Shown here piece by piece: positions 1 to 64,000 of a DNA stretch of 64,000 nucleotides (its first letter is position 1; every line of letters starts with the position of its first letter). Source of the stretch: Dactylococcopsis salina PCC 8305 (GTDB taxonomy: Bacteria; Cyanobacteriota; Cyanobacteriia; Cyanobacteriales; Rubidibacteraceae). Made by a program: the position numbers and the translations under genes. The notes beneath the pieces are model-generated. The model worked only from the letters and a program-made list of their open reading frames with translations. It was not told where the DNA came from and did no database searches. The DNA lies in assembly GCF_000317615.1 (NCBI RefSeq), contig NC_019780.1, positions 3,307,840-3,371,839 of the forward strand, written 5' to 3'.

Positions 1-1
1 T

Positions 2-82
2 AGTTCAATTCAAGGATATGCTGATGGTGTTTTTTGGGAACGCAACAGTTTAAATAATCAATTTCAAGCAAAAAAACAGTAG
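2..82 (+). CDS. 3' end of an unknown coding sequence (partial)
   Basis: An open frame enters from the left edge and ends in TAG, giving 26 residues that finish in NNQFQAKKQ. The residues are polar and look coding, but there is too little to name a family. It could be a chance open frame. It converges on the small minus-strand gene pair that starts 15 bases further right. Confidence 0.3.
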   Translation, partial: SSIQGYADGVFWERNSLNNQFQAKKQ

Positions 83-97
83 CCTGATTAAATTGTC

Positions 98-322
98 TTA
101 ACGCTGAAACCTATCTTCAGAAGTATCTCCTTGGCGTTTCTTTTCAACTGCAACTTGTATCCGTTCATTGAAATCAGCAGCATCAACAGTGGTGATCACT
201 TCATGTGGGTGTTGGTTAATTCTATCTAAGTAAACTTGGAGGGCTTCCTTGTCGTCACGATTTTGGAGAAAATATTGTTTTAACTCGTGATCGGACATTG
301 CTTTGTAATCAATTGGACTCAT
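98..322 (-). CDS. DUF6887 family small protein
   Basis: A 74-residue soluble protein of unknown function. From memory it resembles the cyanobacterial DUF6887 family, with N-terminal SPIDYKAMSDHELKQYFL and a charged, helix-rich remainder. The ATG at 322 shares one base with the TGA stop of the upstream gene (TGATG), so the two are probably translationally coupled. A TTG one codon earlier is a less likely start. It has no signal peptide or membrane segment. Two-gene small-protein pairs of this kind are common accessory cargo in cyanobacteria, and a toxin-antitoxin role is only a guess. Confidence 0.7.
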   Translation of the reverse strand: MSPIDYKAMSDHELKQYFLQNRDDKEALQVYLDRINQHPHEVITTVDAADFNERIQVAVEKKRQGDTSEDRFQR

Positions 323-498
323 CAAAATACTTCCCCTGTTATTGTAATTTGAAATTCTAGGTCTTCTTCACTTCCCGCTAAGATAAATAAATTTTTTGTC
401 CTTTGGTCAATGCAGACCAGATGTATAGGCTGAAACATCATATACATCAGCCAGTAGCTTAGACGATACAAGCCTTTCAACTGAATAGCATTCGGCAT
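322..498 (-). CDS. DUF6888 family small protein
   Basis: This is a 58-residue gene. The translation begins MPNAIQLKGLYRLSYWL and continues MYMMFQPIHLVCIDQRTKN, ending LEFQITITGEVF. The aromatic N-terminal part (LYRLSYWLMYMMFQPIHLV) matches what I remember of DUF6888, the usual partner of DUF6887. Its TGA stop overlaps the ATG of the downstream gene by one base, which supports both genes being real and co-expressed. Function is unknown. The start at 498 gives a length normal for the family. Confidence 0.65.
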   Translation of the reverse strand: MPNAIQLKGLYRLSYWLMYMMFQPIHLVCIDQRTKNLFILAGSEEDLEFQITITGEVF

Positions 499-603
499 TA
501 ATGGACTCGCTCACACTTACAATCCATACTCTATCGTACCTGCGTTAATGTGAATGTTTAAAATTAGAACTTGATAGCCTCGATAATCTGACTAACTAAA
601 ACA

Positions 604-972
604 ATGACTAATGATAGTGAAGATCGCCTGAGTCGAATTGAAAAGCTGATTGAATCTAATGCCAAGTCGATTGAAGCCTTAAGTGAAGATCGCAGGGAAA
701 GTGAACACGATCGCGCCCATCTTTATCAAGAAATGTCTAATCTCTCAAAATTAATTGAATCTAATGCCAAGTCGATTGAAGCCTTAAGTGAAGATCGCAG
801 GAACAGTGAACGTGATCGCGCTCGTCTTTATCAAGAAATGGCGAATCTCTCCAACTCAATTGCCAATTTAAGCAACGCTCAAGCTGACTTTTACCGACGC
901 ATGGAGGACTTTTCTCGCCGTCAGGGTGATATTGTCGAAATTCTCAAATTATTACAGCAAAGGGAAAATTAA
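604..972 (+). CDS. coiled-coil protein with an internal 35-residue duplication
   Basis: A 122-residue, strongly charged protein predicted to be almost entirely coiled coil. The segment LIESNAKSIEALSEDRR occurs at about residues 15-31 and again at 50-66. The offset of exactly 35 residues (five heptads) is also visible as near-identical DNA, so the duplication is recent. There is no signal peptide or membrane helix. Such short coiled-coil proteins often sit beside Uma2 or other accessory genes, but nothing here gives a function. Its 3' end overlaps the start of a truncated methyltransferase reading frame, which suggests a recombination joint at about 965. Confidence 0.55.
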   Translation: MTNDSEDRLSRIEKLIESNAKSIEALSEDRRESEHDRAHLYQEMSNLSKLIESNAKSIEALSEDRRNSERDRARLYQEMANLSNSIANLSNAQADFYRRMEDFSRRQGDIVEILKLLQQREN

Positions 973-1282
973 CACTATTTTAGACTTAGGATGTGGAGAC
1001 GGCACTTTAACCTTAAAAATTGCTCAAACAGGCGCGATCGTTCATGGCATAGATAGCAGTAGAAGTATGATTCAAACCGCTCAAAACAGAGGATTATCTG
1101 CGGAAGTGGGAAGTGGAGAAAACCTTAAGTTTAATCAGCAATTTGATGCAGTTTTTTCTAACGCCGCCCTGCATTGGATGCCAAATTATATTGCCGTGAT
1201 TAATGGAGTGAACCGAAGTTTAAAAAATAACGGAAGATTTGTTGGTGAATTTGGCGGACAAGGGAATAAATGTCCACAGTAA
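965..1282 (+). pseudogene. class I SAM methyltransferase fragment, truncated at both ends
   Basis: The frame encodes NTILDLGCGDGTLTLKIA, the glycine-rich SAM-binding motif I, then the motif II acidic residue in HGIDSS, and later NAALHWMP and GEFGGQGN, all typical of the trans-aconitate-methyltransferase-like family. A normal member has about 30 residues before motif I and more than 100 after GEFGG. Here the N-terminus is replaced by the end of the coiled-coil gene and the C-terminus stops eight residues after GEFGG, just before a minisatellite. It is a remnant and unlikely to be active. Confidence 0.75.
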
Positions 1283-1304
1283 AGGATATGTAAGTTATAA
1301 GCGA

Positions 1305-1385
1305 AACAAGGGGGAAATGGGAGACAAGGGAGACAAGGGAGCGATTTTTCTTCCCCATCTTCCCCATCTTCCCCATCTCCCATGA
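1305..1385. repeat. minisatellite module (GGGAGACAA / CCCCATCTT type)
   Basis: Tandem GGGAGACAAG units are followed by a core GGGAGCGATTTTTC and then CCCCATCTT units. The same composite module, including the core, recurs at about 31535-31620 and, on the other strand, at about 62645-62880. Here it abuts the truncated methyltransferase. Confidence 0.8.
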
Positions 1386-1428
1386 TTAGAATAGAAAGGG
1401 TAAGACCTAATCATTTTTTTCACTTCCT

Positions 1429-1632
1429 ATGCAAGAATTTTTCCAGAACGTTTCTCGTTATCCACGCTATTTAATCAGTTTCAGTCTCGGCATTTTCTTT
1501 GCCCTTTTTGAACGCATTAGACCTCTTTTTAATCGTCCAGTAACAGCAACCGCCTTAATCGGTATTCTCATCAGTGGTTTTTTCCTCGTCTTTTTCACTC
1601 TCAGAGGAATGTTAGGTTATACCACCATCTAA
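1429..1632 (+). CDS. ycf33: Ycf33 family protein (DUF751)
   Basis: A 67-residue membrane protein. The pattern VSRYPRYLISFSLGIFFALFERI, then PLFNRPVTATALIG, then a second hydrophobic stretch ending TLRGMLGY, is that of Ycf33/DUF751, a protein shared by cyanobacteria and some plastids. Two membrane segments are visible (about residues 14-32 and 40-60). Its role is not established; thylakoid location is usually assumed. It stands alone, with a palindromic repeat immediately after its stop codon that could act as a terminator. Confidence 0.8.
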   Translation: MQEFFQNVSRYPRYLISFSLGIFFALFERIRPLFNRPVTATALIGILISGFFLVFFTLRGMLGYTTI

Positions 1633-1644
1633 CTCTAATGACTC

Positions 1645-1665
1645 GGTGGGCAATGCCCACCCTAC
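1645..1665. repeat. dispersed palindrome GGTGGGCAATGCCCACC
   Basis: A near-perfect inverted repeat just after ycf33. The same palindrome is at 39761-39785 (after nirA), and related GTGGGC...CCTAC sequences are near 22166-22226 and 38010. It can form a strong hairpin and lies between converging genes. Confidence 0.75.
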
Positions 1666-1684
1666 AAAATCAATTCGTCTCTCA

Positions 1685-2896
1685 TTAAACCCGATTTGGA
1701 TCAAGTTCAATTTCCTTTTTTGTAAAGGGTAAATCTTGATTAATGGCTTCAATCTCAGCTTCTTCCATCGCGTTGATTTCCTCAATGTAAGTGTTGAAAA
1801 TCTTACTGAAACGCTGATGATAAAAACGATGTAAGCTGTAATTTGCTTTCGCGGGAAACCCTCTTCTTCTTTTATGACTTCCTCCCGCTCCTGGATCGAA
1901 CATTTTTATCCCTTGCTCGATCGACCATGCAATAGGTTTATAATAACACGCCTCGAAATGTAAACAATCAAACTCTTCAAAACATCCCCAATATCGACCA
2001 TAAAGATTTTCTCCTTTTCGCAAACAAAACGATAATCCCACTGGACGAGTGTTGTCTTCTTCGTAAGCCGCAAAGACGACCACTCGATGAACATAATTCG
2101 GATAAAGTTGTTGGAAAAACTTACGATTGAGATATTTACTCATGCCAAAAAATTGGTTACAAGTCCGACTATAAAATTGATAGATTAACGGAAACATCCA
2201 ATGGGGAATGTCATCGGAAGTATGAACTTTTAACTCCAACCCTGCTTTCTCTACTTTTTTTCGTTCCCGTTTAATATTCCGTCTCTGGTTGGCATTAAAC
2301 TGTTTTAGATATTCATCAAAACTACTTAAATTTGAATTTTCCCAGATATAACTGTGATGTTCCCAACTGCTAAAACCTGCTTGTTCTAAAATCGGTTTCC
2401 ATTCTGGATCAACAAATAAAAAATGGCAACCCATGATTTTTTGTCGCTCACAAAATTCATCAATTGCTCTCACCATGATTTCTGTTAGCAAGGTTTCATC
2501 TTCACCAGAAGCGATTAAAAACCGATAGCCAACCGCAGGAGTAAATGGAGTCATTCCTAACAGTTTCGGATAGTATTCTATTCCTAATCGGTAAGCCAGA
2601 TTTGCCCATTGTTGATCAAAGACAAATTCCCCATAACTATGTCCTTTTAAGTATAAAGGAGCGGCTGCGACTAATGTCCGATTCTGCCAAATTGTTAGGT
2701 GACACGGTTGCCATCCTTGACGAGGATTAACACTTCCAGACTTTTCTAAATTATGTAACCATTCCCATTCTAAAAAAGGGGTGGACAGAGGTAATGCTAA
2801 CTCGTCCCATTGGGATTGAGGGATGTTTTCGATCTGTTCTTGCCAACGGACTGTGTATTGAGAGGGAGAACTGATATCAGGTTTTTTCATCATCAA
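1685..2896 (-). CDS. FemAB-like / GNAT-type acyltransferase (PF04339 family)
   Basis: A 403-residue cytoplasmic protein. The opening WQEQIENIPQSQWDELA, the central TPFLEWEWLHNLEKSGS and the C-terminal FDPGAGGSHKRRRGF match the family often named peptidogalycan biosynthesis/recognition protein (COG3146), a GNAT-fold group related to FemAB acyltransferases. The substrate is not known. Length is normal for the family. Three ATG codons occur in a row at the start (MMMKK), so the exact start is uncertain by two codons. It is transcribed away from the long repeat array that begins about 85 bases upstream of its start. Confidence 0.85.
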   Translation of the reverse strand: MMMKKPDISSPSQYTVRWQEQIENIPQSQWDELALPLSTPFLEWEWLHNLEKSGSVNPRQGWQPCHLTIWQNRTLVAAAPLYLKGHSYGEFVFDQQWANLAYRLGIEYYPKLLGMTPFTPAVGYRFLIASGEDETLLTEIMVRAIDEFCERQKIMGCHFLFVDPEWKPILEQAGFSSWEHHSYIWENSNLSSFDEYLKQFNANQRRNIKRERKKVEKAGLELKVHTSDDIPHWMFPLIYQFYSRTCNQFFGMSKYLNRKFFQQLYPNYVHRVVVFAAYEEDNTRPVGLSFCLRKGENLYGRYWGCFEEFDCLHFEACYYKPIAWSIEQGIKMFDPGAGGSHKRRRGFPAKANYSLHRFYHQRFSKIFNTYIEEINAMEEAEIEAINQDLPFTKKEIELDPNRV

Positions 2897-2982
2897 TTGC
2901 GCCTGATTGAATTTCTAAACACAGCCTAGCAATTTAGCTCAGTAATTTACTGTCTCAGACTCAGCCACACATTAAAATTCAT

Positions 2983-4372
2983 TTGTCAAGAGGGAGCGCG
3001 ATCGAGTTTTCCCACCCGTTACAAAAATTGATGTCAACTCTTTGCTTCGATCGAACGTTTCTTTACGCTCTCTTTAACGCAACTTCGGGAAGACAGACCT
3101 GTATTGTTCAATTTTAAACAGAATTCTCCAACTTCTCACTTGACTTTATCAAAAAAAATGTTGATGTTCAAGTCCACGTCTTCTAATTTCCGAAAATTCG
3201 TTTCCCTTTACTGAACTCAATATAAGTAACTCTGATTAAGTTTCCGTTTCTGTTTATTGTTCCTAATCTATCCAGAGACGGGAAAAGAGGAAGCGATCGA
3301 GTTTTCTGTTCTTACTTCCTTCTGAATCAATTTCTGGGTTTGAGTTTCAGATGGATTCTGTTTTTGTCAAGAGGGAGCGCGATCGAGTTTTCCCACCCGT
3401 TACAAAAATTGATGTCAACTCTTTGCTTCGATCGAACGTTTCTTTACGCTCTCTTTAACGCAACTTCGGGAAGACAGCCCTGTCTTGTTCAATTTTAAAC
3501 AGACTACCCCAACTTCTCACTTGACTTTATCAAAAAAAATGTTGATGTTCAAGTCCACGTCTTCTGATTTCCCAAAATTCGTTTCCCTTTACTGAACTCA
3601 ATATAAGTAACTCTGATTAAGTTTCCGTTTCTGTTTATTGTTCCTAATCTATCCAGAGACGGGAAAAGAGGAAGCGATCGAGTTTTCTGTTCTTACTTCC
3701 TTCTGAATCAATTTCTGGGTTTGAGTTTCAGATGGATTCTGTTTTTGTCAAGAGGGAGCGCGATCGAGTTTTCCCACCCGTTACAAAAATTGATGTCAAC
3801 TCTTTGCTTCGATCGAACGTTTCTTTACGCTCTCTTTAACGCAACTTCGGGAAGACAGCCCTGTCTTGTTCAATTTTAAACAGACTACCCCAACTTCTCA
3901 CTTGACTTTATCAAAAAAAATGTTGATGTTCAAGTCCACGTCTTCTGATTTCCCAAAATTCGTTTCCCTTTACTGAACTCAATATAAGTAACTCTGATTA
4001 AGTTTCCGTTTCTGTTTATTGTTCCTAATCTATCCAGAGACGGGAAAAGAGGAAGCGATCGAGTTTTCTGTTCTTACTTCCTTCTGAATCAATTTCTGGG
4101 TTTGAGTTTCAGATGGATTCTGTTTTTGTCAAGAGGGAGCGCGATCGAGTTTTCCCACCCGTTACAAAAATTGATGTCAACTCTTTGCTTCGATCGAACG
4201 TTTCTTTACGCTCTCTTTAAGGCAACTTCGGGAAGACAGCCCTGTCTTGTTCAATTTTAAACAGACTACCCCAACTTCTCACTTGACTTTATCAAAAAAA
4301 ATGTTGATGTTCAAGTCCACGTCTTCTAATTTCCGAAAATTCGTTTCCCTTTACCAAACTCAATATAAGTAA
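2983..4372. repeat. 381-bp direct tandem repeat array (about 3.65 copies)
   Basis: The motif TTGTCAAGAGGGAGCGCG starts at 2983, 3364, 3745 and 4126, an exact period of 381 bp. The last copy breaks off near 4372 after CTCAATATAAGTAA. No long open frame runs through the unit on either strand, so it is non-coding. Each unit has an ACTTGA...TCAAGT interrupted hairpin around an A8 run and several CGATCGAG motifs. Copies 2 and 3 are nearly identical; copies 1 and 4 share variants (TAATTTCCG rather than TGATTTCCC), as expected from unequal crossing-over. On the minus strand each unit has TTGAAC-17-TAAAGT, a weak promoter-like pair. Confidence 0.95.
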
Positions 4373-4506
4373 GAGTGATGAGACTTGAGGATTAAATTAA
4401 AAAAACTGATAAGAATAGCAAAGGTAAAGGAAAGAAAAATATCCAAAATTTAGGATTAGCGATAAGCTATTATGAAAGTAACAAAATATTGCGAAACCTC
4501 ATACTT

Positions 4507-5910
4507 ATGACGATTTCATTTCAAAGTCTAGGACTCTCCGAAGAACGAGTAAAACAGTTGGAGAAACTAGGCTTCGAGCAACCGACCGACGTACAATCAC
4601 AAGCAATCCCAGAACTTCTAAAGGGTAAGGACGTAGTTGGTCAGTCCCAAACCGGAACAGGAAAAACAGCAGCGTTCTCGTTGCCTCTGTTAGAACAAAT
4701 TGACGTTGAAGATACAGTCGTTCAGGCTTTAATCCTGACACCGACACGGGAACTTGCTCAACAAGTGACCACAGCCATGAAGACATTTTCTCACGATCGC
4801 GCCTTAAAGATTTTAACGGTTTGTGGGGGTCAACCCATCGATCGCCAAATCCAAACTTTAAAGCGAGGCGTGCAAGTGGTGGTCGGAACACCAGGACGAG
4901 TCATTGATTTACTCAACCGTAAGGCTTTACGTCTGAATACCCTACGCTATGTCGTCCTCGATGAAGCGGATGAGATGCTCAGTATGGGATTCATTGATGA
5001 TGTGCGTGAGATTCTCAAACAAGCACCAGAACAACGTCAAACCGCTTGTTTCTCCGCAACGATGCCTCGGCAAATCCAAGACTTGATTAATCAGTTCATG
5101 GATCATCCCGTGAGCTTAAAAGTGGAACAGCCGAAAGGGACTCCCCAACGCATTGAGCAACGCGCTTACAAAATTCCTCGTGGCTGGACAAAAGGGAAAG
5201 CACTGAAACCAATTTTGGCAGTAGAGAACCCAGAGTCAGCTTTGATTTTTGTTCGTACCAAGCGCACCGCCAGTGAGATTACTCAAGAGTTACAAGCTGC
5301 GGGTTACAGCGCCGATGAATATCATGGGGACTTAAGCCAAAGTCAACGGGAACGATTAGTACAGCGTTTCCGTAAAAGCCAAGTGCGTCTGGTGGTCGCC
5401 ACTGATATTGCTGCTCGTGGTTTAGATGTTCAAGACCTTTCCCATGTGATTAACTTTGATCTGCCAGACAATGTGGAAACTTACATCCATCGCATTGGAC
5501 GGACAGGACGCGCGGGTAAAACGGGTGTTGCCATCAGTTTAAGTCAACCTCGTGACCAGAATACAATTCGCCAAATTGAACGACGGTTACGTGAACGGTT
5601 GAATTTAGTTAACATTCCCAGCCGTGCTGAAATCGAAGCGCAACGTTTGGAAAAACTACGGGAAGAATTACATGGCAGCTTAGGAGGAGAGCGGATGGCT
5701 TCTTTCTTGCCTTTGGTGCGAGAATTGGGTGATGAGTATGATGCTCATGCTGTCGCCGCCGCTGCTTTACAAATGATTTACGATCAAAGTCGTCCTCAAT
5801 GGTTAGATGAAAACTGGCAAGACCCCCCCAGTGGCAGTCCGAAACCAAAACCTCGTAACAAACGTAATTCTAAACCCTCCGTTCGTTCGACTTCTGGAGA
5901 CCGACGTTAA
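4507..5910 (+). CDS. DEAD-box ATP-dependent RNA helicase (CrhR/DeaD-like)
   Basis: A 467-residue helicase that unwinds RNA duplexes using ATP. It shows the Q-motif region (GFEQPTDVQSQAIP), Walker A (SQTGTGKT, about residue 50), PTRELA, VGTPGR, DEAD (VVLDEADEML), SAT, and the second-domain motifs ARGLD and HRIGRTGR. The C-terminal LGDEYDAHAVAAAALQ extension and basic tail resemble cyanobacterial CrhR, a redox- and cold-responsive helicase; orthology is likely but not proven. ATG 4507 is preferred over the upstream TTG 4489 because family members begin just before FxxLGLSE. The 381-bp repeat array ends about 135 bp upstream, so the array may sit in its promoter or leader. Confidence 0.93.
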   Translation: MTISFQSLGLSEERVKQLEKLGFEQPTDVQSQAIPELLKGKDVVGQSQTGTGKTAAFSLPLLEQIDVEDTVVQALILTPTRELAQQVTTAMKTFSHDRALKILTVCGGQPIDRQIQTLKRGVQVVVGTPGRVIDLLNRKALRLNTLRYVVLDEADEMLSMGFIDDVREILKQAPEQRQTACFSATMPRQIQDLINQFMDHPVSLKVEQPKGTPQRIEQRAYKIPRGWTKGKALKPILAVENPESALIFVRTKRTASEITQELQAAGYSADEYHGDLSQSQRERLVQRFRKSQVRLVVATDIAARGLDVQDLSHVINFDLPDNVETYIHRIGRTGRAGKTGVAISLSQPRDQNTIRQIERRLRERLNLVNIPSRAEIEAQRLEKLREELHGSLGGERMASFLPLVRELGDEYDAHAVAAAALQMIYDQSRPQWLDENWQDPPSGSPKPKPRNKRNSKPSVRSTSGDRR

Positions 5911-6043
5911 ATTCCCAGACCAAAGCCACAATTAGATGAAATTTTGTGGTAGAGTATGGGCGAGAGCCATAAACTAGGGATTAATCTACATTCAACGCGA
6001 TTATTCTAGAATTTCACGCGCTATGTAGGGCGCATCCCCAAAC

Positions 6044-6110
6044 AGGTTGGTTGATTGTCCTCAACAGGTTAAACCCTGAGTTCATTCAAGTTAGGCAAAG
6101 CGACCAACCT
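6044..6110 (+). promoter_or_regulatory. possible structured leader of thrC
   Basis: AGGTTGGTTG (6044-6053) can pair over ten bases with CGACCAACCT (6101-6110). Inside it CTCA...TGAG with GG...CC forms a second small hairpin. The structure lies 85-150 bases upstream of the thrC start. I do not recognise it as a known riboswitch class, and it could be chance. Confidence 0.3.
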
Positions 6111-6194
6111 TATTGCTGAGTTTAGAGATTGGGTCTTGCGCCATTCCTCGGCTCTTTTAAGCCTGATTGTTGAATTTATACAAATAGAGAACCC

Positions 6195-7307
6195 GTGACC
6201 ACTACTAGAGTTTCGCCAGTTAGCCCGACGCCAAATCGCCTCAAGGAGCAGACCGGTTGGTCTGGTCTCATCGAAACCTATCGTCCTTTTTTACCCGTTA
6301 GTGCCACGACTCCTGTTGTTACTCTCCTCGAAGGTAACACTCCTCTGATTCCCGCTCTCAGCATCTCAGAACGCATTGGACGGGGAGTTAAAGTTTATGT
6401 TAAGTATGATGGTTTGAATCCCACTGGCAGTTTCAAAGATCGCGGGATGACCATGGCAATTTCTAAGGCGAAAGAAGCTGGGGCAGAAGCGGTGATTTGT
6501 GCCAGTACGGGGAATACTTCGGCGGCTGCGTCTGCTTATGCGGTTCGTGCAGGATTGAAGCCTTTTGTTTTGATTCCAGATGGGTATGTGGCTTTGGGAA
6601 AGTTGGCGCAAGCACTCCTTTATGGCGCGGAAGTGATCGCAATTGATGGTAATTTTGATGACTGTTTCAATTTAGTTAAGGATATTGCTCAAGAGTATCC
6701 AGTGACTTTGGTTAACTCGGTGAATCCCTATCGTCTGGAAGGACAGAAGACGGCGGCGTTTGAAGTGGTGGATCAGTTGGGAGAAGCACCGGACTGGCTT
6801 TGTATTCCTGTGGGTAATGCGGGCAATATCTCAGCATACTGGATGGGGTTTTGTCAATACCACCAACAGAATAAATGTGAAAAGTTACCGCGCATGATGG
6901 GGTTTCAGGCAATTGGATCAGCCCCTTTGGTTCAAGGCTATCCCGAAAAGTCCCCCGATACGATCGCCACTGCCATTCGTATTGGTAATCCTGCTAATTG
7001 GAAACGAGCGTTGGCGGTACAGGAAGCCAGTCAAGGTGGGTTTAATGCGGTTACTGATGAGGAAATTTTGGACGCTTATCGCATCTTGGCGCGAGAGGAA
7101 GGGGTGTTTTGTGAACCCGCAAGCGCGGCTTCTGTGGCAGGTTTATTAAAGGTTCAGGATACTGTTCCTAGTAACACGACTATTGTTTGTGTATTGACTG
7201 GAAATGGGCTGAAAGACCCCCAAAGCGCGATCGATCATGCTCAAGCACAGGTGAAGGCTGGTGTGGCTTCAGAATTGGACGCTGTGGCACAAGCAATGGG
7301 ATTTTAA
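6195..7307 (+). CDS. thrC: threonine synthase
   Basis: A 370-residue PLP enzyme that converts O-phosphohomoserine to threonine. The PLP lysine is in [10 protein letters not shown] (about residue 81), followed by the [16 protein letters not shown] serine/asparagine region and the phosphate-binding [14 protein letters not shown]. Length and the short N-terminus match the compact bacterial/cyanobacterial threonine synthase rather than the longer plant type. The start is GTG (6195); no ATG fits. It is monocistronic between the helicase and the DUF262 gene, with a 40-bp gap to the latter. Confidence 0.95.
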
Positions 7308-7347
7308 GCGTCGTCAATAGCAATAATTTGAGAATTGCAAGCTAAAA

Positions 7348-8481
7348 ATGAAACATAAGAATCAGACGACAGCCACGTCTTTACAAGAAGAAATTGATAA
7401 AACAAGGCAAGAGATTCGGACAGATGGCTATTCGATGTCAATTGGTGAATGGATTAGTCTTTATGAACATAATGAAATTGATATTCATCCAGATTTTCAG
7501 CGTTTTTTTCGTTGGTCTGATCATCAAAAATCAGCTTTCATTGAGTCGATACTTTTAGGAATCCCCATTCCGCCTATTTTTGTGAATCAACGAGAGGATG
7601 GAGTTTGGGATGTCGTTGATGGGTTACAGAGACTATCAACGATCTATCAGTTTGTAGGGATTTTAAACCCGAATCATCAAGAAGAAAATACCCCCTTTAC
7701 ATTACAAGAAACAGTATATTTACCTTCTCTCAATGGCAAAAAGTGGAATGATCCAGATGATCAGGAAAATTCTTTCACTCAAGCGCAACGTCTTTATATC
7801 AAGCGATCGAAAATCCCCGTCAATATTATTCAAAAAGAAAGCGATCCGATGATTAAGTACGAGTTATTTCAACGCTTGAATACAGGAGGTTCGATCGCAA
7901 CTCCCCAAGAAATGCGAAACTGTATTCTTTTGATGTTGAATCAAAACTTATATGATCTTATGAGTTCACTTTCGCGTCGGGAATCGTTTAGAAATTGTAT
8001 TGCTTTGAGCGATAAACTCTATGAAGAACAGTATGATCTGGAGTTAGTCTTACGTTTTATTCTTCTCTTTGACAAGGATAATGATAGCCTACAAAAGTTA
8101 GGGGGTGATGTTAGTGTTTTCTTGACCCAAAAAATGCGTCAAATGGCGGTTGAGAATAATTGGAATCGTCACCATATTGAAAGTGCATTTGACACTACAT
8201 TCAATCTTCTTAATCAGTCAATGCGTGATGAAAGTTTCAAAAGATATAAATCTGAGGAGGATAGGTTTCTTGGTGGTTTTTTATTATCAGCTTATGAAGT
8301 AATCGCACTCGGAATTGGATATAACTATAGAACTCTTCCTCCAGTAGATGAAATACCGAATCGGGTGAAGAGTATTTGGTCTAATCAGATTTATAAACAG
8401 TGGTCTGGGGCTGGACAAAATTCTACAAGGCGCTTACGTTATCTTATTCCTCTTGGTCGAGAAAAGTTTTCCCCTTCATGA
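7348..8481 (+). CDS. DUF262 (ParB/GmrS-like nuclease-fold) protein
   Basis: A 377-residue protein with the DUF262 signature near the N-terminus: DIHPDFQRFFRW, then IESILLGIPIPPIFV, then WDVVDGLQRLSTIYQF. In GmrSD-type restriction enzymes and related proteins this ParB-like fold carries NTPase/nuclease activity, and DUF262 genes are common in anti-phage islands. The C-terminal half is helical and not assigned. Its TGA overlaps the ATG of the HEPN-like gene (ATGA), so they form a coupled two-gene unit. The base composition is AT-richer than thrC upstream, consistent with accessory DNA. The substrate is unknown. Confidence 0.85.
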   Translation: MKHKNQTTATSLQEEIDKTRQEIRTDGYSMSIGEWISLYEHNEIDIHPDFQRFFRWSDHQKSAFIESILLGIPIPPIFVNQREDGVWDVVDGLQRLSTIYQFVGILNPNHQEENTPFTLQETVYLPSLNGKKWNDPDDQENSFTQAQRLYIKRSKIPVNIIQKESDPMIKYELFQRLNTGGSIATPQEMRNCILLMLNQNLYDLMSSLSRRESFRNCIALSDKLYEEQYDLELVLRFILLFDKDNDSLQKLGGDVSVFLTQKMRQMAVENNWNRHHIESAFDTTFNLLNQSMRDESFKRYKSEEDRFLGGFLLSAYEVIALGIGYNYRTLPPVDEIPNRVKSIWSNQIYKQWSGAGQNSTRRLRYLIPLGREKFSPS

Positions 8482-9340
8482 GTATCAGAACCTTGGAACA
8501 ACTGAGTGATTATTTAGCTAATGATCTGGCTTGGCGTAAAAGAGAACTTTCAGAAATTAAGGGTTTAGTAGAAGCAAAAAAAGTTTCTGATCAAAGACAT
8601 AGGACATTACTTCGTAGTGGCGTATGTATTCTTTATTCCCATTGGGAAGGTTTTGTGAAACTAGCAGCGAATGCTTATGTTGATTATGTGAGATCGCAGA
8701 GACTAACTTATCAGGAACTTGCGAGTAATTTTTTAGCTCTCGCTATGAAAAGTAAGCTCAAAGATGCACAAGAGACGAATAAGCCATCACTGTACATTCC
8801 TGTTTGTGATTTTTTTGTATCTGGATTAAATAAAAGATGTGTCCTACCTAGGGGTTGCTGAAAAAGTCCATTGGTTGGTTAAGTAAGGCAAGAGGCAAGA
8901 GGCAAGAGGCAAGAGGGTTGATTGATCGGTAGGAGGGGAAGGTTTTGATGCAATATGCGTGACCATTGAACAATCAATGAACTTGCATTTTTATCTGAAC
9001 TGAATCGCCTCAAATCCTGATTTGATAAGACTTTCAGTTTTATTCAGCAAGTCCTACCTAAAGATGCAATTTCTACCGCGTCCAATCTTTCTTCTGAAAC
9101 CTTCAAAGGAATTATTGAGATTCTTGGCATAGATTTTTCCTACTACTCCACTAAATCTAAATTGATCGATACTCAACTATTAAAGAAAAGAAATGAAATT
9201 GCACATGGCAATTATTTAGAGTTGGATCGGGAAGAATATAGGGATTTGCAAGCAGAAGTTATTGGAATGCTTGACCTTTTCCGTAACCAGATAGAAAATG
9301 CTGCTTCACAGGAAAAATACAAGCAGAATCTTCCCTAAGA
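8478..9340 (+). pseudogene. HEPN-like nuclease (MAE_28990 type), split by a MITE
   Basis: The first part (8478-8850) encodes LLRSGVCILYSHWEGFVKLA, typical of the MAE_28990/MAE_18760 HEPN family. The second part (9055-9340) carries KRNEIAHGNYLELDREEY, containing the HEPN R-x4-H active-site pattern. A 204-bp MITE plus a 6-bp duplication (TACCTA) separates them; removing 210 bp restores one frame of about 217 residues reading CVLPKDAIST. As it stands translation stops at TGA just inside the MITE, losing the catalytic motif. HEPN domains are usually RNases in toxin or defence systems, so the pair with DUF262 was probably a conflict module now disarmed. Confidence 0.85.
8851..9054 (-). mobile_element. 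MITE copy 1 (TIR GGGGTTGCTGAA, TSD TACCTA)
   Basis: A 204-bp element beginning GGGGTTGCTGAAAAAG and ending TTCAGCAAGTCC, flanked by TACCTA on both sides. Inside is a short array of the heptamer GGCAAGA (four copies) near the left end. The same element lies in the other orientation at 28932-29137 and 34026-34250, with a partial end near 25949. It encodes no protein. Confidence 0.92.
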
Positions 9341-9415
9341 TCAGGTTCAGATAATTGGTGTTGGGTTTCGCGTGGAGACGTTCCATGGAACGTCTCTACC
9401 CAACCTACTTGATAT
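9341..9415. repeat. palindromic GTTGGGTTT...AACCCAAC element
   Basis: It starts at the stop codon of the HEPN remnant with ATCAGGTTCAG and contains GTTGGGTTTCGCGTGG, the palindrome GACGTTCCATGGAACGTC and ACCCAACCTACTT. It belongs to a family with many copies in this window (10637, 14329, 15763, 43468, 50963 and others). The hairpin followed by T-rich sequence resembles a terminator. Confidence 0.8.
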
Positions 9416-9422
9416 AAAAGGA

Positions 9423-10547
9423 TTAAAACAGTTCATATCTCAACAGGGTACAAGGAAGAGAACCGTTATAAACTGGTATTCGTTGTGATGTTCTCAGACC
9501 AATTTGTTTGGTTAATGCTTTATTTCCCGACAAAACATAGGCTACCCAGCCCTTAAATCGTTGTTTGAAAATATCTCCGAGTTGTTTATACAAACTCCCT
9601 AATGCTTTCGTGTCTCCGATGCGTTTTCCATAGGGAGGGTTACAGATAATAATCCCTCGATCGAGCGGCGGTTCAACGGCGGAAAGTTCAATTTGTGACC
9701 AGTGAATCTGTTGCTGTAGGTTACAGTTTTTGGCATTGGTTTGCGCTTGTTTCAGAACATCGAAATCTCGATCGTAACCGTAAATTCCTACTGAAAGTTG
9801 GGATAATTTCTGTTGTTTGGCTTCCTGTTTTAATTGTTCCCAAAGTTCTCGATTAAAATCAAACCATTGTTCAAACGCAAATTGATTTCTCAAGCGACCT
9901 GGCGCAATATTTAAAGCCTTTAATCCCGCTTCAATAGGAAATGTTCCTGATCCACACATGGGATCAAGTAACGGTAAATTGGTTTCCCAATCTGTCATTG
10001 TTAATAAAGCGGCGGCTAGGGTTTCCTTTAATGGTGCGATTCCCATCGCTGGACGGTATCCTCTACGGTGTAAACTCTCTCCCGTGCTATCTAAACTTAA
10101 TATTCCTTGCGTTTTTTCGATGTGAAGGTTGATAATTAAATCGGGGTTTTCTAAGTTAACGTTCGATCGTTTTCCGAAGAATTGAGTTTGCTGATCGGCG
10201 ATCGCGTTTTTAACTTGTAGCGCACTAAAATGGGTATGATTCAACTGTTGATTTTTTCCCGTACAATGTACCATAAATGTTGATTCGGGAGAGAGATAGT
10301 TTTCCCAGTTAATTTCTTGGACTTCTCCATAAAGTTGTTTCGCATTGTGACAAGGAAACGTTTTAATGGGAACAAGAACACGGAAAATTAAACGCGACCA
10401 CAGATTAACTTTATATAAGAGTTTTTGATCTCCTTGAAATTGCACTCCTGTAAATGTGGGAGTGACATTTTCTCCTCCCAATGTGGTTAATTCCTGTGCT
10501 GCAATTTCTTCTAAACCTCGCGCAACAGTTGCAAAATAATTGTTCAT
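9423..10547 (-). CDS. THUMP-domain class I SAM RNA methyltransferase (RlmL-N/YpsC-like)
   Basis: A 374-residue protein. The N-terminal MNNYFATVARGLEEIAAQEL and following region form the THUMP/ferredoxin-like RNA-binding part. The C-terminal half has SAM motif I DPMCGSGTFPIEAG and motif IV NPPYGKRIGD typical of guanine-N2 methyltransferases acting on 23S rRNA. The exact target base is inferred only from the family. The ATG at 10547 fits the family start exactly. Downstream (left) it ends a few bases from a palindromic repeat; upstream is a heptamer repeat tract, so its promoter must lie in or beyond repeats. Confidence 0.9.
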   Translation of the reverse strand: MNNYFATVARGLEEIAAQELTTLGGENVTPTFTGVQFQGDQKLLYKVNLWSRLIFRVLVPIKTFPCHNAKQLYGEVQEINWENYLSPESTFMVHCTGKNQQLNHTHFSALQVKNAIADQQTQFFGKRSNVNLENPDLIINLHIEKTQGILSLDSTGESLHRRGYRPAMGIAPLKETLAAALLTMTDWETNLPLLDPMCGSGTFPIEAGLKALNIAPGRLRNQFAFEQWFDFNRELWEQLKQEAKQQKLSQLSVGIYGYDRDFDVLKQAQTNAKNCNLQQQIHWSQIELSAVEPPLDRGIIICNPPYGKRIGDTKALGSLYKQLGDIFKQRFKGWVAYVLSGNKALTKQIGLRTSQRIPVYNGSLPCTLLRYELF

Positions 10548-10636
10548 TTTGTTATTCGTTATTCGTTATTTGTTATTTGTTATTTGTTATTTGTTAGTTA
10601 TTTGTTATTTGTTATTCGTTATTCGTTATTTGTTAG
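10548..10636. repeat. heptamer tandem repeat (TTATTTG / TTATTCG)
   Basis: About twelve consecutive 7-bp units of TTATTTG or TTATTCG lie immediately upstream of the methyltransferase start. Short tandem heptamers are characteristic of several cyanobacterial genomes. The same units, in the other orientation, recur at 17245-17395 and briefly at 62622-62645. Confidence 0.9.
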
Positions 10637-10735
10637 TGGGTAGATAAAAAGTAGGTTGGGTAGAGACGTTCCATGGAACGTCTCCACGCGAAACCCAACA
10701 CCAATTATAAGGAATTACCTGAACTTGATATTAAG
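10637..10735. repeat. palindromic GTAGGTTGGGT element, full-length copy
   Basis: It contains GATAAAAAGTAGGTTGGGT, the palindrome GACGTTCCATGGAACGTC, CGCGAAACCCAACACCAATT and the end TACCTGAACTTGATATTA. It is nearly identical to the copies at 9341, 14329 and 15763. It lies downstream of the dual-OB gene and upstream of the methyltransferase. Confidence 0.8.
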
Positions 10736-10782
10736 GGAGGCTAAGGATTATGTAGAGATATTTGATAGCATATATTTAAATT

Positions 10783-11493
10783 TTAGAAAGGAAGGTCGAG
10801 TAATTCATCTTGATCATCATAATCATTAGTTTCTAATTCCATCACCGCAGCAATTAGTTTCCAACAAGGATCATCCCCTTCCCAATTGGGAGGACGATGA
10901 GGCATACTTAAACTTACTGTTACTAAACAGGGAACGATCGGTTCATTTCCTTGATCTAGTTTTTTAACAAATAATGGATCAGTGATTCCCAGACGACTTA
11001 AACGCTGTCCATTGCGACTAACAATTGTTGCTTTATATTGATTTGTTCCTGTTTCCCGTTGTTTTTTCTCGACAAAAAATTCTGTAACATGAACAAGTTG
11101 GAGGGTTTTTCGTAAAGCAAACGGTTTCCTAGCAAGTTCGGGAACTGTGACAAATTTTTTATAATTATGTAAAATATATGGTTCAGAAGAACAATACCTT
11201 AAAACTTCTTTTGTTGTGACTTGACCTTGTTTTTTCCATCGTCCGGGTAACACCGATAAGTTCTCGCTTTCAAAACCAAAATCGTTTCCAGTTTTCCCAA
11301 GAGGGATTTGAATGATATCTAATAATTGCGGTTCTTTTCCTTCTAATAAACGCATCGATCGAGGTATTCGACCATCTTCTAAATCTGAAATTGGACGTAT
11401 CCAACGACCCGTTTCTGGATTAATTCCCGCAATACAACGATCGCCATGTTTCCAAGAATTCGCTAAACAAATTATCGAAGTTAAAGGTGACAT
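10783..11493 (-). CDS. dual OB-domain (DuOB-like) protein
   Basis: A 236-residue protein beginning MSPLTSIICLANSWKHGDRC and continuing GINPETGRWIRPISDLEDG, which I recognise as the dual-OB-domain family, presumed to bind nucleic acid or nucleotides. It ends with acidic residues. The ATG at 11493 is preferred because homology begins there; a longer frame to 11550 lies inside the upstream gene. It overlaps the upstream DUF488 gene by 13 bases and is the last gene of a three-gene overlapping operon. Catalytic residues are not evident. I regard it as the effector or sensor of an uncharacterised DUF488 system, which is inference. Confidence 0.7.
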   Translation of the reverse strand: MSPLTSIICLANSWKHGDRCIAGINPETGRWIRPISDLEDGRIPRSMRLLEGKEPQLLDIIQIPLGKTGNDFGFESENLSVLPGRWKKQGQVTTKEVLRYCSSEPYILHNYKKFVTVPELARKPFALRKTLQLVHVTEFFVEKKQRETGTNQYKATIVSRNGQRLSRLGITDPLFVKKLDQGNEPIVPCLVTVSLSMPHRPPNWEGDDPCWKLIAAVMELETNDYDDQDELLDLPF

Positions 11494-11921
11494 ATTTCGA
11501 GATTTCCCCACTTTTGTTGTAAGTATTCTGCGACTAAACGACGATGACAATAATGTGGTTTTGCTTCGCTACAAAGTAAACAGCTACAGTGTAGAGAATC
11601 AGGTGAAAGTTGCTTTTCAATTGCTCGATCGCTGATTAATTGATAAAATTTATTCTCGTAATCCTCCCAACTAATTTCTTTTTTTCGATATTGACTTAAT
11701 AACTCTTTTGTTGGCGCTAAAGATAAAGTATGATCATAATTAATTCCCTGAAGAGATTTGAGAAAATACTGTAAATCGTTTTTTTTCGCAAACCCTGATA
11801 ATTGAGAAGTGTTATTGATTCTGGTATCAATCACCTTTTTCACTCCGACTTTTGCTAAGGTTTCAAAGAAATTTTGAGCGGTTTTCTGAGTAAACCCGAT
11901 CGTAAATAGTTTGATTTTCAT
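11481..11921 (-). CDS. DUF488 family protein (second copy in operon)
   Basis: A 146-residue protein starting MKIKLFTIGFTQKTAQNFFE, with VIDTRINNTSQLSGFAKK in the position of the family's VDVR...SR motif and a C-terminal cysteine/histidine cluster CSCLLCSEAKPHYCHRRLVA. The C...C...CHR pattern is the conserved end of DUF488, whose biochemical role is unknown. Its ATG overlaps the TGA of the upstream DUF488 gene by four bases (ATGA), and its 3' end overlaps the dual-OB gene. The two DUF488 proteins differ clearly (146 versus 207 residues), so this is an old paralogue pair rather than a recent duplication. Confidence 0.85.
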   Translation of the reverse strand: MKIKLFTIGFTQKTAQNFFETLAKVGVKKVIDTRINNTSQLSGFAKKNDLQYFLKSLQGINYDHTLSLAPTKELLSQYRKKEISWEDYENKFYQLISDRAIEKQLSPDSLHCSCLLCSEAKPHYCHRRLVAEYLQQKWGNLEICHL

Positions 11922-12541
11922 TGTTCTTTATAAGCGACTTTTTGCGCTTGTAAACGATAAGCCTCCGCCAATAATTCTGCTTTTGACTGTTGCGGTTTGG
12001 TTGAGGAAACGGTAAATAAGGAAAGCTGTTGCGTTGGCTTTTCTTCTAGTCCATGTTTTTGGAGTAAGCGATTTTCTAAACTGGTTTGCGTTTCAATTTC
12101 TCCCGATTTCAAAATATGTTTGATTTGACAAGTTTGCGCTTGTAAAAAACGACAAACTAATAAACAACGATGACAGTCTATGGGGTCTTTTTCCGCACAC
12201 ATTAAAGCGACTGTATAGGTTTTTATTCCCTCTAATAAACGCTTAACTCCCTCCTTGAATTCTTCTGTTTTTGCCATTTTCTCGTAATCAGCTTGACCAT
12301 TAATATAGCAATCTTCAGCGAGGGGTCTTCCTCCTAATTCTTTACCAAGAAAAACATATTTGATGTTGGCTTCCATTAAGGTTAATTTCAAGTTAGGCTG
12401 ATTAAAATGGGAGAGATAACGACTATAAGGTTGAGAACGAACATCAGCCAGCGCGGTGATATTATGTTGTTTTAAGAGCGTCATAAACGCTTCTAAAGAA
12501 TGATTAGAATGCCCGATCGTAAATAAAGTTTGCTCACTCAT
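11918..12541 (-). CDS. DUF488 family protein (first copy in operon)
   Basis: A 207-residue protein with the full DUF488 pattern: LFTIGHSNHSLEAFMTLL at the start, ALADVRSQPYSRY, LGKELGGRP, and MCAEKDPIDCHRCLLV. The C-terminal 50 residues (after LLQKHGLEEKPTQQ) form a glutamine/lysine-rich tail that the smaller paralogue lacks. The conserved aspartate-arginine, cysteine and CHR residues suggest a small-molecule or metal-binding active site, but no activity is established. It is the first gene of the overlapping operon with the second DUF488 and the dual-OB gene; the promoter probably lies in the 56-bp gap to the divergent DUF2237 gene. Confidence 0.88.
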   Translation of the reverse strand: MSEQTLFTIGHSNHSLEAFMTLLKQHNITALADVRSQPYSRYLSHFNQPNLKLTLMEANIKYVFLGKELGGRPLAEDCYINGQADYEKMAKTEEFKEGVKRLLEGIKTYTVALMCAEKDPIDCHRCLLVCRFLQAQTCQIKHILKSGEIETQTSLENRLLQKHGLEEKPTQQLSLFTVSSTKPQQSKAELLAEAYRLQAQKVAYKEQ

Positions 12542-12597
12542 TTTTTCTGATAGTTTGTGTTAGAATAAATGAAAAAGTAACGCTAACAGAATTGATT

Positions 12598-12990
12598 ATG
12601 GCTGAAGCAACAAATGTTTTAGGAAGTCCCTTGCAACTGTGCTGTAATGAACCGAAAACGGGGTTTTATCGGGATGGTTATTGCAATACAGGAGGACAAG
12701 ATTTTGGTTTGCACGTGGTTTGTGCGAAAATGACAGCGGAGTTTTTAGACTACACAAAAGCTCAAGGTAATGATCTAAGTACACCGAAACCAATGTTTAA
12801 TTTTCCAGGCTTAAAACCGGGTGATGGTTGGTGTTTATGTGCTTCTCGTTGGGAAGAAGCAAGACAAGCAGGAGTTGCGCCACCAGTGGTTTTAGAGTCA
12901 ACTCATGCTCGTGCTTTAGAAGTGGTTTCCCTAGACCATTTAAGACAACACGCCTATACGGCGAGTGATCAAGAAAGTAAAAGCAATTAG
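12598..12990 (+). CDS. DUF2237 family protein
   Basis: A 130-residue cytoplasmic protein. NVLGSPLQLCCNEPKTGFYRDGYC, then DFGLHVVCAKMT and GDGWCLCASRW match DUF2237, a small family with several conserved cysteines found in cyanobacteria and proteobacteria. Function is unknown. The ATG at 12598 is used; the earlier TTG/ATT codons are unlikely. It is divergent from the DUF488 operon and converges with the VOC gene, the two stop codons overlapping by four bases. Length is normal. Confidence 0.88.
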   Translation: MAEATNVLGSPLQLCCNEPKTGFYRDGYCNTGGQDFGLHVVCAKMTAEFLDYTKAQGNDLSTPKPMFNFPGLKPGDGWCLCASRWEEARQAGVAPPVVLESTHARALEVVSLDHLRQHAYTASDQESKSN

Positions 12991-13580
12991 TTAGCAACTT
13001 CTGCCATTTCTATCACTCTTTCGTCTAAATCTTTCACTAAAAAGTTTAAAGGTTTGGTGCGACGAACTTTGAATTTTAAGCGTCTGGCTTGTACCTGCAT
13101 TAAAATGTTTTCCAAACAATCGTGATCAAAACAAACATGGCGATGGCGGTTTTTATTCCCATAATTTGCCCCAGAAATAATGTGTAATTGGGTGTTTTTT
13201 TTCAGTTGATACCAGAGTCCTTCTGTACCGTTAAAACTCGGATTAGTGGAGAGACTGGGATTTGCGGACAGATAAAGCGGATCGATCGCGCCAGCCCCTA
13301 AAGATTGTTCATAATTATAATAATAATGAAGGGGAACTTCTGCAATTGATAGATTTAAAACCCCCTCATAAAACTGGCGAGCTACTTCTAAATCCGATAC
13401 CATAATTGTATGGACTTTCGGCGCACTGGTGAGGAACATCCACATCGCCCCAGCGTAAGCCGCCAAGAGCATGATCATAATGCCTTGAGTTGAGAAAACG
13501 GTGTCTAGTCCAGGTAAAAAAGCCCCTAGCCAGGGCAGATTTAAGGTTGTTCCAGGAAGCATAAGCAGATTATTAAACAT
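12987..13580 (-). CDS. membrane-anchored VOC (glyoxalase-like) protein
   Basis: A 197-residue protein. Residues 30-53 (FSTQGIMIMLLAAYAGAMWMFL) form one membrane segment. From about residue 55 the pattern VHTIMVSDLEVARQFYEGVL is the start of a vicinal-oxygen-chelate (glyoxalase/bleomycin-resistance) fold, ending in LVKDLDERVIEMAEV. Metal-binding histidine/glutamate positions are plausible but the substrate cannot be inferred. I recall similar anchored VOC proteins in other cyanobacteria. It is convergent with DUF2237, and the start ATG is preceded by AT-rich intergenic sequence shared with the divergent sigma-like gene. Confidence 0.8.
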   Translation of the reverse strand: MFNNLLMLPGTTLNLPWLGAFLPGLDTVFSTQGIMIMLLAAYAGAMWMFLTSAPKVHTIMVSDLEVARQFYEGVLNLSIAEVPLHYYYNYEQSLGAGAIDPLYLSANPSLSTNPSFNGTEGLWYQLKKNTQLHIISGANYGNKNRHRHVCFDHDCLENILMQVQARRLKFKVRRTKPLNFLVKDLDERVIEMAEVAN

Positions 13581-13711
13581 TAAAATTTAAATTCGGAGCA
13601 AAAACTGAGGAAAAGGCGATCGAATCAAATTATTATCACCTACAATCGGGTGTAACCCTAGCTCTAGGTTAGCTTACCTTATTTTATCTCGATCGGGGTT
13701 GACGAAAAGCT

Positions 13712-14338
13712 GTGCAAATTCCTCGTTTTCCAGAAACTAATCATCCTCTCGTACAACCGTTATTTCATCATAGCGATTTGGAATTACTCACCCTGTTACA
13801 ACAGCATCCCGAACAGGGAAAGTATTTCACAGCAATCTTTTGTCGGTATAGCCCGTTAATTTACACCATTATCCGACATAGCGCTCGATCGCGCATTCAA
13901 TCCGATTATCTGTTTGCGATGATCTGGCGACACTTATACTATGAAATGCAGAGTCTCAACCCAGAAGAATTAGAAACCGTAGGGGATAACTCACTACAAA
14001 GCTGGCTGATAAAAATGGCAGGTGTTACCTTAAATCAGGTAGAACTTCCCCCTGTAGAAAGCATCAATTATGACTTACAAGCCGCCCCGCCGCCGTTATG
14101 GTGTCATCTTGAAATCGCCCTCAATAAACTCCCTCCCATTGTGCGTTTAATGGTCTTAATGGCGCAAACTTTCCATTGGAGTGAGGCGAGAATTGCGGGT
14201 TATTTACAGCAAATTGATGAACCCTTGACGGTAGAAGAAGTGAAAAGCGGACTCGAACAAGGTTATCAACTCCTCGAAACCGCTTTACCTGATGATATTC
14301 GGATGATTTATCTTTATCACGAATCATATCAGGTTTAG
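13712..14338 (+). CDS. sigma-70-like regulatory protein (cyanobacterial ECF-like)
   Basis: A 208-residue protein. The middle YFTAIFCRYSPLIYTIIRHSARS...DYLFAMIWRHLYYEM resembles sigma region 2, and LEIALNKLPPIVRLMVLMAQTFHWSEARIAGYLQQ looks like the region 4 helix-turn-helix. I recall similar conserved cyanobacterial proteins annotated as sigma-70 family factors; promoter recognition has to be treated as inferred. The start is GTG (13712). The last codons (SYQV-stop) are written by the palindromic repeat that begins ATCAGGTTTAG, so an insertion has reset the C-terminus. The gene stands alone. Confidence 0.65.
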   Translation: MQIPRFPETNHPLVQPLFHHSDLELLTLLQQHPEQGKYFTAIFCRYSPLIYTIIRHSARSRIQSDYLFAMIWRHLYYEMQSLNPEELETVGDNSLQSWLIKMAGVTLNQVELPPVESINYDLQAAPPPLWCHLEIALNKLPPIVRLMVLMAQTFHWSEARIAGYLQQIDEPLTVEEVKSGLEQGYQLLETALPDDIRMIYLYHESYQV

Positions 14339-14450
14339 GTCTCTTGCTTAGAATTGGTGTTGGGTTTCGCGTGGAGACGTTCCATGGAACGTCTCTACCC
14401 AACCTACTTTTTATCTAAGCCCCCCTTTCAAAGGGGGGTTGGGGGGATAA
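14329..14450. repeat. palindromic repeat plus CCCCCCTTTCAAAGGGGGG hairpin
   Basis: A full copy of the ATCAGGTT...GTTGGGTTT...ACCCAACCTACTTTTTAT element overlaps the sigma-like stop codon, followed at 14420-14447 by a strong CCCCCCTTT/AAAGGGGGG hairpin. Both lie between two converging genes and could serve as bidirectional terminators. Confidence 0.8.
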
Positions 14451-14473
14451 GCCTGTATAACGTCTCTAGGGGA

Positions 14474-15643
14474 TTATTTACCCATTCCCAACTGTTGCGC
14501 CTTCTGATAGACCTTTCCTTCTGTTAACAGCGACGGCGCGATAATCACCTCGACTTGTTGCATTTCCTTAAGATTTTTTGCCCCTAGCGTTCCCATGCTA
14601 GTTTTCAAAGCCCCTAAGAGGTTGTGTGTCCCATCATCTAACCGCGCCGGTCCAGTGAGAATTTCCTTAACTGTGCCAGTTGTACCAACACTGATGCGAG
14701 TCCCACGAGGTAAAATCGGGCTAGGGGTCGCCATTCCCCAGTGAAACCCTTGTCCTGGGGCTTCCGCTGCTCTGGCAAAAGGAGAACCAATCATCACCGC
14801 ATCAGCACCGCAAGCGATACATTTACAGATGTCTCCACCAGTGACTAAACCCCCATCGGCAATGATGGGGACATACTTTCCAGTTTCTTGATAAAACTGT
14901 TCTCGGGCTGCGGAACAATCAGCAACCGCAGTGGCTTGAGGGACACCGACTCCCAACACGCCGCGAGAGGTGCAAGCTGCACCAGGACCGATACCGACTA
15001 AGATACCAGATGCGCCCGCTTTCATTAAATCATAGGCTACGGCTTCGGTGACGCAGTTTCCTAAAATCACTGGCATGGGCATTTTTTGGCAAAATTCGCC
15101 TAAATCTAGGGGAATCACCGATTCTGGGGATAAATGAGACGTTGAAACCACAGTCGCTTGGACAAAAAAGAGATCAGCCCCAATTTCTGCTACTGCATCC
15201 CCATATTTTGCCGCACCTGCAGGAGTGGCACTCACCGCAGCAATTCCACCTTGAGATTTAATTTCGCTGATGCGTTTTTTGATTAATTCAGGTTGCACCG
15301 GAACTGAATAAAGTTCCTGCATTAACCCCACAAATTCAGTTTTTCCCACTGAGGCAATGCGTTCTAAGATGGGGTTGGGGTCTTCGTAGCGAGTTTGTAT
15401 CCCCTCTAGGTTTAAAACCCCTAATGCTCCTAATTCTGACAGTAAAACTGCCATTTTGACATCAACAACACCATCCATTGCACTGGCAATAATTGGAATG
15501 GAACGTTTGATGTCTCCCAGTTGCCAAGTTGTATCGGGTAAACTGGGGTCTAAGGTGCGCCGTCCTGGAACGAGGGCAATTTCATCAATTCCGTAGGCGC
15601 GACGTGCTGTTTTTCCTTGACCGATTTGGATATCTACACTCAT
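14474..15643 (-). CDS. guaB3: GuaB3 family IMP dehydrogenase-related protein
   Basis: A 389-residue TIM-barrel enzyme of the IMPDH/GMP reductase superfamily without the CBS insert. It begins IQIGQGKTARRAYGIDEIALVPGRRT, has the NAD/IMP loop VGIGPGAACTSRG with the catalytic cysteine (about residue 225), and IADGGLVTGGDICKCIACGADAVMIGSP. GuaB3 is a cyanobacterial/actinobacterial paralogue of GuaB thought to oxidise IMP to XMP in guanine nucleotide synthesis; the exact reaction is from family knowledge. Length is normal. It is monocistronic, and its promoter region is crowded with repeats (15763-16041). Confidence 0.93.
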   Translation of the reverse strand: MSVDIQIGQGKTARRAYGIDEIALVPGRRTLDPSLPDTTWQLGDIKRSIPIIASAMDGVVDVKMAVLLSELGALGVLNLEGIQTRYEDPNPILERIASVGKTEFVGLMQELYSVPVQPELIKKRISEIKSQGGIAAVSATPAGAAKYGDAVAEIGADLFFVQATVVSTSHLSPESVIPLDLGEFCQKMPMPVILGNCVTEAVAYDLMKAGASGILVGIGPGAACTSRGVLGVGVPQATAVADCSAAREQFYQETGKYVPIIADGGLVTGGDICKCIACGADAVMIGSPFARAAEAPGQGFHWGMATPSPILPRGTRISVGTTGTVKEILTGPARLDDGTHNLLGALKTSMGTLGAKNLKEMQQVEVIIAPSLLTEGKVYQKAQQLGMGK

Positions 15644-15762
15644 AATTTAATTACACCATTCCCAAAGCTGTTCCCACAGATTAGCAAATTTTTGACGGGA
15701 ATTAGCATATCTTTGGTTGGGGGAAATGTCGGTTTGTCGGAAGTTTGGGAATTTGCCCCCTT

Positions 15763-15877
15763 ATATCGGGTTCGCTCGATCGATGATAAAAAGTAGGTTG
15801 GGTAGAGACGTTCCATGGAACGTCTCCACGCGAAACCCAACAACAATTGTAAGCAATTACCCGAACCTGATATTACC
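15763..15877. repeat. palindromic element, full copy with inverted ends
   Basis: This is the clearest full copy. It starts TATCGGGTTCGCTCGATC and ends TTACCCGAACCTGATATTA, so the ends are inverted repeats. Between them are GTAGGTTGGGT, GACGTTCCATGGAACGTC and GAAACCCAAC. It is about 115 bp with no coding capacity. Confidence 0.85.
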
Positions 15878-16041
15878 CCCAAGTTTGGGGGAATTTGCCC
15901 CCTGACCCCCAAGTTTGAGGGAATTTGCCCCCTGACCCCCAAGTTTGGGGAATTTGCCCCCTGACCCCCAAGTTTGGGGGAATTTGCCCCCTGACCCCCA
16001 AGTTTGGGGGAATTTGCCCCCTGACCCCCAAGTTTGGGGGA
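15875..16041. repeat. 30-bp GC-rich tandem repeat (about 5.5 copies)
   Basis: The unit ACCCCCAAGTTTGGGGGA followed by ATTTGCCCCCTG repeats every 30 bp (one copy is 29 bp). Each unit contains a CCCCCAAG/TTTGGGGG hairpin. There are no unique spacers, so it is not CRISPR. Related CCCC-rich repeats are at 49466-49875. Confidence 0.92.
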
Positions 16042-16043
16042 AT

Positions 16044-16150
16044 TATAGCGCTACGCGCGCTAGGCAAGTTGCCTTAGGCAAGTTGCCCCAGTAAGGTATA
16101 GGTGAGTTTCAATATTTTGGAATGTCCTAACCTGATTTTGTAGCACTATA
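16044..16150 (+). mobile_element. MITE-like element, TIR TATAGCGCTAC / TATAGTGCTAC
   Basis: The 107-bp element has inverted ends TATAGCGCTAC and GTAGCACTATA and contains GGCAAGTTGCCTTA units and TCCTAACCTGATTTTG. A second, longer copy lies in the opposite orientation at 27150-27277. TA dinucleotides at both ends suggest an IS630/Tc1-type TA target, which is tentative. Confidence 0.7.
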
Positions 16151-16240
16151 TCAGCGAGTTTCAAGATGGAAGCTTGATTTTAAACCTATAATAAGGGTTT
16201 TACTCTCGCTCACTGATAACAACGAATTAAACATATAGTA

Positions 16241-17146
16241 ATGAAGGGACAAAATTTATTAACGTTGGGAGATTTAAGTTCAGGTGAACTGGAAACTTTG
16301 CTCACTTTGGCGCAACAATTGAAAGCAGGAGATTCATCTCAAGCGGCAAAAAACCGCGTTTTAGGTTTATTGTTTTACAAGGCTTCGACACGGACTCGCG
16401 TTTCTTTTAGTGTGGCGACGTATCATTTAGGGGGTCAGGTGATTGATTTAAATCCCCAAGCGATGCAGGTAGGACGGGGTGAACCAATTCAAGATACGGC
16501 AAGGGTTTTGGCGGGTTATTTGGATGTTTTGGCAATTCGGACGTTTGCACAAGAAGATATTGAAGCGTTTGCTCACTATGCAGGGATTCCTGTGATTAAT
16601 GCTTTAAGTGATTTGTGCCATCCCTGTCAGGTGCTGGCGGATTTATTGACGATTAAAGAGTGTTTCGGGGGTTGGGAAGGGTTGACTTTAACTTATCTGG
16701 GAGATGGCAATAATGTCGCTCATTCTCTACTCTTAGGGTGTGCTTTAGCTGGTGTGAATATTCGGGTGGCGACTCCTTCTGATTATCAACCCCAGAGCGC
16801 GATCGTGCAACAGGCGAAAAAGCTGGCTTCTGGTAGTGAGATTATCCTTACTGATGACCCGAAAGCGGCGGCAGAAGGCGCACAAGTGATTTATACTGAT
16901 GTTTGGGCGAGTATGGGACAAGAGGACTCCGCAGCGACTCGTTTACCTGTGTTCACACCGTATCAGGTGAATGAGGAGTTGATGAGGTTGGCTTCAACCG
17001 ATGCGATCGTTTTGCATTGTTTACCCGCGCATCGTGGAGAAGAGATTACAGAAGCGGTTTTGGAGTCGTATCAGTCACAGGTTTGGCGACAAGCTGAAAA
17101 TCGAATGCACGCTCAAAAGGCTTTATTAGCGAGTGTTTTGGGATAA
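16241..17146 (+). CDS. argF: ornithine carbamoyltransferase
   Basis: A 301-residue enzyme of arginine synthesis that joins carbamoyl phosphate and ornithine to give citrulline. It carries the carbamoyl-phosphate loop STRTR (about residues 48-52), HPCQ (about 127-130), the ornithine-binding region around DVWASMGQE, and HCLPAHRGEE. The length and the ATG at 16241 match the family. It is monocistronic. The upstream 200 bp is largely repeat DNA with a MITE end about 90 bp before the start; the promoter must lie in the remaining AT-rich stretch. Downstream is a heptamer repeat field. Confidence 0.95.
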   Translation: MKGQNLLTLGDLSSGELETLLTLAQQLKAGDSSQAAKNRVLGLLFYKASTRTRVSFSVATYHLGGQVIDLNPQAMQVGRGEPIQDTARVLAGYLDVLAIRTFAQEDIEAFAHYAGIPVINALSDLCHPCQVLADLLTIKECFGGWEGLTLTYLGDGNNVAHSLLLGCALAGVNIRVATPSDYQPQSAIVQQAKKLASGSEIILTDDPKAAAEGAQVIYTDVWASMGQEDSAATRLPVFTPYQVNEELMRLASTDAIVLHCLPAHRGEEITEAVLESYQSQVWRQAENRMHAQKALLASVLG

Positions 17147-17159
17147 TTCGATCGTCTGA

Positions 17160-17430
17160 CCAACTGGTTGGGTTTCGTTTCCCTTCACCCATGGCAGTGA
17201 CCAGTGACCAGTGATCAGTAACCAGTGACCAGTGACCAGTGAACAAATAACAAATAACGAATAACGAATAACGAATATTGATGTTGGGTTTCGTTTCCCT
17301 TCACCCATGGCAGTGACCAGTGACCAGTGATCAGTGATCAGTAACCAGTGAACAAATAACAAATAACAAATAACGAATAACGAATAACGAATATTGATGT
17401 TGGGTTTCGTTTCCCTCCACCCAACCTACA
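17160..17430. repeat. repeat field: two ~120-bp units of GTTGGGTTTCG plus heptamers
   Basis: Two long copies of GTTGGGTTTCGTTTCCCTTC...CATGGCAGTGACCAGTGACC, each followed by CCAGTGA heptamers and AACAAAT/AACGAAT heptamers, then a third GTTGGGTTTCGTTTCCC...CACCCAACCTAC. This fills the gap between argF and the convergent fusion gene. No gene is seen here. Confidence 0.9.
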
Positions 17431-17441
17431 AAATGGGAAAT

Positions 17442-20324
17442 TTAATCGGTTAGCAGTTCAACCACACCAGTTTGTCCATCAATTTTCACCGCTTGACCAT
17501 CTTGGAAAAGATGAACGGCGTTGGGAATATCCATCACTGCGGGAACACCATATTCTCGCGCAATAATCGCACCATGGGAGAGTCTTCCCCCTACTTCTGA
17601 GATTAACCCTCCAGCCCCAGCAAGTAAAACTCCCCAACCTGCATCGGTATAGGGAACAACTAAAATTGTTTCTTTATCTACCGTCATGGTGCGAGATAAA
17701 TCATTGACAACTTTGATCCGACCAATGACTTGTCCTGGACTGGCGGCAATTCCTTGCCATCGTTGTTGTGTGGTTAATTGTGGCGTTGCCAAAACCCGAT
17801 CGCGCTGCGGGGGATTACCATAGACCACATAGGGAACGGCGGGTAACTTCTCATCTTCAACATAGGTAGAACGTCGCAAACTGATTCGTTGGGGAATTTC
17901 TGAACGCAGTTTGGGGTCATCATTTTTCACCAGATGCCGAATTTCCGATAATTTGAGGAAGAAAATCTCTCCTGCTTCCGCTAATAATCCTGTTTCTAGC
18001 CAAATGCGTTCTAATGCTAAAACACTCCATCTCAGATGTGCCAAGAAGCGATTATACACTTCGGCGACTTCTGCTTTCAGTTTTAACCGTTGCTGGACAT
18101 TCTTCTGTTTCCAACCCTGATTTTCCTCAACCGTAGCTTTCTTGCTAATTTGATCTGGTTCATTAAAGAAAAACTGAGTAAAAGACGCACGGGCGGAACG
18201 TGGATTTTCTCGCCAACGAGGAATGGCAATATCAGTGGCGGTTTCACTTAAATAACCATAACGCTTTAACCAGTCTTGAAATTGCTCTAAAATGCTTTCT
18301 CCGTCGGGGAATTCGGCTAACATTGCAAACAGAGAGGGCGCACTCATGGGTTCAATGGTATCCATCGGCACAAGATTTCTGGCATCTTTGGCGATTTGTT
18401 CTAGTGCTTTGCTAGAAGCTACCTCTGGCAAAATACTGTAGTCTAATGCTTCTGTTTCTACTTGCAAGAGATTTTGTCGCAGGGAGAAACTTAAAGGGGC
18501 GAGAATGTTGTAATAAGTTGCGGTGTGAAGGTTGGTTAGAATCATCTCGATGCGAGTTAATAATTCTTGTGGCGATAACTCGCTTGGGGTTTGGTTTTCT
18601 AAGTCTTGGAGAGTGGGATCAAAAAGGGATTCTTGATCAATGGCAAAGTCTTTTTCTAAACGCAATTCTCGCAGGGAAAGACGCAGTAATCCTGGAACGT
18701 TACGAAGGGTAGAAAGCAGGGAAGGACGGGTAAATTTTGCCCCTCTGGTGAGAAATTCTAAACTTTCTGCGGGAAGTCCCATGCGAAGGAAGATTTTTCC
18801 TAAAAGGGTGGCGTTGAAATAAGCGCGGCTATAGTGAAGGGTTGCGGTTTCTTTGAAGTTTAAACCTTTGGCGCGATCGCCCAGTACCACTGTAAATAAT
18901 TTTCCCCACATCCCACAAGTCAAGGGACGATTAATCGACCAAGTAAGCGGACGAATTAACCCTGGAATCACCTCGGCGGCAATTTTTCGCGTCCAGATTG
19001 GTTGTAAATTGGTGATGGGACGACTTTGTAAAATCCAGAGTTTTTCTCCGTCATACGTCCATTCGATATCTTGGGGAAACCCCTGAAACCGTCTCTCTAA
19101 GTCTCTGGCTAAATTGGCAACATCTTGAAGGATTGATTCGGGAATTTCTCCCTCTCCCTCGATTTTTGGCGGTGAGTCTTGGAGAACACGATATTGTTGC
19201 GGGGTTTCTTGTCCAGATACCACTCTAGTGGCTTCTCCAGGGAGGGCTTCAATTAACACGGCGTCTTCCATCTGGTTAACTGGATCACGACTAAAGGCGA
19301 CTCCTGAAAAGACACCTTGAATTTGTTGTTGAACTAAAACCGCCATTTCTGATTCTCCTTGCTGTTGTTGGGGACGATATTGCGCCGCCGTGGGATTATT
19401 GTAGGAGGTTTGACATTGCAAAATCCCATTTTTTAAGGCTTCTGGGTTGGTAATGTGGGAAATGCTTTGATATTGTCCGGCGGCGGAACTGGCTTCGCTA
19501 TCTTCTCCCACTGCTGAAGAACGCACAATTAAGGGATTTCCTTCTGAGGGTGATGCTAATTCTAGCAGGGGAAGGGGGTCATCTCCTGCGGGGAGAACCC
19601 AACCACAGGGAACGGGATATCCCCAATTTTTGAGTTGGGAAAGGGTGGCGGCTTTTTGTCCCACTTTTTGGGCTTTTAAGTTATCATCAAGGGACAAAAT
19701 CGCTCGATCGCCGCGAAAGAATTTAAACATAGAACTGTTTTTCCCTTCCTTACTGGGTAAATCAAGGTCATCTGGAATTTTATAGTAAATGGTAAATAAA
19801 AGCAGTGAGAGGGCGATAATTGCCATGATTCTGGGGGGATCATTGATGTGACGCAAGGTAATAATCAGAGACATTAAAATTAAAATGCCGTTGCGTCCGG
19901 CGGCGCGATCGCGCAAAATCGTAAAACTAATCCCACCAATCAGAAAAACCAATCCTGCTGATATGGGATCATGGGTTAATATCCCCCACATGACATTCGT
20001 TGTTCCCGCGCCTTTTCCCCCCCAATAACGTCCCATCACTAAGGCAATCAAGGCGATTAGTTCCCATGCTGGCTCATCAGGAAAAAACGATCGCGCTAAC
20101 AAAACAGTAATGATCCCTTTCCCTGCTTCGGAGATCACTGCTGGAATCCCAGCAAGTTTTCCCCCGTGATAAAATGCGGCTGATACAGAAATATTTCCTG
20201 TTCCCAGACGTTTTAAGTTTTGACCCGTCAATCCCAAGCTTAACCAATGGATTAGGGGTAACGCTCCTAAAATGGGGCAGAAAATAAAAATTAACAAAGC
20301 GCCCCAGAGTTGTGTCATTGTCAT
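17442..20324 (-). CDS. PlsY-like membrane domain fused to PEP synthase/PPDK-like protein
   Basis: A 960-residue fusion. Residues 1 to about 205 hold six or so hydrophobic segments with LGTGNISVSAAFYHGGK and GRYWGGKGAGTTNV, matching the acyl-phosphate glycerol-3-phosphate acyltransferase (PlsY) motifs GxGNxGxxN and GGKG, though divergent. After a linker, LDDNLKAQKVGQKAATLSQL starts the ATP-grasp PEP/pyruvate-binding domain (VRSSAVGEDS, DIEWTYDGEKLWILQSRP). The end has the phosphohistidine swivel domain GGRLSHGAIIAREYGVPAV. The PEP-binding catalytic barrel of true PPDK is not evident. It may phosphorylate or couple a phosphate donor to lipid chemistry, which is inference. Length suggests it is intact. 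Confidence 0.85.
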   Translation of the reverse strand: MTMTQLWGALLIFIFCPILGALPLIHWLSLGLTGQNLKRLGTGNISVSAAFYHGGKLAGIPAVISEAGKGIITVLLARSFFPDEPAWELIALIALVMGRYWGGKGAGTTNVMWGILTHDPISAGLVFLIGGISFTILRDRAAGRNGILILMSLIITLRHINDPPRIMAIIALSLLLFTIYYKIPDDLDLPSKEGKNSSMFKFFRGDRAILSLDDNLKAQKVGQKAATLSQLKNWGYPVPCGWVLPAGDDPLPLLELASPSEGNPLIVRSSAVGEDSEASSAAGQYQSISHITNPEALKNGILQCQTSYNNPTAAQYRPQQQQGESEMAVLVQQQIQGVFSGVAFSRDPVNQMEDAVLIEALPGEATRVVSGQETPQQYRVLQDSPPKIEGEGEIPESILQDVANLARDLERRFQGFPQDIEWTYDGEKLWILQSRPITNLQPIWTRKIAAEVIPGLIRPLTWSINRPLTCGMWGKLFTVVLGDRAKGLNFKETATLHYSRAYFNATLLGKIFLRMGLPAESLEFLTRGAKFTRPSLLSTLRNVPGLLRLSLRELRLEKDFAIDQESLFDPTLQDLENQTPSELSPQELLTRIEMILTNLHTATYYNILAPLSFSLRQNLLQVETEALDYSILPEVASSKALEQIAKDARNLVPMDTIEPMSAPSLFAMLAEFPDGESILEQFQDWLKRYGYLSETATDIAIPRWRENPRSARASFTQFFFNEPDQISKKATVEENQGWKQKNVQQRLKLKAEVAEVYNRFLAHLRWSVLALERIWLETGLLAEAGEIFFLKLSEIRHLVKNDDPKLRSEIPQRISLRRSTYVEDEKLPAVPYVVYGNPPQRDRVLATPQLTTQQRWQGIAASPGQVIGRIKVVNDLSRTMTVDKETILVVPYTDAGWGVLLAGAGGLISEVGGRLSHGAIIAREYGVPAVMDIPNAVHLFQDGQAVKIDGQTGVVELLTD

Positions 20325-20571
20325 AATTGATTCTTTGTTAGCTGAGAGATTTGATCAATGAAAGGTTTTTGCATAATAGAGGTGAACAGTAATTTTTATT
20401 TTATGGGGGAATGATGATTCATCCCTATTATTTATCGCGTTAATTAATCATCTATGGTACATAGCAATCTTAGACGATCGCGCTACTCATAAGAATTTCC
20501 TTTTTGACAACTCCTTCTAGGATAAGATTATTTAAACTAAAATTAAAAGAATCAACCAAATCGCTTCAATT

Positions 20572-22056
20572 ATGCTACAAACCGAAACCACCTACTCCAC
20601 AACTGATCTCGCTAACCTTGCCATTCAACACCTTCAAAAAACAGGATGCGAATACGGAGAGATTCGTCTTTGTCGGTATCGTACCCAAACTCTCATGGCG
20701 CGCGATCGAAGCCTAACGACGCTTTCTGATAACATTAGTTCTGGCTATGGCGTGCGAGTGCTTTTAAACGGTGCTTGGGGGTTTGCTGCGAGTAACGAAA
20801 ACACACCAGAAGCGGTTACTCGTACCATTAACTTAGCGATCGAAATCGCCAAAGGAACACACCTCACGCAACAGCAACCCGTGCGTTTAGCCCCTGTGGA
20901 AGCCTATCGGGATACTTACATTACCCCCATCAAAATTAATCCCTTTGACATTCCCCTCACGGATAAAACAAATCTCCTGCTTTCTCTCAATGAAAAACTC
21001 TTAGGATACGAAACACAGGGAATCAAAAAAGCCTTCTCTTTCCTTCATTTTTCCCAAGAAGACAAAACCTTTGCTTCCACAGAAGGATCACACATTCAAC
21101 AAACGATTTATCGTTCTCATCCTGGCTTTGGTGGTATGGCGATCGCATCGGGAGACGCACAAACCCGCAATTATGAACGTCCACCGCTTAACATCGGCTA
21201 TGAACATATTAATCCCGATGATCTGTTTTCGCAAGTCGATCGCGTCGCCACAGAAGCCATTGAGAAAGTTCATGCTGAACCCGCACCCGCACGCGATCGC
21301 GCTACCCTGATTCTAAAGCCGAGTAATCTCTATCTCACCATCCATGAATCTGTTGGACACCCCACAGAATTAGATCGGGTGTTTGGTTACGAATCCAACT
21401 TTGCGGGAACCAGTTTCGCAACTACCGATCAACTGGGAACATTGCGTTATGCCGCCCCTTGGATTAATTTTATCGCCGATCGCACCCAATGCAACGGACG
21501 CAGCACCGTCGGTTATGATGACGAAGGCGTAAAGTCACAATCCTGGTATGTGGTGAAAGATGGGATTTTAGTTGATTATCTCACCGATCGCGAAACCGCC
21601 TATCGTTTAGGACGAGAAACCAGCAATGGCAGTTCCTTCGCCGATAGTTGGTCAAGTGTTCCCATGGTACGGATTCCCAACTTAGGATTAGAACCAGGAG
21701 AAGCAGGAGGAAGCCACACCGCCAGTTTAGAAGAAATGATCGCCGACACCAAAGACGGCTATTTAATTGATGGGGTGGGAAGTTTTTCCATTGATCAACA
21801 GCGACGTAACTTTCAATTTGGAGGCGATGCGTTTTGGCGAGTAAAAGATGGCAAAATCACAGGAATGGTCAAAGATTTAACCTATCATTCCATGACCACA
21901 GACTTTTGGCAACAAGTGGATGCTTTGGGGGGTGCTGAAGACTGGGAACAATGCGGAACTAATATTTGTGGGAAAGGCGAACCGATTCAAATCGCACAAA
22001 TGACTCATGGCTGTGTTCCAGTGAGAGTCCAAGATATTCAAATTGGCAGAAGTTGA
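20572..22056 (+). CDS. tldD: TldD/PmbA family metalloprotease subunit
   Basis: A 494-residue cytoplasmic protein of the TldD/TldE family, zinc peptidases that degrade unfolded peptides and process some RiPPs. The zinc motif HESVGHPTELDR lies at about residue 258, in place of the HExxxH found in E. coli TldD, and fits the same pattern. The N-terminus CEYGEIRLCRYRTQTLMARDRSL and the C-terminal CVPVRVQDIQIGR are typical. The ATG at 20572 fits. No tldE is within the nearest genes. It is monocistronic, divergent from the PlsY fusion with a 247-bp gap that shows no clear motif. Confidence 0.92.
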   Translation: MLQTETTYSTTDLANLAIQHLQKTGCEYGEIRLCRYRTQTLMARDRSLTTLSDNISSGYGVRVLLNGAWGFAASNENTPEAVTRTINLAIEIAKGTHLTQQQPVRLAPVEAYRDTYITPIKINPFDIPLTDKTNLLLSLNEKLLGYETQGIKKAFSFLHFSQEDKTFASTEGSHIQQTIYRSHPGFGGMAIASGDAQTRNYERPPLNIGYEHINPDDLFSQVDRVATEAIEKVHAEPAPARDRATLILKPSNLYLTIHESVGHPTELDRVFGYESNFAGTSFATTDQLGTLRYAAPWINFIADRTQCNGRSTVGYDDEGVKSQSWYVVKDGILVDYLTDRETAYRLGRETSNGSSFADSWSSVPMVRIPNLGLEPGEAGGSHTASLEEMIADTKDGYLIDGVGSFSIDQQRRNFQFGGDAFWRVKDGKITGMVKDLTYHSMTTDFWQQVDALGGAEDWEQCGTNICGKGEPIQIAQMTHGCVPVRVQDIQIGRS

Positions 22057-22078
22057 CTTAAAAATCACCCCAGATCAA

Positions 22079-22235
22079 AGTAGGTTCGGTGAAGGGAAGC
22101 GAAACCCAACACCAATCAGTTACTGATTACTGATCACGCTTAATGCTGATTAGTTGGGTCGTTATGGTGGGCGAGGCAAACCCTACAATGTAGTCGGTAT
22201 GGTGGGCGAGGCAAACCCTACAATGTAGCTGCTAT
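22079..22235. repeat. dispersed repeats after tldD
   Basis: One copy of GTAGGTTCGGTGAAGGGAAG...GAAACCCAACACCAATCAG is followed by two copies of GGTGGGCGAGGCAAACCC-TACAATGTAG at 22166 and 22199. This fills most of the gap between tldD and the DUF6761 gene. Confidence 0.8.
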
Positions 22236-22341
22236 ATTATTTCCAAAATTAACAGTTGGGGAAACCAACCCATTGAGATGCGACAAGCCCATCAAGGATT
22301 TTTGGTAGAATGGAGTCATTAACCCCCTTAACTGACTATTT

Positions 22342-22596
22342 ATGACCATGTTGCAAGACTCCCAATCTGTTCGTCACTATCAACACTTAACTGATGCGAT
22401 GGTTGATTATTGGTATCGTGGCTATCGCTTTAATGAACTGCAACTTTATCTTACTGGTTATTTAGCGGCGTTGCGTTCTACCGCTACTCTTGAACCTTAT
22501 CAAGTTAATCGTTTGGAAGAGGAAGCCTTAAGGTTTCTCCGAGATCGATCGAACTTTGAAGAAGTGTTACCCGAACCCGAACCTGATTTCTATTAG
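22342..22596 (+). CDS. DUF6761 family protein
   Basis: An 84-residue, cyanobacteria-specific soluble protein. QSVRHYQHLTDAMVDYWYRGYRFNELQLYL, then GYLAALR and INRLEEEALRFL-type sequence (here VNRLEEEALRFLRD), match the family I remember as DUF6761. It is rich in aromatic and charged residues and ends in an acidic tail (EEVLPEPEPDFY). Function is unknown. ATG codons at 22342 and 22348 are both possible. A strong rho-independent terminator follows 25 bp after its stop. Confidence 0.75.
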   Translation: MTMLQDSQSVRHYQHLTDAMVDYWYRGYRFNELQLYLTGYLAALRSTATLEPYQVNRLEEEALRFLRDRSNFEEVLPEPEPDFY

Positions 22597-22620
22597 CAGT
22601 TTGTTGTGTTTGGTAACCAA

Positions 22621-22647
22621 AAAGGGCGATCGCGCGATCGCCCTTTT
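22621..22647 (+). terminator. rho-independent terminator
   Basis: The hairpin AAAGGGCGATCGC/GCGATCGCCCTTT, built on a HIP1-like core and followed by five T residues, lies just after DUF6761 and before the convergent grxD. Being symmetric, with A residues on the other side, it may serve both directions. Confidence 0.88.
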
Positions 22648-22664
22648 TCCATTTTTCGGGCTGT

Positions 22665-22988
22665 TTAGGAAGCTAAAGCTACCTCTAACATCTGCTGTAA
22701 CTCATTATTTTGATAAAGTTCAATCATAATATCGCAGCCGCCGACAAATTCCCCATTCACATAAACTTGAGGAATCGTGGGCCAATTAGAATATTCTTTA
22801 ATGCCTTGACGCACTTCTGGGTCATCTAAAACATCATAAGTCTCATAGGGAACACCCATGACATTTAGAATTTGAACGACATTATTAGAAAACCCACATT
22901 GGGGCATCAATTTCGTTCCCTTCATAAAGACAACAATTTTGTTACTATTGATTAAATTTTCAATGCGTTGTTTAACTTCTGGTTCCAT
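22665..22988 (-). CDS. grxD: monothiol glutaredoxin, Grx4 type
   Basis: A 107-residue CGFS-type glutaredoxin. The motif [11 protein letters not shown] gives the active-site CGFS (about residues 31-34), and the glutathione-binding [16 protein letters not shown] is intact. These proteins carry [2Fe-2S] clusters and deliver them with BolA partners. The bolA gene lies 44 bp upstream on the same strand, which fits the known BolA-Grx4 complex and an operon. Start and length are standard ([20 protein letters not shown]). It converges on the DUF6761 terminator. Confidence 0.95.
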
Positions 22989-23032
22989 AACTAAGTTCTA
23001 ATGATCGATTTGCTTTGCTTCCACGATAACTT

Positions 23033-23293
23033 TTAAACCGTTTGACTCGCTTGTTCCCAACTGGCGGGAGTATAAGTTTTTAAGGCGAGGGCGTGAATTG
23101 CTTCCGAAGCCATTGCTTCCTGTAAAGCACCATAAACCATTTGATGTTGCTTAACTCGCGTTTTCCCCTCAAATTCTGAGGAAATGACGATCGCTTCGAG
23201 GTGATCTCCTCCTCCTGTCAAATCTTGCACTTTCACTTGTGCGTCAGGGAGTTGACTTTTGATCATTGTTTCCACTTGTTCTAGGCTAATCAT
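23033..23293 (-). CDS. bolA: BolA family protein
   Basis: An 86-residue protein of the BolA/IbaG fold. [50 protein letters not shown] shows the conserved histidine (HLEA) and [10 protein letters not shown] motif used for iron-sulfur cluster binding with CGFS glutaredoxins. It is encoded directly upstream of grxD, so the two are likely co-transcribed. The ATG at 23293 fits family length. Nothing in the sequence indicates specific regulation. Confidence 0.93.
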
Positions 23294-23458
23294 AACGGGG
23301 AATTTAATTAGGTAATGGTAACTACTGTATTTCTATCTTAGCGAGGACTGGCTTTTCCTCAACGATGCAAAGAAATGTAAAAAAAATCAAAAATACCTTA
23401 ACAATGAAAGCGGAGTTTACTAAGATTACATAATCAAGTCGTTAAATGAGGATTAAAA

Positions 23459-23515
23459 ATGCCATATACCGAAGAAGATGGAGGATTATTATTCGTTACG
23501 GTTTCCATTTCCTAA
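23459..23515 (+). pseudogene. possible remnant of a small cyanobacterial protein gene
   Basis: An 18-codon frame MPYTEEDGGLLFVTVSIS is preceded by GAGGATTAAAA. The beginning resembles that of a conserved small cyanobacterial protein starting MPYT.EEGG, and the sequence then changes abruptly. It is perhaps a deletion remnant; it could also be a leader peptide or chance. It lies 54 bp upstream of sasA. Confidence 0.25.
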
Positions 23516-23569
23516 TCAAAGCTAACTGCTGGTTAAAGTTGATATCTTAGGGCTAGATTGTCTTAACAA

Positions 23570-24703
23570 TTGACTAACATACGTGAGGATAGAGATCAGA
23601 TAGTGCCACTCCAGCTATTATTGTTTATTGATGAGCGATCGAGTTCTCAAGAGCATATTCAAGGAATCCAAACCTATCTCCAAGCTCTCAAAGATGACTA
23701 TCCCTTTGAACTTGAGACGGTTAACGTCACTCAAGAACCCCATTTAGCGGAACATTTTCGCTTAGTGGCAACACCAGCATTAGTGAAAATTACTCCCACT
23801 CCCCGTCAAACCATCGCCGGCACCAATTTAGTCGCCCAACTGGAGCAGTGTTGGCCCCATTGGGTGGAAAGTGTCCAACAGGAAGAGTCGGAAACGACAG
23901 AAGAAGGAAGTACGGTTCAAGATGCGGTTACTCATTCAACGGAGTTAATTCGTCTCTCTGATGAAGTTTTTCGCCTCAAACAAGAAAATCAGGAGTTGAA
24001 TGAGCAGATTAAGTTCAAAGACCAAATTTTGGCAATGTTGGCTCACGATTTGCGTAACCCACTCACCGCCGCTTCGATCGCCCTCGAAACCCTAGAATTA
24101 ACTGACCAAAACCCTGATCCGCAAAAAGTCGAGAAGATTAAAAAGCAGATTTTCCGACAAGCACAAACCCAATTTCGGATTATGAATCGGATGATTACCG
24201 ATATTTTACAAACGGCGAGGGGGAAAAATGCCGAGTTACAAATTCAACCCCAACAAGTGAATTTACAAGCCCTGAGTCACCAGATTTTAGACCAATTCCA
24301 AGACAGCTTCGATCGAAAATCCTTAAACCTCAAAAAAGATTTACCCCAAGATGTACCGAATGCTCACGCTGATCCAGAATTAATCAGACAAGTCTTAGTT
24401 AACCTCCTAGATAACGCCGTTAAATACACTCCCGAAGCGGGAACAATTCGAGTTTCCATTCTGCATCGCACTTCCCAGAAAATTCAAATTACCATCTGTG
24501 ACGACGGGCCAGGAATTCCTGAAGAAAAACGAGAACAAATTTTTGAAGGTAGAGTGCGTTTAAAACGGGATGAAGGGAAGGAAGGATATGGTTTAGGGCT
24601 TTCTCTCTGTCGCCAAGTCATTCGCGCTCACTACGGACAAATTTGGGTAGAAAGTAGCGGCAATCGTGGCAGTTGTTTTCACTTTACCCTACCTGCTTAT
24701 TAA
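23570..24703 (+). CDS. sasA: circadian output histidine kinase SasA
   Basis: A 377-residue sensor kinase. Residues 10-100 (VPLQLLLFIDERSSSQEH...ATPALVKITPTPRQTIAGTNL) form the KaiB-like thioredoxin-fold domain that binds KaiC. A coiled linker follows, then HisKA with the phospho-histidine in LAHDLRNPLTA (about residue 159), and HATPase motifs NLLDNAVKYTPE, DDGPGIPEE and GYGLGLSL. It passes the KaiC state to RpaA. The start is TTG 23570 or GTG 23603; the KaiB-like fold begins right after the GTG, so the true start is uncertain. kaiABC are not nearby, as is usual. Confidence 0.93.
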   Translation: MTNIREDRDQIVPLQLLLFIDERSSSQEHIQGIQTYLQALKDDYPFELETVNVTQEPHLAEHFRLVATPALVKITPTPRQTIAGTNLVAQLEQCWPHWVESVQQEESETTEEGSTVQDAVTHSTELIRLSDEVFRLKQENQELNEQIKFKDQILAMLAHDLRNPLTAASIALETLELTDQNPDPQKVEKIKKQIFRQAQTQFRIMNRMITDILQTARGKNAELQIQPQQVNLQALSHQILDQFQDSFDRKSLNLKKDLPQDVPNAHADPELIRQVLVNLLDNAVKYTPEAGTIRVSILHRTSQKIQITICDDGPGIPEEKREQIFEGRVRLKRDEGKEGYGLGLSLCRQVIRAHYGQIWVESSGNRGSCFHFTLPAY

Positions 24704-24718
24704 GGAGAAATCGTAACC

Positions 24719-25153
24719 ATGGATGAATTTATGCTCAGGGCGATCGCGCAAGCGAGACAAGGATTAAAAGAGGGAGGGATTCCCATTGGCTCAGTTTTGG
24801 TGCGAGAGGGAATGATTCTCGGTCAAGGGTATAATAAACGAGTCCAAGACAATGACCCTGTTACTCACGCGGAAATTGACTGTTTGCGTAACGCGGGACG
24901 TATCGGGAGCTATCGAGACACTGTTTTATATTCTACCCTGATGCCCTGTTATCTCTGTGCTGGTGCGGTGGTACAATTTGGGATTAAAAAGGTGATTGCA
25001 GGAGAAGCTGAGACGTTTTCGGGCGCACAAGCCTTTTTAGAAGCCAATGGGGTAGAAGTGGTTAATCTTGATCTCAAGGAATGCAAAAAATTAATGAGAG
25101 ACTTTATTAATAAAAATCCTCAGCTTTGGGACGAAGACATTGGCGAAACTTAA
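24719..25153 (+). CDS. nucleoside/cytosine deaminase
   Basis: A 144-residue zinc deaminase. It has HAEIDCLRN (zinc histidine and catalytic glutamate, about residues 50-52) and MPCYLCAGAVVQFGI (zinc cysteines). The arrangement and the ends GGIPIGSVLVREG, SYRDTVLYSTLMPC and the C-terminal NPQLWDEDIGE are strikingly like fungal cytosine deaminase rather than tRNA adenosine deaminase TadA. So conversion of cytosine to uracil is likely, though guanine or other bases remain possible. It starts 15 bp after sasA with AAGGAG before the ATG, so it is probably co-transcribed. Confidence 0.85.
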   Translation: MDEFMLRAIAQARQGLKEGGIPIGSVLVREGMILGQGYNKRVQDNDPVTHAEIDCLRNAGRIGSYRDTVLYSTLMPCYLCAGAVVQFGIKKVIAGEAETFSGAQAFLEANGVEVVNLDLKECKKLMRDFINKNPQLWDEDIGET

Positions 25154-25262
25154 TCGTTGCGATCGTTTAATGCAAAATTCTGTTAAGTTCTTGGGGAAAT
25201 TGCCTCTTTTTTCGAGAAACTAGAGAATAAAACAATTGTCAAATTATTAACCGATTAAAAAG

Positions 25263-25442
25263 ATGAATCAATTTTCTTCCTCTCTGAAATGGACTGCTCA
25301 AGCACAAAGCAAATTAAAAAATATCCCCTTTTTTGTGCGTTCTCAAGCTCGTCAGCGCATTGAAGAAATGGCTCGCTCTAATAAATCAGAAGTGGTAACT
25401 GCTGAAATGGTAGAACAAGCCCGCCAACAATTTGGCAACTAA
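25263..25442 (+). CDS. PCP_red domain protein (ChlB C-terminal-like)
   Basis: The 59-residue product MNQFSSSLKWTAQAQSKL...NIPFFVRSQARQRIEEMAR...VTAEMVEQARQQFGN is a stand-alone version of the domain found at the C-terminus of light-independent protochlorophyllide reductase subunit B. Such small proteins are common in cyanobacteria; their role is unproven but probably linked to tetrapyrrole or photosynthetic metabolism. Its stop codon is 17 bp from the 3' end of the convergent tmRNA gene. Confidence 0.85.
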   Translation: MNQFSSSLKWTAQAQSKLKNIPFFVRSQARQRIEEMARSNKSEVVTAEMVEQARQQFGN

Positions 25443-25458
25443 TTGAGCGAATTAAAAA

Positions 25459-25847
25459 TGGAGCCGAGCAGAATCGAACTGCTGTCCAGACTGGTTATTG
25501 ACCTTCCGATCGTTCACAGGCTTAGTTGTTCTGACCCTTCACAACGGGGTTCATCCTTTATCCCAGATGAAAGGGAGCTTTGGTGAAGTCTTAGCACTTT
25601 TCCGACCAAAGACGGTAAAAGTGAGCAACCGTTGGGGTTTTACCCATTGCCCTTAACGGTGTCAGACAATGAGTGCTCGAACCTAGTTAGAGGTTTTTAT
25701 TAAGCAACAGTTGCTGCTTTACGAGCGAAAGGAACGATGTTGTTCGCAATTACTATTTTGTTTGAGTCTTTATTTGCGAGAGTTGACTCTCTCTCGACCT
25801 GAATCACGGGTTGGCTTTTACCAGCCTGTCGAAACCATTACGGCCCC
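25459..25847 (-). ncRNA. ssrA: transfer-messenger RNA (tmRNA)
   Basis: The minus strand begins GGGGCCGTAATGGTTTCGAC, the standard tmRNA 5' end, and ends with the T-arm CAGTTCGATTCTGCTCGGCTCC. The two ends pair as a tRNA-like acceptor stem; CCA is not encoded. The tag frame (complement of 25747 down to 25700) encodes ANNIVPFARKAATVA followed by TAA, the cyanobacterial-type proteolysis tag. tmRNA with SmpB rescues stalled ribosomes and marks the peptide for degradation. It is a one-piece (non-permuted) tmRNA. Confidence 0.97.
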
Positions 25848-25903
25848 GCGCCTATTAAGCATTATAAAGGGAAGATCAGATTTTGACAAGTATAGCCTAC
25901 CAA

Positions 25904-26250
25904 AAAAGTAGGTTGGGTGGAGAGAAGCGCAACCCAACACTAATCAGGGGTTGCTGAAAAAGCCCATTGGTTGGTTAAGTAAGGCAAGTTGCCTTAGGCA
26001 AGAGGCAAGTTATATCAGGTTCGCTCAATCAATGATAAAAAGTAGGTTGGGTGAAGAGAAGCGCAACCCAACACTAATCAGTTACTGGTCACTGGTCACT
26101 GGTCACTGGTCACTGGTCACTGGGAATCAAGAAGTGAGAAGAGAGAATTTAGAAGTGAGTTTAAATGCCTATTTTTCTCTTTTCTCTCTACTCGTTTCTT
26201 AATGACTGGTCACTGGTCACTGGTCACTGGTCACTGGTCACTGATCACTG
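25904..26250. repeat. repeat field after tmRNA: palindromic elements, partial MITE, heptamers
   Basis: It contains GTAGGTTGGGTGGAGAGAAG...CAACCCAACACTAATCAG at 25908 and again at 26040, a partial MITE end (GGGGTTGCTGAAAAAGCCC, 25949 to about 26000), and two tracts of ACTGGTC heptamers (26087-26130 and 26202-26250) that flank a 75-bp unique stretch. No gene is seen in these 400 bases, which lie upstream of tmRNA and downstream of the M48 gene. Confidence 0.85.
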
Positions 26251-26251
26251 A

Positions 26252-27088
26252 TTATTTCAGCGATTGAGTGCGCTGTTGATACAATTGGGGATTCAAGCCA
26301 TCGCCTTGAGTGGGGTTAGTGGCTTGGGCTTTGAGAGCTTCAATCCGATCGCTAACTGCGGGATGGGTGCTTAAAAAGGTCGGCGGTGAACCTCCTTGTT
26401 GTTGTAATTTTTCCATAAAACTAATCATCCCGATCGGGGCGTATCCTGATTTAGTGAGACTATCGAGACCTTTTTGATCCGCTTCAAATTCATCCTCACG
26501 ACTGTTGGGGCGACTCACTGCCAACTCAACCCCAATTTGAACCGCGTTACTTTCATCTAATCCTGTCGCCGAAAGCAGTCCTTGGGCGATCGCCCGTTGT
26601 CTCATTTGCTGCACCGCATGACGGGCGGTAATATGTCCAATTTCGTGAGCAACCACACTGGCTAATTCTGCTTCATTTTCCGCTGCTGCCATTAATCCTG
26701 TATGAATATAAACAAAGCCGCCCATAGTGGCAAAAGCGTTGATGCTGTCATCTTCTACCACTTGGAAGGTATAGGGAAGGTTCGGTCGATCGGTTTGGGG
26801 AACAATCCGTTGACCGATGCGATCGACATAACGATTTAATTGTTGATTTTGAGATAATCTGACTTGACCATTAACCAGTTGTTCGTTAATTTGTTTTCCT
26901 AATTGCACTTCTTCTGAGTCAGATAAATTAGAGAGTTGAAAGACTTGGACTCCTTGGAAAAGTAAATCTAAAAAAGAAAAACTTTGCGCTGGTTGCGGGG
27001 TTGCTAGAATTAAACTTAAAACGACGAGGAGGGAAATCACGCCATATCGCCATTGTTTCCACAAATAACTAAAAAAGGTTGATAACAT
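26252..27088 (-). CDS. M48 family metalloprotease (BepA/LoiP-like)
   Basis: A 278-residue exported or membrane-anchored zinc protease. Residues 13-35 are a hydrophobic signal segment ending ATPQPAQS. The catalytic motif ASVVAHEIGHITARH (HExxH, about residue 147) is followed by the third ligand in NSREDEFEADQKGLDSL. A C-terminal FLSTHPAVSDRIEALK motif is typical of periplasmic M48 enzymes that oversee outer-membrane protein quality. Length is as expected without TPR repeats. The stop lies in the heptamer repeat field; upstream is a MITE-like element at 27150. Confidence 0.9.
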   Translation of the reverse strand: MLSTFFSYLWKQWRYGVISLLVVLSLILATPQPAQSFSFLDLLFQGVQVFQLSNLSDSEEVQLGKQINEQLVNGQVRLSQNQQLNRYVDRIGQRIVPQTDRPNLPYTFQVVEDDSINAFATMGGFVYIHTGLMAAAENEAELASVVAHEIGHITARHAVQQMRQRAIAQGLLSATGLDESNAVQIGVELAVSRPNSREDEFEADQKGLDSLTKSGYAPIGMISFMEKLQQQGGSPPTFLSTHPAVSDRIEALKAQATNPTQGDGLNPQLYQQRTQSLK

Positions 27089-27149
27089 AAGTCGGTTGAT
27101 TAACTAATAAGGGTCTTGATTATAGTTTTAACAAGAAATTTCTCGCTTA

Positions 27150-27277
27150 TATAGCGCTACAAAATCAGGTTAGGACATTCCAAAATGTTGAAACTCACCT
27201 ATAACTTACTAAGGCAACTTGCCTCTTGCCTAAGGCAACTTGCCTAAGGCAACTTGCCTAGCGCGCGTAGCGCCATA
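27150..27277 (-). mobile_element. MITE-like element, second copy (TIR TATAGCGCTAC)
   Basis: The same element as 16044-16150 in the reverse orientation, longer by about 20 bp because of extra GGCAACTTGCCTAA units. The ends are TATAGCGCTAC and GTAGCGCCATAA. It sits between the M48 gene start and the histidine kinase stop. Confidence 0.75.
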
Positions 27278-27324
27278 ATTTCTTGCAGCAAGGAATAATA
27301 ATCGGCACAAAATTAGGGTTAATC

Positions 27325-28824
27325 TTATTGCCACTTACGGGTTGCGACTTGCCTCTGTGTCGCGCGATCGACTGACTCCGAAACGATCGGGAATGATACG
27401 GTGAAAGTTGTTCCTTCTCCGAGTTGGGAACTAACGGTGATTGTTCCTCCCATTCCTTCCACTAGAGTTTTGACGATCGATAAACCTAATCCCGTTCCCC
27501 CAGTTGCGAAGCTCGATCGCGCCTCATCCACACGATAAAAGCGTTCAAAGATGCGAGTTTGTTGTGATAAAGGAATCCCAATGCCTCGATCGCGCACTGC
27601 TAGAACGGCATTTTCCCCTTGTTGATCAACCCTTAAATTAATCGTTTGTCCCGATTCCGAATACTTCATGGCATTGTCAATCAAATTTAAAATCACCTGT
27701 TTTAAACGATTTTCATCAACACACACCGCGACAGAAACCGCAGGACTTTCATAATTAATCGGGTGGGAATCATTGTATTGTTCCGTCAGATCAATGATTT
27801 GAGCAACAAAGCCATCCAGATCAATGGTTTGCAATTGAAACTGCATCTGACCATTATCCACTCGTGCTAGAGTTAACAAATCTTGTAATAATTGAATCGT
27901 GCGATCGGCTTCCGCCGTTGCCATGGCAAGCGCTTCTCGTTGCGGTGGACTTAAATTTGTGCCGCGTCGTTGTATGCTCTGTAAGTACCCCGAAACAATC
28001 GTTAAAGGAGTGCGTAACTCATGGGAAACATCACCGACAAACTGACGTTGGTGTTCCCAAGCCGTTTGTAACCGCACCAGCATCTCATCAAACCGTTCTG
28101 CGAGTTGTTTGACCTCTGTGGGAGCGCGGTTAAGCTCAATTTTCGCTGAGTCTAGGTGATCAGCAGAAATGCTCTCGGTTAGTTCACAAATGCGACGGAG
28201 AGGACGCAGCGATCGCGCCACATAAACCCCACTGGTAACGGTAATCGCACCGATCGCCAACACCGTTGCGACAATCAAATTTCGCATCACCTGCAGAAAC
28301 ATCACCTGATCGGCGCTAATATCCTGAGCAATATAAAGCTCTCCCACAGTCTGATTATTGACCACCAGAGGACTTGCACAGAGAATCCAGTAGCGCCCCT
28401 GATTTGACCAAACACGAGTTCCCAGGAAGGGAAAATTAGCTTCCTCTGGAGAAATAGGAAGCGGTTGTGGGGTATGTAAACCTCCTGTACGAGCAATTAA
28501 ATCATTTTGTTGATTTTCCACCCACAAGAAAACATGATCGCGACTTAAATTCTCCACAGCCTCTTGTATCGCTTGGGATTGAGGATACATCTGTTCGTAG
28601 ATTTCAACATCATTCGGCATCCGTTCCGCAATATAAAGGATGTTATCTTTGTGAGCAGAAATCAAAATGCGCTGCATCGTCCAGCCGAGCCAAATCGCCA
28701 CAGCACCTAATCCCAAAGCAGAAACCGTCGCCATCCCAATGGTTAGACGAAAACGCAACGATCGAGGATTCCAACCGTTTCCCCGTTCACGAAGTTTGTT
28801 TTGCAAGGAGTGGAGTAACCGCAT
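27325..28824 (-). CDS. two-component sensor histidine kinase
   Basis: A membrane kinase of about 499 residues. There is a first hydrophobic segment ATVSALGLGAVAIWLGW, a periplasmic sensor of about 130 residues, a second segment NLIVATVLAIGAITVTSGVYVA, then HAMP (RSLRPLRRI), HisKA with DVSHELRTPLTIVSGYL, and HATPase motifs NLIDNAMKYSES, RDRGIGIPL and GTGLGLSI. The signal is unknown; a response regulator is not adjacent. The ATG at 28824 is preferred over an upstream GTG at 28878 because transmembrane topology begins soon after. A MITE lies about 110 bp upstream, between this gene and the BY-kinase. Confidence 0.9.
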   Translation of the reverse strand: MRLLHSLQNKLRERGNGWNPRSLRFRLTIGMATVSALGLGAVAIWLGWTMQRILISAHKDNILYIAERMPNDVEIYEQMYPQSQAIQEAVENLSRDHVFLWVENQQNDLIARTGGLHTPQPLPISPEEANFPFLGTRVWSNQGRYWILCASPLVVNNQTVGELYIAQDISADQVMFLQVMRNLIVATVLAIGAITVTSGVYVARSLRPLRRICELTESISADHLDSAKIELNRAPTEVKQLAERFDEMLVRLQTAWEHQRQFVGDVSHELRTPLTIVSGYLQSIQRRGTNLSPPQREALAMATAEADRTIQLLQDLLTLARVDNGQMQFQLQTIDLDGFVAQIIDLTEQYNDSHPINYESPAVSVAVCVDENRLKQVILNLIDNAMKYSESGQTINLRVDQQGENAVLAVRDRGIGIPLSQQTRIFERFYRVDEARSSFATGGTGLGLSIVKTLVEGMGGTITVSSQLGEGTTFTVSFPIVSESVDRATQRQVATRKWQ

Positions 28825-28931
28825 TACTTTAATCTTTAATTCTGGAGACGTTTCCAGTCTCAACTCTACTCCTCTCACCGTAAAGCCTCATCCTGAGAAG
28901 ACTCTTAGAAACCATGACGAACTACTAATTA

Positions 28932-29137
28932 GTGCCTCCTGTTGGGAAACTGAAAGTTTTACCAAGTAAGGATTTGAGGCGATTAAGTTCAGGTAAAAAT
29001 GCAAGTTCATTGATTGTTCAATCGTCACGCACCTTGCCTCTTGCCTCTTGCCTCTTGCCTTTTGCCTCTTGCCTTTTGCCTTTTGCCTTTTGCCTCTTGC
29101 CTTACTCAACCAACCAATGGACTTTTTCAGCAAACCC
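28932..29137 (+). mobile_element. MITE copy 2 (TSD TAATTA)
   Basis: A 206-bp copy with a decayed left end (GTGCCTCCTGTTGGGAAACTG) and a clear right end TTTTTCAGCAAACCC, flanked by TAATTA at 28926-28931 and 29138-29143. It contains GCCTCTT/GCCTTTT heptamers. The right duplication contains the stop codon of the BY-kinase gene, so insertion occurred exactly at the gene's end. Confidence 0.85.
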
Positions 29138-29140
29138 TAA

Positions 29141-31381
29141 TTATTTCTTAGATTTTCCTCTCCCAAAACTAAAAATTGATTTTTGAGAAGATTGGTCTTT
29201 TTCGGAAGCCAAGCTATAACTATAATCTTGAGCATAGTAATAATAGTAACTATCTGGTTCATTATCGGGAATCACACCATTAACCACCATTCCCAGCAAA
29301 GGTTGACCTGAATTTTGTAATATTTCTCTCGTACTGTCAAGATTACCTCCAGCCACAACGCTCGGACGAACCACCAGTAAAACCCCTTGACCCAGTCTTC
29401 CTAAAATCACCGCATCTGCTGCTACCGCCAAGGGGGGAGTATCCACTAGGACATAATCATAATCCAGACTACATTGATTAAGGACATCTTTCATCCGTTG
29501 GGAATCTAAAAGCGCTGTGGAATTGGGAGGCGGTGCGCCTGCGGTCAAAACATCAAGATTAGGCATCAACTCTCTGACCACGCTATTTATTTCTTTATCT
29601 TCTACCAAGACATTACTTAATCCCACCGCATTCGGTTCTTCCCAAACTTGGTGTTGACTAGGACGACGCAAGTCTCCATCAATAATCAAAACCTTATTTC
29701 CTAACTCAGCAAGAGCCATTCCCAAGTTAGCAGAAATTGTTGATTTTCCTTCGCTGGGAATGGAACTGGTGAGAACAATGACCTTCATTTTTTGATCAAC
29801 ACTAGAAAACTTCAGGTTAGCTTGTAGCATCCGAAAGGCTTCACTCGCAGAAGATTGGGGTAAGTCTCGTAAGGGCAAAAAACTGCTGGTGTCATCCATT
29901 TTAGTTTTAACTAAAGGAATTGAACCCAGTACGGTATAACTTAGGCGATCTTTCACTTCTTGAACTGTCTTCACGGTGCGATCGCGTGCATCAAGAGCCA
30001 GAGCGGTAGCCACTCCAAGCATTGCCCCCAAAATTCCTCCCAATGCTAGATTCAGCTTAATTCTTGGAGAAATTGGGCTGGTCGGCATTGAAGCGCTTTC
30101 AATGATACGAGCATTACCGAGATTTTGGTTTTCTGCCACCCGTACTTCTTGTAATCGTTTTAAGAGAGCTTGATAAGTCGATTGAGACGCATTTAACTGT
30201 CGTTCCAATTCCCGTTGGCGTTGTTCTAGTTTCGGTAAAATCTTGGCTCTTGCTTGATAATCCGCTTTTTCTGCTTTTAGCCCTTTGATACGGCTTTTTT
30301 GTGCTAGATAATTAATTTGTGCTTTTACCAAATCTCCCACTAAACCAATTTTCAGGGAACTGAGTTGTAAGCTGAAATTATCATCAGCGAGAGCATTAGA
30401 CGGCAGTTCTTCTTGTAAAACTGCATTGACTCGTTCCTGTAATAAGTTCGCTAGTGTGGCTTCCTGTTCTTCCAAACGTTTGATAATGGGATGTTCCGGT
30501 TGATAGCGCGATCGGTTTAAGGTTAATTCTTGTTCAACTGCTTGATATTCCGTTAAAACTTTCTGGACAGCCTCGGATTGACTTAAAGCTCCTGCCGCGA
30601 GGGCTTGTTCTGGTGGTAAACCTAACTGTTCGGTGAGTTTTTCTAATCTGGTTTGAGCATCATCAAGACTCGCCTGAGCTTGGATTAACTGTTGATCCAG
30701 GCTGGCTAAAATACTTACTGTGGAACTTGCTTCTTGGGACAAAGCAATGATGTCATTTTCTTCTTTGAATTCTCGAAACTTCTCCTCTGCTGCTTGTACT
30801 GATTGCTCGGTTTTTGGCAGTTGTTCCTCAATAAACTCACGGGCTGCAGTTGCTTCGGAACGGTTATTCAGAACGTTATTCTCCCTGTAAACATTCATTA
30901 ACTCGTTAACGATCGTGGCCGCTTTTTCTGGATCAGGATGTTCGTAGGCAATTTCTAAAATTTCGGTATCACTGAGGCGAGTAACATTTAAGTTCTTTCT
31001 CACCCCGCCTGGGGTTAATGGTTCTCCCTCATCATTTTTCAAACCTAAGCGATCGACCACTTCTTGTAACATGGGAGCAGACTGCATAATCTGTGACTGA
31101 TTGGTTAATGGCCCGGCGTTTCCCTGTTGTTCTAGAGTTGGTAATGCTAAGGCTTGACTTTCTCCCTGAAATAGTAGTTTCGCCTTTGCTTGATAAATGG
31201 GTTCTTGTTGGAAAGAGTAGGCGGCTGTGATCCCAATGGTAGAAGCAAATACGATTATAGCGGAGAGTGAACGGCGTTTTAACGCCATCCAGTATTGTTG
31301 AAGGTCGATATAGTCTTCTTGATCAGTGGTTGTAGGAATTGGGTTTACTGAGGAAGCCGGCAACTGTTCTTGATGATCCAT
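29141..31381 (-). CDS. polysaccharide co-polymerase / BY-kinase (Wzc/GumC-like)
   Basis: A 746-residue inner-membrane protein controlling exopolysaccharide chain length and export. The N-terminal Wzz part begins DLQQYWMALKRRSLSAIIVF (first membrane helix), a long coiled-coil periplasmic region follows, then a second helix LNLALGGILGAMLGVATALAL. The cytoplasmic tyrosine kinase has Walker A SSIPSEGKSTIS, A' LIIDGDLRRPSQH and B VLVDTPPLA, and a tyrosine cluster SYYYYYAQDYSYS that is autophosphorylated in the family. The ATG at 31381 is chosen because the preceding 19 codons lack conserved residues. No other polysaccharide genes are adjacent. Confidence 0.92.
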   Translation of the reverse strand: MDHQEQLPASSVNPIPTTTDQEDYIDLQQYWMALKRRSLSAIIVFASTIGITAAYSFQQEPIYQAKAKLLFQGESQALALPTLEQQGNAGPLTNQSQIMQSAPMLQEVVDRLGLKNDEGEPLTPGGVRKNLNVTRLSDTEILEIAYEHPDPEKAATIVNELMNVYRENNVLNNRSEATAAREFIEEQLPKTEQSVQAAEEKFREFKEENDIIALSQEASSTVSILASLDQQLIQAQASLDDAQTRLEKLTEQLGLPPEQALAAGALSQSEAVQKVLTEYQAVEQELTLNRSRYQPEHPIIKRLEEQEATLANLLQERVNAVLQEELPSNALADDNFSLQLSSLKIGLVGDLVKAQINYLAQKSRIKGLKAEKADYQARAKILPKLEQRQRELERQLNASQSTYQALLKRLQEVRVAENQNLGNARIIESASMPTSPISPRIKLNLALGGILGAMLGVATALALDARDRTVKTVQEVKDRLSYTVLGSIPLVKTKMDDTSSFLPLRDLPQSSASEAFRMLQANLKFSSVDQKMKVIVLTSSIPSEGKSTISANLGMALAELGNKVLIIDGDLRRPSQHQVWEEPNAVGLSNVLVEDKEINSVVRELMPNLDVLTAGAPPPNSTALLDSQRMKDVLNQCSLDYDYVLVDTPPLAVAADAVILGRLGQGVLLVVRPSVVAGGNLDSTREILQNSGQPLLGMVVNGVIPDNEPDSYYYYYAQDYSYSLASEKDQSSQKSIFSFGRGKSKK

Positions 31382-31534
31382 GAAAAAACCTTTTCTAATG
31401 CTAAGGGTGAAAATGAACTTAATCAGGGGTAAATGCAACTGCTCTTATTTTACATTACCGAAAGCAATCAAATGTTTCCTTAAAATTGAATTCACTTGTG
31501 ATATGAAGGCGGAACTAATCACCAGGAAAACAAG

Positions 31535-31620
31535 GGAGCAATGGGAGACAATGGGGACAAGGGAGCGATTTTTCTCCCCCATCTTCCCCATCTCCCCCAT
31601 CTTCCCCATCTTCTCTTCCC
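31535..31620. repeat. minisatellite module, second copy
   Basis: GGGAGCAATGGGAGACAATGG, the core GGGAGCGATTTTTC and CCCCCATCTT/CCCCATCTC units, matching 1305-1385 and 62645-62880. It lies exactly where the dienelactone hydrolase reading frame loses homology. Confidence 0.85.
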
Positions 31621-31819
31621 CAATCCCGTTCCAGTCATGGATTACAATGACAACCGGTTGCTTTTCTCCTAAGCCTTCGTTGATGGCATAATAGCCTTCG
31701 TAGGGTTGTTGCTCGATCGTGTAAACCACTGGCTTTTGAATGAGATCAGCTTGTGCTTGTGGCGTAAAGGCGAGGGATAAGGCGACACTACCGAGGGTGA
31801 GAAGTATTTTTTTGAACAT
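31620..31819 (-). pseudogene. dienelactone hydrolase family, N-terminal fragment
   Basis: The frame starts MFKKILLTLGSVALSLAFTPQAQA, a signal peptide, and continues with QQPYEGYYAINEGLGEKQPVVIVIHDWNGIGE, the first strands of an alpha/beta hydrolase. A complete family member would go on for about 180 more residues including the nucleophile and catalytic histidine. Here the sequence runs into the minisatellite. The residue is therefore a 5' gene fragment, probably non-functional, although its signal peptide and promoter could still be expressed. Confidence 0.8.
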
Positions 31820-31849
31820 TGTTAGCAAATCTAAGGCAGTAAATTAAAC

Positions 31850-32335
31850 CTATAAGGCTGGAATTTGTTCGATCGAGGTCGCACCAGGCAGGAAGGGCGC
31901 GGTCTTTAAACATTCGAGAGTGATTACGGATATAATTCACAATAGGAATATATCCTTCTCAATCAATTTTTCGTAACCATTCGTTTACTAAAGCTCGCTC
32001 GATTGCGCTCCGCGCACCGATGCGAAGCATCGATTGAGCCGAAGGCTCACCGAGCGCTGCGCTCGATCACGCTACGACCAAATAATATGGGATCAGGATA
32101 CATTTCCTCTAAATAGCGACAAATTGCTTCCGATTCACATAAAACAATTCCTTCCTCTAATTCCAAAGCTGGAACGGTACAATTAGGATTTCTTTGACGA
32201 TACCAATCAGAAAATTGTTCCCCTTTCGGTAAGTCAACTTGTATGGTTTCTACTTCTGTCCCTTTCTTGGCGAGAAACAAGCGAACTTTCCGAGGACTGG
32301 GTGCTGCTTCACAATCATAAAGTTTTATAAATCAG
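31850..32335 (-). pseudogene. glutathione S-transferase pseudogene
   Basis: Read on the minus strand: LYDCEAAPSPRKVRLFLAKKG, NCTVPALELEEGIVLCESEAICRYLE and PDPILFGRSVIER, then after an insert ALVNEWLRKID, a TGA, and EGYIPIVNYIRN and FKDRALPAW. These are the thioredoxin-fold and helical domains of a GST. Lesions: no ATG at the expected start (ATA is in its place), a 56-bp palindromic insert (32004-32059) with 8-bp duplication that shifts the frame, a TGA after KID, and loss of the C-terminus. It is clearly dead. Confidence 0.85.
32004..32059. mobile_element. REP-like 56-bp palindromic insert with 8-bp duplication
   Basis: The insert consists of back-to-back hairpins (GAGCC-TTC-GGCTC and CGATGC-TTC-GCATCG) and is flanked on both sides by CGCTCGAT (31996-32003 and 32060-32067). 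Removing 64 bp joins the GST frame as IERALV, which shows directly that it was inserted. Confidence 0.8.
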
Positions 32336-32561
32336 TCTTGGCTGGAAATCAATCTGGATTTTTCTAGAATACCATTCTCTCATCAAACTGTAGTTCAAAG
32401 GTGGTTTGAGTAGATTTAGAGGAGTTTTGAGAAGTTCGATGCCAGAGTAACCTTGAATTCGCCACATCGAGAAAAAATCTCTTTCCAGACCCAGAATATA
32501 CTATAATTTCCCCAAAACCTGTCTTGAAGAAAGACTTTTTCTCCTTCAACACACACTCGCT

Positions 32562-33923
32562 ATGCTAATTCGTTTTCGCGCAGCAAATTTATATTCATTT
32601 AAAGAGGAAATTGAATTTAGTATGATTCCCTCTCCTGAGAGGATTCATTCTCATCAAATCTTTCCGAAAAAGAAGAAAAACGATATCAGATTAAATCGCT
32701 TTGCTGCGGTTTATGGCGCAAATGCTGCAGGAAAATCAAACTTGGTTAAAGTCCTTAAATTTGTCCAAAAAATGGTAGTAGAAGGAGTGAAACCAGAAGC
32801 AGTAATTCCAATTCAACGTTTTCGTTTAACTCAAGATTATCTTCACTCTCCTGCTAAATTTGAAATAGAATTTAAAGTGGGAGAACATATGTATGAATAT
32901 GGATTTGAATTAGATTCTCGCTCTATTCATCGAGAATGGTTAATTAATTTTACTCGTAATTCAGAGAAAATACTTTTTAAAAGAACTACCGATCAAAATG
33001 GTAAAGCTAAGTTAGAATTTGGTTCATTTATTAATAAATTTAGCAAAAAAGAAAAATTATTTCTTGAATTTGCTGGAGAAGGAACACGACCCAATCAACT
33101 TTTTCTTAATGAAAGCATTGATAGTAATATGATGTATTTTCGAGGAGCTTATGATTGGTTTCGTAAAGTTATTACAGTCATTGAACCGATGGAACTGTAT
33201 ATTCCAGTTGAGCTTCAAATGGACGAAGATAAAAGATTTCAAGACTTTCTGAGTCAAATTTTACGAGATTCTGATACTGGAATCGCATCCATAAAAGCTG
33301 ACAAAATGGAACTTGATGATTTAGAAGATATTTCAGAAGATGCGGCTCAATTTATAAATGATCATCTATCAGATGCTGATGGATTTTTCCTAAAGGTGCA
33401 ACAGTTTCGTCTCACTGCTATTAAGGAAGATGATAAAATCCATCTTTTCAAATTAATCCCCACTCATCGAACTTTGAATGGAAGTGAAGAAGCCATATTT
33501 GAAGTGTATGAAGAATCTGATGGAACGCAACGATTGATAGATTTAGCCCCTGTATTATATGAATTATTACTGGGAGAAAATGAGCGTGTTTTTGTTGTTG
33601 ATGAGTTCGATCGAAGTTTACATCCTCAACTCTCTAGAATGATTGTTGAACTTCATCTTGATGAAAACAAATCCACTCAACCAAGTCAACTAATTGTTAC
33701 TACTCACCAAACCAATATTCTCGACTTAAATTTATTGCGTAAAGATGAAATTTGGTTTGTTGAAAAAAATCCAGAAACAGGCGCAACTGATCTTTATTCT
33801 TTATATGATTTCCAGCCTCGTTATGATAAAGATATTAAAAAAGATTACCTATATGGTCGTTATGGAGCAATTCCTTTTCTAGGAAATATGAGTGCTTTAA
33901 AATTATCATCTAAGAAAAAATAA
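32562..33923 (+). CDS. RloA-like AAA/ABC-type ATPase
   Basis: A 453-residue ATPase of the COG1106/RloA group. FRAANLYSFKEEIEFSM at the start, Walker A YGANAAGKSNLVKVL (about residue 52), a coiled and variable middle, then Walker B VFVVDEFDRSLHPQ and the switch histidine VTTHQTNIL. Such ATPases pair with RloB-type Toprim-like nucleases in putative anti-phage systems often found near restriction-modification loci. Its partner rloB starts 36 bp downstream. AT-rich codon use differs from neighbouring metabolic genes, indicating horizontal gain. It looks intact; the ATG at 32562 fits. Confidence 0.88.
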   Translation: MLIRFRAANLYSFKEEIEFSMIPSPERIHSHQIFPKKKKNDIRLNRFAAVYGANAAGKSNLVKVLKFVQKMVVEGVKPEAVIPIQRFRLTQDYLHSPAKFEIEFKVGEHMYEYGFELDSRSIHREWLINFTRNSEKILFKRTTDQNGKAKLEFGSFINKFSKKEKLFLEFAGEGTRPNQLFLNESIDSNMMYFRGAYDWFRKVITVIEPMELYIPVELQMDEDKRFQDFLSQILRDSDTGIASIKADKMELDDLEDISEDAAQFINDHLSDADGFFLKVQQFRLTAIKEDDKIHLFKLIPTHRTLNGSEEAIFEVYEESDGTQRLIDLAPVLYELLLGENERVFVVDEFDRSLHPQLSRMIVELHLDENKSTQPSQLIVTTHQTNILDLNLLRKDEIWFVEKNPETGATDLYSLYDFQPRYDKDIKKDYLYGRYGAIPFLGNMSALKLSSKKK

Positions 33924-33959
33924 TTTGTGTTATTAGTAAATGGAATTTTAGATGGTAGA

Positions 33960-34025
33960 ATGGCAAAACAAAAACGCTCTTTTCAAAGGAAGCCTAAAAA
34001 ACGTACCATAAACAAGATTTATTTA
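33960..34025 (+). pseudogene. original 5' end of rloB, cut off by a MITE
   Basis: ATG at 33960 opens MAKQKRSFQRKPKKRTINKI followed by YL (22 residues) and then runs into the MITE, where it stops (GGG-ATT-GCT-GAA-TAA). After removing the MITE and one TATTTA copy, the frame continues directly as IYLVATEGEKTEE into the rest of rloB. The lost part is mostly lysine/arginine. Confidence 0.85.
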
Positions 34026-34250
34026 GGGATTGCTGAATAAAACTGAAAGTCTTACCAAATAAGGATTTGAGGCGATTCAGTTTAGATAAAAATGCAAGTT
34101 CATTGATTGTTCAATCGTCACGCACCTTGCATCAAAATCTTCCCCTCCTACCGATCAATCAACCCTAAGGCAACTTGCCTTTTGCCTCTTGCCTTTTGCC
34201 TCTTGCCTTTTGCCTTACTTAACCAACCAATGGACTTTTTCAGCAACCCC
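34026..34250 (+). mobile_element. MITE copy 3 (TSD TATTTA) inside rloB
   Basis: A 225-bp element beginning GGGATTGCTGAATAAAAC and ending TTTTTCAGCAACCCC, with TATTTA at 34020-34025 and 34251-34256. It includes GCCTTTT/GCCTCTT heptamers. The right end carries ATGGACTTTTTCAGCAAC, an ATG in frame with the downstream rloB. Confidence 0.93.
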
Positions 34251-34787
34251 TATTTAGTTGCAACTGAAGGCGAAAAAACAGAGGAAATCTATTTTAATAT
34301 ATTCCGAACACCAGAGTATCGAAAGAATATTCAGGTAAAAATCCTATCAGCAAGAAGAGGAAACTCCTCACCAAAGGCTGTTATGAAACGTCTTCAGAGT
34401 AAAGCAAGAGAGATGGATTTACAATCAGGAGATGAATTATGGGTTGTTATTGATGATGATAAGCGTCCTAAAGAGCAACTGCAAGTAATTGTTAATGAGT
34501 GTAAGGAAAAACATAACTATTTTTTTGCAATTAGTAATCCTTGTTTTGAACTTTGGTTACTTTTACATCAAAAGAACTATAAAGCTCCTCCTACTCCTGA
34601 ATTGTGTGAACAAGAATTAGCTAAATTATTTGAAAAACCGTATGATAAAACCAATTATGAGGTTAGCAAGCTAGAGCCTTACATTAAAAATGCGATCGCT
34701 CATGCTCAAAAATTAGATACAACAGATATTCCGAAAGAAGTGGGAACTGGGGTTTATCGGTTAGTTGAAAAACTGATTAAGAAGTGA
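34230..34787 (+). CDS. rloB: RloB family protein with MITE-derived start
   Basis: The body VATEGEKTEEIYFNIFRTPEYR, WVVIDDDKR, and NPCFELWLLLH is RloB (PF13707), a Toprim-like nuclease partner of RloA: the TEGEKTE glutamates and the DDD cluster are probable metal ligands. The native start is lost to the MITE. An in-frame ATG at 34230 inside the MITE gives MDFFSNPYLVATEGE, eight MITE- or duplication-encoded residues before conserved sequence, and 185 residues in all; longer TTG starts exist. Because only a basic tail is missing, the protein may be functional. It overlaps narM by 11 bp, tail to tail. Confidence 0.75.
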   Translation: MDFFSNPYLVATEGEKTEEIYFNIFRTPEYRKNIQVKILSARRGNSSPKAVMKRLQSKAREMDLQSGDELWVVIDDDKRPKEQLQVIVNECKEKHNYFFAISNPCFELWLLLHQKNYKAPPTPELCEQELAKLFEKPYDKTNYEVSKLEPYIKNAIAHAQKLDTTDIPKEVGTGVYRLVEKLIKK

Positions 34788-35229
34788 TGATTCCAAATTC
34801 TTTTAAAGCAGGATAAAAGTTTTTATTCTCATGGCTTGGACGGGATAATTTAATCAATGCAAAGCGTTGTAATGGGCTTAACTTTTGCCATTGTTCTGGT
34901 TTTATTTCTAAATCGAACTCTTGGGTTTTTTCTTGTAATTGTTGAGGAATGTCTTGAGCATTTAACCAAGGCGGATCAGGATCAATTTCTAACTCTTTTG
35001 CTGGTTCTCCTGTTTTTTGGATAACTAAATTTTGCAACACCTTTTTATAAGCTGTAATTTGTTCAGGTGTCTCACAAGGTTGATTGACTAATTGATCTCG
35101 TTCATCTTGGTTGAATTGATGCCAATGGTGTAGTTTTAATTTTACGCCACAAGTGTCTAATTTGAGGCGAACTTGCATCGGAATACAGCGTAAGTCGTTA
35201 ACAAAGTCAGCTTCAAATTGGAAAAACAT
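34777..35229 (-). CDS. narM: nitrate reductase maturation protein NarM
   Basis: A 150-residue protein of the nitrate-reductase-associated family. The start MFFQFEADFVNDLRCIPMQVRLKLD and the following CGVKLKLHHWHQF are diagnostic. In cyanobacteria NarM is needed for active NarB, probably in cofactor or cluster assembly. It lies at the end of the nitrogen cluster, separated from narB by a DUF4160/DUF2442 pair. The 3' end overlaps rloB by 11 bases on the opposite strand, so the defence genes were joined very close to its stop codon. Confidence 0.88.
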   Translation of the reverse strand: MFFQFEADFVNDLRCIPMQVRLKLDTCGVKLKLHHWHQFNQDERDQLVNQPCETPEQITAYKKVLQNLVIQKTGEPAKELEIDPDPPWLNAQDIPQQLQEKTQEFDLEIKPEQWQKLSPLQRFALIKLSRPSHENKNFYPALKEFGIITS

Positions 35230-35270
35230 TTTATTTCTTTTGCCAGTATGTGAACTTAATTTTTCTGCTC

Positions 35271-35513
35271 TTATTTTCCGTTTAATAATCCTTCAACACT
35301 CAAATCTTCATCAATATCTAACCAGTGAATCCCTTCGCCGTCTCCCAAAATTTCATATTTTTCTAATTGTTCTTGGGTGGCATTAGCTAACTTGGGAAAC
35401 CATAATAATGGTGCGGAAATTTTTCTTCCATCGACTAAATCTATAATTAGATCATCTTCAGTAAATCTGACTGTTTGTGCTAACGGAGTTTTTTCAACTT
35501 TTAAGATGCTCAT
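35271..35513 (-). CDS. DUF2442 family protein
   Basis: An 80-residue protein: VRFTEDDLIIDLVDGRKISAPLLWFPKLANAT and HWLDIDEDLSVEGLL are the classic DUF2442 pattern. Such proteins often act with DUF4160 partners as apparent toxin-antitoxin or regulatory pairs; no activity is proven. Its start lies inside the 3' end of the DUF4160 gene (20-bp overlap), so translation is coupled. It interrupts the nitrate cluster between narB and narM. Confidence 0.88.
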   Translation of the reverse strand: MSILKVEKTPLAQTVRFTEDDLIIDLVDGRKISAPLLWFPKLANATQEQLEKYEILGDGEGIHWLDIDEDLSVEGLLNGK

Positions 35514-35730
35514 CCCAAGCCTCCAAAAATAAATGTCTATTTGTTTCTACAATTTTTTGAATCGCTCTCAGTTCTTTAGAGCTAAATCCCTTTGATCTAG
35601 CTAATGAAACTGATTCTAGCCAAAATTTAGCTAGAAATCGTTCCCTTTGCACATGAATATGAGGAGGTTCACTCTTTTCATTGCTATAGAAATAAAATCT
35701 ATATGAACCTTCTCTTAGAACTGTTGGCAT
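35494..35730 (-). CDS. DUF4160 family protein
   Basis: A 78-residue protein: PTVLREGSYRFYFYSNEKSEPPHIHVQRE and ELRAIQKIVETNRHLFLEAWDEH match DUF4160. The PPHIHV histidine pair is the conserved core and might bind metal. It is the first gene of an overlapping pair with DUF2442, 34 bp downstream of the narB stop. The pair behaves like a portable module, so its place inside an assimilation operon is unusual. Function is unknown; a toxin role is only suspected. Confidence 0.88.
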   Translation of the reverse strand: MPTVLREGSYRFYFYSNEKSEPPHIHVQRERFLAKFWLESVSLARSKGFSSKELRAIQKIVETNRHLFLEAWDEHLKS

Positions 35731-35764
35731 AATAACAAACTTCTCTTATTCCTTGCACTTTAAC

Positions 35765-37984
35765 TTAAATGGGTAATAGTTTTTTAAGGGATTCTTGTAA
35801 TTTAGGTTGTTCTGTCTCTTCCATTTTTTCGATCGGATCACTAATCGGAATTAATTGCACCGCACAGGCTTTTAATTCTGGTTGTTTGGAAATAGGACAA
35901 GATTCGGGATGGGTGAGGGCGTTTGCTTCTGCGTTGTCTGCCCAGAGTGCGCCCCAGTGCATAGGGATAAAGATTGTTCCAGGGGCAATGGCTTTCGTTA
36001 TTTTAACTCGAAAACGAGCTTTTCCTCGGCGCGATCGCGCTTCTACCCATTTTTCTTCTTTCGTCTCTTCTAGCCCCAAATTCTTGGCATCACGGGGATG
36101 AATTTCTAACTCTGGATAGGGGTGCATTTTCGTAATTTTCGGAATGTGTCCAGTTCGGGTTTGGGTGTGCCAATGCCCATATAATCGCCCTGTCGTCAAG
36201 ACAAAAGGATAATTCTCGTCTTCAGGTTCAGCGAGTCCGTTAGAATGAAAGGCAGCAAATTTTGCCCGTCCATCGTTGGTGGGAAAACGGAGGTCTGTAT
36301 AGAGACGTTTCCCAGAAGCAACCGTTGCGGTTTCACTCTCAGGACAGGGCCATTGAATTGCGCCTTCTTGCTGTAAGCGTTCGTGAGATAATCCAGTCAT
36401 GTCGCAAAGACGATTCCGAGTTAATTCGACAAATTCCTGATAAACGTCTGCGGAACTGGTAAAGGAAAATTGTTCTGTAAACCCTAACCGTCGTCCCACC
36501 TCGGCAAAAATTTCCCAGTCGGCTTTGGCTTGTCCTGGAGGATTACGAAATGCGGGACATAATGTTACTACTCGTTCGGAATTGGTCATTATTCCTGTTT
36601 TCTCTCCCCATTGCGCGGCGGGTAATACTAAATGGGCGTAAGCGGCGGTTTCGGTGGGATAATAGGCATCTTGATAAACGGTAAAACGTGATTTTAATAG
36701 TGCTTTTTTTGTGCGTTCAATATCGGGCATACTCACCGCAGGATTCGTCGCGGCGACCCAAAATAATCCTACTTCCCCTGTTTCTAAACCCCGAATCATC
36801 TCCCACGCATCTCGTCCAGGGTTGGGGTTAATCCTCCCTTCGGGAAGATGCCAAGCCTGTTCCACTGTAGCCCGATGTTGAGGGTTTTTTACCATTCGAT
36901 AACCTGGGAGAATATGGGCGAGTCCTCCTGCTTCTCGTCCTCCCATCGCATTCGGTTGTCCCGTGAGAGAAAAGGGACCGGCCCCTGGTTTACCAATGTT
37001 GGCGGTCATTAGGTGTAAGTTAATGAGGGTGCGGACTTTGGCTGTTCCTTCGGAAGATTGATTCATTCCCATTGACCACAGGGACAAAACTCGTTCTGAG
37101 TTTGCCCAATAACGGGCGGCGGTTTCTAGTTGATCAATGGTGATGCCACATTTTCTGGCTACCAGTGCTGGGGGATAGTGGCGAATCACTTCCGCATAGT
37201 GAGAAAAGTCTTTTGTACATTCATCCATAAAGATGGTTTCAATTTTTTCCCAAGACATCAAAAGGTAAGCAATGCCATTGAGTAGATCAATATCAGTTCC
37301 TGGTTTGATGGCAAGATGAAGATCGGCGGCTTCTGCGGTTTTCGTTTTTCGTGGATCAACTACAATCATCTTCACATGACGGTTGCGCTTATGATGTTTC
37401 CGCAACCGATTGAAAACAATGGGATGACAGTCGGCGGTGTTTGTACCAATGAGAAAGGCGCAGTCAGTTTGTTCTAGGTCATCGTAACAGCAAGGGGGCC
37501 CATCTGAGCCAAAACTTTGCATATAGCCAGCAACTGCAGAAGACATACAGAGGCGAGAGTTGGCATCAAAGTTGTTTGTTCCCAGACAGCCTTTGAGGAG
37601 TTTTTGGGCGGTGTAGTAGTCTTCGGTTTGCAGTTGTCCTGATCCATACATACAAATCCCATCACTACCATGAGTGAGACGGACGGTTTTAATTTCTGTG
37701 GCGATTCGATCGAGCGCTTCTTCCCAACTCACCCGACGGAAGGAATCACTCAGAGAGTCTCGTAGCAGGGGATATTGAAGACGATTTTTTTCCGTTGATT
37801 CGGTGATGGTTGCGCCTTTAACACAGACCATTCCTTTACTCGAACGGTGGGCGCGATCGCCGCGCACTTGCCAGGTTGGATTGCCATCACTATCTCGATG
37901 CACTGCTTTTCCGGGTTGCGCGGGGGGTAACACTTCTAAACCGCAACCCACACCGCAATAAGGACAAAGTGTTTTTTGTGTCAT
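35765..37984 (-). CDS. narB: ferredoxin-nitrate reductase
   Basis: A 739-residue molybdenum enzyme reducing nitrate to nitrite with ferredoxin. It has the [4Fe-4S] ligands [13 protein letters not shown] and GMVCVKG, the molybdopterin segments [12 protein letters not shown] and [20 protein letters not shown], and the C-terminal dinucleotide-binding domain [19 protein letters not shown]. The length is that of cyanobacterial NarB. It follows nrtP by 39 bp and is likely in the same transcript. The ATG at 37984 is followed directly by the cluster-binding segment, as in other NarBs. Confidence 0.96.
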
Positions 37985-38023
37985 CAGTTATCTCCTCTTG
38001 ATTGGTTTGCCCTGCCCACCCTA

Positions 38024-39532
38024 CTAATAATCTTTGCGATTAACGACAGGTTCGGAAACTGTTTCTAGTTCTTCTTCGCCTTCATGGAACTCAGCAAATG
38101 ATCCTTTGGGTTCTTTCAGGAAAAAGGCACAGAGAAAGGCAACAATTAAACCAGCAACTCCTAACACTTGGAAAAAGGTACGATCGGCGGCGGCCCCAGC
38201 AGGGAGTAAACTATAGAGGGTGAGATAACAAACCGCCCCAACATTACCAAACGCCCCCACACTGCCAGCAATTTGTCCTGTGACCCGACGCTTAATCAGA
38301 GGAACAATAGCATAAGTTGATCCCTCAGCAGCTTGAACAAAGAAGGAACAAGCCATTGTCAAAACCACCGCTAGAGGTAAGAACCAAGCATTATTGACTG
38401 TTCCCATCATTAAATAGCCAATGCCCATACCGCCTAGCAAAATTGCCATTGTCCATTTCCGCGATCCCATTTTGTCGGAGATTAAACCACCACCAGGACG
38501 AGAAACTAGGTTCATAAATGCATAGCTAGAGGCAATCATTCCCGCATTTGCAGGATTTAGGTTAAAGGTGACTTCAAAGAAGGCGGGTAACATGGAAACC
38601 ACGGCTAATTCTGATCCGAAGTTGGTGACATAGGTCAATTCTAAAAGGGCAACTTGACTAAAGTTATAACGATCGTCTGCGGGGTAACGTTTTTTCCCTG
38701 TCATTAAGTCTTTGTTTGCATCATAGGCTTTATAGGCTTGGAAGGCATATAATCCCACTAAAACTAACCATACTAATAAGAGTTGTCCTTGGCTGAGGAA
38801 TCCCACTCCTTTTAAGCGCCACGCGAGGAGGGCTAAAACACCAGCGATGGGGATATTCATCAGTAGTAAAAACCAGAAGTCTCGCTTGCTGGTGACTTCC
38901 ATTCCGCCATGACGTTCAGGACGTTGATAAACTCGTCCAGGTGGGGTATCTTCGACGGTAAAGAAGTAGATGACACCATAAACGGCGGCTGCGACACCAG
39001 TTAGCATGATGGCTAAACGCCAGTTCGCTTGACCACCAGAGACAAAGGATAAGAATAAAGCGACAGAGGGAAGAGTAAAAGCGGATGCGGCTGATCCAAA
39101 GTTTCCCCAACCGCCATAAATTCCTTCTGCAACCCCGATTTCTTTGGGAGGAAACCACTCGGAAACCATACGAATGCCGATGACAAAGCCAGCGCCGACA
39201 ATTCCTAACAGTAAACGACTGATGACAAGGGTATTAAAATCATTTGCTGATGCAAACATAAAACAAGGAATTGCTGCATAAACCAGTAAAGCAGAAAAGG
39301 TAATTCGGGGACCGAATCGATCGAGCAACATTCCAATTAAAATTCTTGCGGGAACGGTTAGGGCGACGTTACAAATCCCGATCGTTTTCATTTGGTCAAC
39401 GGTTAACCCTAAATCGTCTTTAATTGTTGTTGCTAATGGGGCAAAATTGAACCAAACAACAAAGGTAAGAAAAAAGGCAAACCAAGTTAAATGGAGGATA
39501 CGATTTCGACCTTGAAAAGAGAGAATATTCAT
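38024..39532 (-). CDS. nrtP: NNP-type nitrate/nitrite permease (MFS)
   Basis: A 502-residue major facilitator with 12 predicted helices. LHLTWFAFFLTFVVWFNFAPLA and the nitrate signature AGFVIGIRMVSEWFPPKEIGVAEGIYGGWGNFGSAASAF (split here as two adjacent motifs GIRMVSEWFPP and GIYGGWGNFGSA) are characteristic of NrtP/NapA. A cytoplasmic loop of about 70 residues lies between helices 6 and 9. It brings nitrate into the cell for NarB, the next gene. An NtcA box at 39670-39683 with a -10 hexamer exactly 22 bp further lies about 140 bp upstream, so nitrogen control of nrtP-narB is strongly suggested. Confidence 0.95.
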   Translation of the reverse strand: MNILSFQGRNRILHLTWFAFFLTFVVWFNFAPLATTIKDDLGLTVDQMKTIGICNVALTVPARILIGMLLDRFGPRITFSALLVYAAIPCFMFASANDFNTLVISRLLLGIVGAGFVIGIRMVSEWFPPKEIGVAEGIYGGWGNFGSAASAFTLPSVALFLSFVSGGQANWRLAIMLTGVAAAVYGVIYFFTVEDTPPGRVYQRPERHGGMEVTSKRDFWFLLLMNIPIAGVLALLAWRLKGVGFLSQGQLLLVWLVLVGLYAFQAYKAYDANKDLMTGKKRYPADDRYNFSQVALLELTYVTNFGSELAVVSMLPAFFEVTFNLNPANAGMIASSYAFMNLVSRPGGGLISDKMGSRKWTMAILLGGMGIGYLMMGTVNNAWFLPLAVVLTMACSFFVQAAEGSTYAIVPLIKRRVTGQIAGSVGAFGNVGAVCYLTLYSLLPAGAAADRTFFQVLGVAGLIVAFLCAFFLKEPKGSFAEFHEGEEELETVSEPVVNRKDY

Positions 39533-39669
39533 AAGTCTATTTGTGTCAGTTTTATGAGCAATAATGAAGATGGACAGAAAAATTTATATAGTTTTACTTT
39601 TTCTGCTTAATTGTTCTGAGAATTAAGATTTCTTGGCTACCACTTTACTGATTTTTATTAAATGATTTC

Positions 39670-39683
39670 GTATGCTTTGTTAC
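39670..39683 (-). promoter_or_regulatory. NtcA box upstream of nrtP
   Basis: The minus strand reads GTAACAAAGCATAC, fitting GTA-N8-TAC. Exactly 22 bases further on the minus strand is TAAAGT, fitting the TAN3T -10 element of NtcA-activated promoters. Confidence 0.85.
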
Positions 39684-39760
39684 ATTTTTTTGCGATTAAT
39701 GTTTATATTGCATTAAAATTATTTCGATTCTGCATTTTGTAATCTTATTTTCCAAAAGTA

Positions 39761-39785
39761 GTAGGGTGGGCAATGCCCACCCTAC
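39761..39785. repeat. GTAGGGTGGGC palindrome between nirA and nrtP
   Basis: A perfect palindrome (GTAGGGTGGGCAA and its complement) located 38 bp after the nirA stop and upstream of the nrtP NtcA box. The same palindrome is at 1645. It could end nirA transcription before the nrtP promoter. Confidence 0.75.
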
Positions 39786-39822
39786 AGAAAAAATTTTTTA
39801 TTATTTTTAGTTGATGCTTGTT

Positions 39823-41361
39823 TTATTTCGGTGTTGCCCCAAATTGATCCATTAAAATTTGTCGTAAAACTGCGGGCAAATCTTCACAAGGAATTCCTTT
39901 TTGAACTCGATTTCCTAATTTTGCATCTTTTCCGACTTTTCCTCCCATAAAGAGGTCAACTGCTTCCACCATTTCCCCATTTTTACGCGCCTTTGTTCCC
40001 ATCAAACCAATATCAGCAACTTGTGGCTGTCCACAGGAATTCGGACATCCCGTCCAATGGATTCTTACGCCATTGGGAATGTTTAATTCTGCGTCCAATT
40101 TTTGAGCAATATTTAAAGCCTGTTGTTTGGTTTCAACTAATGCGAAATTACAAAATTGTGCGCCAGTACAAGAAACCACCGATCGAGTTAATGGGTCAGG
40201 ATTAATGCTAAACTTCTCTAGTAAAGGTTCAGTTAAAAAGGTCTCAATTTTATCATGATCAATATGAGGAATAATCACATTTTGTTCCACTGTTAAACGG
40301 ATTTCACTTCCCCCATAAACTTCTGCTAAACGCGCCAAATCAAAGAAGTCATCAGTGCTTAATCTTCCTACTGGAATATTCATCCCAACAAAAGATTTTC
40401 CCGCTTGTTTTTGGGGATGAATCCCAATATGATCGCGCTTATCCCAATCAATTACATCTTCTGCGGCTGCGGATTTTAAAGGTTGACCAAAAGCGGTTTC
40501 TACTAATGTCCGAAATTCCTCTAATCCAATTTCATCAATCAACCACATTAAACGAGATTTTTGGCGATTTGCTCTCAAGCCTCGATCGCGATATACTTCT
40601 AGAATGGCACGGGAAACTCCCACCACTGCTTCTTCTGTCGGCGGAATCCAAGCATTAAGAGGAATCGCGGCTTCGCAGCGTTTAGAAGAAAAGAAACCTC
40701 CCACTAAAACATTAAATCCCAATTCCCCTTCTTTATAGGCGGGAACAAAAGCAATATCATTAATTTCCGCATGAACGGAATTATCTCTTCCCCCTTCAAT
40801 GGCAATATTAAACTTACGGGGTAAATTGGTAAATTCTGGGTTTCCTTCTCCAGAATTAGTAATCATATCCTGTACTTTTTTGACTAATTGTCGGGTGTCA
40901 ATTAATTCCTCTCCATCTAACCCCGCAACTGGAGAACCCGTAATATTACGGACATTATCCATTCCCGATTGCATAGAGGTCATTCCTGTTGCGTGTAATT
41001 GGGAAAAAATCTCTGGGATATCTTCTAAACGAATGCCTCGCAATTGTATATTTTGACGAGTGGTAATATCAGCGCTACTGTCGTCGCCATAACGCTGTAA
41101 AATTTCTCCTAAGGTTCGTGTTTGTTCGCTTGTCAGAATCCCATTGGGAGTCCGTAAACGCAACATAAACTTCCCTGGTGTCACTGGACGATAAAAGATG
41201 CCTAGCCATTTCAGGCGCTGTTCGAGGTCGGTTTTATCTACGGCTTCCCAACCAATTTGGGCAAAATGTTCTAATTCTTCTTTGACCGCTAGCCCATCTT
41301 TTTCTGCTTTGAATTTTTCAAATTTATTTTGAGATTTCTCTGATTTCTCTGTACTAGTCAT
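39823..41361 (-). CDS. nirA: ferredoxin-nitrite reductase
   Basis: A 512-residue siroheme enzyme reducing nitrite to ammonium with ferredoxin. It has the nitrite/sulfite reductase half-domains (LRTPNGILTSEQ, DITTRQNIQLRGI) and the [4Fe-4S]/siroheme cysteines CTGAQFCNFALVETK and TGCPNSCGQPQVADIG. There is no C-terminal ferredoxin fusion. The first 30 residues are charged and variable. It has its own NtcA box at 41450-41463. Gene order (nirA upstream of nrtP-narB) is a common cyanobacterial arrangement. Confidence 0.96.
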   Translation of the reverse strand: MTSTEKSEKSQNKFEKFKAEKDGLAVKEELEHFAQIGWEAVDKTDLEQRLKWLGIFYRPVTPGKFMLRLRTPNGILTSEQTRTLGEILQRYGDDSSADITTRQNIQLRGIRLEDIPEIFSQLHATGMTSMQSGMDNVRNITGSPVAGLDGEELIDTRQLVKKVQDMITNSGEGNPEFTNLPRKFNIAIEGGRDNSVHAEINDIAFVPAYKEGELGFNVLVGGFFSSKRCEAAIPLNAWIPPTEEAVVGVSRAILEVYRDRGLRANRQKSRLMWLIDEIGLEEFRTLVETAFGQPLKSAAAEDVIDWDKRDHIGIHPQKQAGKSFVGMNIPVGRLSTDDFFDLARLAEVYGGSEIRLTVEQNVIIPHIDHDKIETFLTEPLLEKFSINPDPLTRSVVSCTGAQFCNFALVETKQQALNIAQKLDAELNIPNGVRIHWTGCPNSCGQPQVADIGLMGTKARKNGEMVEAVDLFMGGKVGKDAKLGNRVQKGIPCEDLPAVLRQILMDQFGATPK

Positions 41362-41449
41362 TTCAATTTAGAGTGTTTAATCTTCAAGTAAAACAATAAT
41401 AATTACCCGTCTCTAAGACTTATTGAAAGGGAAATAATAGTGGTTAACT

Positions 41450-41463
41450 GTATCATAAGATAC
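41450..41463 (-). promoter_or_regulatory. NtcA box upstream of nirA
   Basis: GTATCTTATGATAC on the minus strand is a perfect GTA-N8-TAC match, nearly palindromic throughout, 89 bases before the nirA start. A TAN3T element at 22 bp is not obvious; TATTAT lies 10 bp downstream. Confidence 0.75.
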
Positions 41464-41587
41464 GCATCACCGTGTTTAATGCAATTAATACATTAATACA
41501 ATGTAAAAAGTACACAATTCTGGAGAGAGAATTAGAAATAGGGGGAACACAGTTCGCCCCTACGGTAGAAAAATAGCATTGTAAGAA

Positions 41588-42427
41588 CTACTTTTCTACT
41601 GCTCCCGGTTCTGATGCAGGAACAGAGGAAACTTTGGATTGGGGAGTCTCACTATAAGTTGCATAAAATAGGCAGCCAACAAACAACCCTCCACCAATTA
41701 AATTACCAATGGTTACTGGTAAAAAATTCCACAAGACCATCTCTGTTCCTGAAATGGGAGAACCGAGGGTGAATCCTGTCAAAATAAAGAACATATTAAC
41801 AACAATGTGTTCCATACCCAGTGCAACAAATGTCATAATTGGCCACCAACAAGTGAGGACTTTACCAGGAACAGATTGACTAACAATTCCTAGCATGACT
41901 GCGAAGCAAACTAATATATTACAGATGATTCCTCGTACAATCATTAGTAAGAAACCATTCGCTCCCATTTCACTGACACCAATGGTTCTGGTTTCTGCAA
42001 TTGACATAATTTTCTGAGCTACTTCATTGGGCTCGATTGTAAAAGCATTGGTTAGGGAAAAACTAATTGCTAAGGCTGCAACCAGACACCCTAAAAAATT
42101 ACCAAGGTAAACCCAAAGCCAATTTTTAACAATCAATCCCCATCGGGTTAGTCCTGATAGTTTAGCCGTCGCCATTAACGCAAAATTTCCAGTAACTAGT
42201 TCCATTCCAAAAAGGACAATAAGAACAAAACCCCAAGGAAAAATAACAGCAGCTACAAATGGAATCCCAGATTGAACGGCGATTGTCATCGCTAAAGTAG
42301 TGGCAATTCCTAATAATAATCCAGAATAAAAGCCACGAATTAACATATCCTTGACGGAAAGTCTAGCTTTTATGTCCCCTGCTTGTGCCATCTTTTTAAT
42401 GACTTCGCGAGGTATAGTGTAATCCAT
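41588..42427 (-). CDS. formate/nitrite transporter (FNT) family channel
   Basis: A 279-residue membrane protein with six helices. The family signatures are FYSGLLLGIATTLAMTIAVQSG, GNFALMATAKLSGL (GNF...), LGNFLGCLVAAL, ICNILVCFAVMLG and FFILTGFTLGSP with the conserved GNLIGGG near the end. FNT proteins carry formate, nitrite or hydrosulfide. In this cluster nitrite is the probable substrate. It follows cynS by 60 bp, so cynS-FNT may form one transcript from the NtcA box at 42996. The tail is alanine/serine rich and unconserved. Confidence 0.9.
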   Translation of the reverse strand: MDYTIPREVIKKMAQAGDIKARLSVKDMLIRGFYSGLLLGIATTLAMTIAVQSGIPFVAAVIFPWGFVLIVLFGMELVTGNFALMATAKLSGLTRWGLIVKNWLWVYLGNFLGCLVAALAISFSLTNAFTIEPNEVAQKIMSIAETRTIGVSEMGANGFLLMIVRGIICNILVCFAVMLGIVSQSVPGKVLTCWWPIMTFVALGMEHIVVNMFFILTGFTLGSPISGTEMVLWNFLPVTIGNLIGGGLFVGCLFYATYSETPQSKVSSVPASEPGAVEK

Positions 42428-42487
42428 TTAAAAATCCTCCTAATTTTCATTTTAATGAACTGAATTTGAATTAAATGGTTGTGTAAT

Positions 42488-42937
42488 TTACCACTTTTTA
42501 TAAGGTAAAAATTTCCCTTCCATAATCATTCTGACGCGATCGCCTTTGGGGTCTTCTACTTTTTCTACATCGAAAGTAAAATCAATTGCACTCATAATTC
42601 CATCGCCGAATTTTTCATGGACAACGCTTTTCACAGGCATTCCATAAACTTGCATAATTTCATAGAAACGATAGATTAAAGGATCAGTAGGAATGGAACT
42701 ATCTAACGATCCTTTTAAGGGAGGTTCGGTTAATTGTTCTGTTAGCAAATCAGACTCTAAACCCAATGCTGAAAGGATTTTTTGGGCTTCTTCTTTGTCA
42801 GCGCTCGCTTGACGATAAATAACAGAAGCAATCCAAACTTCATCCCGTCCAACTGCTTTTTCAAGGTCAGCAAAGGTGATACCTTTTTCTTTTTTAGCAG
42901 CTAAGAGTTTATTGGTGATTTCTGGAAAGTCTTTCAT
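42488..42937 (-). CDS. cynS: cyanate hydratase (cyanase)
   Basis: A 149-residue enzyme that breaks down cyanate with bicarbonate to ammonia and carbon dioxide. The N-terminal helix-turn-helix-like domain ([26 protein letters not shown]) and the C-terminal active-site region [11 protein letters not shown] with [11 protein letters not shown] are intact; catalytic Arg90, Glu93 and Ser116 are all present. Length is normal. It is the first gene of the nitrogen cluster, preceded by a perfect NtcA box, which fits cyanate as an alternative nitrogen source when ammonium is low. Confidence 0.96.
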
Positions 42938-42995
42938 TTTTAAAAGTCTATGGTTTGTATTTACTTTACGCTATCTTACAGTTTAGGTTCAGATT

Positions 42996-43009
42996 GTATC
43001 AGTGATTAC
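42996..43009 (-). promoter_or_regulatory. NtcA box upstream of cynS
   Basis: The minus strand reads GTAATCACTGATAC (GTA-N8-TAC), with TAGCGT (TAN3T) 22 bp downstream, the spacing typical of NtcA-activated promoters. The cynS start is 59 bp from the box. From here to 43190 no gene is seen. Confidence 0.85.
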
Positions 43010-43189
43010 GAATTGAAGAAAAATCAACTGAATGATCTGAATTAAGAATAATTTACCGATTAATACTGGACGTTTTTCGTGTTCTTTGTTACAAAAGATT
43101 ATTTTTAGATGCTAATTAAACATCAAAATTAATCTAATTTTGCATCAAAGTGAGGAGGAAGATAGCGGTTTTTTGTTGTAATGATATAG

Positions 43190-43396
43190 TCATTCGCACC
43201 AAGGTGATAAAAGTGAGCGATCGAGCAACCAAAAGTAACTAAAAAATAGCAAATCAAAACTCAAGCAAATCAGTAAAAATTTGATAATCGTCCAATTAAT
43301 TTTTAATTGATTATTACTTTCAGGGCGATCGTTTGGGTTGACTGTGGGAGTAATGAATTGATTTTTCGGAAGGGGAAGTTGATGATTGGATAGCAT
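43190..43396 (-). CDS. small hypothetical membrane protein (doubtful)
   Basis: A 68-residue frame with a hydrophilic, proline/asparagine-rich first half and one hydrophobic helix near the end (TIIKFLLICLSFDLLFFSYFWLL). I recognise no family. It starts with ATG but without a clear ribosome-binding site. It stands between the cynS promoter and a palindromic repeat (43468-43555), in a 770-bp region otherwise lacking genes. It could be real or chance. Confidence 0.35.
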   Translation of the reverse strand: MLSNHQLPLPKNQFITPTVNPNDRPESNNQLKINWTIIKFLLICLSFDLLFFSYFWLLDRSLLSPWCE

Positions 43397-43467
43397 AATT
43401 TAACCGATAGATAAAGTTAAATGATTTTCACCTAACGAGAGAGGCATAGATGAAAAATTCGATGATT

Positions 43468-43555
43468 GTTAGATCAGGTTCAGGTAATTGCTTAGAATTT
43501 GTGTTGGGTTACGCTTCGCTTCACCCAACCTACGTTTTATCATTGATTAATCTTA
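43468..43555. repeat. palindromic GTTGGGTTAC...ACCCAACCTACG element
   Basis: ATCAGGTTCAGGTAATTGC, GTGTTGGGTTACGC, TTCACCCAACCTACG and TTATCATTGATTAATC form another copy of the dispersed element, without the GACGTTCCATGGAACGTC centre. No gene overlaps it. Confidence 0.8.
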
Positions 43556-43706
43556 AGAAAAATTGATTAGTTATTTAGTATTGAATTAGACAATTTTTCT
43601 CTAATGATGTTTGATTTGCATGGCTTTGATGTAGAATCTGGCGGAAAACGATCGCCAAGACGATTCCGATACCATAAAGGTGTAAAGGAATGTTAAGGAC
43701 AGGCTG

Positions 43707-44360
43707 ATGTTACTCCAACCACAACAACGGGAAAAGCTCGATCGAAGCAACGATCAGGATTTTTACGCCATCCCGCGTTTAGTGACTCATGTTGATGAGT
43801 CATTCATTGATCAATTAACCAACTTATATCGAGAGAGACTGAAACCGAACACTCGCATTTTAGACATGATGAGTAGTTGGGTGTCCCATCTTCCTGATGA
43901 CATCAAATTTGATCATGTGGAAGGACATGGTATGAACGAGGAAGAATTACAAAAAAACCCAAATTTAGATCATTATGTGGTTCAAAACTTGAACGAAAAT
44001 CGCTCCTTTCCTTTTTCTGATCAAGAATTTGATGCAGTCTTAAACGCGGTTTCTGTACAGTATTTACAGTATCCCGAAGAAGTTTTCGCTGAGATTCATC
44101 GGGTATTAAAACCCGGTGGAATTGCGATTATTAGCTTTTCTAATCGGATGTTCTATCAAAAAGCGATCGCAGCGTGGCGTGATGGTAGTGAAGCAATGCG
44201 AGTGGAGTTGGTGAAACGTTATTTTAACTCCGTTGGTGGCTTTAGTGAACCAGAAGTGATTCAAAAGCAGCCATCTGTCCCCTCGATTTTACAGATGTTT
44301 GGGATGGGAGGAAGTGATCCGTTTTATGCGGTTTTAGCAAGAGGGCTGAGAATCCTATGA
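43707..44360 (+). CDS. SAM-dependent methyltransferase-domain protein
   Basis: A 217-residue protein with a Rossmann methyltransferase fold: TRILDMMSSWVSHLP in place of the glycine-rich motif I, then EFDAVLNAVSVQYLQYPEEVFAEIHRVLKPGGIAIISFSNRMF for motifs II and III. The unusual motif I (DMMSSW, lacking GxGxG) is typical of a conserved cyanobacterial group, so SAM binding may be altered. The substrate is unknown. The ATG at 43707 follows AGGACAGGCTG. It is a single gene. From its end to 44440 no gene is seen. Confidence 0.82.
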   Translation: MLLQPQQREKLDRSNDQDFYAIPRLVTHVDESFIDQLTNLYRERLKPNTRILDMMSSWVSHLPDDIKFDHVEGHGMNEEELQKNPNLDHYVVQNLNENRSFPFSDQEFDAVLNAVSVQYLQYPEEVFAEIHRVLKPGGIAIISFSNRMFYQKAIAAWRDGSEAMRVELVKRYFNSVGGFSEPEVIQKQPSVPSILQMFGMGGSDPFYAVLARGLRIL

Positions 44361-44439
44361 CTACAATTTTAATTTAGTCACTAGATGAATCAGCCCATCT
44401 ATGTTATAATTTATCAAGTGGGTAAAATAACCAAGTGCT

Positions 44440-44600
44440 AATCGCCACCTACCAATCAAAACAGAATTAATTTCTAAAAATCTTCTACCGATGGGCAAGC
44501 GGGAAGTAAAACAGCTCAGCTAACGTTGGTAAGCCCAAGTCGCTGAGAAGCTCCAACTACATCACGATAGTGATTAGTTGCGGGTATGTCACCGTACCGC
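44440..44600 (+). other. possible IS200/IS605 right-end (omega-RNA-like) remnant
   Basis: AAGCCCAAGTCGCTGAGAAG followed by CTCCAACTACATCAC, and the hairpin AACTA-ATCAC/GTGAT-TAGTT, recall the 3' end of cyanobacterial TnpB elements, where the guide RNA scaffold and terminal hairpin lie. There is no tnpB beside it. This is a resemblance from memory and could be wrong. Confidence 0.25.
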
Positions 44601-44633
44601 AACAATTAGTGTGATCGGTTCTAATTTAAAGAA

Positions 44634-44690
44634 GTCCCCCCAATATTGGGGGTTAGGGGGCTAGGATAAAGAAGTCCCCCCAATATTGGG
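44634..44690. repeat. GAAGTCCCCCCAATATTGGG repeats
   Basis: Two copies of GAAGTCCCCCCAATATTGGG (44634 and 44671), part of the GC-rich hairpin repeat class in this genome. They separate the RNA-like remnant from a small membrane-protein fragment. Confidence 0.8.
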
Positions 44691-44859
44691 TTGCCTTTAT
44701 CCCTCTCATGGTTGGACGTTTTTAACAGGATTTTTTCTCGGTTTATTTCTAGCTTTAACGCTGATTGGTCAACCGTCTAATCAGGGTTCTAATGTCGAAA
44801 ATTCTGAAACTTCCACTCCTCCCCCTAATCTTGATGAGCCACTTTTGCAAGTCGATTAA
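44686..44859 (+). pseudogene. small membrane protein, probably 5'-truncated
   Basis: The frame reads YPSHGWTFLTGFFLGLFLAL then TLIGQPSNQGSNVENSETST and ends EPLLQVD. There is one membrane helix and an acidic, Pro/Ser-rich tail. The only starts are TTG codons inside the CCCCCCAATATTGGG repeat, so the original 5' end appears to have been replaced. The family is unknown. Confidence 0.35.
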
Positions 44860-44883
44860 TTGATTTCCTGATTGAGGAAAAAA

Positions 44884-45447
44884 TTAAAAGTCATCTCTTT
44901 CGGGACTAGGAACAAAACCGCCGTTTCCTTTATTACCAAAAAACTTACCCGCAGAATCGTTTTGATAAACACAATCAACTTTAGGAGAATTTTCTAATTT
45001 ACCTGTAAAAGCAAACGTATTCATACGGTTTTTACAATCGCGGACTTGTTCCCGACTGACCAAATTTTGATCTTCTAAAACTGACCAATTGGTTCGACGC
45101 ATCACACAACCTGGAACCATTCTCGGTTGGGTAACATAAACACTAAAGGGACTCAAACTCATGTAAAGTCTCATGTCTGTCACCACCGCACTCGCACCAT
45201 ATTGGGCGCAAAATTCGGGGTTAGGAACGCTTCGATCGATGGCGACGGTAGAGGTAACGTTTTCGGAATTTAAGTTTGTCGCTGAACTAAACGTAATCCC
45301 CAGACCAATTCCAATAATAAACACAGCGCTGATAATTGCCCAGTAAGTCGCATTAAATTTAGAGGTAGAAGTGTTCGACTCGGTAGGGGGGTTGTCTTCG
45401 TAGTAGCGACGGGAAGTAGTGGGTCTTTTTCTAGTTTTTCGCGTCAT
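44884..45447 (-). CDS. DUF3172 domain protein
   Basis: A 187-residue protein with an arginine/threonine-rich cytoplasmic start, one membrane helix (YWAIISAVFIIGIGLGITF) and an exported part with NPEFCAQYGASAVVTDMRLYMSLSPFSVYVTQPRMVPGCVMRRTNW, the core of DUF3172. Cysteines at FCAQ, GCVM, DCKN and DCVY may form disulfides. The family is restricted to cyanobacteria and plastid-bearing lineages, to my memory. Function is unknown. It is a single gene convergent with the fragment at 44686. Confidence 0.85.
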   Translation of the reverse strand: MTRKTRKRPTTSRRYYEDNPPTESNTSTSKFNATYWAIISAVFIIGIGLGITFSSATNLNSENVTSTVAIDRSVPNPEFCAQYGASAVVTDMRLYMSLSPFSVYVTQPRMVPGCVMRRTNWSVLEDQNLVSREQVRDCKNRMNTFAFTGKLENSPKVDCVYQNDSAGKFFGNKGNGGFVPSPERDDF

Positions 45448-45605
45448 TTGGTCTTTGATTTTTTTCCATTAGCAGGGTTATTATTTCTATGTTAAATCAG
45501 TGATGCTCGATCGCGCTAAGTTTTCCGATGAGGATATATCTAGGGACAGATTGCTATATAATCAACGGTTAGCCTAAAAAATAGTAACCGATAACAGATT
45601 AATTA

Positions 45606-46166
45606 ATGTCTCCTTTACAAAGTTCCTCCCAACTTTCTCGACACGAGTTTCTTCGATATCCAGAAATTCAACCCGCACGAGAATATATTAATGGCAAAAT
45701 TTACCAAAAACCACGCCTCAAAGGAAAACAAGAAAGAGTTTTAAATCGTCTTTTAGAAGTCATTAATCAAACGGGGAAAAAACAGAAAACGGCGGGAGCT
45801 TTTACGAATTTACGTTGTACGTTTGACAATTATTCGATCGTCCCTGATCTTGCGGTTTTTAGTAGTAATAATTTTCCCGTTGATGCTGACGGAAAACTGG
45901 TGCGCGATCGAGATTTAATTCCCAATTGGATCATTGAATTTTTATCCACTGAAGATCATTCCACTCGCACCATTAATAACATTCTAATCTGCTTACAAAG
46001 AGGAACACAATTAGGATGGTTAATTGATGTCTATGAACAAAAAATTATCACTTTTCCTCAAGGGGAACAACCAGACTTAAAAGAAAAAGGTGATTGTTTA
46101 CCGATTCTAGCAGGATTAAGAACCTTAAATTTATCCGTTGCTGATGTTTTTAATCTTCCCACCTAA
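45606..46166 (+). CDS. Uma2 family endonuclease (DUF820)
   Basis: A 186-residue restriction-endonuclease-fold protein. EFLRYPEIQPAREYINGKIYQKP, then TNLRCTFDNYSIVPDLAVFSS (the VPD catalytic aspartate), and LIPNWIIEFLSTEDHSTR (E-x-L in place of ExK) with LGWLIDVYEQKI are classical. Uma2 proteins are extremely abundant in cyanobacteria; their substrate is not established. A palindromic repeat begins right after its stop codon. Confidence 0.9.
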   Translation: MSPLQSSSQLSRHEFLRYPEIQPAREYINGKIYQKPRLKGKQERVLNRLLEVINQTGKKQKTAGAFTNLRCTFDNYSIVPDLAVFSSNNFPVDADGKLVRDRDLIPNWIIEFLSTEDHSTRTINNILICLQRGTQLGWLIDVYEQKIITFPQGEQPDLKEKGDCLPILAGLRTLNLSVADVFNLPT

Positions 46167-46318
46167 GATCAAGATCAGGTGTTTCCCCCCTTACGAAGAT
46201 AAATCTACGATTTGTCTGTGTTGGGTTTCGCTTCGCTTCACCCAACCTACGTTCTACTCATTGTTCCCCCCTTTCAAAGCCGGAGCGAAGTGAGGAGGTT
46301 AGGGGGGATAATACTTAC
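46167..46318. repeat. palindromic element plus CCCCCCTTTCAAAG repeat
   Basis: AGATCAAGATCAGGTG follows the Uma2 stop, then GTGTTGGGTTTCGC...TTCACCCAACCTACG, then CCCCCCTTTCAAAGCCGGAG...GGAGGTTAGGGGGGATAA. The second repeat type recurs at 48645-48722. No gene is seen here. Confidence 0.8.
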
Positions 46319-46341
46319 ATTTTATCTTCCTAGCTAAAATT

Positions 46342-47496
46342 ATGAACGATCGATTCGCGCTAAACAATAATTCCACTTCTTTTCCCCGATTCAACAAAGA
46401 TTATAAGGAAGGAAAAGCAACTTTTAAAATTGGAAATGCTTTTTATCGTCCCACAACAAAACAAGTTCGAGACTTAGGGATTTTAGCGGCAAAAATTCAC
46501 CAAGAAAAAATCGGAAAACTGCGTGTTTTAGATGCAATGGCTGGCTGTGGTGTGAGAGGATTAAGATATATCTTAGAAGCAGATGCTGAGTCAGTTTGGG
46601 TGAATGAAGCTAACCGCAACTTACAATCTCTTCTTAAGGGTAACTTAGCTAATTCTCTCCAACCCTCCCAATATAAAATCACTCATACGGATGCAAATCG
46701 TATCTTTTTTGATTGTTACAATCATTCTGATTTTTATGACTTAATTGATGTTGACTGCTTTGGTGTTCCTTTTCCCTATCTTTCAACAGTTTTATGGGGA
46801 ACAAAAATCGGCGGTTTAGTTTATCTAACCAGCACCGATGGACGTTCATTAACAGGAAACGATCGAGAAAATAGTTTAAGATATTATGGAGCTTACAGTC
46901 GTTCTCATCCCGCAGCCCATGAACAGGGTTTAAGAGTTATCATGGGGAAATTCCAACAACACGCCGCCAGTTTGGGACGAGGAATGAAACCTGTTTTCGC
47001 CTATTTTACAGGGGAAACTTATCGCTTGATGATGCGCTTGATAGAGAAACCACAACTCACAGAAGACAATTATGGCTGGTTAGGATATTGTCATCATTGT
47101 CGCGATTATCAGGTTGTAAGCTGGCGTAAACTGGGGAAAGCGTTATGTCACAATGATGGGGAACGTTTGGTGATGAGTGGTCCGATGTGGTTGGGAAAAT
47201 TGCACGATCGCGCTACGGTAGAAGAAATGATCGCCCTTGCTAAAACTTGGACTTGGACAGAGGCGGTTTCTTTGCTAGAAGTAATGAAAGCAGAAGCTGA
47301 TCTTCCTCCCTACTTTTATTCTTTACAAAGCATTGGTCACGCAGGGAAGTTAGACTTACCGAAACGAGATCGTTTAATCGACGCACTACAAGAACAAGGC
47401 TACCGCACCTGTCAGACTCATGTTAACTCACAAGCGATTAAAACTGAAGCAAATTTTACCACCTGTGTCGAAATTGCAAAGGGTTTAAATAATTAG
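46342..47496 (+). CDS. trm1: tRNA (guanine26-N2)-dimethyltransferase, Trm1 family
   Basis: A 384-residue SAM methyltransferase. FKIGNAFYRPTTKQVRDLGIL, LRVLDAMAGCGVRGLRY (motif I), DADRIF-type acidic loop, DLIDVDCFGVPFPYL (DxDPFGxP-like motif IV) and the C-terminal zinc-like GYCHHCRDYQVVSW and FYSLQSIGHAGKLDLP are typical of Trm1, which dimethylates G26 (and G27 in some bacteria) of tRNA. Bacterial Trm1 is rare but regular in cyanobacteria. Length is normal; the ATG at 46342 fits. It is a single gene, 121 bp upstream of arsS. Confidence 0.9.
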   Translation: MNDRFALNNNSTSFPRFNKDYKEGKATFKIGNAFYRPTTKQVRDLGILAAKIHQEKIGKLRVLDAMAGCGVRGLRYILEADAESVWVNEANRNLQSLLKGNLANSLQPSQYKITHTDANRIFFDCYNHSDFYDLIDVDCFGVPFPYLSTVLWGTKIGGLVYLTSTDGRSLTGNDRENSLRYYGAYSRSHPAAHEQGLRVIMGKFQQHAASLGRGMKPVFAYFTGETYRLMMRLIEKPQLTEDNYGWLGYCHHCRDYQVVSWRKLGKALCHNDGERLVMSGPMWLGKLHDRATVEEMIALAKTWTWTEAVSLLEVMKAEADLPPYFYSLQSIGHAGKLDLPKRDRLIDALQEQGYRTCQTHVNSQAIKTEANFTTCVEIAKGLNN

Positions 47497-47617
47497 TTAA
47501 GTTTAATCTATATCTCAGTAAAAATTCATTTCTTCTGATTTTAATGGAATTAAGGATCAGGAGGAAGGAGAATGGGTTTTCCGTCGGGGATAATGAAAGA
47601 ATACGATCAAAAAGGAG

Positions 47618-48631
47618 ATGAAATTGGTTAAAACAGAAACAAAACAGCATCATCAAATTACTCCCTTTGCTGACAAAATTGAAACGCCATTAACTAAAGA
47701 CAAAATTAGCGTTTTACAAGTTAACTTAGGGAGAAAATGTAATCTTGCTTGTACTCATTGTCATGTGGAAGCAAGTCCAAAACGAACCGAAGAACTTTCT
47801 CCAGAAATCTGCGATCAAATTATCGAGATCATTAACCGTTTTCCTCAAATTGAAACGGTTGATTTAACGGGTGGTGCGCCAGAAATGAATTATGGTTTTC
47901 GTCCGATTGTTGAAGCCGCTCGATCGAAAAATAAAGAGGTAATTGTTCGATCGAATCTCACCATTTATTTTGAAAAAGGCTATCAAGACATTCCCGAATA
48001 TTGCGCCCAAAATCAGACTCGAATTGTTGCTTCTCTTCCCTGTTATTTAGAAGATAATGTGGACAAACAACGCGGTGCTGGTGTTTATAATCAATCGGTT
48101 AAAGCCTTACAATGGCTCAATGAATTAGGATATGGTCAAGACCCAAATTTAGTCTTAGATTTAGTTTATAATCCTCCCGTTCCCATTACTGAGGATCAAT
48201 TTAGTTTACCGCCAAAACAAGACCAACTAGAACAAGATTATAAACTCTATTTAGAACGCTATTTTGGGATTCAGTTCAATCATTTATTTACAATTACGAA
48301 TCTTCCCATCGGGAGAGTAAAAGACTTTTTACACCGTCATCAATTACATCAGTCTTATCTCAAATTTCTGGAAAATAATTACAACTCAGAAACCGTTTCT
48401 GGTTTAATGTGTCGCAATGAACTCTCTGTCGATTATCTCGGAAATCTATATGATTGCGATTTCAATCAGATGGAAAATGTCCCCGCAAAAACCGCAGACG
48501 GGGAAAACTTAACCCTTGCGAAAGTATTAGAATTAAACGATTTAGATATCATCAAAACCATTCAAACTCGTCCTTATTGCTACGGCTGTACTGCTGGAAG
48601 TGGGTCGAGTTGTGGTGGTGCTTTATTATGA
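47618..48631 (+). CDS. arsS: radical SAM protein ArsS (arsenosugar biosynthesis)
   Basis: A 337-residue radical SAM enzyme. CNLACTHCHVEASPKR provides the CxxxCxxC cluster motif, TVDLTGGAPEMN the SAM-binding GGE-like strand, and the C-terminus MCRNELSVDYLGNLYDCDFNQ with CYGCTAGSGSSCGG the SPASM-like cysteines. ArsS acts with methyltransferase ArsM in making arsenosugars from methylated arsenic; no arsM is in this window. The AAGGAG Shine-Dalgarno ends one base before ATG 47618; TTG two codons later would have better spacing, so the true start may be there. A TVP38 protein follows, as often seen in arsenosugar loci. Confidence 0.9.
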   Translation: MKLVKTETKQHHQITPFADKIETPLTKDKISVLQVNLGRKCNLACTHCHVEASPKRTEELSPEICDQIIEIINRFPQIETVDLTGGAPEMNYGFRPIVEAARSKNKEVIVRSNLTIYFEKGYQDIPEYCAQNQTRIVASLPCYLEDNVDKQRGAGVYNQSVKALQWLNELGYGQDPNLVLDLVYNPPVPITEDQFSLPPKQDQLEQDYKLYLERYFGIQFNHLFTITNLPIGRVKDFLHRHQLHQSYLKFLENNYNSETVSGLMCRNELSVDYLGNLYDCDFNQMENVPAKTADGENLTLAKVLELNDLDIIKTIQTRPYCYGCTAGSGSSCGGALL

Positions 48632-48644
48632 AAATCTCTGATTC

Positions 48645-48722
48645 CCCCTTTCAAAGGTTCACCAATCTCTGATTCCCCCCTTTCAAACCGGAGCGAAGTG
48701 AGGAGGGTTAGGGGGGATAAAA
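48645..48722. repeat. GATTCCCCCCTTTCAAA...GGGGGGATAA repeat
   Basis: A partial and a full copy of the CCCCCCTTTCAAACCGGAGC...AGGGTTAGGGGGG hairpin repeat between arsS and the TVP38 gene. It can fold into a long GC hairpin. Confidence 0.8.
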
Positions 48723-48751
48723 ATCAGCTATAATTATTAGGAGGAAAACTA

Positions 48752-49462
48752 ATGAACTCTAAACTTAAATACATAGGAATTGCTGTGATTGTTGCTGCTT
48801 TAATTGCTTCCACTCGCTTTATAAATTTTCAAGACTTGCTCACCAATGCTTTAGAATGGATTAATAATTTAGGTGCGGCGGCTGCCATTGTTTTCATAGT
48901 AATTTATATGGTAGCAACGGTTCTCTTTTTCCCCGCATCTCTTCTAACACTTGGTGCTGGTGTTGTTTTTGGAGTTTTTCTTGGCTCATTATATGTTTTT
49001 ATTGCTGCGAGTATTGGCGCAAGTTTGGCATTTTTAGTCGGACGATATATTGCGAGAGGTTGGGTAGAAAAACAAATTGAAGGGAATCCCAGATTTAAAG
49101 CAATTGATCAAGCGGTTGCGGAAGAAGGGGTGAAAATTGTTTTATTAACTCGTTTATCTCCTATATTTCCGTTTAATTTGCTGAACTATGCTTATGGATT
49201 AACTAAGGTGACATTTAGGGATTATGTCGTCGGAACATTGGGCATTTTGCCAGGAACAATTATGTTTGTTTATGTTGGTTCATTAGCGAAAAATTTAGCA
49301 ACTTTAGGATCAGAAGAGGTGGCGACTCCTTCTGGAATTCAATGGGCGCTCCGAATTATTGGTTTTATCGCGACGGTTGCGGTAACGGTTTATGTGACAA
49401 AAATTGCTAAAAAAGCCTTGAATGAAAGAGTGGAAACTGAGGCAAATCCATCAGTAGAATAA
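48752..49462 (+). CDS. TVP38/TMEM64 family membrane protein
   Basis: A 236-residue inner-membrane protein of the VTT/DedA superfamily. VATVLFFPASLLTLGAGVVFGVFLGSLYVFIAASIGASLAFLVGRYIARGW is split by the conserved FPASLLTL and GASLAFLVGRY motifs, then LLTRLSPIFPFNLLNYAYGLT is the second re-entrant signature. Some members scramble or flip polyprenyl phosphate carriers; the role beside arsS is unknown. The ribosome-binding site AGGAGG lies just ahead of the ATG. The C-terminus has one more helix. It appears intact, unlike the related fragment at 49876. Confidence 0.88.
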   Translation: MNSKLKYIGIAVIVAALIASTRFINFQDLLTNALEWINNLGAAAAIVFIVIYMVATVLFFPASLLTLGAGVVFGVFLGSLYVFIAASIGASLAFLVGRYIARGWVEKQIEGNPRFKAIDQAVAEEGVKIVLLTRLSPIFPFNLLNYAYGLTKVTFRDYVVGTLGILPGTIMFVYVGSLAKNLATLGSEEVATPSGIQWALRIIGFIATVAVTVYVTKIAKKALNERVETEANPSVE

Positions 49463-49465
49463 TAT

Positions 49466-49875
49466 CATTTGCCCCCTAGCCCCCAATTCTGGGGGGATTG
49501 GATTCGCCCCCTAGCCCCCAATTCTGGGGGGATTGGATTCGCCCCCTAGCCCCCAATTTTGGGCAGGGCTGTTTCATTCTCGGGGTCAAAATTGAATGCG
49601 ATCGCCTGAACCCCTTATTGTACGTTCGATCGAACGCTTTTTCTTACTTTTTGGCTTTTTCTTAACAAAAAAGCCGTAAAACCCCTGCTATTCCTAACAT
49701 CTGGAAAAGGCAAAAAAATAGAATGAAACAGCCCTGCCAATTTTGGGGGGATTGGATTCGCCCCCTAGCCCCCAATTCTGGGGGGATTGGATTCGCCCCC
49801 TAGCCCCCAATTCTGGGGGGATTGGATTCGCCCCCTAGCCCCCAATTCTGGGGGGATTGGATTCGCCCCCTCACC
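49466..49875. repeat. 35-bp GC-rich tandem repeat, interrupted by a MITE
   Basis: Units of GATTCGCCCCCTAGCCCCCA + ATTCTGGGGGGATTG repeat every 35 bp (starts at 49501 and 49536, then 49755 and 49790). About three units precede and four follow a 177-bp insert. Each unit folds as CCCCCAATTCTGGGGG. There are no spacers, so it is not CRISPR. Confidence 0.93.
49562..49738. mobile_element. 177-bp MITE with perfect 19-bp inverted ends
   Basis: It begins GGCAGGGCTGTTTCATTCT and ends with the exact reverse complement. AATTTTG flanks both sides (49555-49561 and 49739-49745) as target duplication. It has no coding capacity and contains GCGATCGC and TTCGATCGAA. The perfect ends indicate a recent insertion. 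No parent transposase is in this window. Confidence 0.93.
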
Positions 49876-50291
49876 CCCATTTATTACGAGATTTAGCAGA
49901 AAGCAAGTTTAATCAGTATCAAATTTTAGGCTATTTACACAAAGAAGTTAAAGAAAATCCTTTACTTTTTGTGTTAAGTTTACGCTTTGTTCTCATTACT
50001 CCTTTTAACCTGATTAACTTCTTATTTGGTTTAACGCCAATTCATTGGTTTCCCTATACTTTAGGAACATTTTTTGGCATTCTTCTAGGAACATTCGCCT
50101 ACACTTGGTTAGGAGTAAGTGGACTGGAAGCATTACAAGGGCGCGATCGAGTTTCTTTTTTCCTTGCCTTGGGCTTTTTAGCGTTATACCATTTTGATAA
50201 ACTGGCGCTACACACCAACCCATTTTTCCCCCCAATCATCGGGGGGCTAGGGGGGATTTACTGTAACTTGACTTCTCCAAAATGGTATTAG
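49876..50291 (+). pseudogene. TVP38/VTT family fragment, N- and C-terminally truncated
   Basis: From about residue 7 the frame encodes LRDLAESKFNQYQILGYLHKEV, LSLRFVLITPFNLINFLFGLTPIHWFPYTLGTFFG and YTWLGVSG, the second half of a VTT-domain protein. The first half, including FPA..L and GxxLxFxxGR motifs, is missing: the 35-bp repeat array runs straight into it. The 3' end is followed by another CCCCCCAATCATCGGGGGG repeat that writes the last 20 residues. It was a separate, divergent paralogue of the gene at 48752 and is most likely non-functional. Confidence 0.75.
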
Positions 50292-50427
50292 TTTCCGCTG
50301 CTCCAATTGGTTTCCGAAAACGAACGAATAATTAGGACTAAAAAATAATAAATCCACTCTTGAGGGAGAGGCTAAAAAAATCAGCACTGAGATAAGATAA
50401 TACAGAATTTAAAGCGATAAAAATGAT

Positions 50428-50961
50428 ATGACTTATTTAATTATTGGAGCAAGTCTCAAACCTGAAAGTAAAAGCCAAATTTTAGCCGCACAAGCACAAC
50501 AATTATTTAAAGCTCATGGTAAAGAGGCGAAATGGCTTGATTTAAGAGAAGTAGCGCTTCCGATGTGCGACGGAAAAAGTTCTTATGCTGATCCCAATCT
50601 TCCTCCTCTAGCAGAAGCGATCGCAGAAGCAACAGGAATTTTAGTGGCAACGCCCATTTATAATTATGATGTTAATGCCAACATTAAAAACTTTTTAGAG
50701 CTTACGGGTAAATCTTGGCAAGAAAAAACGGTGGGATTTATTTGCGCGGCGGGTGGACAAGGGAGTTATATGTCTGTAATGCCGTTTGCGAATAGTTTAA
50801 TGTTAGACTTTCGTTGTTTGATTATTCCTCGCTTTGTTTACGCTACCTCTGAGGCGTTTGTAGAAGGAACATTGGTGGATGAAACGATTAAAACTCGACT
50901 CGCAGAATTGGTCGATCGTCTGGTGGAAGTGAGTGAGGCTTTAAGTGAGAAAACCGTATAA
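50428..50961 (+). CDS. NAD(P)H-dependent FMN reductase family protein
   Basis: A 177-residue flavodoxin-like oxidoreductase. GASLKPESKSQILA is the FMN phosphate loop, then ATPIYNYDVNANIKNFLEL (the TPxYNxxxxxxLKN motif) and ICAAGGQGSYMSVMPFANSLML. Such enzymes reduce flavins, quinones or chromate. It lies downstream of arsS and TVP38, and ArsH belongs to the same fold, but this short form lacks ArsH-specific extensions. A single gene; a terminator-like repeat starts immediately after its stop codon. Confidence 0.87.
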   Translation: MTYLIIGASLKPESKSQILAAQAQQLFKAHGKEAKWLDLREVALPMCDGKSSYADPNLPPLAEAIAEATGILVATPIYNYDVNANIKNFLELTGKSWQEKTVGFICAAGGQGSYMSVMPFANSLMLDFRCLIIPRFVYATSEAFVEGTLVDETIKTRLAELVDRLVEVSEALSEKTV

Positions 50962-50962
50962 G

Positions 50963-51046
50963 ATACAGGTTCAGGTAATTACTTAGGGTTTGCTGTTGGG
51001 TTTTCACCCAACCTACTTTTTATGATTGATTGAGCGAACCTGTATC
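50963..51046. repeat. palindromic element at the shared 3' ends of two genes
   Basis: AGATACAGGTTCAGGTAATTAC ... GTTGGGTTTTCACCCAAC then CTACTTTTTATG ... GAGCGAACCTGTATCT. The outer ends are inverted (AGATACAGGTTC). The centre is a perfect GTTGGGT-ACCCAAC hairpin followed by TTTTT, like a terminator. It provides the last nine codons of the oxidoreductase gene on the minus strand. Confidence 0.85.
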
Positions 51047-52570
51047 TCTCAATAATTGCAGATGTTGCTCGACTGAAGCCACACTATTTGCCGCGATCGC
51101 GCCACTCGCTGCCACCGCAGGTAAACCAATTCCAGGGAAGGTGGAATCACCACAACACAGTAATCCTTGCCAAGGTGTGGTCGCACCTGGGAAAAATCCA
51201 GTTTTGGCACTAATGGCTGGGCCATAAGTCCCGCGATGTCGTCTTAAAAAGCGTTCATGGGTGAGGGGCGTTCCGATTAATGTCACCTCAGCGCGATCGC
51301 GCACTTGGGGAATTACTCTCGAAACTGCTTCCCACAGGACTTTTGAGCGTTCCTCTTTCTGTTGTTGATAGGCTTTACTCTTACGGTCTAATCCTTCCCA
51401 AAGTTCGTAAGGTTCACTGGCTGGGGTGTAAGCGTGGATGACGTGCTTTCCCGATGGCGCAAGGGAGGGATCAAGCAAAGAGGGAATCGACACTAAAACC
51501 ACATTTTGCGGTGCGGTAACGCCTTTTTCCCAATCATTAACGATAATATGATGACAGGGGAGCGTTTCAGGAATATCTGTCCCATCTATCCCTAAATGTA
51601 AGTGCATGAAACTAGGACATTGGGGAATTGTCTCTTTTTCCTTTTGAAACCCTTGAGGGATTTTATTTTTGGGGAGTAATTTCAACGTATCCCAAACCGA
51701 CGCATTAGAAACCACCGCCTTTGATGCTTTCAGGGTGTCCCCATTTTTTAAACGGACTCCTACCGCACGTTTCCCTTCAATTAAAATTTCTGCAACGGTC
51801 GCCCCTAAGCGTAATTCTCCCCCGTATTTTTTTAAGCCTCTTACCAGTGCCTCCACTAACGCGGCACTTCCTCCCACAGGATAATCGAGTTTGACATTAG
51901 GGCGATACCAATCGGCAAACATAAACGCCATTTCCGCCGCACTCGTGCCATTAGCGGGTAAACCAGACAGGAGATAACACAACAAATCGAGCCAGTTTCG
52001 CAAAAATCGATCGCTGATCACTTGATCTCGAATCCGATCGAATGCTCCCATCAATTGTAAAGTTTGACCTCCCTGTTGAATCAAATTCGGAAGAAACGGG
52101 AGTAAGGTTCGCAGGATTCCCCAATCTGAACGCACCGCAGTTGGGGGAAGCGCCATTGATGCTTTCCCTAAAGGAGTCATCATCTCCTGTAGGTTTCGCC
52201 ACTCCCTAACCGCTTTTTCCCCTCGTAACTCCCGTAACACTTGACAAAATTGTTCTGCTCCTACTGCCATGTTAAAGTTCCCTTCTGGCAGCCAACAGCC
52301 CCAAGTGTCGTAATTGATGCAGGTCACTTCTTCCTCGATCGCGTCGAGAACTTGTCTTAAGGGATTCGCCGACGGGGCTGATAATCCTGAATATAAAGAG
52401 GGACCCGAATCAAACAAATAGCCGTCACGTTCAAAGCCATGGGCAGCCCCACCAGGGATGGTGTGACTCTCGCAAACCGTCACTTGGAAGCCGTAACGAG
52501 CCAATAACGCCCCAGCACACAAACCACCAATCCCACTGCCAATAATAATTACATCTCGATCGTTACTCAC
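51020..52570 (-). CDS. phytoene-desaturase/CRTISO-like FAD oxidoreductase
   Basis: A 516-residue flavoprotein. The dinucleotide motif DVIIIGSGIGGLCAGALLARYGFQVTVCE opens the protein (written here as IIIGSGIGGLCAGALLA), followed by PGGAAHGFERDGYLFDSGPS and the C-terminal LLCCGDSTFPGIGLPAVAASG. This belongs to the carotenoid desaturase/isomerase superfamily; it differs from CrtP and CrtQ, and the substrate is not certain. The last residues RDTGSLNQS are encoded by a palindromic repeat that replaced the native end. It overlaps the upstream SRPBCC gene by eight bases, so the two are co-translated. Confidence 0.85.
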   Translation of the reverse strand: MSNDRDVIIIGSGIGGLCAGALLARYGFQVTVCESHTIPGGAAHGFERDGYLFDSGPSLYSGLSAPSANPLRQVLDAIEEEVTCINYDTWGCWLPEGNFNMAVGAEQFCQVLRELRGEKAVREWRNLQEMMTPLGKASMALPPTAVRSDWGILRTLLPFLPNLIQQGGQTLQLMGAFDRIRDQVISDRFLRNWLDLLCYLLSGLPANGTSAAEMAFMFADWYRPNVKLDYPVGGSAALVEALVRGLKKYGGELRLGATVAEILIEGKRAVGVRLKNGDTLKASKAVVSNASVWDTLKLLPKNKIPQGFQKEKETIPQCPSFMHLHLGIDGTDIPETLPCHHIIVNDWEKGVTAPQNVVLVSIPSLLDPSLAPSGKHVIHAYTPASEPYELWEGLDRKSKAYQQQKEERSKVLWEAVSRVIPQVRDRAEVTLIGTPLTHERFLRRHRGTYGPAISAKTGFFPGATTPWQGLLCCGDSTFPGIGLPAVAASGAIAANSVASVEQHLQLLRDTGSLNQS

Positions 52571-53111
52571 TATGAACTATTCCCACTCGTTGACGAATTG
52601 CCACTAAATTTAAGGATAAATCCAGACTCAACCGACGCTCAATCAAACTCACTGGCATCGTGCGCGGGGGCCATACAAATATACTATAAATTAACTCAGT
52701 TTTCTGGTCTGCTTCTTCTAGTGACCAATACCCAGAGAACGCCTTAAAATCTCCCTCTACCATCTCAAAATCAATCCGTGACGGTGGCATTTCCGTTAAA
52801 TCTAACACCACCCGCGCACTAAAATTAACCTTGAACAAGCGTTGTTTTCCCACTTGTTCCAAGCGTACTTTCTCTCCTTCGGGATGCTCTAAGCGTTGAC
52901 TTTTTTCTAAACTGGGAATAAACTCTGGGAGTGATTCATAATCCGTTAGCACTTGCCAAACTGCTTCTCTTGGATGCTCGATCGAGATCGCGCTGGTAAT
53001 CCGTCTTTGACGTTTTGCCACCTCTTCTGTCTCAATCTTTACCTCATCCAACTGTGCTTCTAAATCTGTATTAGACGCTTCATTTTCGTTATTAACTTGT
53101 GGATCAATCAC
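52563..53111 (-). CDS. SRPBCC/START-like (polyketide cyclase) protein
   Basis: A 182-residue protein. After an acidic N-terminal 40 residues, ITSAISIEHPREAVWQVLTDYESLPEFIPSLEKSQRLEHPEG is the ligand-binding COQ10/START-type fold, ending SLIERRLSLDLSLNLVAIRQRV. Such proteins bind hydrophobic ligands (quinones, lipids). Coupling by an 8-bp overlap to a carotenoid-type oxidoreductase suggests it presents or carries a lipid substrate, which is inference. The ATG at 53111 gives a normal length. Confidence 0.82.
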   Translation of the reverse strand: MIDPQVNNENEASNTDLEAQLDEVKIETEEVAKRQRRITSAISIEHPREAVWQVLTDYESLPEFIPSLEKSQRLEHPEGEKVRLEQVGKQRLFKVNFSARVVLDLTEMPPSRIDFEMVEGDFKAFSGYWSLEEADQKTELIYSIFVWPPRTMPVSLIERRLSLDLSLNLVAIRQRVGIVHSE

Positions 53112-53314
53112 GATTTTCTAGTTATTAGACACTGCATTTAAGTTTTGACATAATTGATTTATCCGATTGACCGCAATCGATCTACCGATCAAATCAACAT
53201 CTCGACTTCTATTTTTTACCGCTCCCTTACCGATTATGATAGATTCGGAGCGAATTGAGCATCTTCATTGCGGATTCAGATAAATTACGCTTATTTCTAG
53301 CAAAAATTAAAGTT

Positions 53315-54043
53315 ATGTCACAACTTTTGAAACAAATTGTAATCAAACTAAACTCCTATCAACAATTACTGTTGCTGTTGTTCATTCCTTGCTTCATGTT
53401 TGTGATGACGGCGTTTCCCGTTCACGCCGCCACCAGTCCTCGTGATCTCCCTAACATCAGCGAGGAGGAATCAGTTTACGTGGTGGATCAAGCAGAAGTA
53501 ATCAGCCGTAGCAATGAAGGAAAATTAAATAAAATCCTTCAAGATATTGCTGAGAATACCAACGCTGACATTAAGTTGGCGGTGATTCGTCGCTTGAATT
53601 ATGGGGAAACGGTGGATAGTTTCGCTGATGAGTTATTCAGTCAGTGGTATCCTACCGCCGCCGACAAACAGGATAAAGTATTATTGGTGTTTGATACTAT
53701 CACCAATAACGCCACGATTCGGGTTAGTGAAAGTTTAAAAGATCGTCTCCCAGAAGAAATCGCCACAAGTGTAGTTGAAGATACAATTGGCGTTCCCATT
53801 CGAGAGGATAATAAGTATAACAGAGCGTTCCTTGATGCAAGCGATCGCTTGGGAATGGTTCTAGCTGGCAAACCTGATCCAGGCCCCCCAGAGGTTCAAG
53901 ATGACATTCGAGTGGAAGGAACGTTCACTAAAGCCGAAGACACTGACACCCAAAATTCAACGATTTGGGTTGTCGGTTTACTGATTGTGGCGACGGTGAT
54001 TCCTATGGCAACTTATTTCGCTTATGTGCTGTTGACGAATTAG
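53315..54043 (+). CDS. psb32: photosystem II repair protein Psb32 (TPM domain)
   Basis: About 242 residues. A signal peptide (LLLLFIPCFMFVMTAFPVHAAT) precedes the TPM domain: VYVVDQAEVISRSNEGKLNKILQDIA, then NADIKLAVIRRL, and DNKYNRAFLDASDRLGMVLAGK. A C-terminal helix (TIWVVGLLIVATVIPMATYFAYVL) anchors it. Psb32 protects photosystem II from photodamage and speeds its repair in the thylakoid lumen. The ATG at 53315 is preferred over 53255 because the signal peptide then has normal length. It converges with the DUF4346 gene with a 4-bp overlap. Confidence 0.88.
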   Translation: MSQLLKQIVIKLNSYQQLLLLLFIPCFMFVMTAFPVHAATSPRDLPNISEEESVYVVDQAEVISRSNEGKLNKILQDIAENTNADIKLAVIRRLNYGETVDSFADELFSQWYPTAADKQDKVLLVFDTITNNATIRVSESLKDRLPEEIATSVVEDTIGVPIREDNKYNRAFLDASDRLGMVLAGKPDPGPPEVQDDIRVEGTFTKAEDTDTQNSTIWVVGLLIVATVIPMATYFAYVLLTN

Positions 54044-54432
54044 TCTTGCACGTATTCGCTACCCTGTATCAGTGCAATTTCGGCTCGCATTAATTCCCGT
54101 CCCAGATAGGCGGCGTGGTTGGCTTGAGTGACTGGACAGGGTTCGGTTTCTTCAAAGAGCTTGACGCATAATTCTTTGGCGGTGCGTCCAGTGTAAATGG
54201 TAGTTGCTACCTGATTGGCATCGTTACATTTTGCGGAAAGTCTCTCTCCCGTGATGGGGTGTAGGGCGAAGCCTTGTTCATCCACTAGGTTGTTATAGTG
54301 TTTAGCACAGATTAATCCTTCTGCTCGATCGAGGTAGATGATAAAGTAGCCCCCTGGATCGAGGTTAATATGGCGTTTCGATAGTTCGTTATCGATCGCG
54401 CTGAGGTTCGTAGTAAGATTTACTTGAGTCAT
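54040..54432 (-). CDS. DUF4346 domain protein
   Basis: A 130-residue soluble protein. ELSKRHINLDPGGYFIIYLDRAEGLICAKHYNN and HAAYLGRELMRAEIALIQGSEYVQD are the conserved core of DUF4346, found mostly in cyanobacteria, in some species fused or linked to dihydropteroate synthase-related proteins. No activity can be assigned. The start ATG follows a pause in the reading frame with no upstream gene within 160 bp. Its stop overlaps that of psb32. Confidence 0.85.
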   Translation of the reverse strand: MTQVNLTTNLSAIDNELSKRHINLDPGGYFIIYLDRAEGLICAKHYNNLVDEQGFALHPITGERLSAKCNDANQVATTIYTGRTAKELCVKLFEETEPCPVTQANHAAYLGRELMRAEIALIQGSEYVQD

Positions 54433-54598
54433 AGACAGTTTTGTATTGTATTCTCCTTTACCGAGAATGTGACGAGAATGCCCTCATTATACCGTTAGGT
54501 TAATGAGGAATGAATCGTCACCAAACAAACTTTCATTCCGACAGGACATCCTCAATCATATTGTGCTAAACTTTAGAAAGTAACGGTCATTTTCTAAA

Positions 54599-55433
54599 AT
54601 GCTCAGTCTCAACTACCAATTTAAGCTCAAAGTTAATAAAAAACAGGCTTCTGCCATTGATGAATGGCTTGGTATTTGTAAGTCTGTTTATAATTTTGCC
54701 TTGAGAGAGCGTAAAGACTGGGTGAATTCTAGAAAATGTCCAATTGATCGCTGTTCCCTTGAATCCGAGTATATCATTCCTCCCGATGCTCCTAGACCAA
54801 CTTATGCAAGACAGTGTAAAAGTCTAGGAGTGGCGAAGAAAAAGTTTCCTCGATTATCCATTCCTCAATCTCAGGTACTTCAACAAACACTGAAAGTATT
54901 GGATGAAGCCTTTGCCAATATGTGGAAAAGAGGGTTTGGTTTTCCTCGGTTCAAGAAAAAGATGCGTTCTTTTGTCCTTCCCCAAGTTAAACCAGACTGT
55001 ATTCAAGGGAAAACGATCACTCTTCCGAAATTAGGAAAACTGAAGTTAGTTCTTTCTCGTCCAATTCCTGAAGGATTTGTTCCTAAACAGGTCAGGGTGA
55101 TTAAGAAAGCTAGTGGGTACTATGCTAATATCATCCTTCAATTAGATGTTAATGTTCCTGATGTTCCTGCTCACGGCTACCCTATTGGAATTGATTTAGG
55201 ATTGGAGAAATTTTTAGCGACCAGCGAAGGGGAACTGATTAAAGGTCATAAGTTCTTGAAAGAATCTGAAGGCAAGCTGAAATCGCTGCAAGGTCAACTC
55301 AAGAATAAGAAAAAAGGTTCTCGTCGCTGGAGAGATATCAGCTTTGTCCTGAATGTGGGGTTAACTGCGGCAAGAAAACACTTTCTGAACGGGTACATAA
55401 GTGTCCAGATTGTGGGTATGAGCAAGATAGAGA
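54599..55433 (+). pseudogene. tnpB: TnpB (IS200/IS605 RNA-guided nuclease), deleted and interrupted
   Basis: YQFKLKVNKKQASAIDEWL and VYNFALRERKDW begin a TnpB; the RuvC-I aspartate is in IGIDLGLEKFLATSEG. After RRWRD at about 55335 the frame shifts, and the RuvC-II part (catalytic glutamate, about 90 residues) is missing. In the next frame the zinc finger CPECGVNCGKK...HKCPDCGYEQDR continues up to the third catalytic position, where a group II intron begins (55434). Deletion plus frameshift mean it cannot make an active nuclease even if the intron splices. No tnpA is adjacent. Confidence 0.88.
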
Positions 55434-58312
55434 GTGCGATTCGTTCAGTCTAAACACACTTTCGTAGTGATGGGGACGACTGGCTTCTGAGGGGTAACCG
55501 ATTAGGTAGAGTTCGCACTTTAATCCCTCTCAGATGACAACTCTGTGACCTTATAGGTGAGAGTGACCAGTGTAGCCTCGGCTAAGACCACTGGAAGGGA
55601 AATCCCATAACAACCCAAGTCCTATCGTTCAGGCACTGAACTGAAAGCATATTGTGCGATTCGTTTCTGGTGAAAACGCTGTAGTTCTCTCGAACTACGG
55701 AGTATAAGCCAGAGCTTGGTGAGAACCCTTCGGGGTATTAAACCTTGACAACTTGATTTCCATGTTGGTGAGAATCTGTGGAGCTTCGGCTAAGAAACAG
55801 GTAGGGTATAACCCGTTAATTCAAGTCCATCCCTCTCAGGGTGTGAGAGGACAGCGTAACCCTCATCTATAGAGTTGACCACTTGAGGATGAAGCAGGGT
55901 TAAATGGGGTCACTGCTGGAAGCCTAATCTGGTAAATCCCTAGCAAGAGGCTACGTCTAGTCAACGAACCTACGTTTGAACCATCGTAATTTCAATCCTG
56001 CGTAAAGGCTGATCGCAGGGAGCGAAATATGCTCACCACAAGAGGATAGAAGTTTAGTATAGCTTATATCACATCTCCAAATTTGTGCGGTGGAGAGTAG
56101 GGGGCTAAGGTCTCAATCAATGGAAATTAGGAACGAAGTAACCCTCGTTCATACTCTTGGGAAAGGTCGATTTCTCAAGTAGTCTGTCGGGATGCAATAT
56201 CTGGCTCATTTGCTGGGTTGAGCGAGGGCGGGATTGGATAAGAAGCAAACGCCTTCTGTAACAGGAAGGACAAGCAGACGTATCCACTTTAGATTACGAA
56301 GATAATAAGTAAAGTAGAGTAAAGTTATGAACCAAATCAGGTATAAATGTGATGCTCGGACAAAGACCTTTTTAATGCTCTGGTTAGGCTTTGGGTTTAA
56401 TCTCATGGCAGAGACGGAGTGGAGTCAGATTGACTGGAAGGAGGTTGAAATACGGGTGTTTAAGCTCCAAAAGCGGATTTATCGAGCTTCTCAAAGTGGT
56501 GACGTGGCTAAAGTTCACAAACTCCAAAGATTATTGTTACGGTCTTGGTGTGCCAAGCTCTTAGCAGTACGGCGCATTTCGCAGGATAACCAAGGTAAAA
56601 ATACCGCAGGGATAGATGGGGTGAAAAGCCTAAGTCCTAAACAACGGTTGAGCCTTGCTGAAAACCTGACCCTTACAGGGAAGGGGAAATCCTTAAGACG
56701 GGTCTGGATTCCAAAACCAGGTCGCAAAGAAAAACGTGGCTTGGGTATTCCAGTAATGGAAGACCGTGCGAGGCAAGCACTTCTCAAATTGGCTTTAGAA
56801 CCAGAATGGGAAGCAAAATTCGAGCCTAACTCATACGGATTCAGACCAGGACGTTCTTGCCATGATGCGTGCGGAGCAATATATTCGGCTATCAAACAAA
56901 AATCCAAATGGGTTTTAGATGCTGACATTTCAAAATGCTTCGACCGCATAAATCACAATGTTCTCTTACAAAAACTGAATACAACCCCGACTATGGCTCG
57001 ACAAATTCGAGCTTGGTTGAAATCGGGGGTATTGGATAGAGGCGATTGGTTTCCAACAAATGAGGGAACACCACAAGGAGGGGTGATAAGTCCTCTATTG
57101 GCAAACATCGCCCTGCATGGACTTGAAGAGTACATAAAACAATGGACTGAAACTTGGAAAGGGAAAAAACAAACTAATATTAAAAGTATCTCTCTTATCA
57201 GGTATGCAGATGATTTCGTTGTTCTCCACAAGGATAAATCCATCATCCAACAGGCGAAAACGCTTATTGAACAGTGGTTACATGGCTTAGGCTTAGAAAT
57301 AAGCGAGAGCAAGACGAGAATTTGCCATACCTTGCATGATACGGAAGAAACGAAAGCAGGGTTCGACTTTCTAGGGTGGAACGTCCGACAATATAAGGTC
57401 GGGAAGAGACACTCAGGAAAAAACACAAATGGCAATTTACTCGGATTCAAAACAATAATTAAACCTAGCGACAAGAGTATCAAAACACATTACGAAAAGA
57501 TTGTTGAAGTATTAGATTCAATGAAAGGTAAATCCCAAGAGGTAATCATTGATAAACTTAATCCCATCATCATGGGTTGGTGCAACTATCACAAAACAGT
57601 CTGCTCGAAAGAAACGTTCCAACACATAGACAACTCAGTCTATAACAAATTACGTCGCTGGACAAAACGCCGTCATCCTAATAAAACCCTCAAATGGTGT
57701 GAAGAAAGATACTTTCATTTGACTAAGGAGAAAAATTTAGATGGAGAAAAGAGAAACGCAAAATGGGTCTTTTCAACTCCTTCCGATGTACCAAACTCTC
57801 CTGTTGCGGGTACGCACGAACTGTGGAAACACGCATGGACACCAATTGAAAGACATATAAAAATCGAGGGTACGAGGTCTCCTTACGATGGAGACTGGCG
57901 GTACTGGAGTAAACGTCGGGGTGAATATCCTGGCACACCAAAACGGGTTGCTACTCTGATGAAGCGCCAGAAAGGCAAATGTACCCGTTGTGGACTTTAC
58001 TTTAAGGATGGAGATGTAGAAGAAGTTGACCACATCATCCCCAAAGCTGAAGGGGGTAGAGATGACTACAAGAACTTACAGTTACTCCATCGTCATTGTC
58101 ACCATCAAAAAACTGCCGAAGACCGACAACGACAAATGGATAATAAGGGTCAAAAGAAAACCCAAAAGAAAACCAAGAAAGGTCGTAAATCGGAAACTAA
58201 GCAGGGAAGTGCTGTTAACACAGCGTAGTTTGGAGAGGAGCGGTATGAAGCGAAAGTTTCACGTACCGTTCTGAAGCCGAGTCAAGAGGGCGACCTCTTG
58301 GCTTAGGTTAAC
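55434..58312 (+). mobile_element. group II intron (full length, about 2.88 kb)
   Basis: The 5' end is GTGCGATTCG, matching the GUGYG consensus, directly after GATAGAGA of tnpB. The region 55440-56400 is the structured RNA (domains I-III). An intact maturase lies at 56405-58228. Domain V is GAGCGGTATGAAGCGAAAGT + TTCACGTACCGTTC at about 58237, and domain VI follows as CAAGAGGGCGACCTCTTG with a bulged A and the 3' end GGTTAAC at 58312. Joining the exons gives GAT AGA GAC, restoring the DRD motif of TnpB. It is a bacterial chloroplast-like class with an HNH-bearing ORF, by resemblance. Confidence 0.88.
56405..58228 (+). CDS. ltrA: group II intron maturase/reverse transcriptase with HNH domain
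   Basis: A 607-residue protein. NTAGIDGVKSLSPKQRLSL and RRVWIPKPGRKEKRGLGIPVMEDRARQALLKLALEPEW (RT0-RT2a; quoted as PKPGRKEKRGLGIPV), GTPQGGVISPLLANIAL and the catalytic YADDF are reverse transcriptase; GFDFLGWNVRQYK starts the maturase X domain; CTRCGLYFKDGDVEEVDHI with HRHCHHQKT is the HNH endonuclease. A lysine-rich tail ends it. The ATG at 56405 (MAETEWSQIDWKEVE) is preferred to the upstream ATG at 56327. All catalytic residues are present, so the intron may be active. Confidence 0.92.
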   Translation: MAETEWSQIDWKEVEIRVFKLQKRIYRASQSGDVAKVHKLQRLLLRSWCAKLLAVRRISQDNQGKNTAGIDGVKSLSPKQRLSLAENLTLTGKGKSLRRVWIPKPGRKEKRGLGIPVMEDRARQALLKLALEPEWEAKFEPNSYGFRPGRSCHDACGAIYSAIKQKSKWVLDADISKCFDRINHNVLLQKLNTTPTMARQIRAWLKSGVLDRGDWFPTNEGTPQGGVISPLLANIALHGLEEYIKQWTETWKGKKQTNIKSISLIRYADDFVVLHKDKSIIQQAKTLIEQWLHGLGLEISESKTRICHTLHDTEETKAGFDFLGWNVRQYKVGKRHSGKNTNGNLLGFKTIIKPSDKSIKTHYEKIVEVLDSMKGKSQEVIIDKLNPIIMGWCNYHKTVCSKETFQHIDNSVYNKLRRWTKRRHPNKTLKWCEERYFHLTKEKNLDGEKRNAKWVFSTPSDVPNSPVAGTHELWKHAWTPIERHIKIEGTRSPYDGDWRYWSKRRGEYPGTPKRVATLMKRQKGKCTRCGLYFKDGDVEEVDHIIPKAEGGRDDYKNLQLLHRHCHHQKTAEDRQRQMDNKGQKKTQKKTKKGRKSETKQGSAVNTA

Positions 58313-58486
58313 CCCTACGGTAGCGACTAGCCATCAATCCGTAAAGCGGGAATAGAAGCGGAAAGAGGAAGGACAGCCTGTGTCCCAATCCCGTTAGCAC
58401 GTCTCTATGGAGAACAAGGTCTAAGGATACGTTTGAATCATCGCAAATATAAACCAGAGAAATCAGGCTTTTACTCTGGGAGACCC
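58313..58486 (+). other. 3' exon and junction region, unassigned
   Basis: About 170 bases between the end of the first intron and recognisable sequence of the second intron's ORF. Frames contain IRKAGIEAERGRTACVPI and, joined to the 5' exon, DRDPTVATSHQSVKRE. It may be the tail of tnpB. The stretch ACGTTTGAATCATCG near 58427 resembles ACGTTTGAACCATCG at 55970 in the first intron, suggesting that part belongs to the second intron's 5' region. Confidence 0.4.
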
Positions 58487-58691
58487 AAAAGGCCCATACC
58501 CTTGAAAATCATAACGAAGAAAAAGCGGGATTTGATTTCCTCGGCTTTAATATCCGCCAACATAAGGTGGGTAAATATACATCAGGAAGGGATTCAAAAG
58601 GTCAGATTCTGGGATTCAAGACACTCATCAAACCTAGTAAGGAAAGTCAGGAAAGGCACTATCGGAAGATATGTGGGGTGATAGATAAGTA

Positions 58692-60352
58692 GGGTCTGCT
58701 GAAAAAGTACGCGATCGCTACCCCCTAAGCCAGCGCTTGAAAAGAACACTGCCTAAACATTAGATTTGCTTATGTTTAAGCCACTTAGAATAACGAGTAG
58801 TAATTAATAAGTCTAGTTTTCCTAAAAAAAGACAAAAAAGAAGATAATACCCCCTTGAAAATAAGGTGTTTAAATTCATTACTAGAAAGGAGATAGCAAT
58901 TGCTGTTTCTGAAGTATTTGAAAGTTTTGTCATGATTAAATTTAAGCCTTCTCTTCTTTTTCCCTGACCAAATTTCCCTTCGATTTCATTTCTAATTCTT
59001 GCATCTAATTGGGCTTGTTTTTTTTCTTCTAAACTAACTGATTTCTTCGGGCGCCCCAAAGGAGGGCCACTGATTCTAATTCCTCTCTCTTTACACCACG
59101 CACGGTTTTCTCGACTTCGATAAATTTGATCGACATGAACCGATTCTGGATAATGCCCCGTATAATTTCTAAACGCTTCGACTTGTGCTTTCAAATCTTT
59201 TGATTCATTAAAGTTATCCCAACTTAAGTGGTCTAAAAACACAAAACCATCATAATAACTAGCAGAGATTTTTGCCCCGAATTCTGTATTTTGTCTAGCC
59301 TTTCCCCTTACTATTGGACGAAGATACGGCTGAGTTAAACTCACAATCCTATCTTCAATACTGTTCTTTTTGTTATCAAACATCCCAAGTTGTTGACGGT
59401 AAATTTCTTGAACGACTAATAACAGTTGATAGTCTCTTCTTTTTAAAACAGTAAGCTCGGCTCCTAAGTTTACTAATTCATCAATATGCTTCAAGTTTCT
59501 TTTTAAATATTGTAACTGCTTTTTGATAGCTTGAGTGCGCTTTTTTCGGGAAGGTTTTTTTTGCTTAGCAATCGCTAAATAATCCTTTCTTGCTTTTTTT
59601 CGATAAGTTCTTGGTTTGGCTTTTAACTTTCCTTTCTGTGTTTTATAAAGTTTATCAATAACTTTTTCTGTGTGCTTTCTCGCTTCATTTAATAATCCTA
59701 AATCCGTCGGATACTTAATATCAGAAGGCGTACAAGTAGCATCGAGCATTAATTTTCCTTTATTTTTTACAGATTCACTTTCTTCTTTTTTTTTCTTCTT
59801 GCGGAATATTTTCCTCTTTCTCTTGTTGAACTTCAACCACTCGGCGATTAATTTCATTAATTAGTTTCGGTGTGATTCTTTTTCTAAAATGAACCAACAT
59901 TGAAGAATCAAAACTCGGTTCATTTTGATAAGAATTTAAGCCGATAAAGTATTGTAAATAAGGATTTTCTCGAATTTGCTCAACCGTTTCGCGGTCGCTA
60001 ATACCTAACTTTTCTTTGATAATTAAAGCTCACTTAGCCATTCTAAATTCTTTGGCTGGTGCTCCTTGATCGGGATCAAAATACTTTTCATATTCTTGTT
60101 CAAATTCTTCCCAGGGAATCATGTCAGCTAAAATGATCCACCGATTGGTACTTGACAATTGTCCCTGAAAGGGTAGTGAAAAGTCTTCTGGGGGAGTGGG
60201 TTCAGATTGTATTTTTCGATACATTTCAGGGAATTACCAATGTTCATGCAAGGGTTTTGCTCGATTTTACCCCATTTTCTTGCAGAAGAGTCGGTTCCCA
60301 AGGAGATCAAACCCTTACAGGCGAAGGCGATCGCGCCTTTTTCAGCAAGCCC
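58692..60352 (-). mobile_element. IS element (1661 bp), TSD TAAGTA
   Basis: The ends are GGGTCTGCTGAAAAAG and (reverse) GGGCTTGCTGAAAAAG, both followed by CGCGATCGC-type sequence, giving inverted repeats of about 25 bp. TAAGTA at 58686-58691 and 60353-60358 is the target duplication. It carries one transposase gene on the minus strand. The ends match those of the MITEs at 8851, 28932 and 34026, and all four duplications have the form TANNTA. Confidence 0.93.
58760..60224 (-). pseudogene. IS5-like DDE transposase with a nonsense codon and frameshift
   Basis: Starting MYRKIQSEPTPPEDFSLPFQ at 60224, the frame reads ADMIPWEEFEQEYEKYF and stops at TGA after RMAK (about 60030), then continues ALIIKEKLGISDRETVEQI and SYQNEPSFDSSMLVHFRKRI. 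At an A9 run near 59795 the frame must shift by one base to reach LMLDATCTPSDIKYPTDLGLLNEARK, a long lysine-rich linker, and ESVHVDQIYRSRENRAWC and IEGKFGQGKRR, which hold the DDE residues. The family looks like the long-linker IS5-group transposases; assignment is from memory. As read it is inactive, although the A9 run could allow slippage. Confidence 0.85.
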
Positions 60353-61123
60353 TAAGTATAAGGGACAGTCCCAAGCTGTTCTGATTGCCAAACTCAACCC
60401 CATAATTAGAGGGTGGTGTAATTACTTCTCAATTGGAGTTAGCCAAGAGGTCTTCTCAAGGCTAGACTATTTGATTTTCTGGAAGTTATGGAAATGGGGT
60501 GTAAAACGTCATCCGAACAAAGGGAGAAAGTGGGTAAAATCCAAATACTTCCGAACGATAGGTGGCGACAAATGGACATTTGCTACTCCTCGTGAAGGGT
60601 CTAATCCTATGGTGCTGATGAAGCACTCACAGACGGCAATTGTCTATCATGTCAAAGTTAAAGGGGGTAAAAGTCCCTTTGACGGCGACTTAATCTACTG
60701 GAGTTCAAGAATGGGCAAACACCCTGAGATGCCAAAGCGAACAGCATCGTTGCTCAAAAAGCAGAAAGGGAAGTGCGCTCACTGCGGGATGTTTTTCCGT
60801 GATGGAGATTTATTAGAGGTTGACCATACCGTCCCCCGCTCTAAAGGTGGTAAGGATGAATATAAAAACTGGCAACTGCTCCATCGACATTGCCATGATG
60901 AAAAGACCAGAACGGATGGGAGTTACGACCGCGTGATTTCCATTATCCCAGAGGATTACCAATGGGAGAACGATATGCTGGTGACGTGCTAATGACAATA
61001 GCCGTTTAACTGAGGAGCGGTGTGATGGGAAACTATCATGCACCGTTTTGGAGAGCAGTGGAGGGGGCGACCTCTTCACTGACTTTAATATTAATGGGAG
61101 AGGTTCAATTAGTTTAACGGGTT

Positions 61124-62554
61124 ATGGATTGGGAGCAAGTGCGCGATCGATTACAAACCGTTTGGGGCTACCCCGATTTTCGTCCGCCACAGGGGGAAAT
61201 TGTCCGTTGTCTCCTAGAGAAAAAGGATGTTTTGGTGGTATTACCCACTGGAGGCGGTAAGTCGATTTGTTTCCAATTACCTGCTTTATTACAAACGGGG
61301 TTAACGTTGGTGGTTTCTCCTCTAGTGGCGTTGATGGAGAATCAAGTTCAAGATTTAAAACAGCGAGGATTACCCGCCGCGTCGTTTCATAGTGAGATCG
61401 ATCGTCGCCAACGAAAAGAGATTCTAAAGCAATTGGAAAGCCAAGCCTTGCGTTTGCTGTATCTTTCCCCAGAAAGTCTATTGAGTCCGCACATTTGGGA
61501 GCGCTTAATTGCACCAGAATTAATGATTAATGGCTTGATGCTTGATGAGGCTCATTGTTTAGTACAGTGGGGGGAAACGTTTCGTCCCGCCTATCGCCGT
61601 TTAGGGGTGGTGAGAGAAACCTTATTACAGTTTAAGCCTCAAGGGAGTCAAATCTCGATCGCCGCGTTTACCGCAACCGCAGATTTAGAAGCCTGTCAAA
61701 CCATTGAAACGGCGTTAAAGTTGCAAACCCCGACCTATTTTAAGGAAAGTCCCTATCGTCAGAATTTACAGTTACAGGTGAAACGGGTTTGTACACCAGC
61801 ACAACGTAAGCAAAATTTACTCTCTTTTATTCAGCAACGGAAACAGCAGTCAGGATTAATTTACGCTCGATCGCGATCGGTGACAGAAACTTTAAGTCAA
61901 TGGTTAAACAATAAAGGTTATAAAAGTGAACCTTATCACGCTGGGTTAAGTGCTGGAGAACGGCGCTCGATCGAGGAAAAGTGGTTAGAAGGGAGGCGAC
62001 AATTTGTAATTGCGACTTGCGCCTTTGGGATGGGAATTAATAAACCTGATTTACGCTGGGTGGTGCATTATCAACCGCCCTTGTTATTATCAGAATATCT
62101 CCAAGAAGTAGGACGGGGAGGAAGAGATGGGAACCGCGCCACTGCTTTGACCTTAGTCAGTGAACCCACAGGTTTACTTTACCCTGAAGACAAGCAACGA
62201 GAACAGTATTTTATTCGCCAGTTACGTCAGCAATATCAGAAAGCTAGGGAATTAATGAAAAGGATTCCCACAGAAGGAAAAGTGGCGACAGTAGAAGAAA
62301 TTTCCCCTCACGGCGCGATCGTGCTTGCTTTGCTTCATGGTTGTGGACAATTAGAATGGCTTGATCCGTTTCACTATCGGCTACTGTCTCGAAAGCAAAC
62401 ACCAGTCAACCTCTCCAAGATATTGAAACCGCCGCAACAGATGAACCAATTTTTATCAACTCGTGAGTGTCGCTGGCGATTTTTGTTAGAGGCGTTTGGG
62501 TTTACTTCGCAAGGGTTTCGTTGCGGAAATTGCGATCGCTGTTTACGTCAGTAA
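61124..62554 (+). CDS. recQ: ATP-dependent DNA helicase RecQ
   Basis: A 476-residue helicase unwinding DNA in repair and recombination. It shows motif 0 WGYPDFRPPQGEIV, Walker A LPTGGGKS (about residues 40-47), DEAH (MLDEAHCLVQWGETFRPAYRRLG), AFTATA, YHAGLSAGERR and the arginine-finger region QEVGRGGRDG. A short zinc-binding end FRCGNCDRC is present but there is no HRDC domain, so this is the compact cyanobacterial form. The first codons lie 35 bp after the 3' end of the second group II intron, which has therefore replaced the native upstream region. A palindromic repeat starts at its stop codon. Confidence 0.95.
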   Translation: MDWEQVRDRLQTVWGYPDFRPPQGEIVRCLLEKKDVLVVLPTGGGKSICFQLPALLQTGLTLVVSPLVALMENQVQDLKQRGLPAASFHSEIDRRQRKEILKQLESQALRLLYLSPESLLSPHIWERLIAPELMINGLMLDEAHCLVQWGETFRPAYRRLGVVRETLLQFKPQGSQISIAAFTATADLEACQTIETALKLQTPTYFKESPYRQNLQLQVKRVCTPAQRKQNLLSFIQQRKQQSGLIYARSRSVTETLSQWLNNKGYKSEPYHAGLSAGERRSIEEKWLEGRRQFVIATCAFGMGINKPDLRWVVHYQPPLLLSEYLQEVGRGGRDGNRATALTLVSEPTGLLYPEDKQREQYFIRQLRQQYQKARELMKRIPTEGKVATVEEISPHGAIVLALLHGCGQLEWLDPFHYRLLSRKQTPVNLSKILKPPQQMNQFLSTRECRWRFLLEAFGFTSQGFRCGNCDRCLRQ

Positions 62555-62645
62555 GATCAGGTTCACCCAATCAAAAAACGTAGGTTGGGTGGAGTTTACG
62601 AAACCCAACACCAATCAGTCATTCGTTATTCGTTATTCGTCATTA
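62554..62645. repeat. palindromic element and TTCGTTA heptamers after recQ
   Basis: GATCAGGTTCACCCAATC, AACGTAGGTTGGGTGGAG and GAAACCCAACACCAATCAG form another copy of the dispersed element, starting at the recQ stop codon, followed by three TTCGTTA heptamers. Confidence 0.8.
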
Positions 62646-62880
62646 GATGAGGAAGATGGGGGAGATGGGGGAGATGGGGGAGATGGGGGAGATGGGGGAG
62701 ATGGGGAAGAAAAATCGCTCCCTTGTCTCCCATTGCTCCCTTGTCTCCCATTGCTCCCATTGCTCCCATTGCTCCCATTGCTCCCATTGCTCCCATTGCT
62801 CCCATTGCTCCCATTGCTCCCATTGCTCCCATTGCTCCCTTGTCTCCCTTGTCTCCCTTGTCTCCCTTGTCTCCCTTGCA
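62645..62880. repeat. minisatellite: GGGGGAGAT and CTCCCATTG 9-bp repeats
   Basis: Six GGGGGAGAT units, the core GAAAAATCGCTCCCTTGTC, then about a dozen CTCCCATTG units and five CTCCCTTGT units. Long open frames on both strands here (for example HCSHCSHCS or LPLLPLLP) are produced by the 9-bp periodicity and are not genes. It fills the gap between recQ and the psaL promoter region; 62881-63011 has no other feature. Confidence 0.95.
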
Positions 62881-63011
62881 TTTTACCAAAAATTAATAAA
62901 CTTTTTTAACACTTCAGCATAGAACTAAAACTTATGTCTCCGTCTCAGCGTAAAATGTAAGCGATTCAATCAATCATTAATTGCTTGTTGCAAAAACGAG
63001 AGGAGTTGCCC

Positions 63012-63512
63012 ATGGCAGAAAATATGCAATATATTCAACCTTACAACGATGATGTCTATGTGGGACATCTTTCTACGCCAATTTCCGATTCTGGTTTTAC
63101 CCGTGCGTTTATTAACAACCTCCCAGCGTATCGGGAAGGCGTTTCTCCGCTCTTACGCGGTTTAGAAATTGGCATGGCTCACGGTTATTTTCTCGTTGGT
63201 CCCTGGACACTATTAGGACCGTTACGGGATAGCGAAGGGTCTGCTTATTTAGGCGGTTTAATTGCGGCAATTGGACTCATTTTAATTGCCACAGGAGCTT
63301 TATCCGCTTACGGCTTAACCGCTTTCCCTAACAACGATTCTAAAGCGCTTTATTTTGAAGACCGCGCCCCTGAAAACTTAAAAACCCGTGAAGGGTGGAG
63401 TCAGTTCACAGGTGGCTTTTTCGTCGGCGCAATGGGTGGCGCTTTTGTTGCCTATTTCCTTCTCGAAAACTTCTCAGTGGTTGATAGTATGTTACGAGGA
63501 ATCGTTAACTAG
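63012..63512 (+). CDS. psaL: photosystem I subunit XI
   Basis: A 166-residue thylakoid membrane protein that forms the trimer (or tetramer) contact of photosystem I. MQYIQPYNDDVYVGHLSTPIS, NLPAYREGVSPLLRGLEIGMAHGYFLVGPWTLLGPLR (quoted in part: LLRGLEIGMAHGYFLVGPW) and three helices are canonical. The ATG at 63012 follows AGGAGTTGCCC. psaI follows 61 bp downstream and the two are likely one transcript, an arrangement seen in many cyanobacteria. All key chlorophyll-ligand histidine/glutamate regions appear intact. Confidence 0.97.
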   Translation: MAENMQYIQPYNDDVYVGHLSTPISDSGFTRAFINNLPAYREGVSPLLRGLEIGMAHGYFLVGPWTLLGPLRDSEGSAYLGGLIAAIGLILIATGALSAYGLTAFPNNDSKALYFEDRAPENLKTREGWSQFTGGFFVGAMGGAFVAYFLLENFSVVDSMLRGIVN

Positions 63513-63573
63513 CATTGCTAGGATTAACGGTGAATGCAATTGTTTTTTGTTGTTTATTTGAGGACATTTTAAT

Positions 63574-63690
63574 ATGACTGGAGAATACGCTGCTTCTTTT
63601 TTACCGCTCATTTTAGTTCCTGCGGTTGGTTTATTAATGCCTGCTGTAGTTATGGGTTTACTCTTTATCTACATTGAGTCTGAAGCCTAA
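63574..63690 (+). CDS. psaI: photosystem I subunit VIII
   Basis: The 38-residue product [20 protein letters not shown] then [18 protein letters not shown] is PsaI, a single-helix photosystem I subunit next to PsaL that helps stabilise PsaL binding. The AGGACATTTTAAT ribosome-binding region precedes the ATG. A terminator lies 25 bp after the stop. Confidence 0.96.
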
Positions 63691-63715
63691 TTTCGATTCG
63701 GAAATCAGCTAAGTC

Positions 63716-63748
63716 ATCCTCTCTTCATCTTCTGAGGAGAGGATTTTT
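63716..63748 (+). terminator. rho-independent terminator after psaI
   Basis: ATCCTCTC pairs with GAGAGGAT around a 13-base loop and is followed by five T residues. It ends the psaL-psaI unit and separates it from ndhC. Confidence 0.88.
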
Positions 63749-63927
63749 CATGTTTAATGTTCAGTATATGAAATCTTGAATCGTCGCTACAATAACTGAA
63801 ATCTGGGCTTAATGATCAATTATCTCCAACGAATGACCGATGAGAGACAACGGATTAAGATACGATAGAGAACAGAAAGTAAAGAAACATAAACAAAGTT
63901 CACACTTAACGAGAGGATAATAAGCGC

Positions 63928-64000
63928 GTGTTTGCACTAACTGGCTATGAATACTTCTTGGGATTTTTATTAATCTGTTCTCTAATCCCTGTGATCGCTT
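63928..64000 (+). CDS. ndhC: NDH-1 subunit 3 (partial, 5' end)
   Basis: The first 24 codons encode (V/M)FALTGYEYFLGFLLICSL followed by IPVIA, the N-terminal helix of NdhC, a membrane subunit of the cyanobacterial NADH dehydrogenase-like complex NDH-1, normally about 120 residues. The start is GTG at 63928, preceded by GAGAGG. The gene runs off the right edge; in cyanobacteria ndhK and ndhJ usually follow. Confidence 0.92.
   Translation, partial: MFALTGYEYFLGFLLICSLIPVIA

Follow-up and report, generated by a model that had tools for sequence, protein, structure and literature searches.

Organization of the interrupted rloB locus

The window analysed here is the whole 64,000-nt stretch of DNA, taken from a genome (G000) that is a single contig of 3,781,008 bases. 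Within it, an intact rloA gene is followed after 36 nt by the native ATG of rloB, and rloB is interrupted by a MITE (Table 1). A sequence-only reading had proposed that the element separates the native ATG and 22 residues from the rest of RloB; this was confirmed by a 225-bp element bounded by the target-site duplication (TSD) TATTTA. The terminal inverted repeats of this copy agree at 14 of 18 compared positions. When the flanks were rejoined in silico with a single TSD copy, they gave a 198-codon frame without stops. The 22 abandoned residues include nine Lys or Arg. Because Tyr-Leu is duplicated along with the TSD, the number of native residues really lost is 20 rather than 22.

Table 1. 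Features of the rloA-rloB locus and of the second MITE copy in the window.
Feature	Position	Strand	Basis or remark
rloA, AbiLi-like AAA ATPase gene, intact, 453 aa	32562..33923	+	PF13304, PADLOC AbiLi
rloB native 5' end, ATG, 22 codons in all (MAKQKRSFQRKPKKRTINKIYL)	33960..34025	+	severed by insertion
TSD, left copy, TATTTA	34020..34025	.	sequence
MITE body, 225 bp, imperfect terminal inverted repeats	34026..34250	+	genome copies, TSD
In-frame TTG, alternative start within MITE	34107..34109	+	further TTG at 34182 and 34203
MITE right end, ATG GAC TTT TTC AGC AAC CCC (MDFFSNP), rloB frame	34230..34250	+	
TSD, right copy, TATTTA, translated Tyr-Leu	34251..34256	.	sequence
RloB/AbiLii-like ORF from MITE ATG, 185 aa	34230..34787	+	PF13707, PADLOC AbiLii, AF2
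Second MITE copy, antisense within HEPN gene, limits approximate	8850..9062	-	

The native rloB frame reads MAKQKRSFQRKPKKRTINKIYLGIAE and is terminated by TAA at 34038 within the MITE; further stops in the rloB frame lie at 34044, 34068, 34083 and, last, 34104. The right end of the element reads ATGGACTTTTTCAGCAACCCC and continues in frame into TAT TTA GTT GCA ACT GAA GGC. The proposal that this end brings an ATG in the rloB frame also held: the ATG at 34230 sits 21 bp from the MITE terminus and opens 185 codons (MDFFSNP-YLVATEGE...), ending with TGA at 34785–34787. The N-terminus predicted from the sequence is MDFFSNPYLVATEGEK, that is MDFFSNPYLVATEGE... or (M)DFFSNPYLVATEGEK. The RloB core is readable from the MITE ATG because the element lies in sense orientation and in frame, and because the duplicated target opens with TAT and not with a stop codon such as TAA or TAG. 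Initiation at 34230 would have to be independent, as 189 nt separate it from the end of the truncated native ORF.

RloA and RloB form an AbiL-type pair

RloA matched PF13304 (AAA_21; E = 1.7e-33) and the PADLOC model AbiLi (E = 3e-90), and the best PADLOC match of RloB was AbiLii (E = 6.7e-23). The AAA ATPase gene adjoins the RloB gene, as in the AbiL/RloA-RloB layout. RloA-RloB is an AbiL-type pair of an AAA ATPase and a probable TOPRIM-family effector, and it is a putative phage-defence pair.

The RloB domain is complete when read from the MITE ATG: PF13707 was matched over positions 1–195 of 195 (E = 1.5e-37). In an alignment of 55 sequences, E13 and D75 were present in 55 of 55 and D77 in at least 90%; all three, which we take to be the TOPRIM acidic residues, are kept in MITE-started RloB. 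AF2 models of the MITE-started protein and of an intact orthologue had mean pLDDT values of 91.8 and 91.3, respectively. The first strand begins at residue 6 in the MITE form, within the MITE-coded part, and at residue 19 in the intact orthologue, whose model is least certain in the N-terminal tail.

The model of the MITE form had no match in the PDB by Foldseek at E ≤ 0.001. Aligned with VIA-align, the model of the intact orthologue matched the OLD C-terminal region (6njx; Z = 6.5, rmsd 4.6, 146 aligned) at rank 2, tied with unrelated folds in a list of mostly unrelated rows. The match to PARIS 8ux9 (Z = 4.8, rmsd 5.3, 139 aligned) likewise fell among tied rows. A PDB search with the RloB sequence returned a sole match at E = 0.53, which we rejected as meaningless.

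These data bear on whether the insertion was exapted, meaning that a working RloB is made from the MITE ATG (MDFFSNPYLVATEGE...) and that its new N-terminus alters activity or regulation. We regard such an outcome as unlikely. It is favoured by the 185 open codons, the conserved acidic residues and the full Pfam match, and by the fact that strand 1 of a confident model begins in the MITE-coded part. What speaks against it lies in the homologues and in the apparent age of the insertion.

Loss of a conserved basic tail

A search of 60 genomes found RloB relatives in 16, counting the window's genome. Two of the five other genomes of the genus carry RloB (64–65% identity), and neither of these orthologues contains the MITE. 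The N-termini of these two element-free orthologues are MAKQQRPFTRKSKKRKINKVYLIATEGEK and MAKQQRAFTRKSKKRKINKVYLIATEGEK; both are basic in this comparison among relatives, which had been suggested, and 16 of the 22 abandoned residues are identical to each of them. No second strain with the rloB insertion was found in the genome sets searched, a further point against exaptation.

A scan of genome contigs with the single RloB protein found no relative, and a scan with alignment A1 kept 80 of 347. Of 94 homologue loci entered into the scripted comparison, 80 were scored and 14 were dropped for lack of the motif E-G-x-T-E or of a start; L046 and L047 were left out of the leader counts. The leader was taken to start at the first in-frame ATG, or at another start codon where there was no ATG, so leader lengths are biased long. 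Across the 80 homologues, the leader before the catalytic Glu had a median length of 28 aa and a median net charge of +6, and it was net positive in 80 of 80. Only one (L240, which has TTG starts only) had a leader of 14 residues or fewer. Several leaders are identical, leaving 75 distinct ones.

When 54 of the 80 homologues were aligned with the window protein (A2), column 27, in the tail, held a near-invariant Arg: R in 52, K in 2 and a gap in 1 of 55. The sole gap is MITE-started RloB, so that R or K occupies the column in 54 of 54 homologues. The same position emerged without an alignment: of the 74 leaders that are long enough, 50 have R at exactly 16 residues ahead of the Glu; offset 16 was the best of offsets 9–23, and 0 of 2000 tail shuffles reached its count. 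The abandoned native sequence retains this residue as R10. The basic tail with the conserved Arg, a feature recognized in this analysis and not part of a curated definition, is absent from MITE-started RloB and encoded upstream of the MITE.

Accordingly, the earlier wording that RloB loses only a Lys/Arg tail understates the loss, which comprises the basic tail and a near-invariant Arg kept across the homologues examined. This argues against exaptation. Since the product lacks both features, RloB, if made, would most likely be impaired or inactive; and since almost all the relatives examined retain this N-terminal piece, rloB has more likely been weakened than improved. That the tail is conserved does not prove it necessary for the enzyme. 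The suggestion of altered DNA contact is a guess: the related Toprim toxin AriB is reported to cleave tRNA (PMC12409363).

The MITE family in the genome

A search of the genome for the 17-nt right end of the element, with at most two mismatches, gave 68 sites on the forward and 68 on the reverse strand; a control pattern gave 0 and 0. We examined the 94 right ends with at most one mismatch among those listed, and one more separately. The ATG was present in 91 of these 94 (exceptions L109, L110 and L118). The codon following the terminal CCC was TAA in 50, TAG in 13, TGA in 1, TAC in 17, TAT in 10, GAA in 2 and TCA in 1; the MITE frame therefore stops at the first target codon in 64 of the 94 and continues in 30. 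Frames of at least 100 codons from the MITE ATG were found at two of the 94 right ends examined, those of rloB (185 codons) and of a PIN-domain gene (161 codons). The fused frames at L101 and L113 (89 and 86 codons) had no Pfam match at the cut-off and were not counted as genes. Of 195 genomes of the order, the window's genome alone has the exact right end followed by TAY, at 23 places; among the five other genomes of the genus, three contain weaker relatives of this MITE.

A left end with an exact 6-bp TSD was located for 56 of the 94 right ends; stricter left-end searches had given 31 elements, and 35 of which two were plainly spurious. The 56 copies span 164–521 bp. The elements are short and multicopy, with no room for a transposase. 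When the sites were emptied in silico, an ORF of at least 100 aa spanned 16 of 56, some of them possibly chance frames (e.g., L100, L077, L082). In 11 of these 16 the insertion struck the last tenth, and L070 was struck at the first codon. The remaining four lie at relative positions of 0.15 (rloB), 0.20 (L092), 0.09 (L100) and 0.62 (the HEPN gene). Because most ORF-borne elements sit in the last tenth, a persisting interior hit such as that in rloB may mean a working gene.

No parent IS was found in the searches made for one. There was no PF13612 match. Among 11 loci matching PF01609, L254 alone has both MITE ends within two mismatches, which we took as chance because the five other copies of equal score do not have the two ends together. 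In the loci scanned, for no pair of MITE ends 700–2600 bp apart did more than 4 of the 6 duplication bases match.

Several other features were observed. At L139 and L070, long frames open at the MITE boundary: the ATG of L139 takes in the final base of the target site, and that of L070 lies one base beyond it. In L135 (1530–1736), a 68-aa frame that weakly matches chlorophyll a/b-binding proteins, and that we take to be HLIP-like, follows a MITE end; the MITE ATG lies in frame, 12 codons before another ATG that has AGGAG ahead of it. A longer MITE copy in L135 is filled with motifs similar to the ATTGCTCCC and CCCCATCTT types of 9-bp tandem repeat found in arrays at window positions 62696–62893 and 31519–31614. 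The window also contains four tandem 381-bp units (2982–4424) that are 87–98% identical to the first over 300 nt.

Age of the insertion and selection on rloB

The rloB copy is identical to L085 over the 100-nt core (27 cores were found) and the 38-nt right end, 138 nt in all. Over the whole alignable length the two are about 95% identical, and their left ends differ; the next-best copy is 96% identical to the rloB copy over 187 nt. The TSD at rloB is perfect, and the abandoned native codons are undecayed. The restriction of the exact right end plus TAY to this genome among the 195 points the same way. The insertion looks recent from these comparisons, with an uncertain age given that the nearest copies are overall about 95–96% identical. 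Because it looks recent, an intact ORF and undecayed codons would be expected with or without function. We therefore rejected the intact ORF as proof of selection, and the recent appearance of the insertion counts against exaptation. Exaptation, as the sequence-only reading had suggested it, is possible but went unsupported, the open frame being weak evidence in so recent-looking an insertion.

Substitution rates were compared with the orthologues in a same-genus genome (G001; 4,179,170 bases). RloA residues were 73% identical (dN 0.16, dS 0.96), and those of the RloB core 65% (dN 0.21, dS 1.47, near saturation). The rloB core was therefore under ordinary long-term constraint, which is uninformative on the time since insertion. 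Between two intact orthologues, dN and dS were 0.049 and 0.108 for rloB and 0.011 and 0.173 for rloA; the rate of rloB here is hard to read because rloB outpaces rloA even between these. Given the conserved acids, the confident model and the long-term constraint, the rescued start might be sufficient for RloB function.

Initiation at the MITE-borne start

Shine-Dalgarno pairing, scored with an assumed 16S tail sequence, was absent at the MITE ATG (+1.3 kcal/mol), weak at the native rloB start (−3.5) and absent at intact rloA (+1.9). Among the 31 ORFs of 200 aa or more in the window, nine reached −4 kcal/mol and three stood at +1.3 or above. The MITE ATG is therefore a start at the weak end of the range. 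Initiation is still possible, because intact rloA likewise has no such pairing and 3 of the 31 are as weak.

Folded alone, the MITE RNA (−53.8 kcal/mol, z = −4.06) pairs its terminal repeats and buries new codons 4 to 7. In a 621-nt transcript, the best structure no longer contained the terminal-repeat pairing; mean unpaired values for the start region were 0.54 at the MITE start and 0.48 at the native one. The U and G of the MITE ATG were predicted to be paired in this transcript (unpaired 0.2 and 0.0; native 0.5 and 0.2). A promoter scan of 33860–34330 found two overlapping promoter-like sites at 33896–33924, in the end of rloA, where 1.5 were expected, and none within the MITE. One terminator-like site was found in the MITE against 0.4 expected.

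These predictions allow a reading in which the gene is dead, RloB being abolished by poor initiation or by a MITE RNA hairpin or terminator that cuts the transcript. The buried codons of the isolated MITE RNA, the paired U and G and the missing Shine-Dalgarno sequence would all fit. Set against them, the longer transcript loses the repeat pairing and leaves the start as open as the native one, the terminator-like site is weak evidence, and the ORF is intact. We hold complete loss to be possible but doubtful.

Translation might alternatively begin at an in-frame TTG (34107, 34182 or 34203), which would give RloB up to 48 MITE-coded residues ahead of Tyr-Leu (MFNRHAPCIKIFPSYRSINPKATCLLPLAFCLLPFALLNQPMDFFSNP...). 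The frame is open from 34107 and holds three TTG codons, and the mechanical ORF list begins there. TTG starts are usually weaker than ATG, however; that at 34107 has no Shine-Dalgarno match (−0.1), and no scored homologue leader resembles the hydrophobic MITE-coded stretch. A TTG start thus seems very unlikely.

Other genes struck by the element

A PIN-domain gene elsewhere in the genome (L104, the same as L161; G000:C1:312817-313299, minus strand) reads MDFFSKPYLIYADICCLNRPLDD and starts with MDFFSKPYLIYADICCLNRP (MDFFSKP-YLIYADICC). Its homologues read, for example, MGKKYKIYLDVCCLNRPFDD (L167), MGKQYKIYLDACCLNRPFDD (L172) and MEQQYRIYMDVCCLNRPFDD (L168). Five codons before the MITE ATG there is an in-frame TAA, and no further in-frame Met occurs until residue 36, beyond the conserved YADICCLNRP; the MITE right end is therefore the only start for the full PIN domain. 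PF01850 matched residues 64–132 with 25.5 bits (cut-off 23.6). At this gene the MITE is recognized from ~35 nt of its right end, in which the 17-nt motif has one mismatch. A left end was looked for at this gene and not found, so the insertion is possibly older or rearranged. Because only the first residues are replaced and the conserved part is kept, the PIN gene is a better candidate for start donation or exaptation than rloB, and a second nuclease-type gene with a like start in the same genome favours exaptation at rloB as well. The PIN gene is followed by an overlapping 65-aa ORF; the ORF diverging upstream presumably resembles groES.

The HEPN gene in the window (8478–9338; L095), downstream of a GmrSD_N gene (7348–8481), is split by an antisense MITE into pieces 8478–8861 and 9162–9338, both of which match HEPN_MAE_28990. 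Its seven best homologues elsewhere have open frames of 220–232 codons. This gene is plainly broken, by an antisense MITE without rescue, a sibling case that fits a damaging insertion at rloB.

We rejected an enrichment of start rescue beyond chance. An in-frame ATG occurs in two of the four insertions that lie within, or at the 5' end of, genes we could name (rloB, the HEPN gene, L092 and the PIN gene; p ~0.13 at 1/6 each), a sample biased in that the PIN gene was found via its ATG. The in-frame ATG at rloB is not beyond chance, because the right end brings the ATG and requires only the right orientation (1/2) and frame (1/3).

A bolder proposal is that the MITE acts as a portable start-codon module, ACCAACCA-ATG-GACTTTTTCAGCAANCCC-TAY, which gives working MDFFS(N/K)P N-termini to at least RloB and the PIN nuclease. 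The change from a basic to a short acidic tail would then retune the TOPRIM effector rather than kill it. We think this rather improbable.

Interpretation

We consider it probable that rloB suffered a damaging insertion with a fortuitous start, leaving a knocked-down AbiL-type effector beside an intact RloA, and not an improved one. An apparently recent insertion of a high-copy, lineage-expanded MITE severed rloB from its native start and basic tail, and the right end of the element brings with it an ATG, 21 nt from the terminus.

A single MITE family in this genome is associated with genes that are possibly rescued (rloB), cleanly re-started (PIN) and plainly broken (HEPN), a natural experiment in how small transposons hand start codons to genes. 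The most useful by-products of the analysis are the conserved tail Arg of RloB/AbiLii and the PIN gene. Should exaptation be demonstrated, the N-terminus of a phage-defence effector would come from transposon DNA.

Comparison with known systems

The pair resembles AbiL (AbiLi-AbiLii)/RloA-RloB and the NetFlax D29-D44 pairs in that an AAA ATPase gene adjoins a gene of the RloB family; in the published account of such networks, RloB/AbiLii is related to TOPRIM_OLD, and AbiLii is the toxic effector of AbiL (PMC10440598). Unlike those pairs, the effector here has been deprived of its native start and basic tail by a MITE. PARIS AriA-AriB shares the two-gene AAA and Toprim design (PMC12409363), and the PADLOC model AriA matches RloA (E = 1.3e-31). 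AbiLi far outscores AriA for RloA, however (E = 3e-90), and the best match of RloB is AbiLii, with no AriB model listed.

In the largely open-access literature searched on MITE start codons and on cyanobacterial or Dactylococcopsis MITEs, no report of this element or of the rloB insertion was found. Start codons at MITE ends have already been published for MITEAba12 of Acinetobacter, and the rloB insertion is the same kind of event (PMC6382973). There, insertions have supplied neighbouring genes with an initial MQQS and have also interrupted host genes; MITEAba12 is 113 bp long, has an 8–9 bp TSD and carries an outward promoter with RNA-seq support. By these descriptions, the present element differs in its length of 225 bp, its 6-bp TSD and its MDFFS(N/K)P sequence, and in lying within a defence effector and at a PIN gene.
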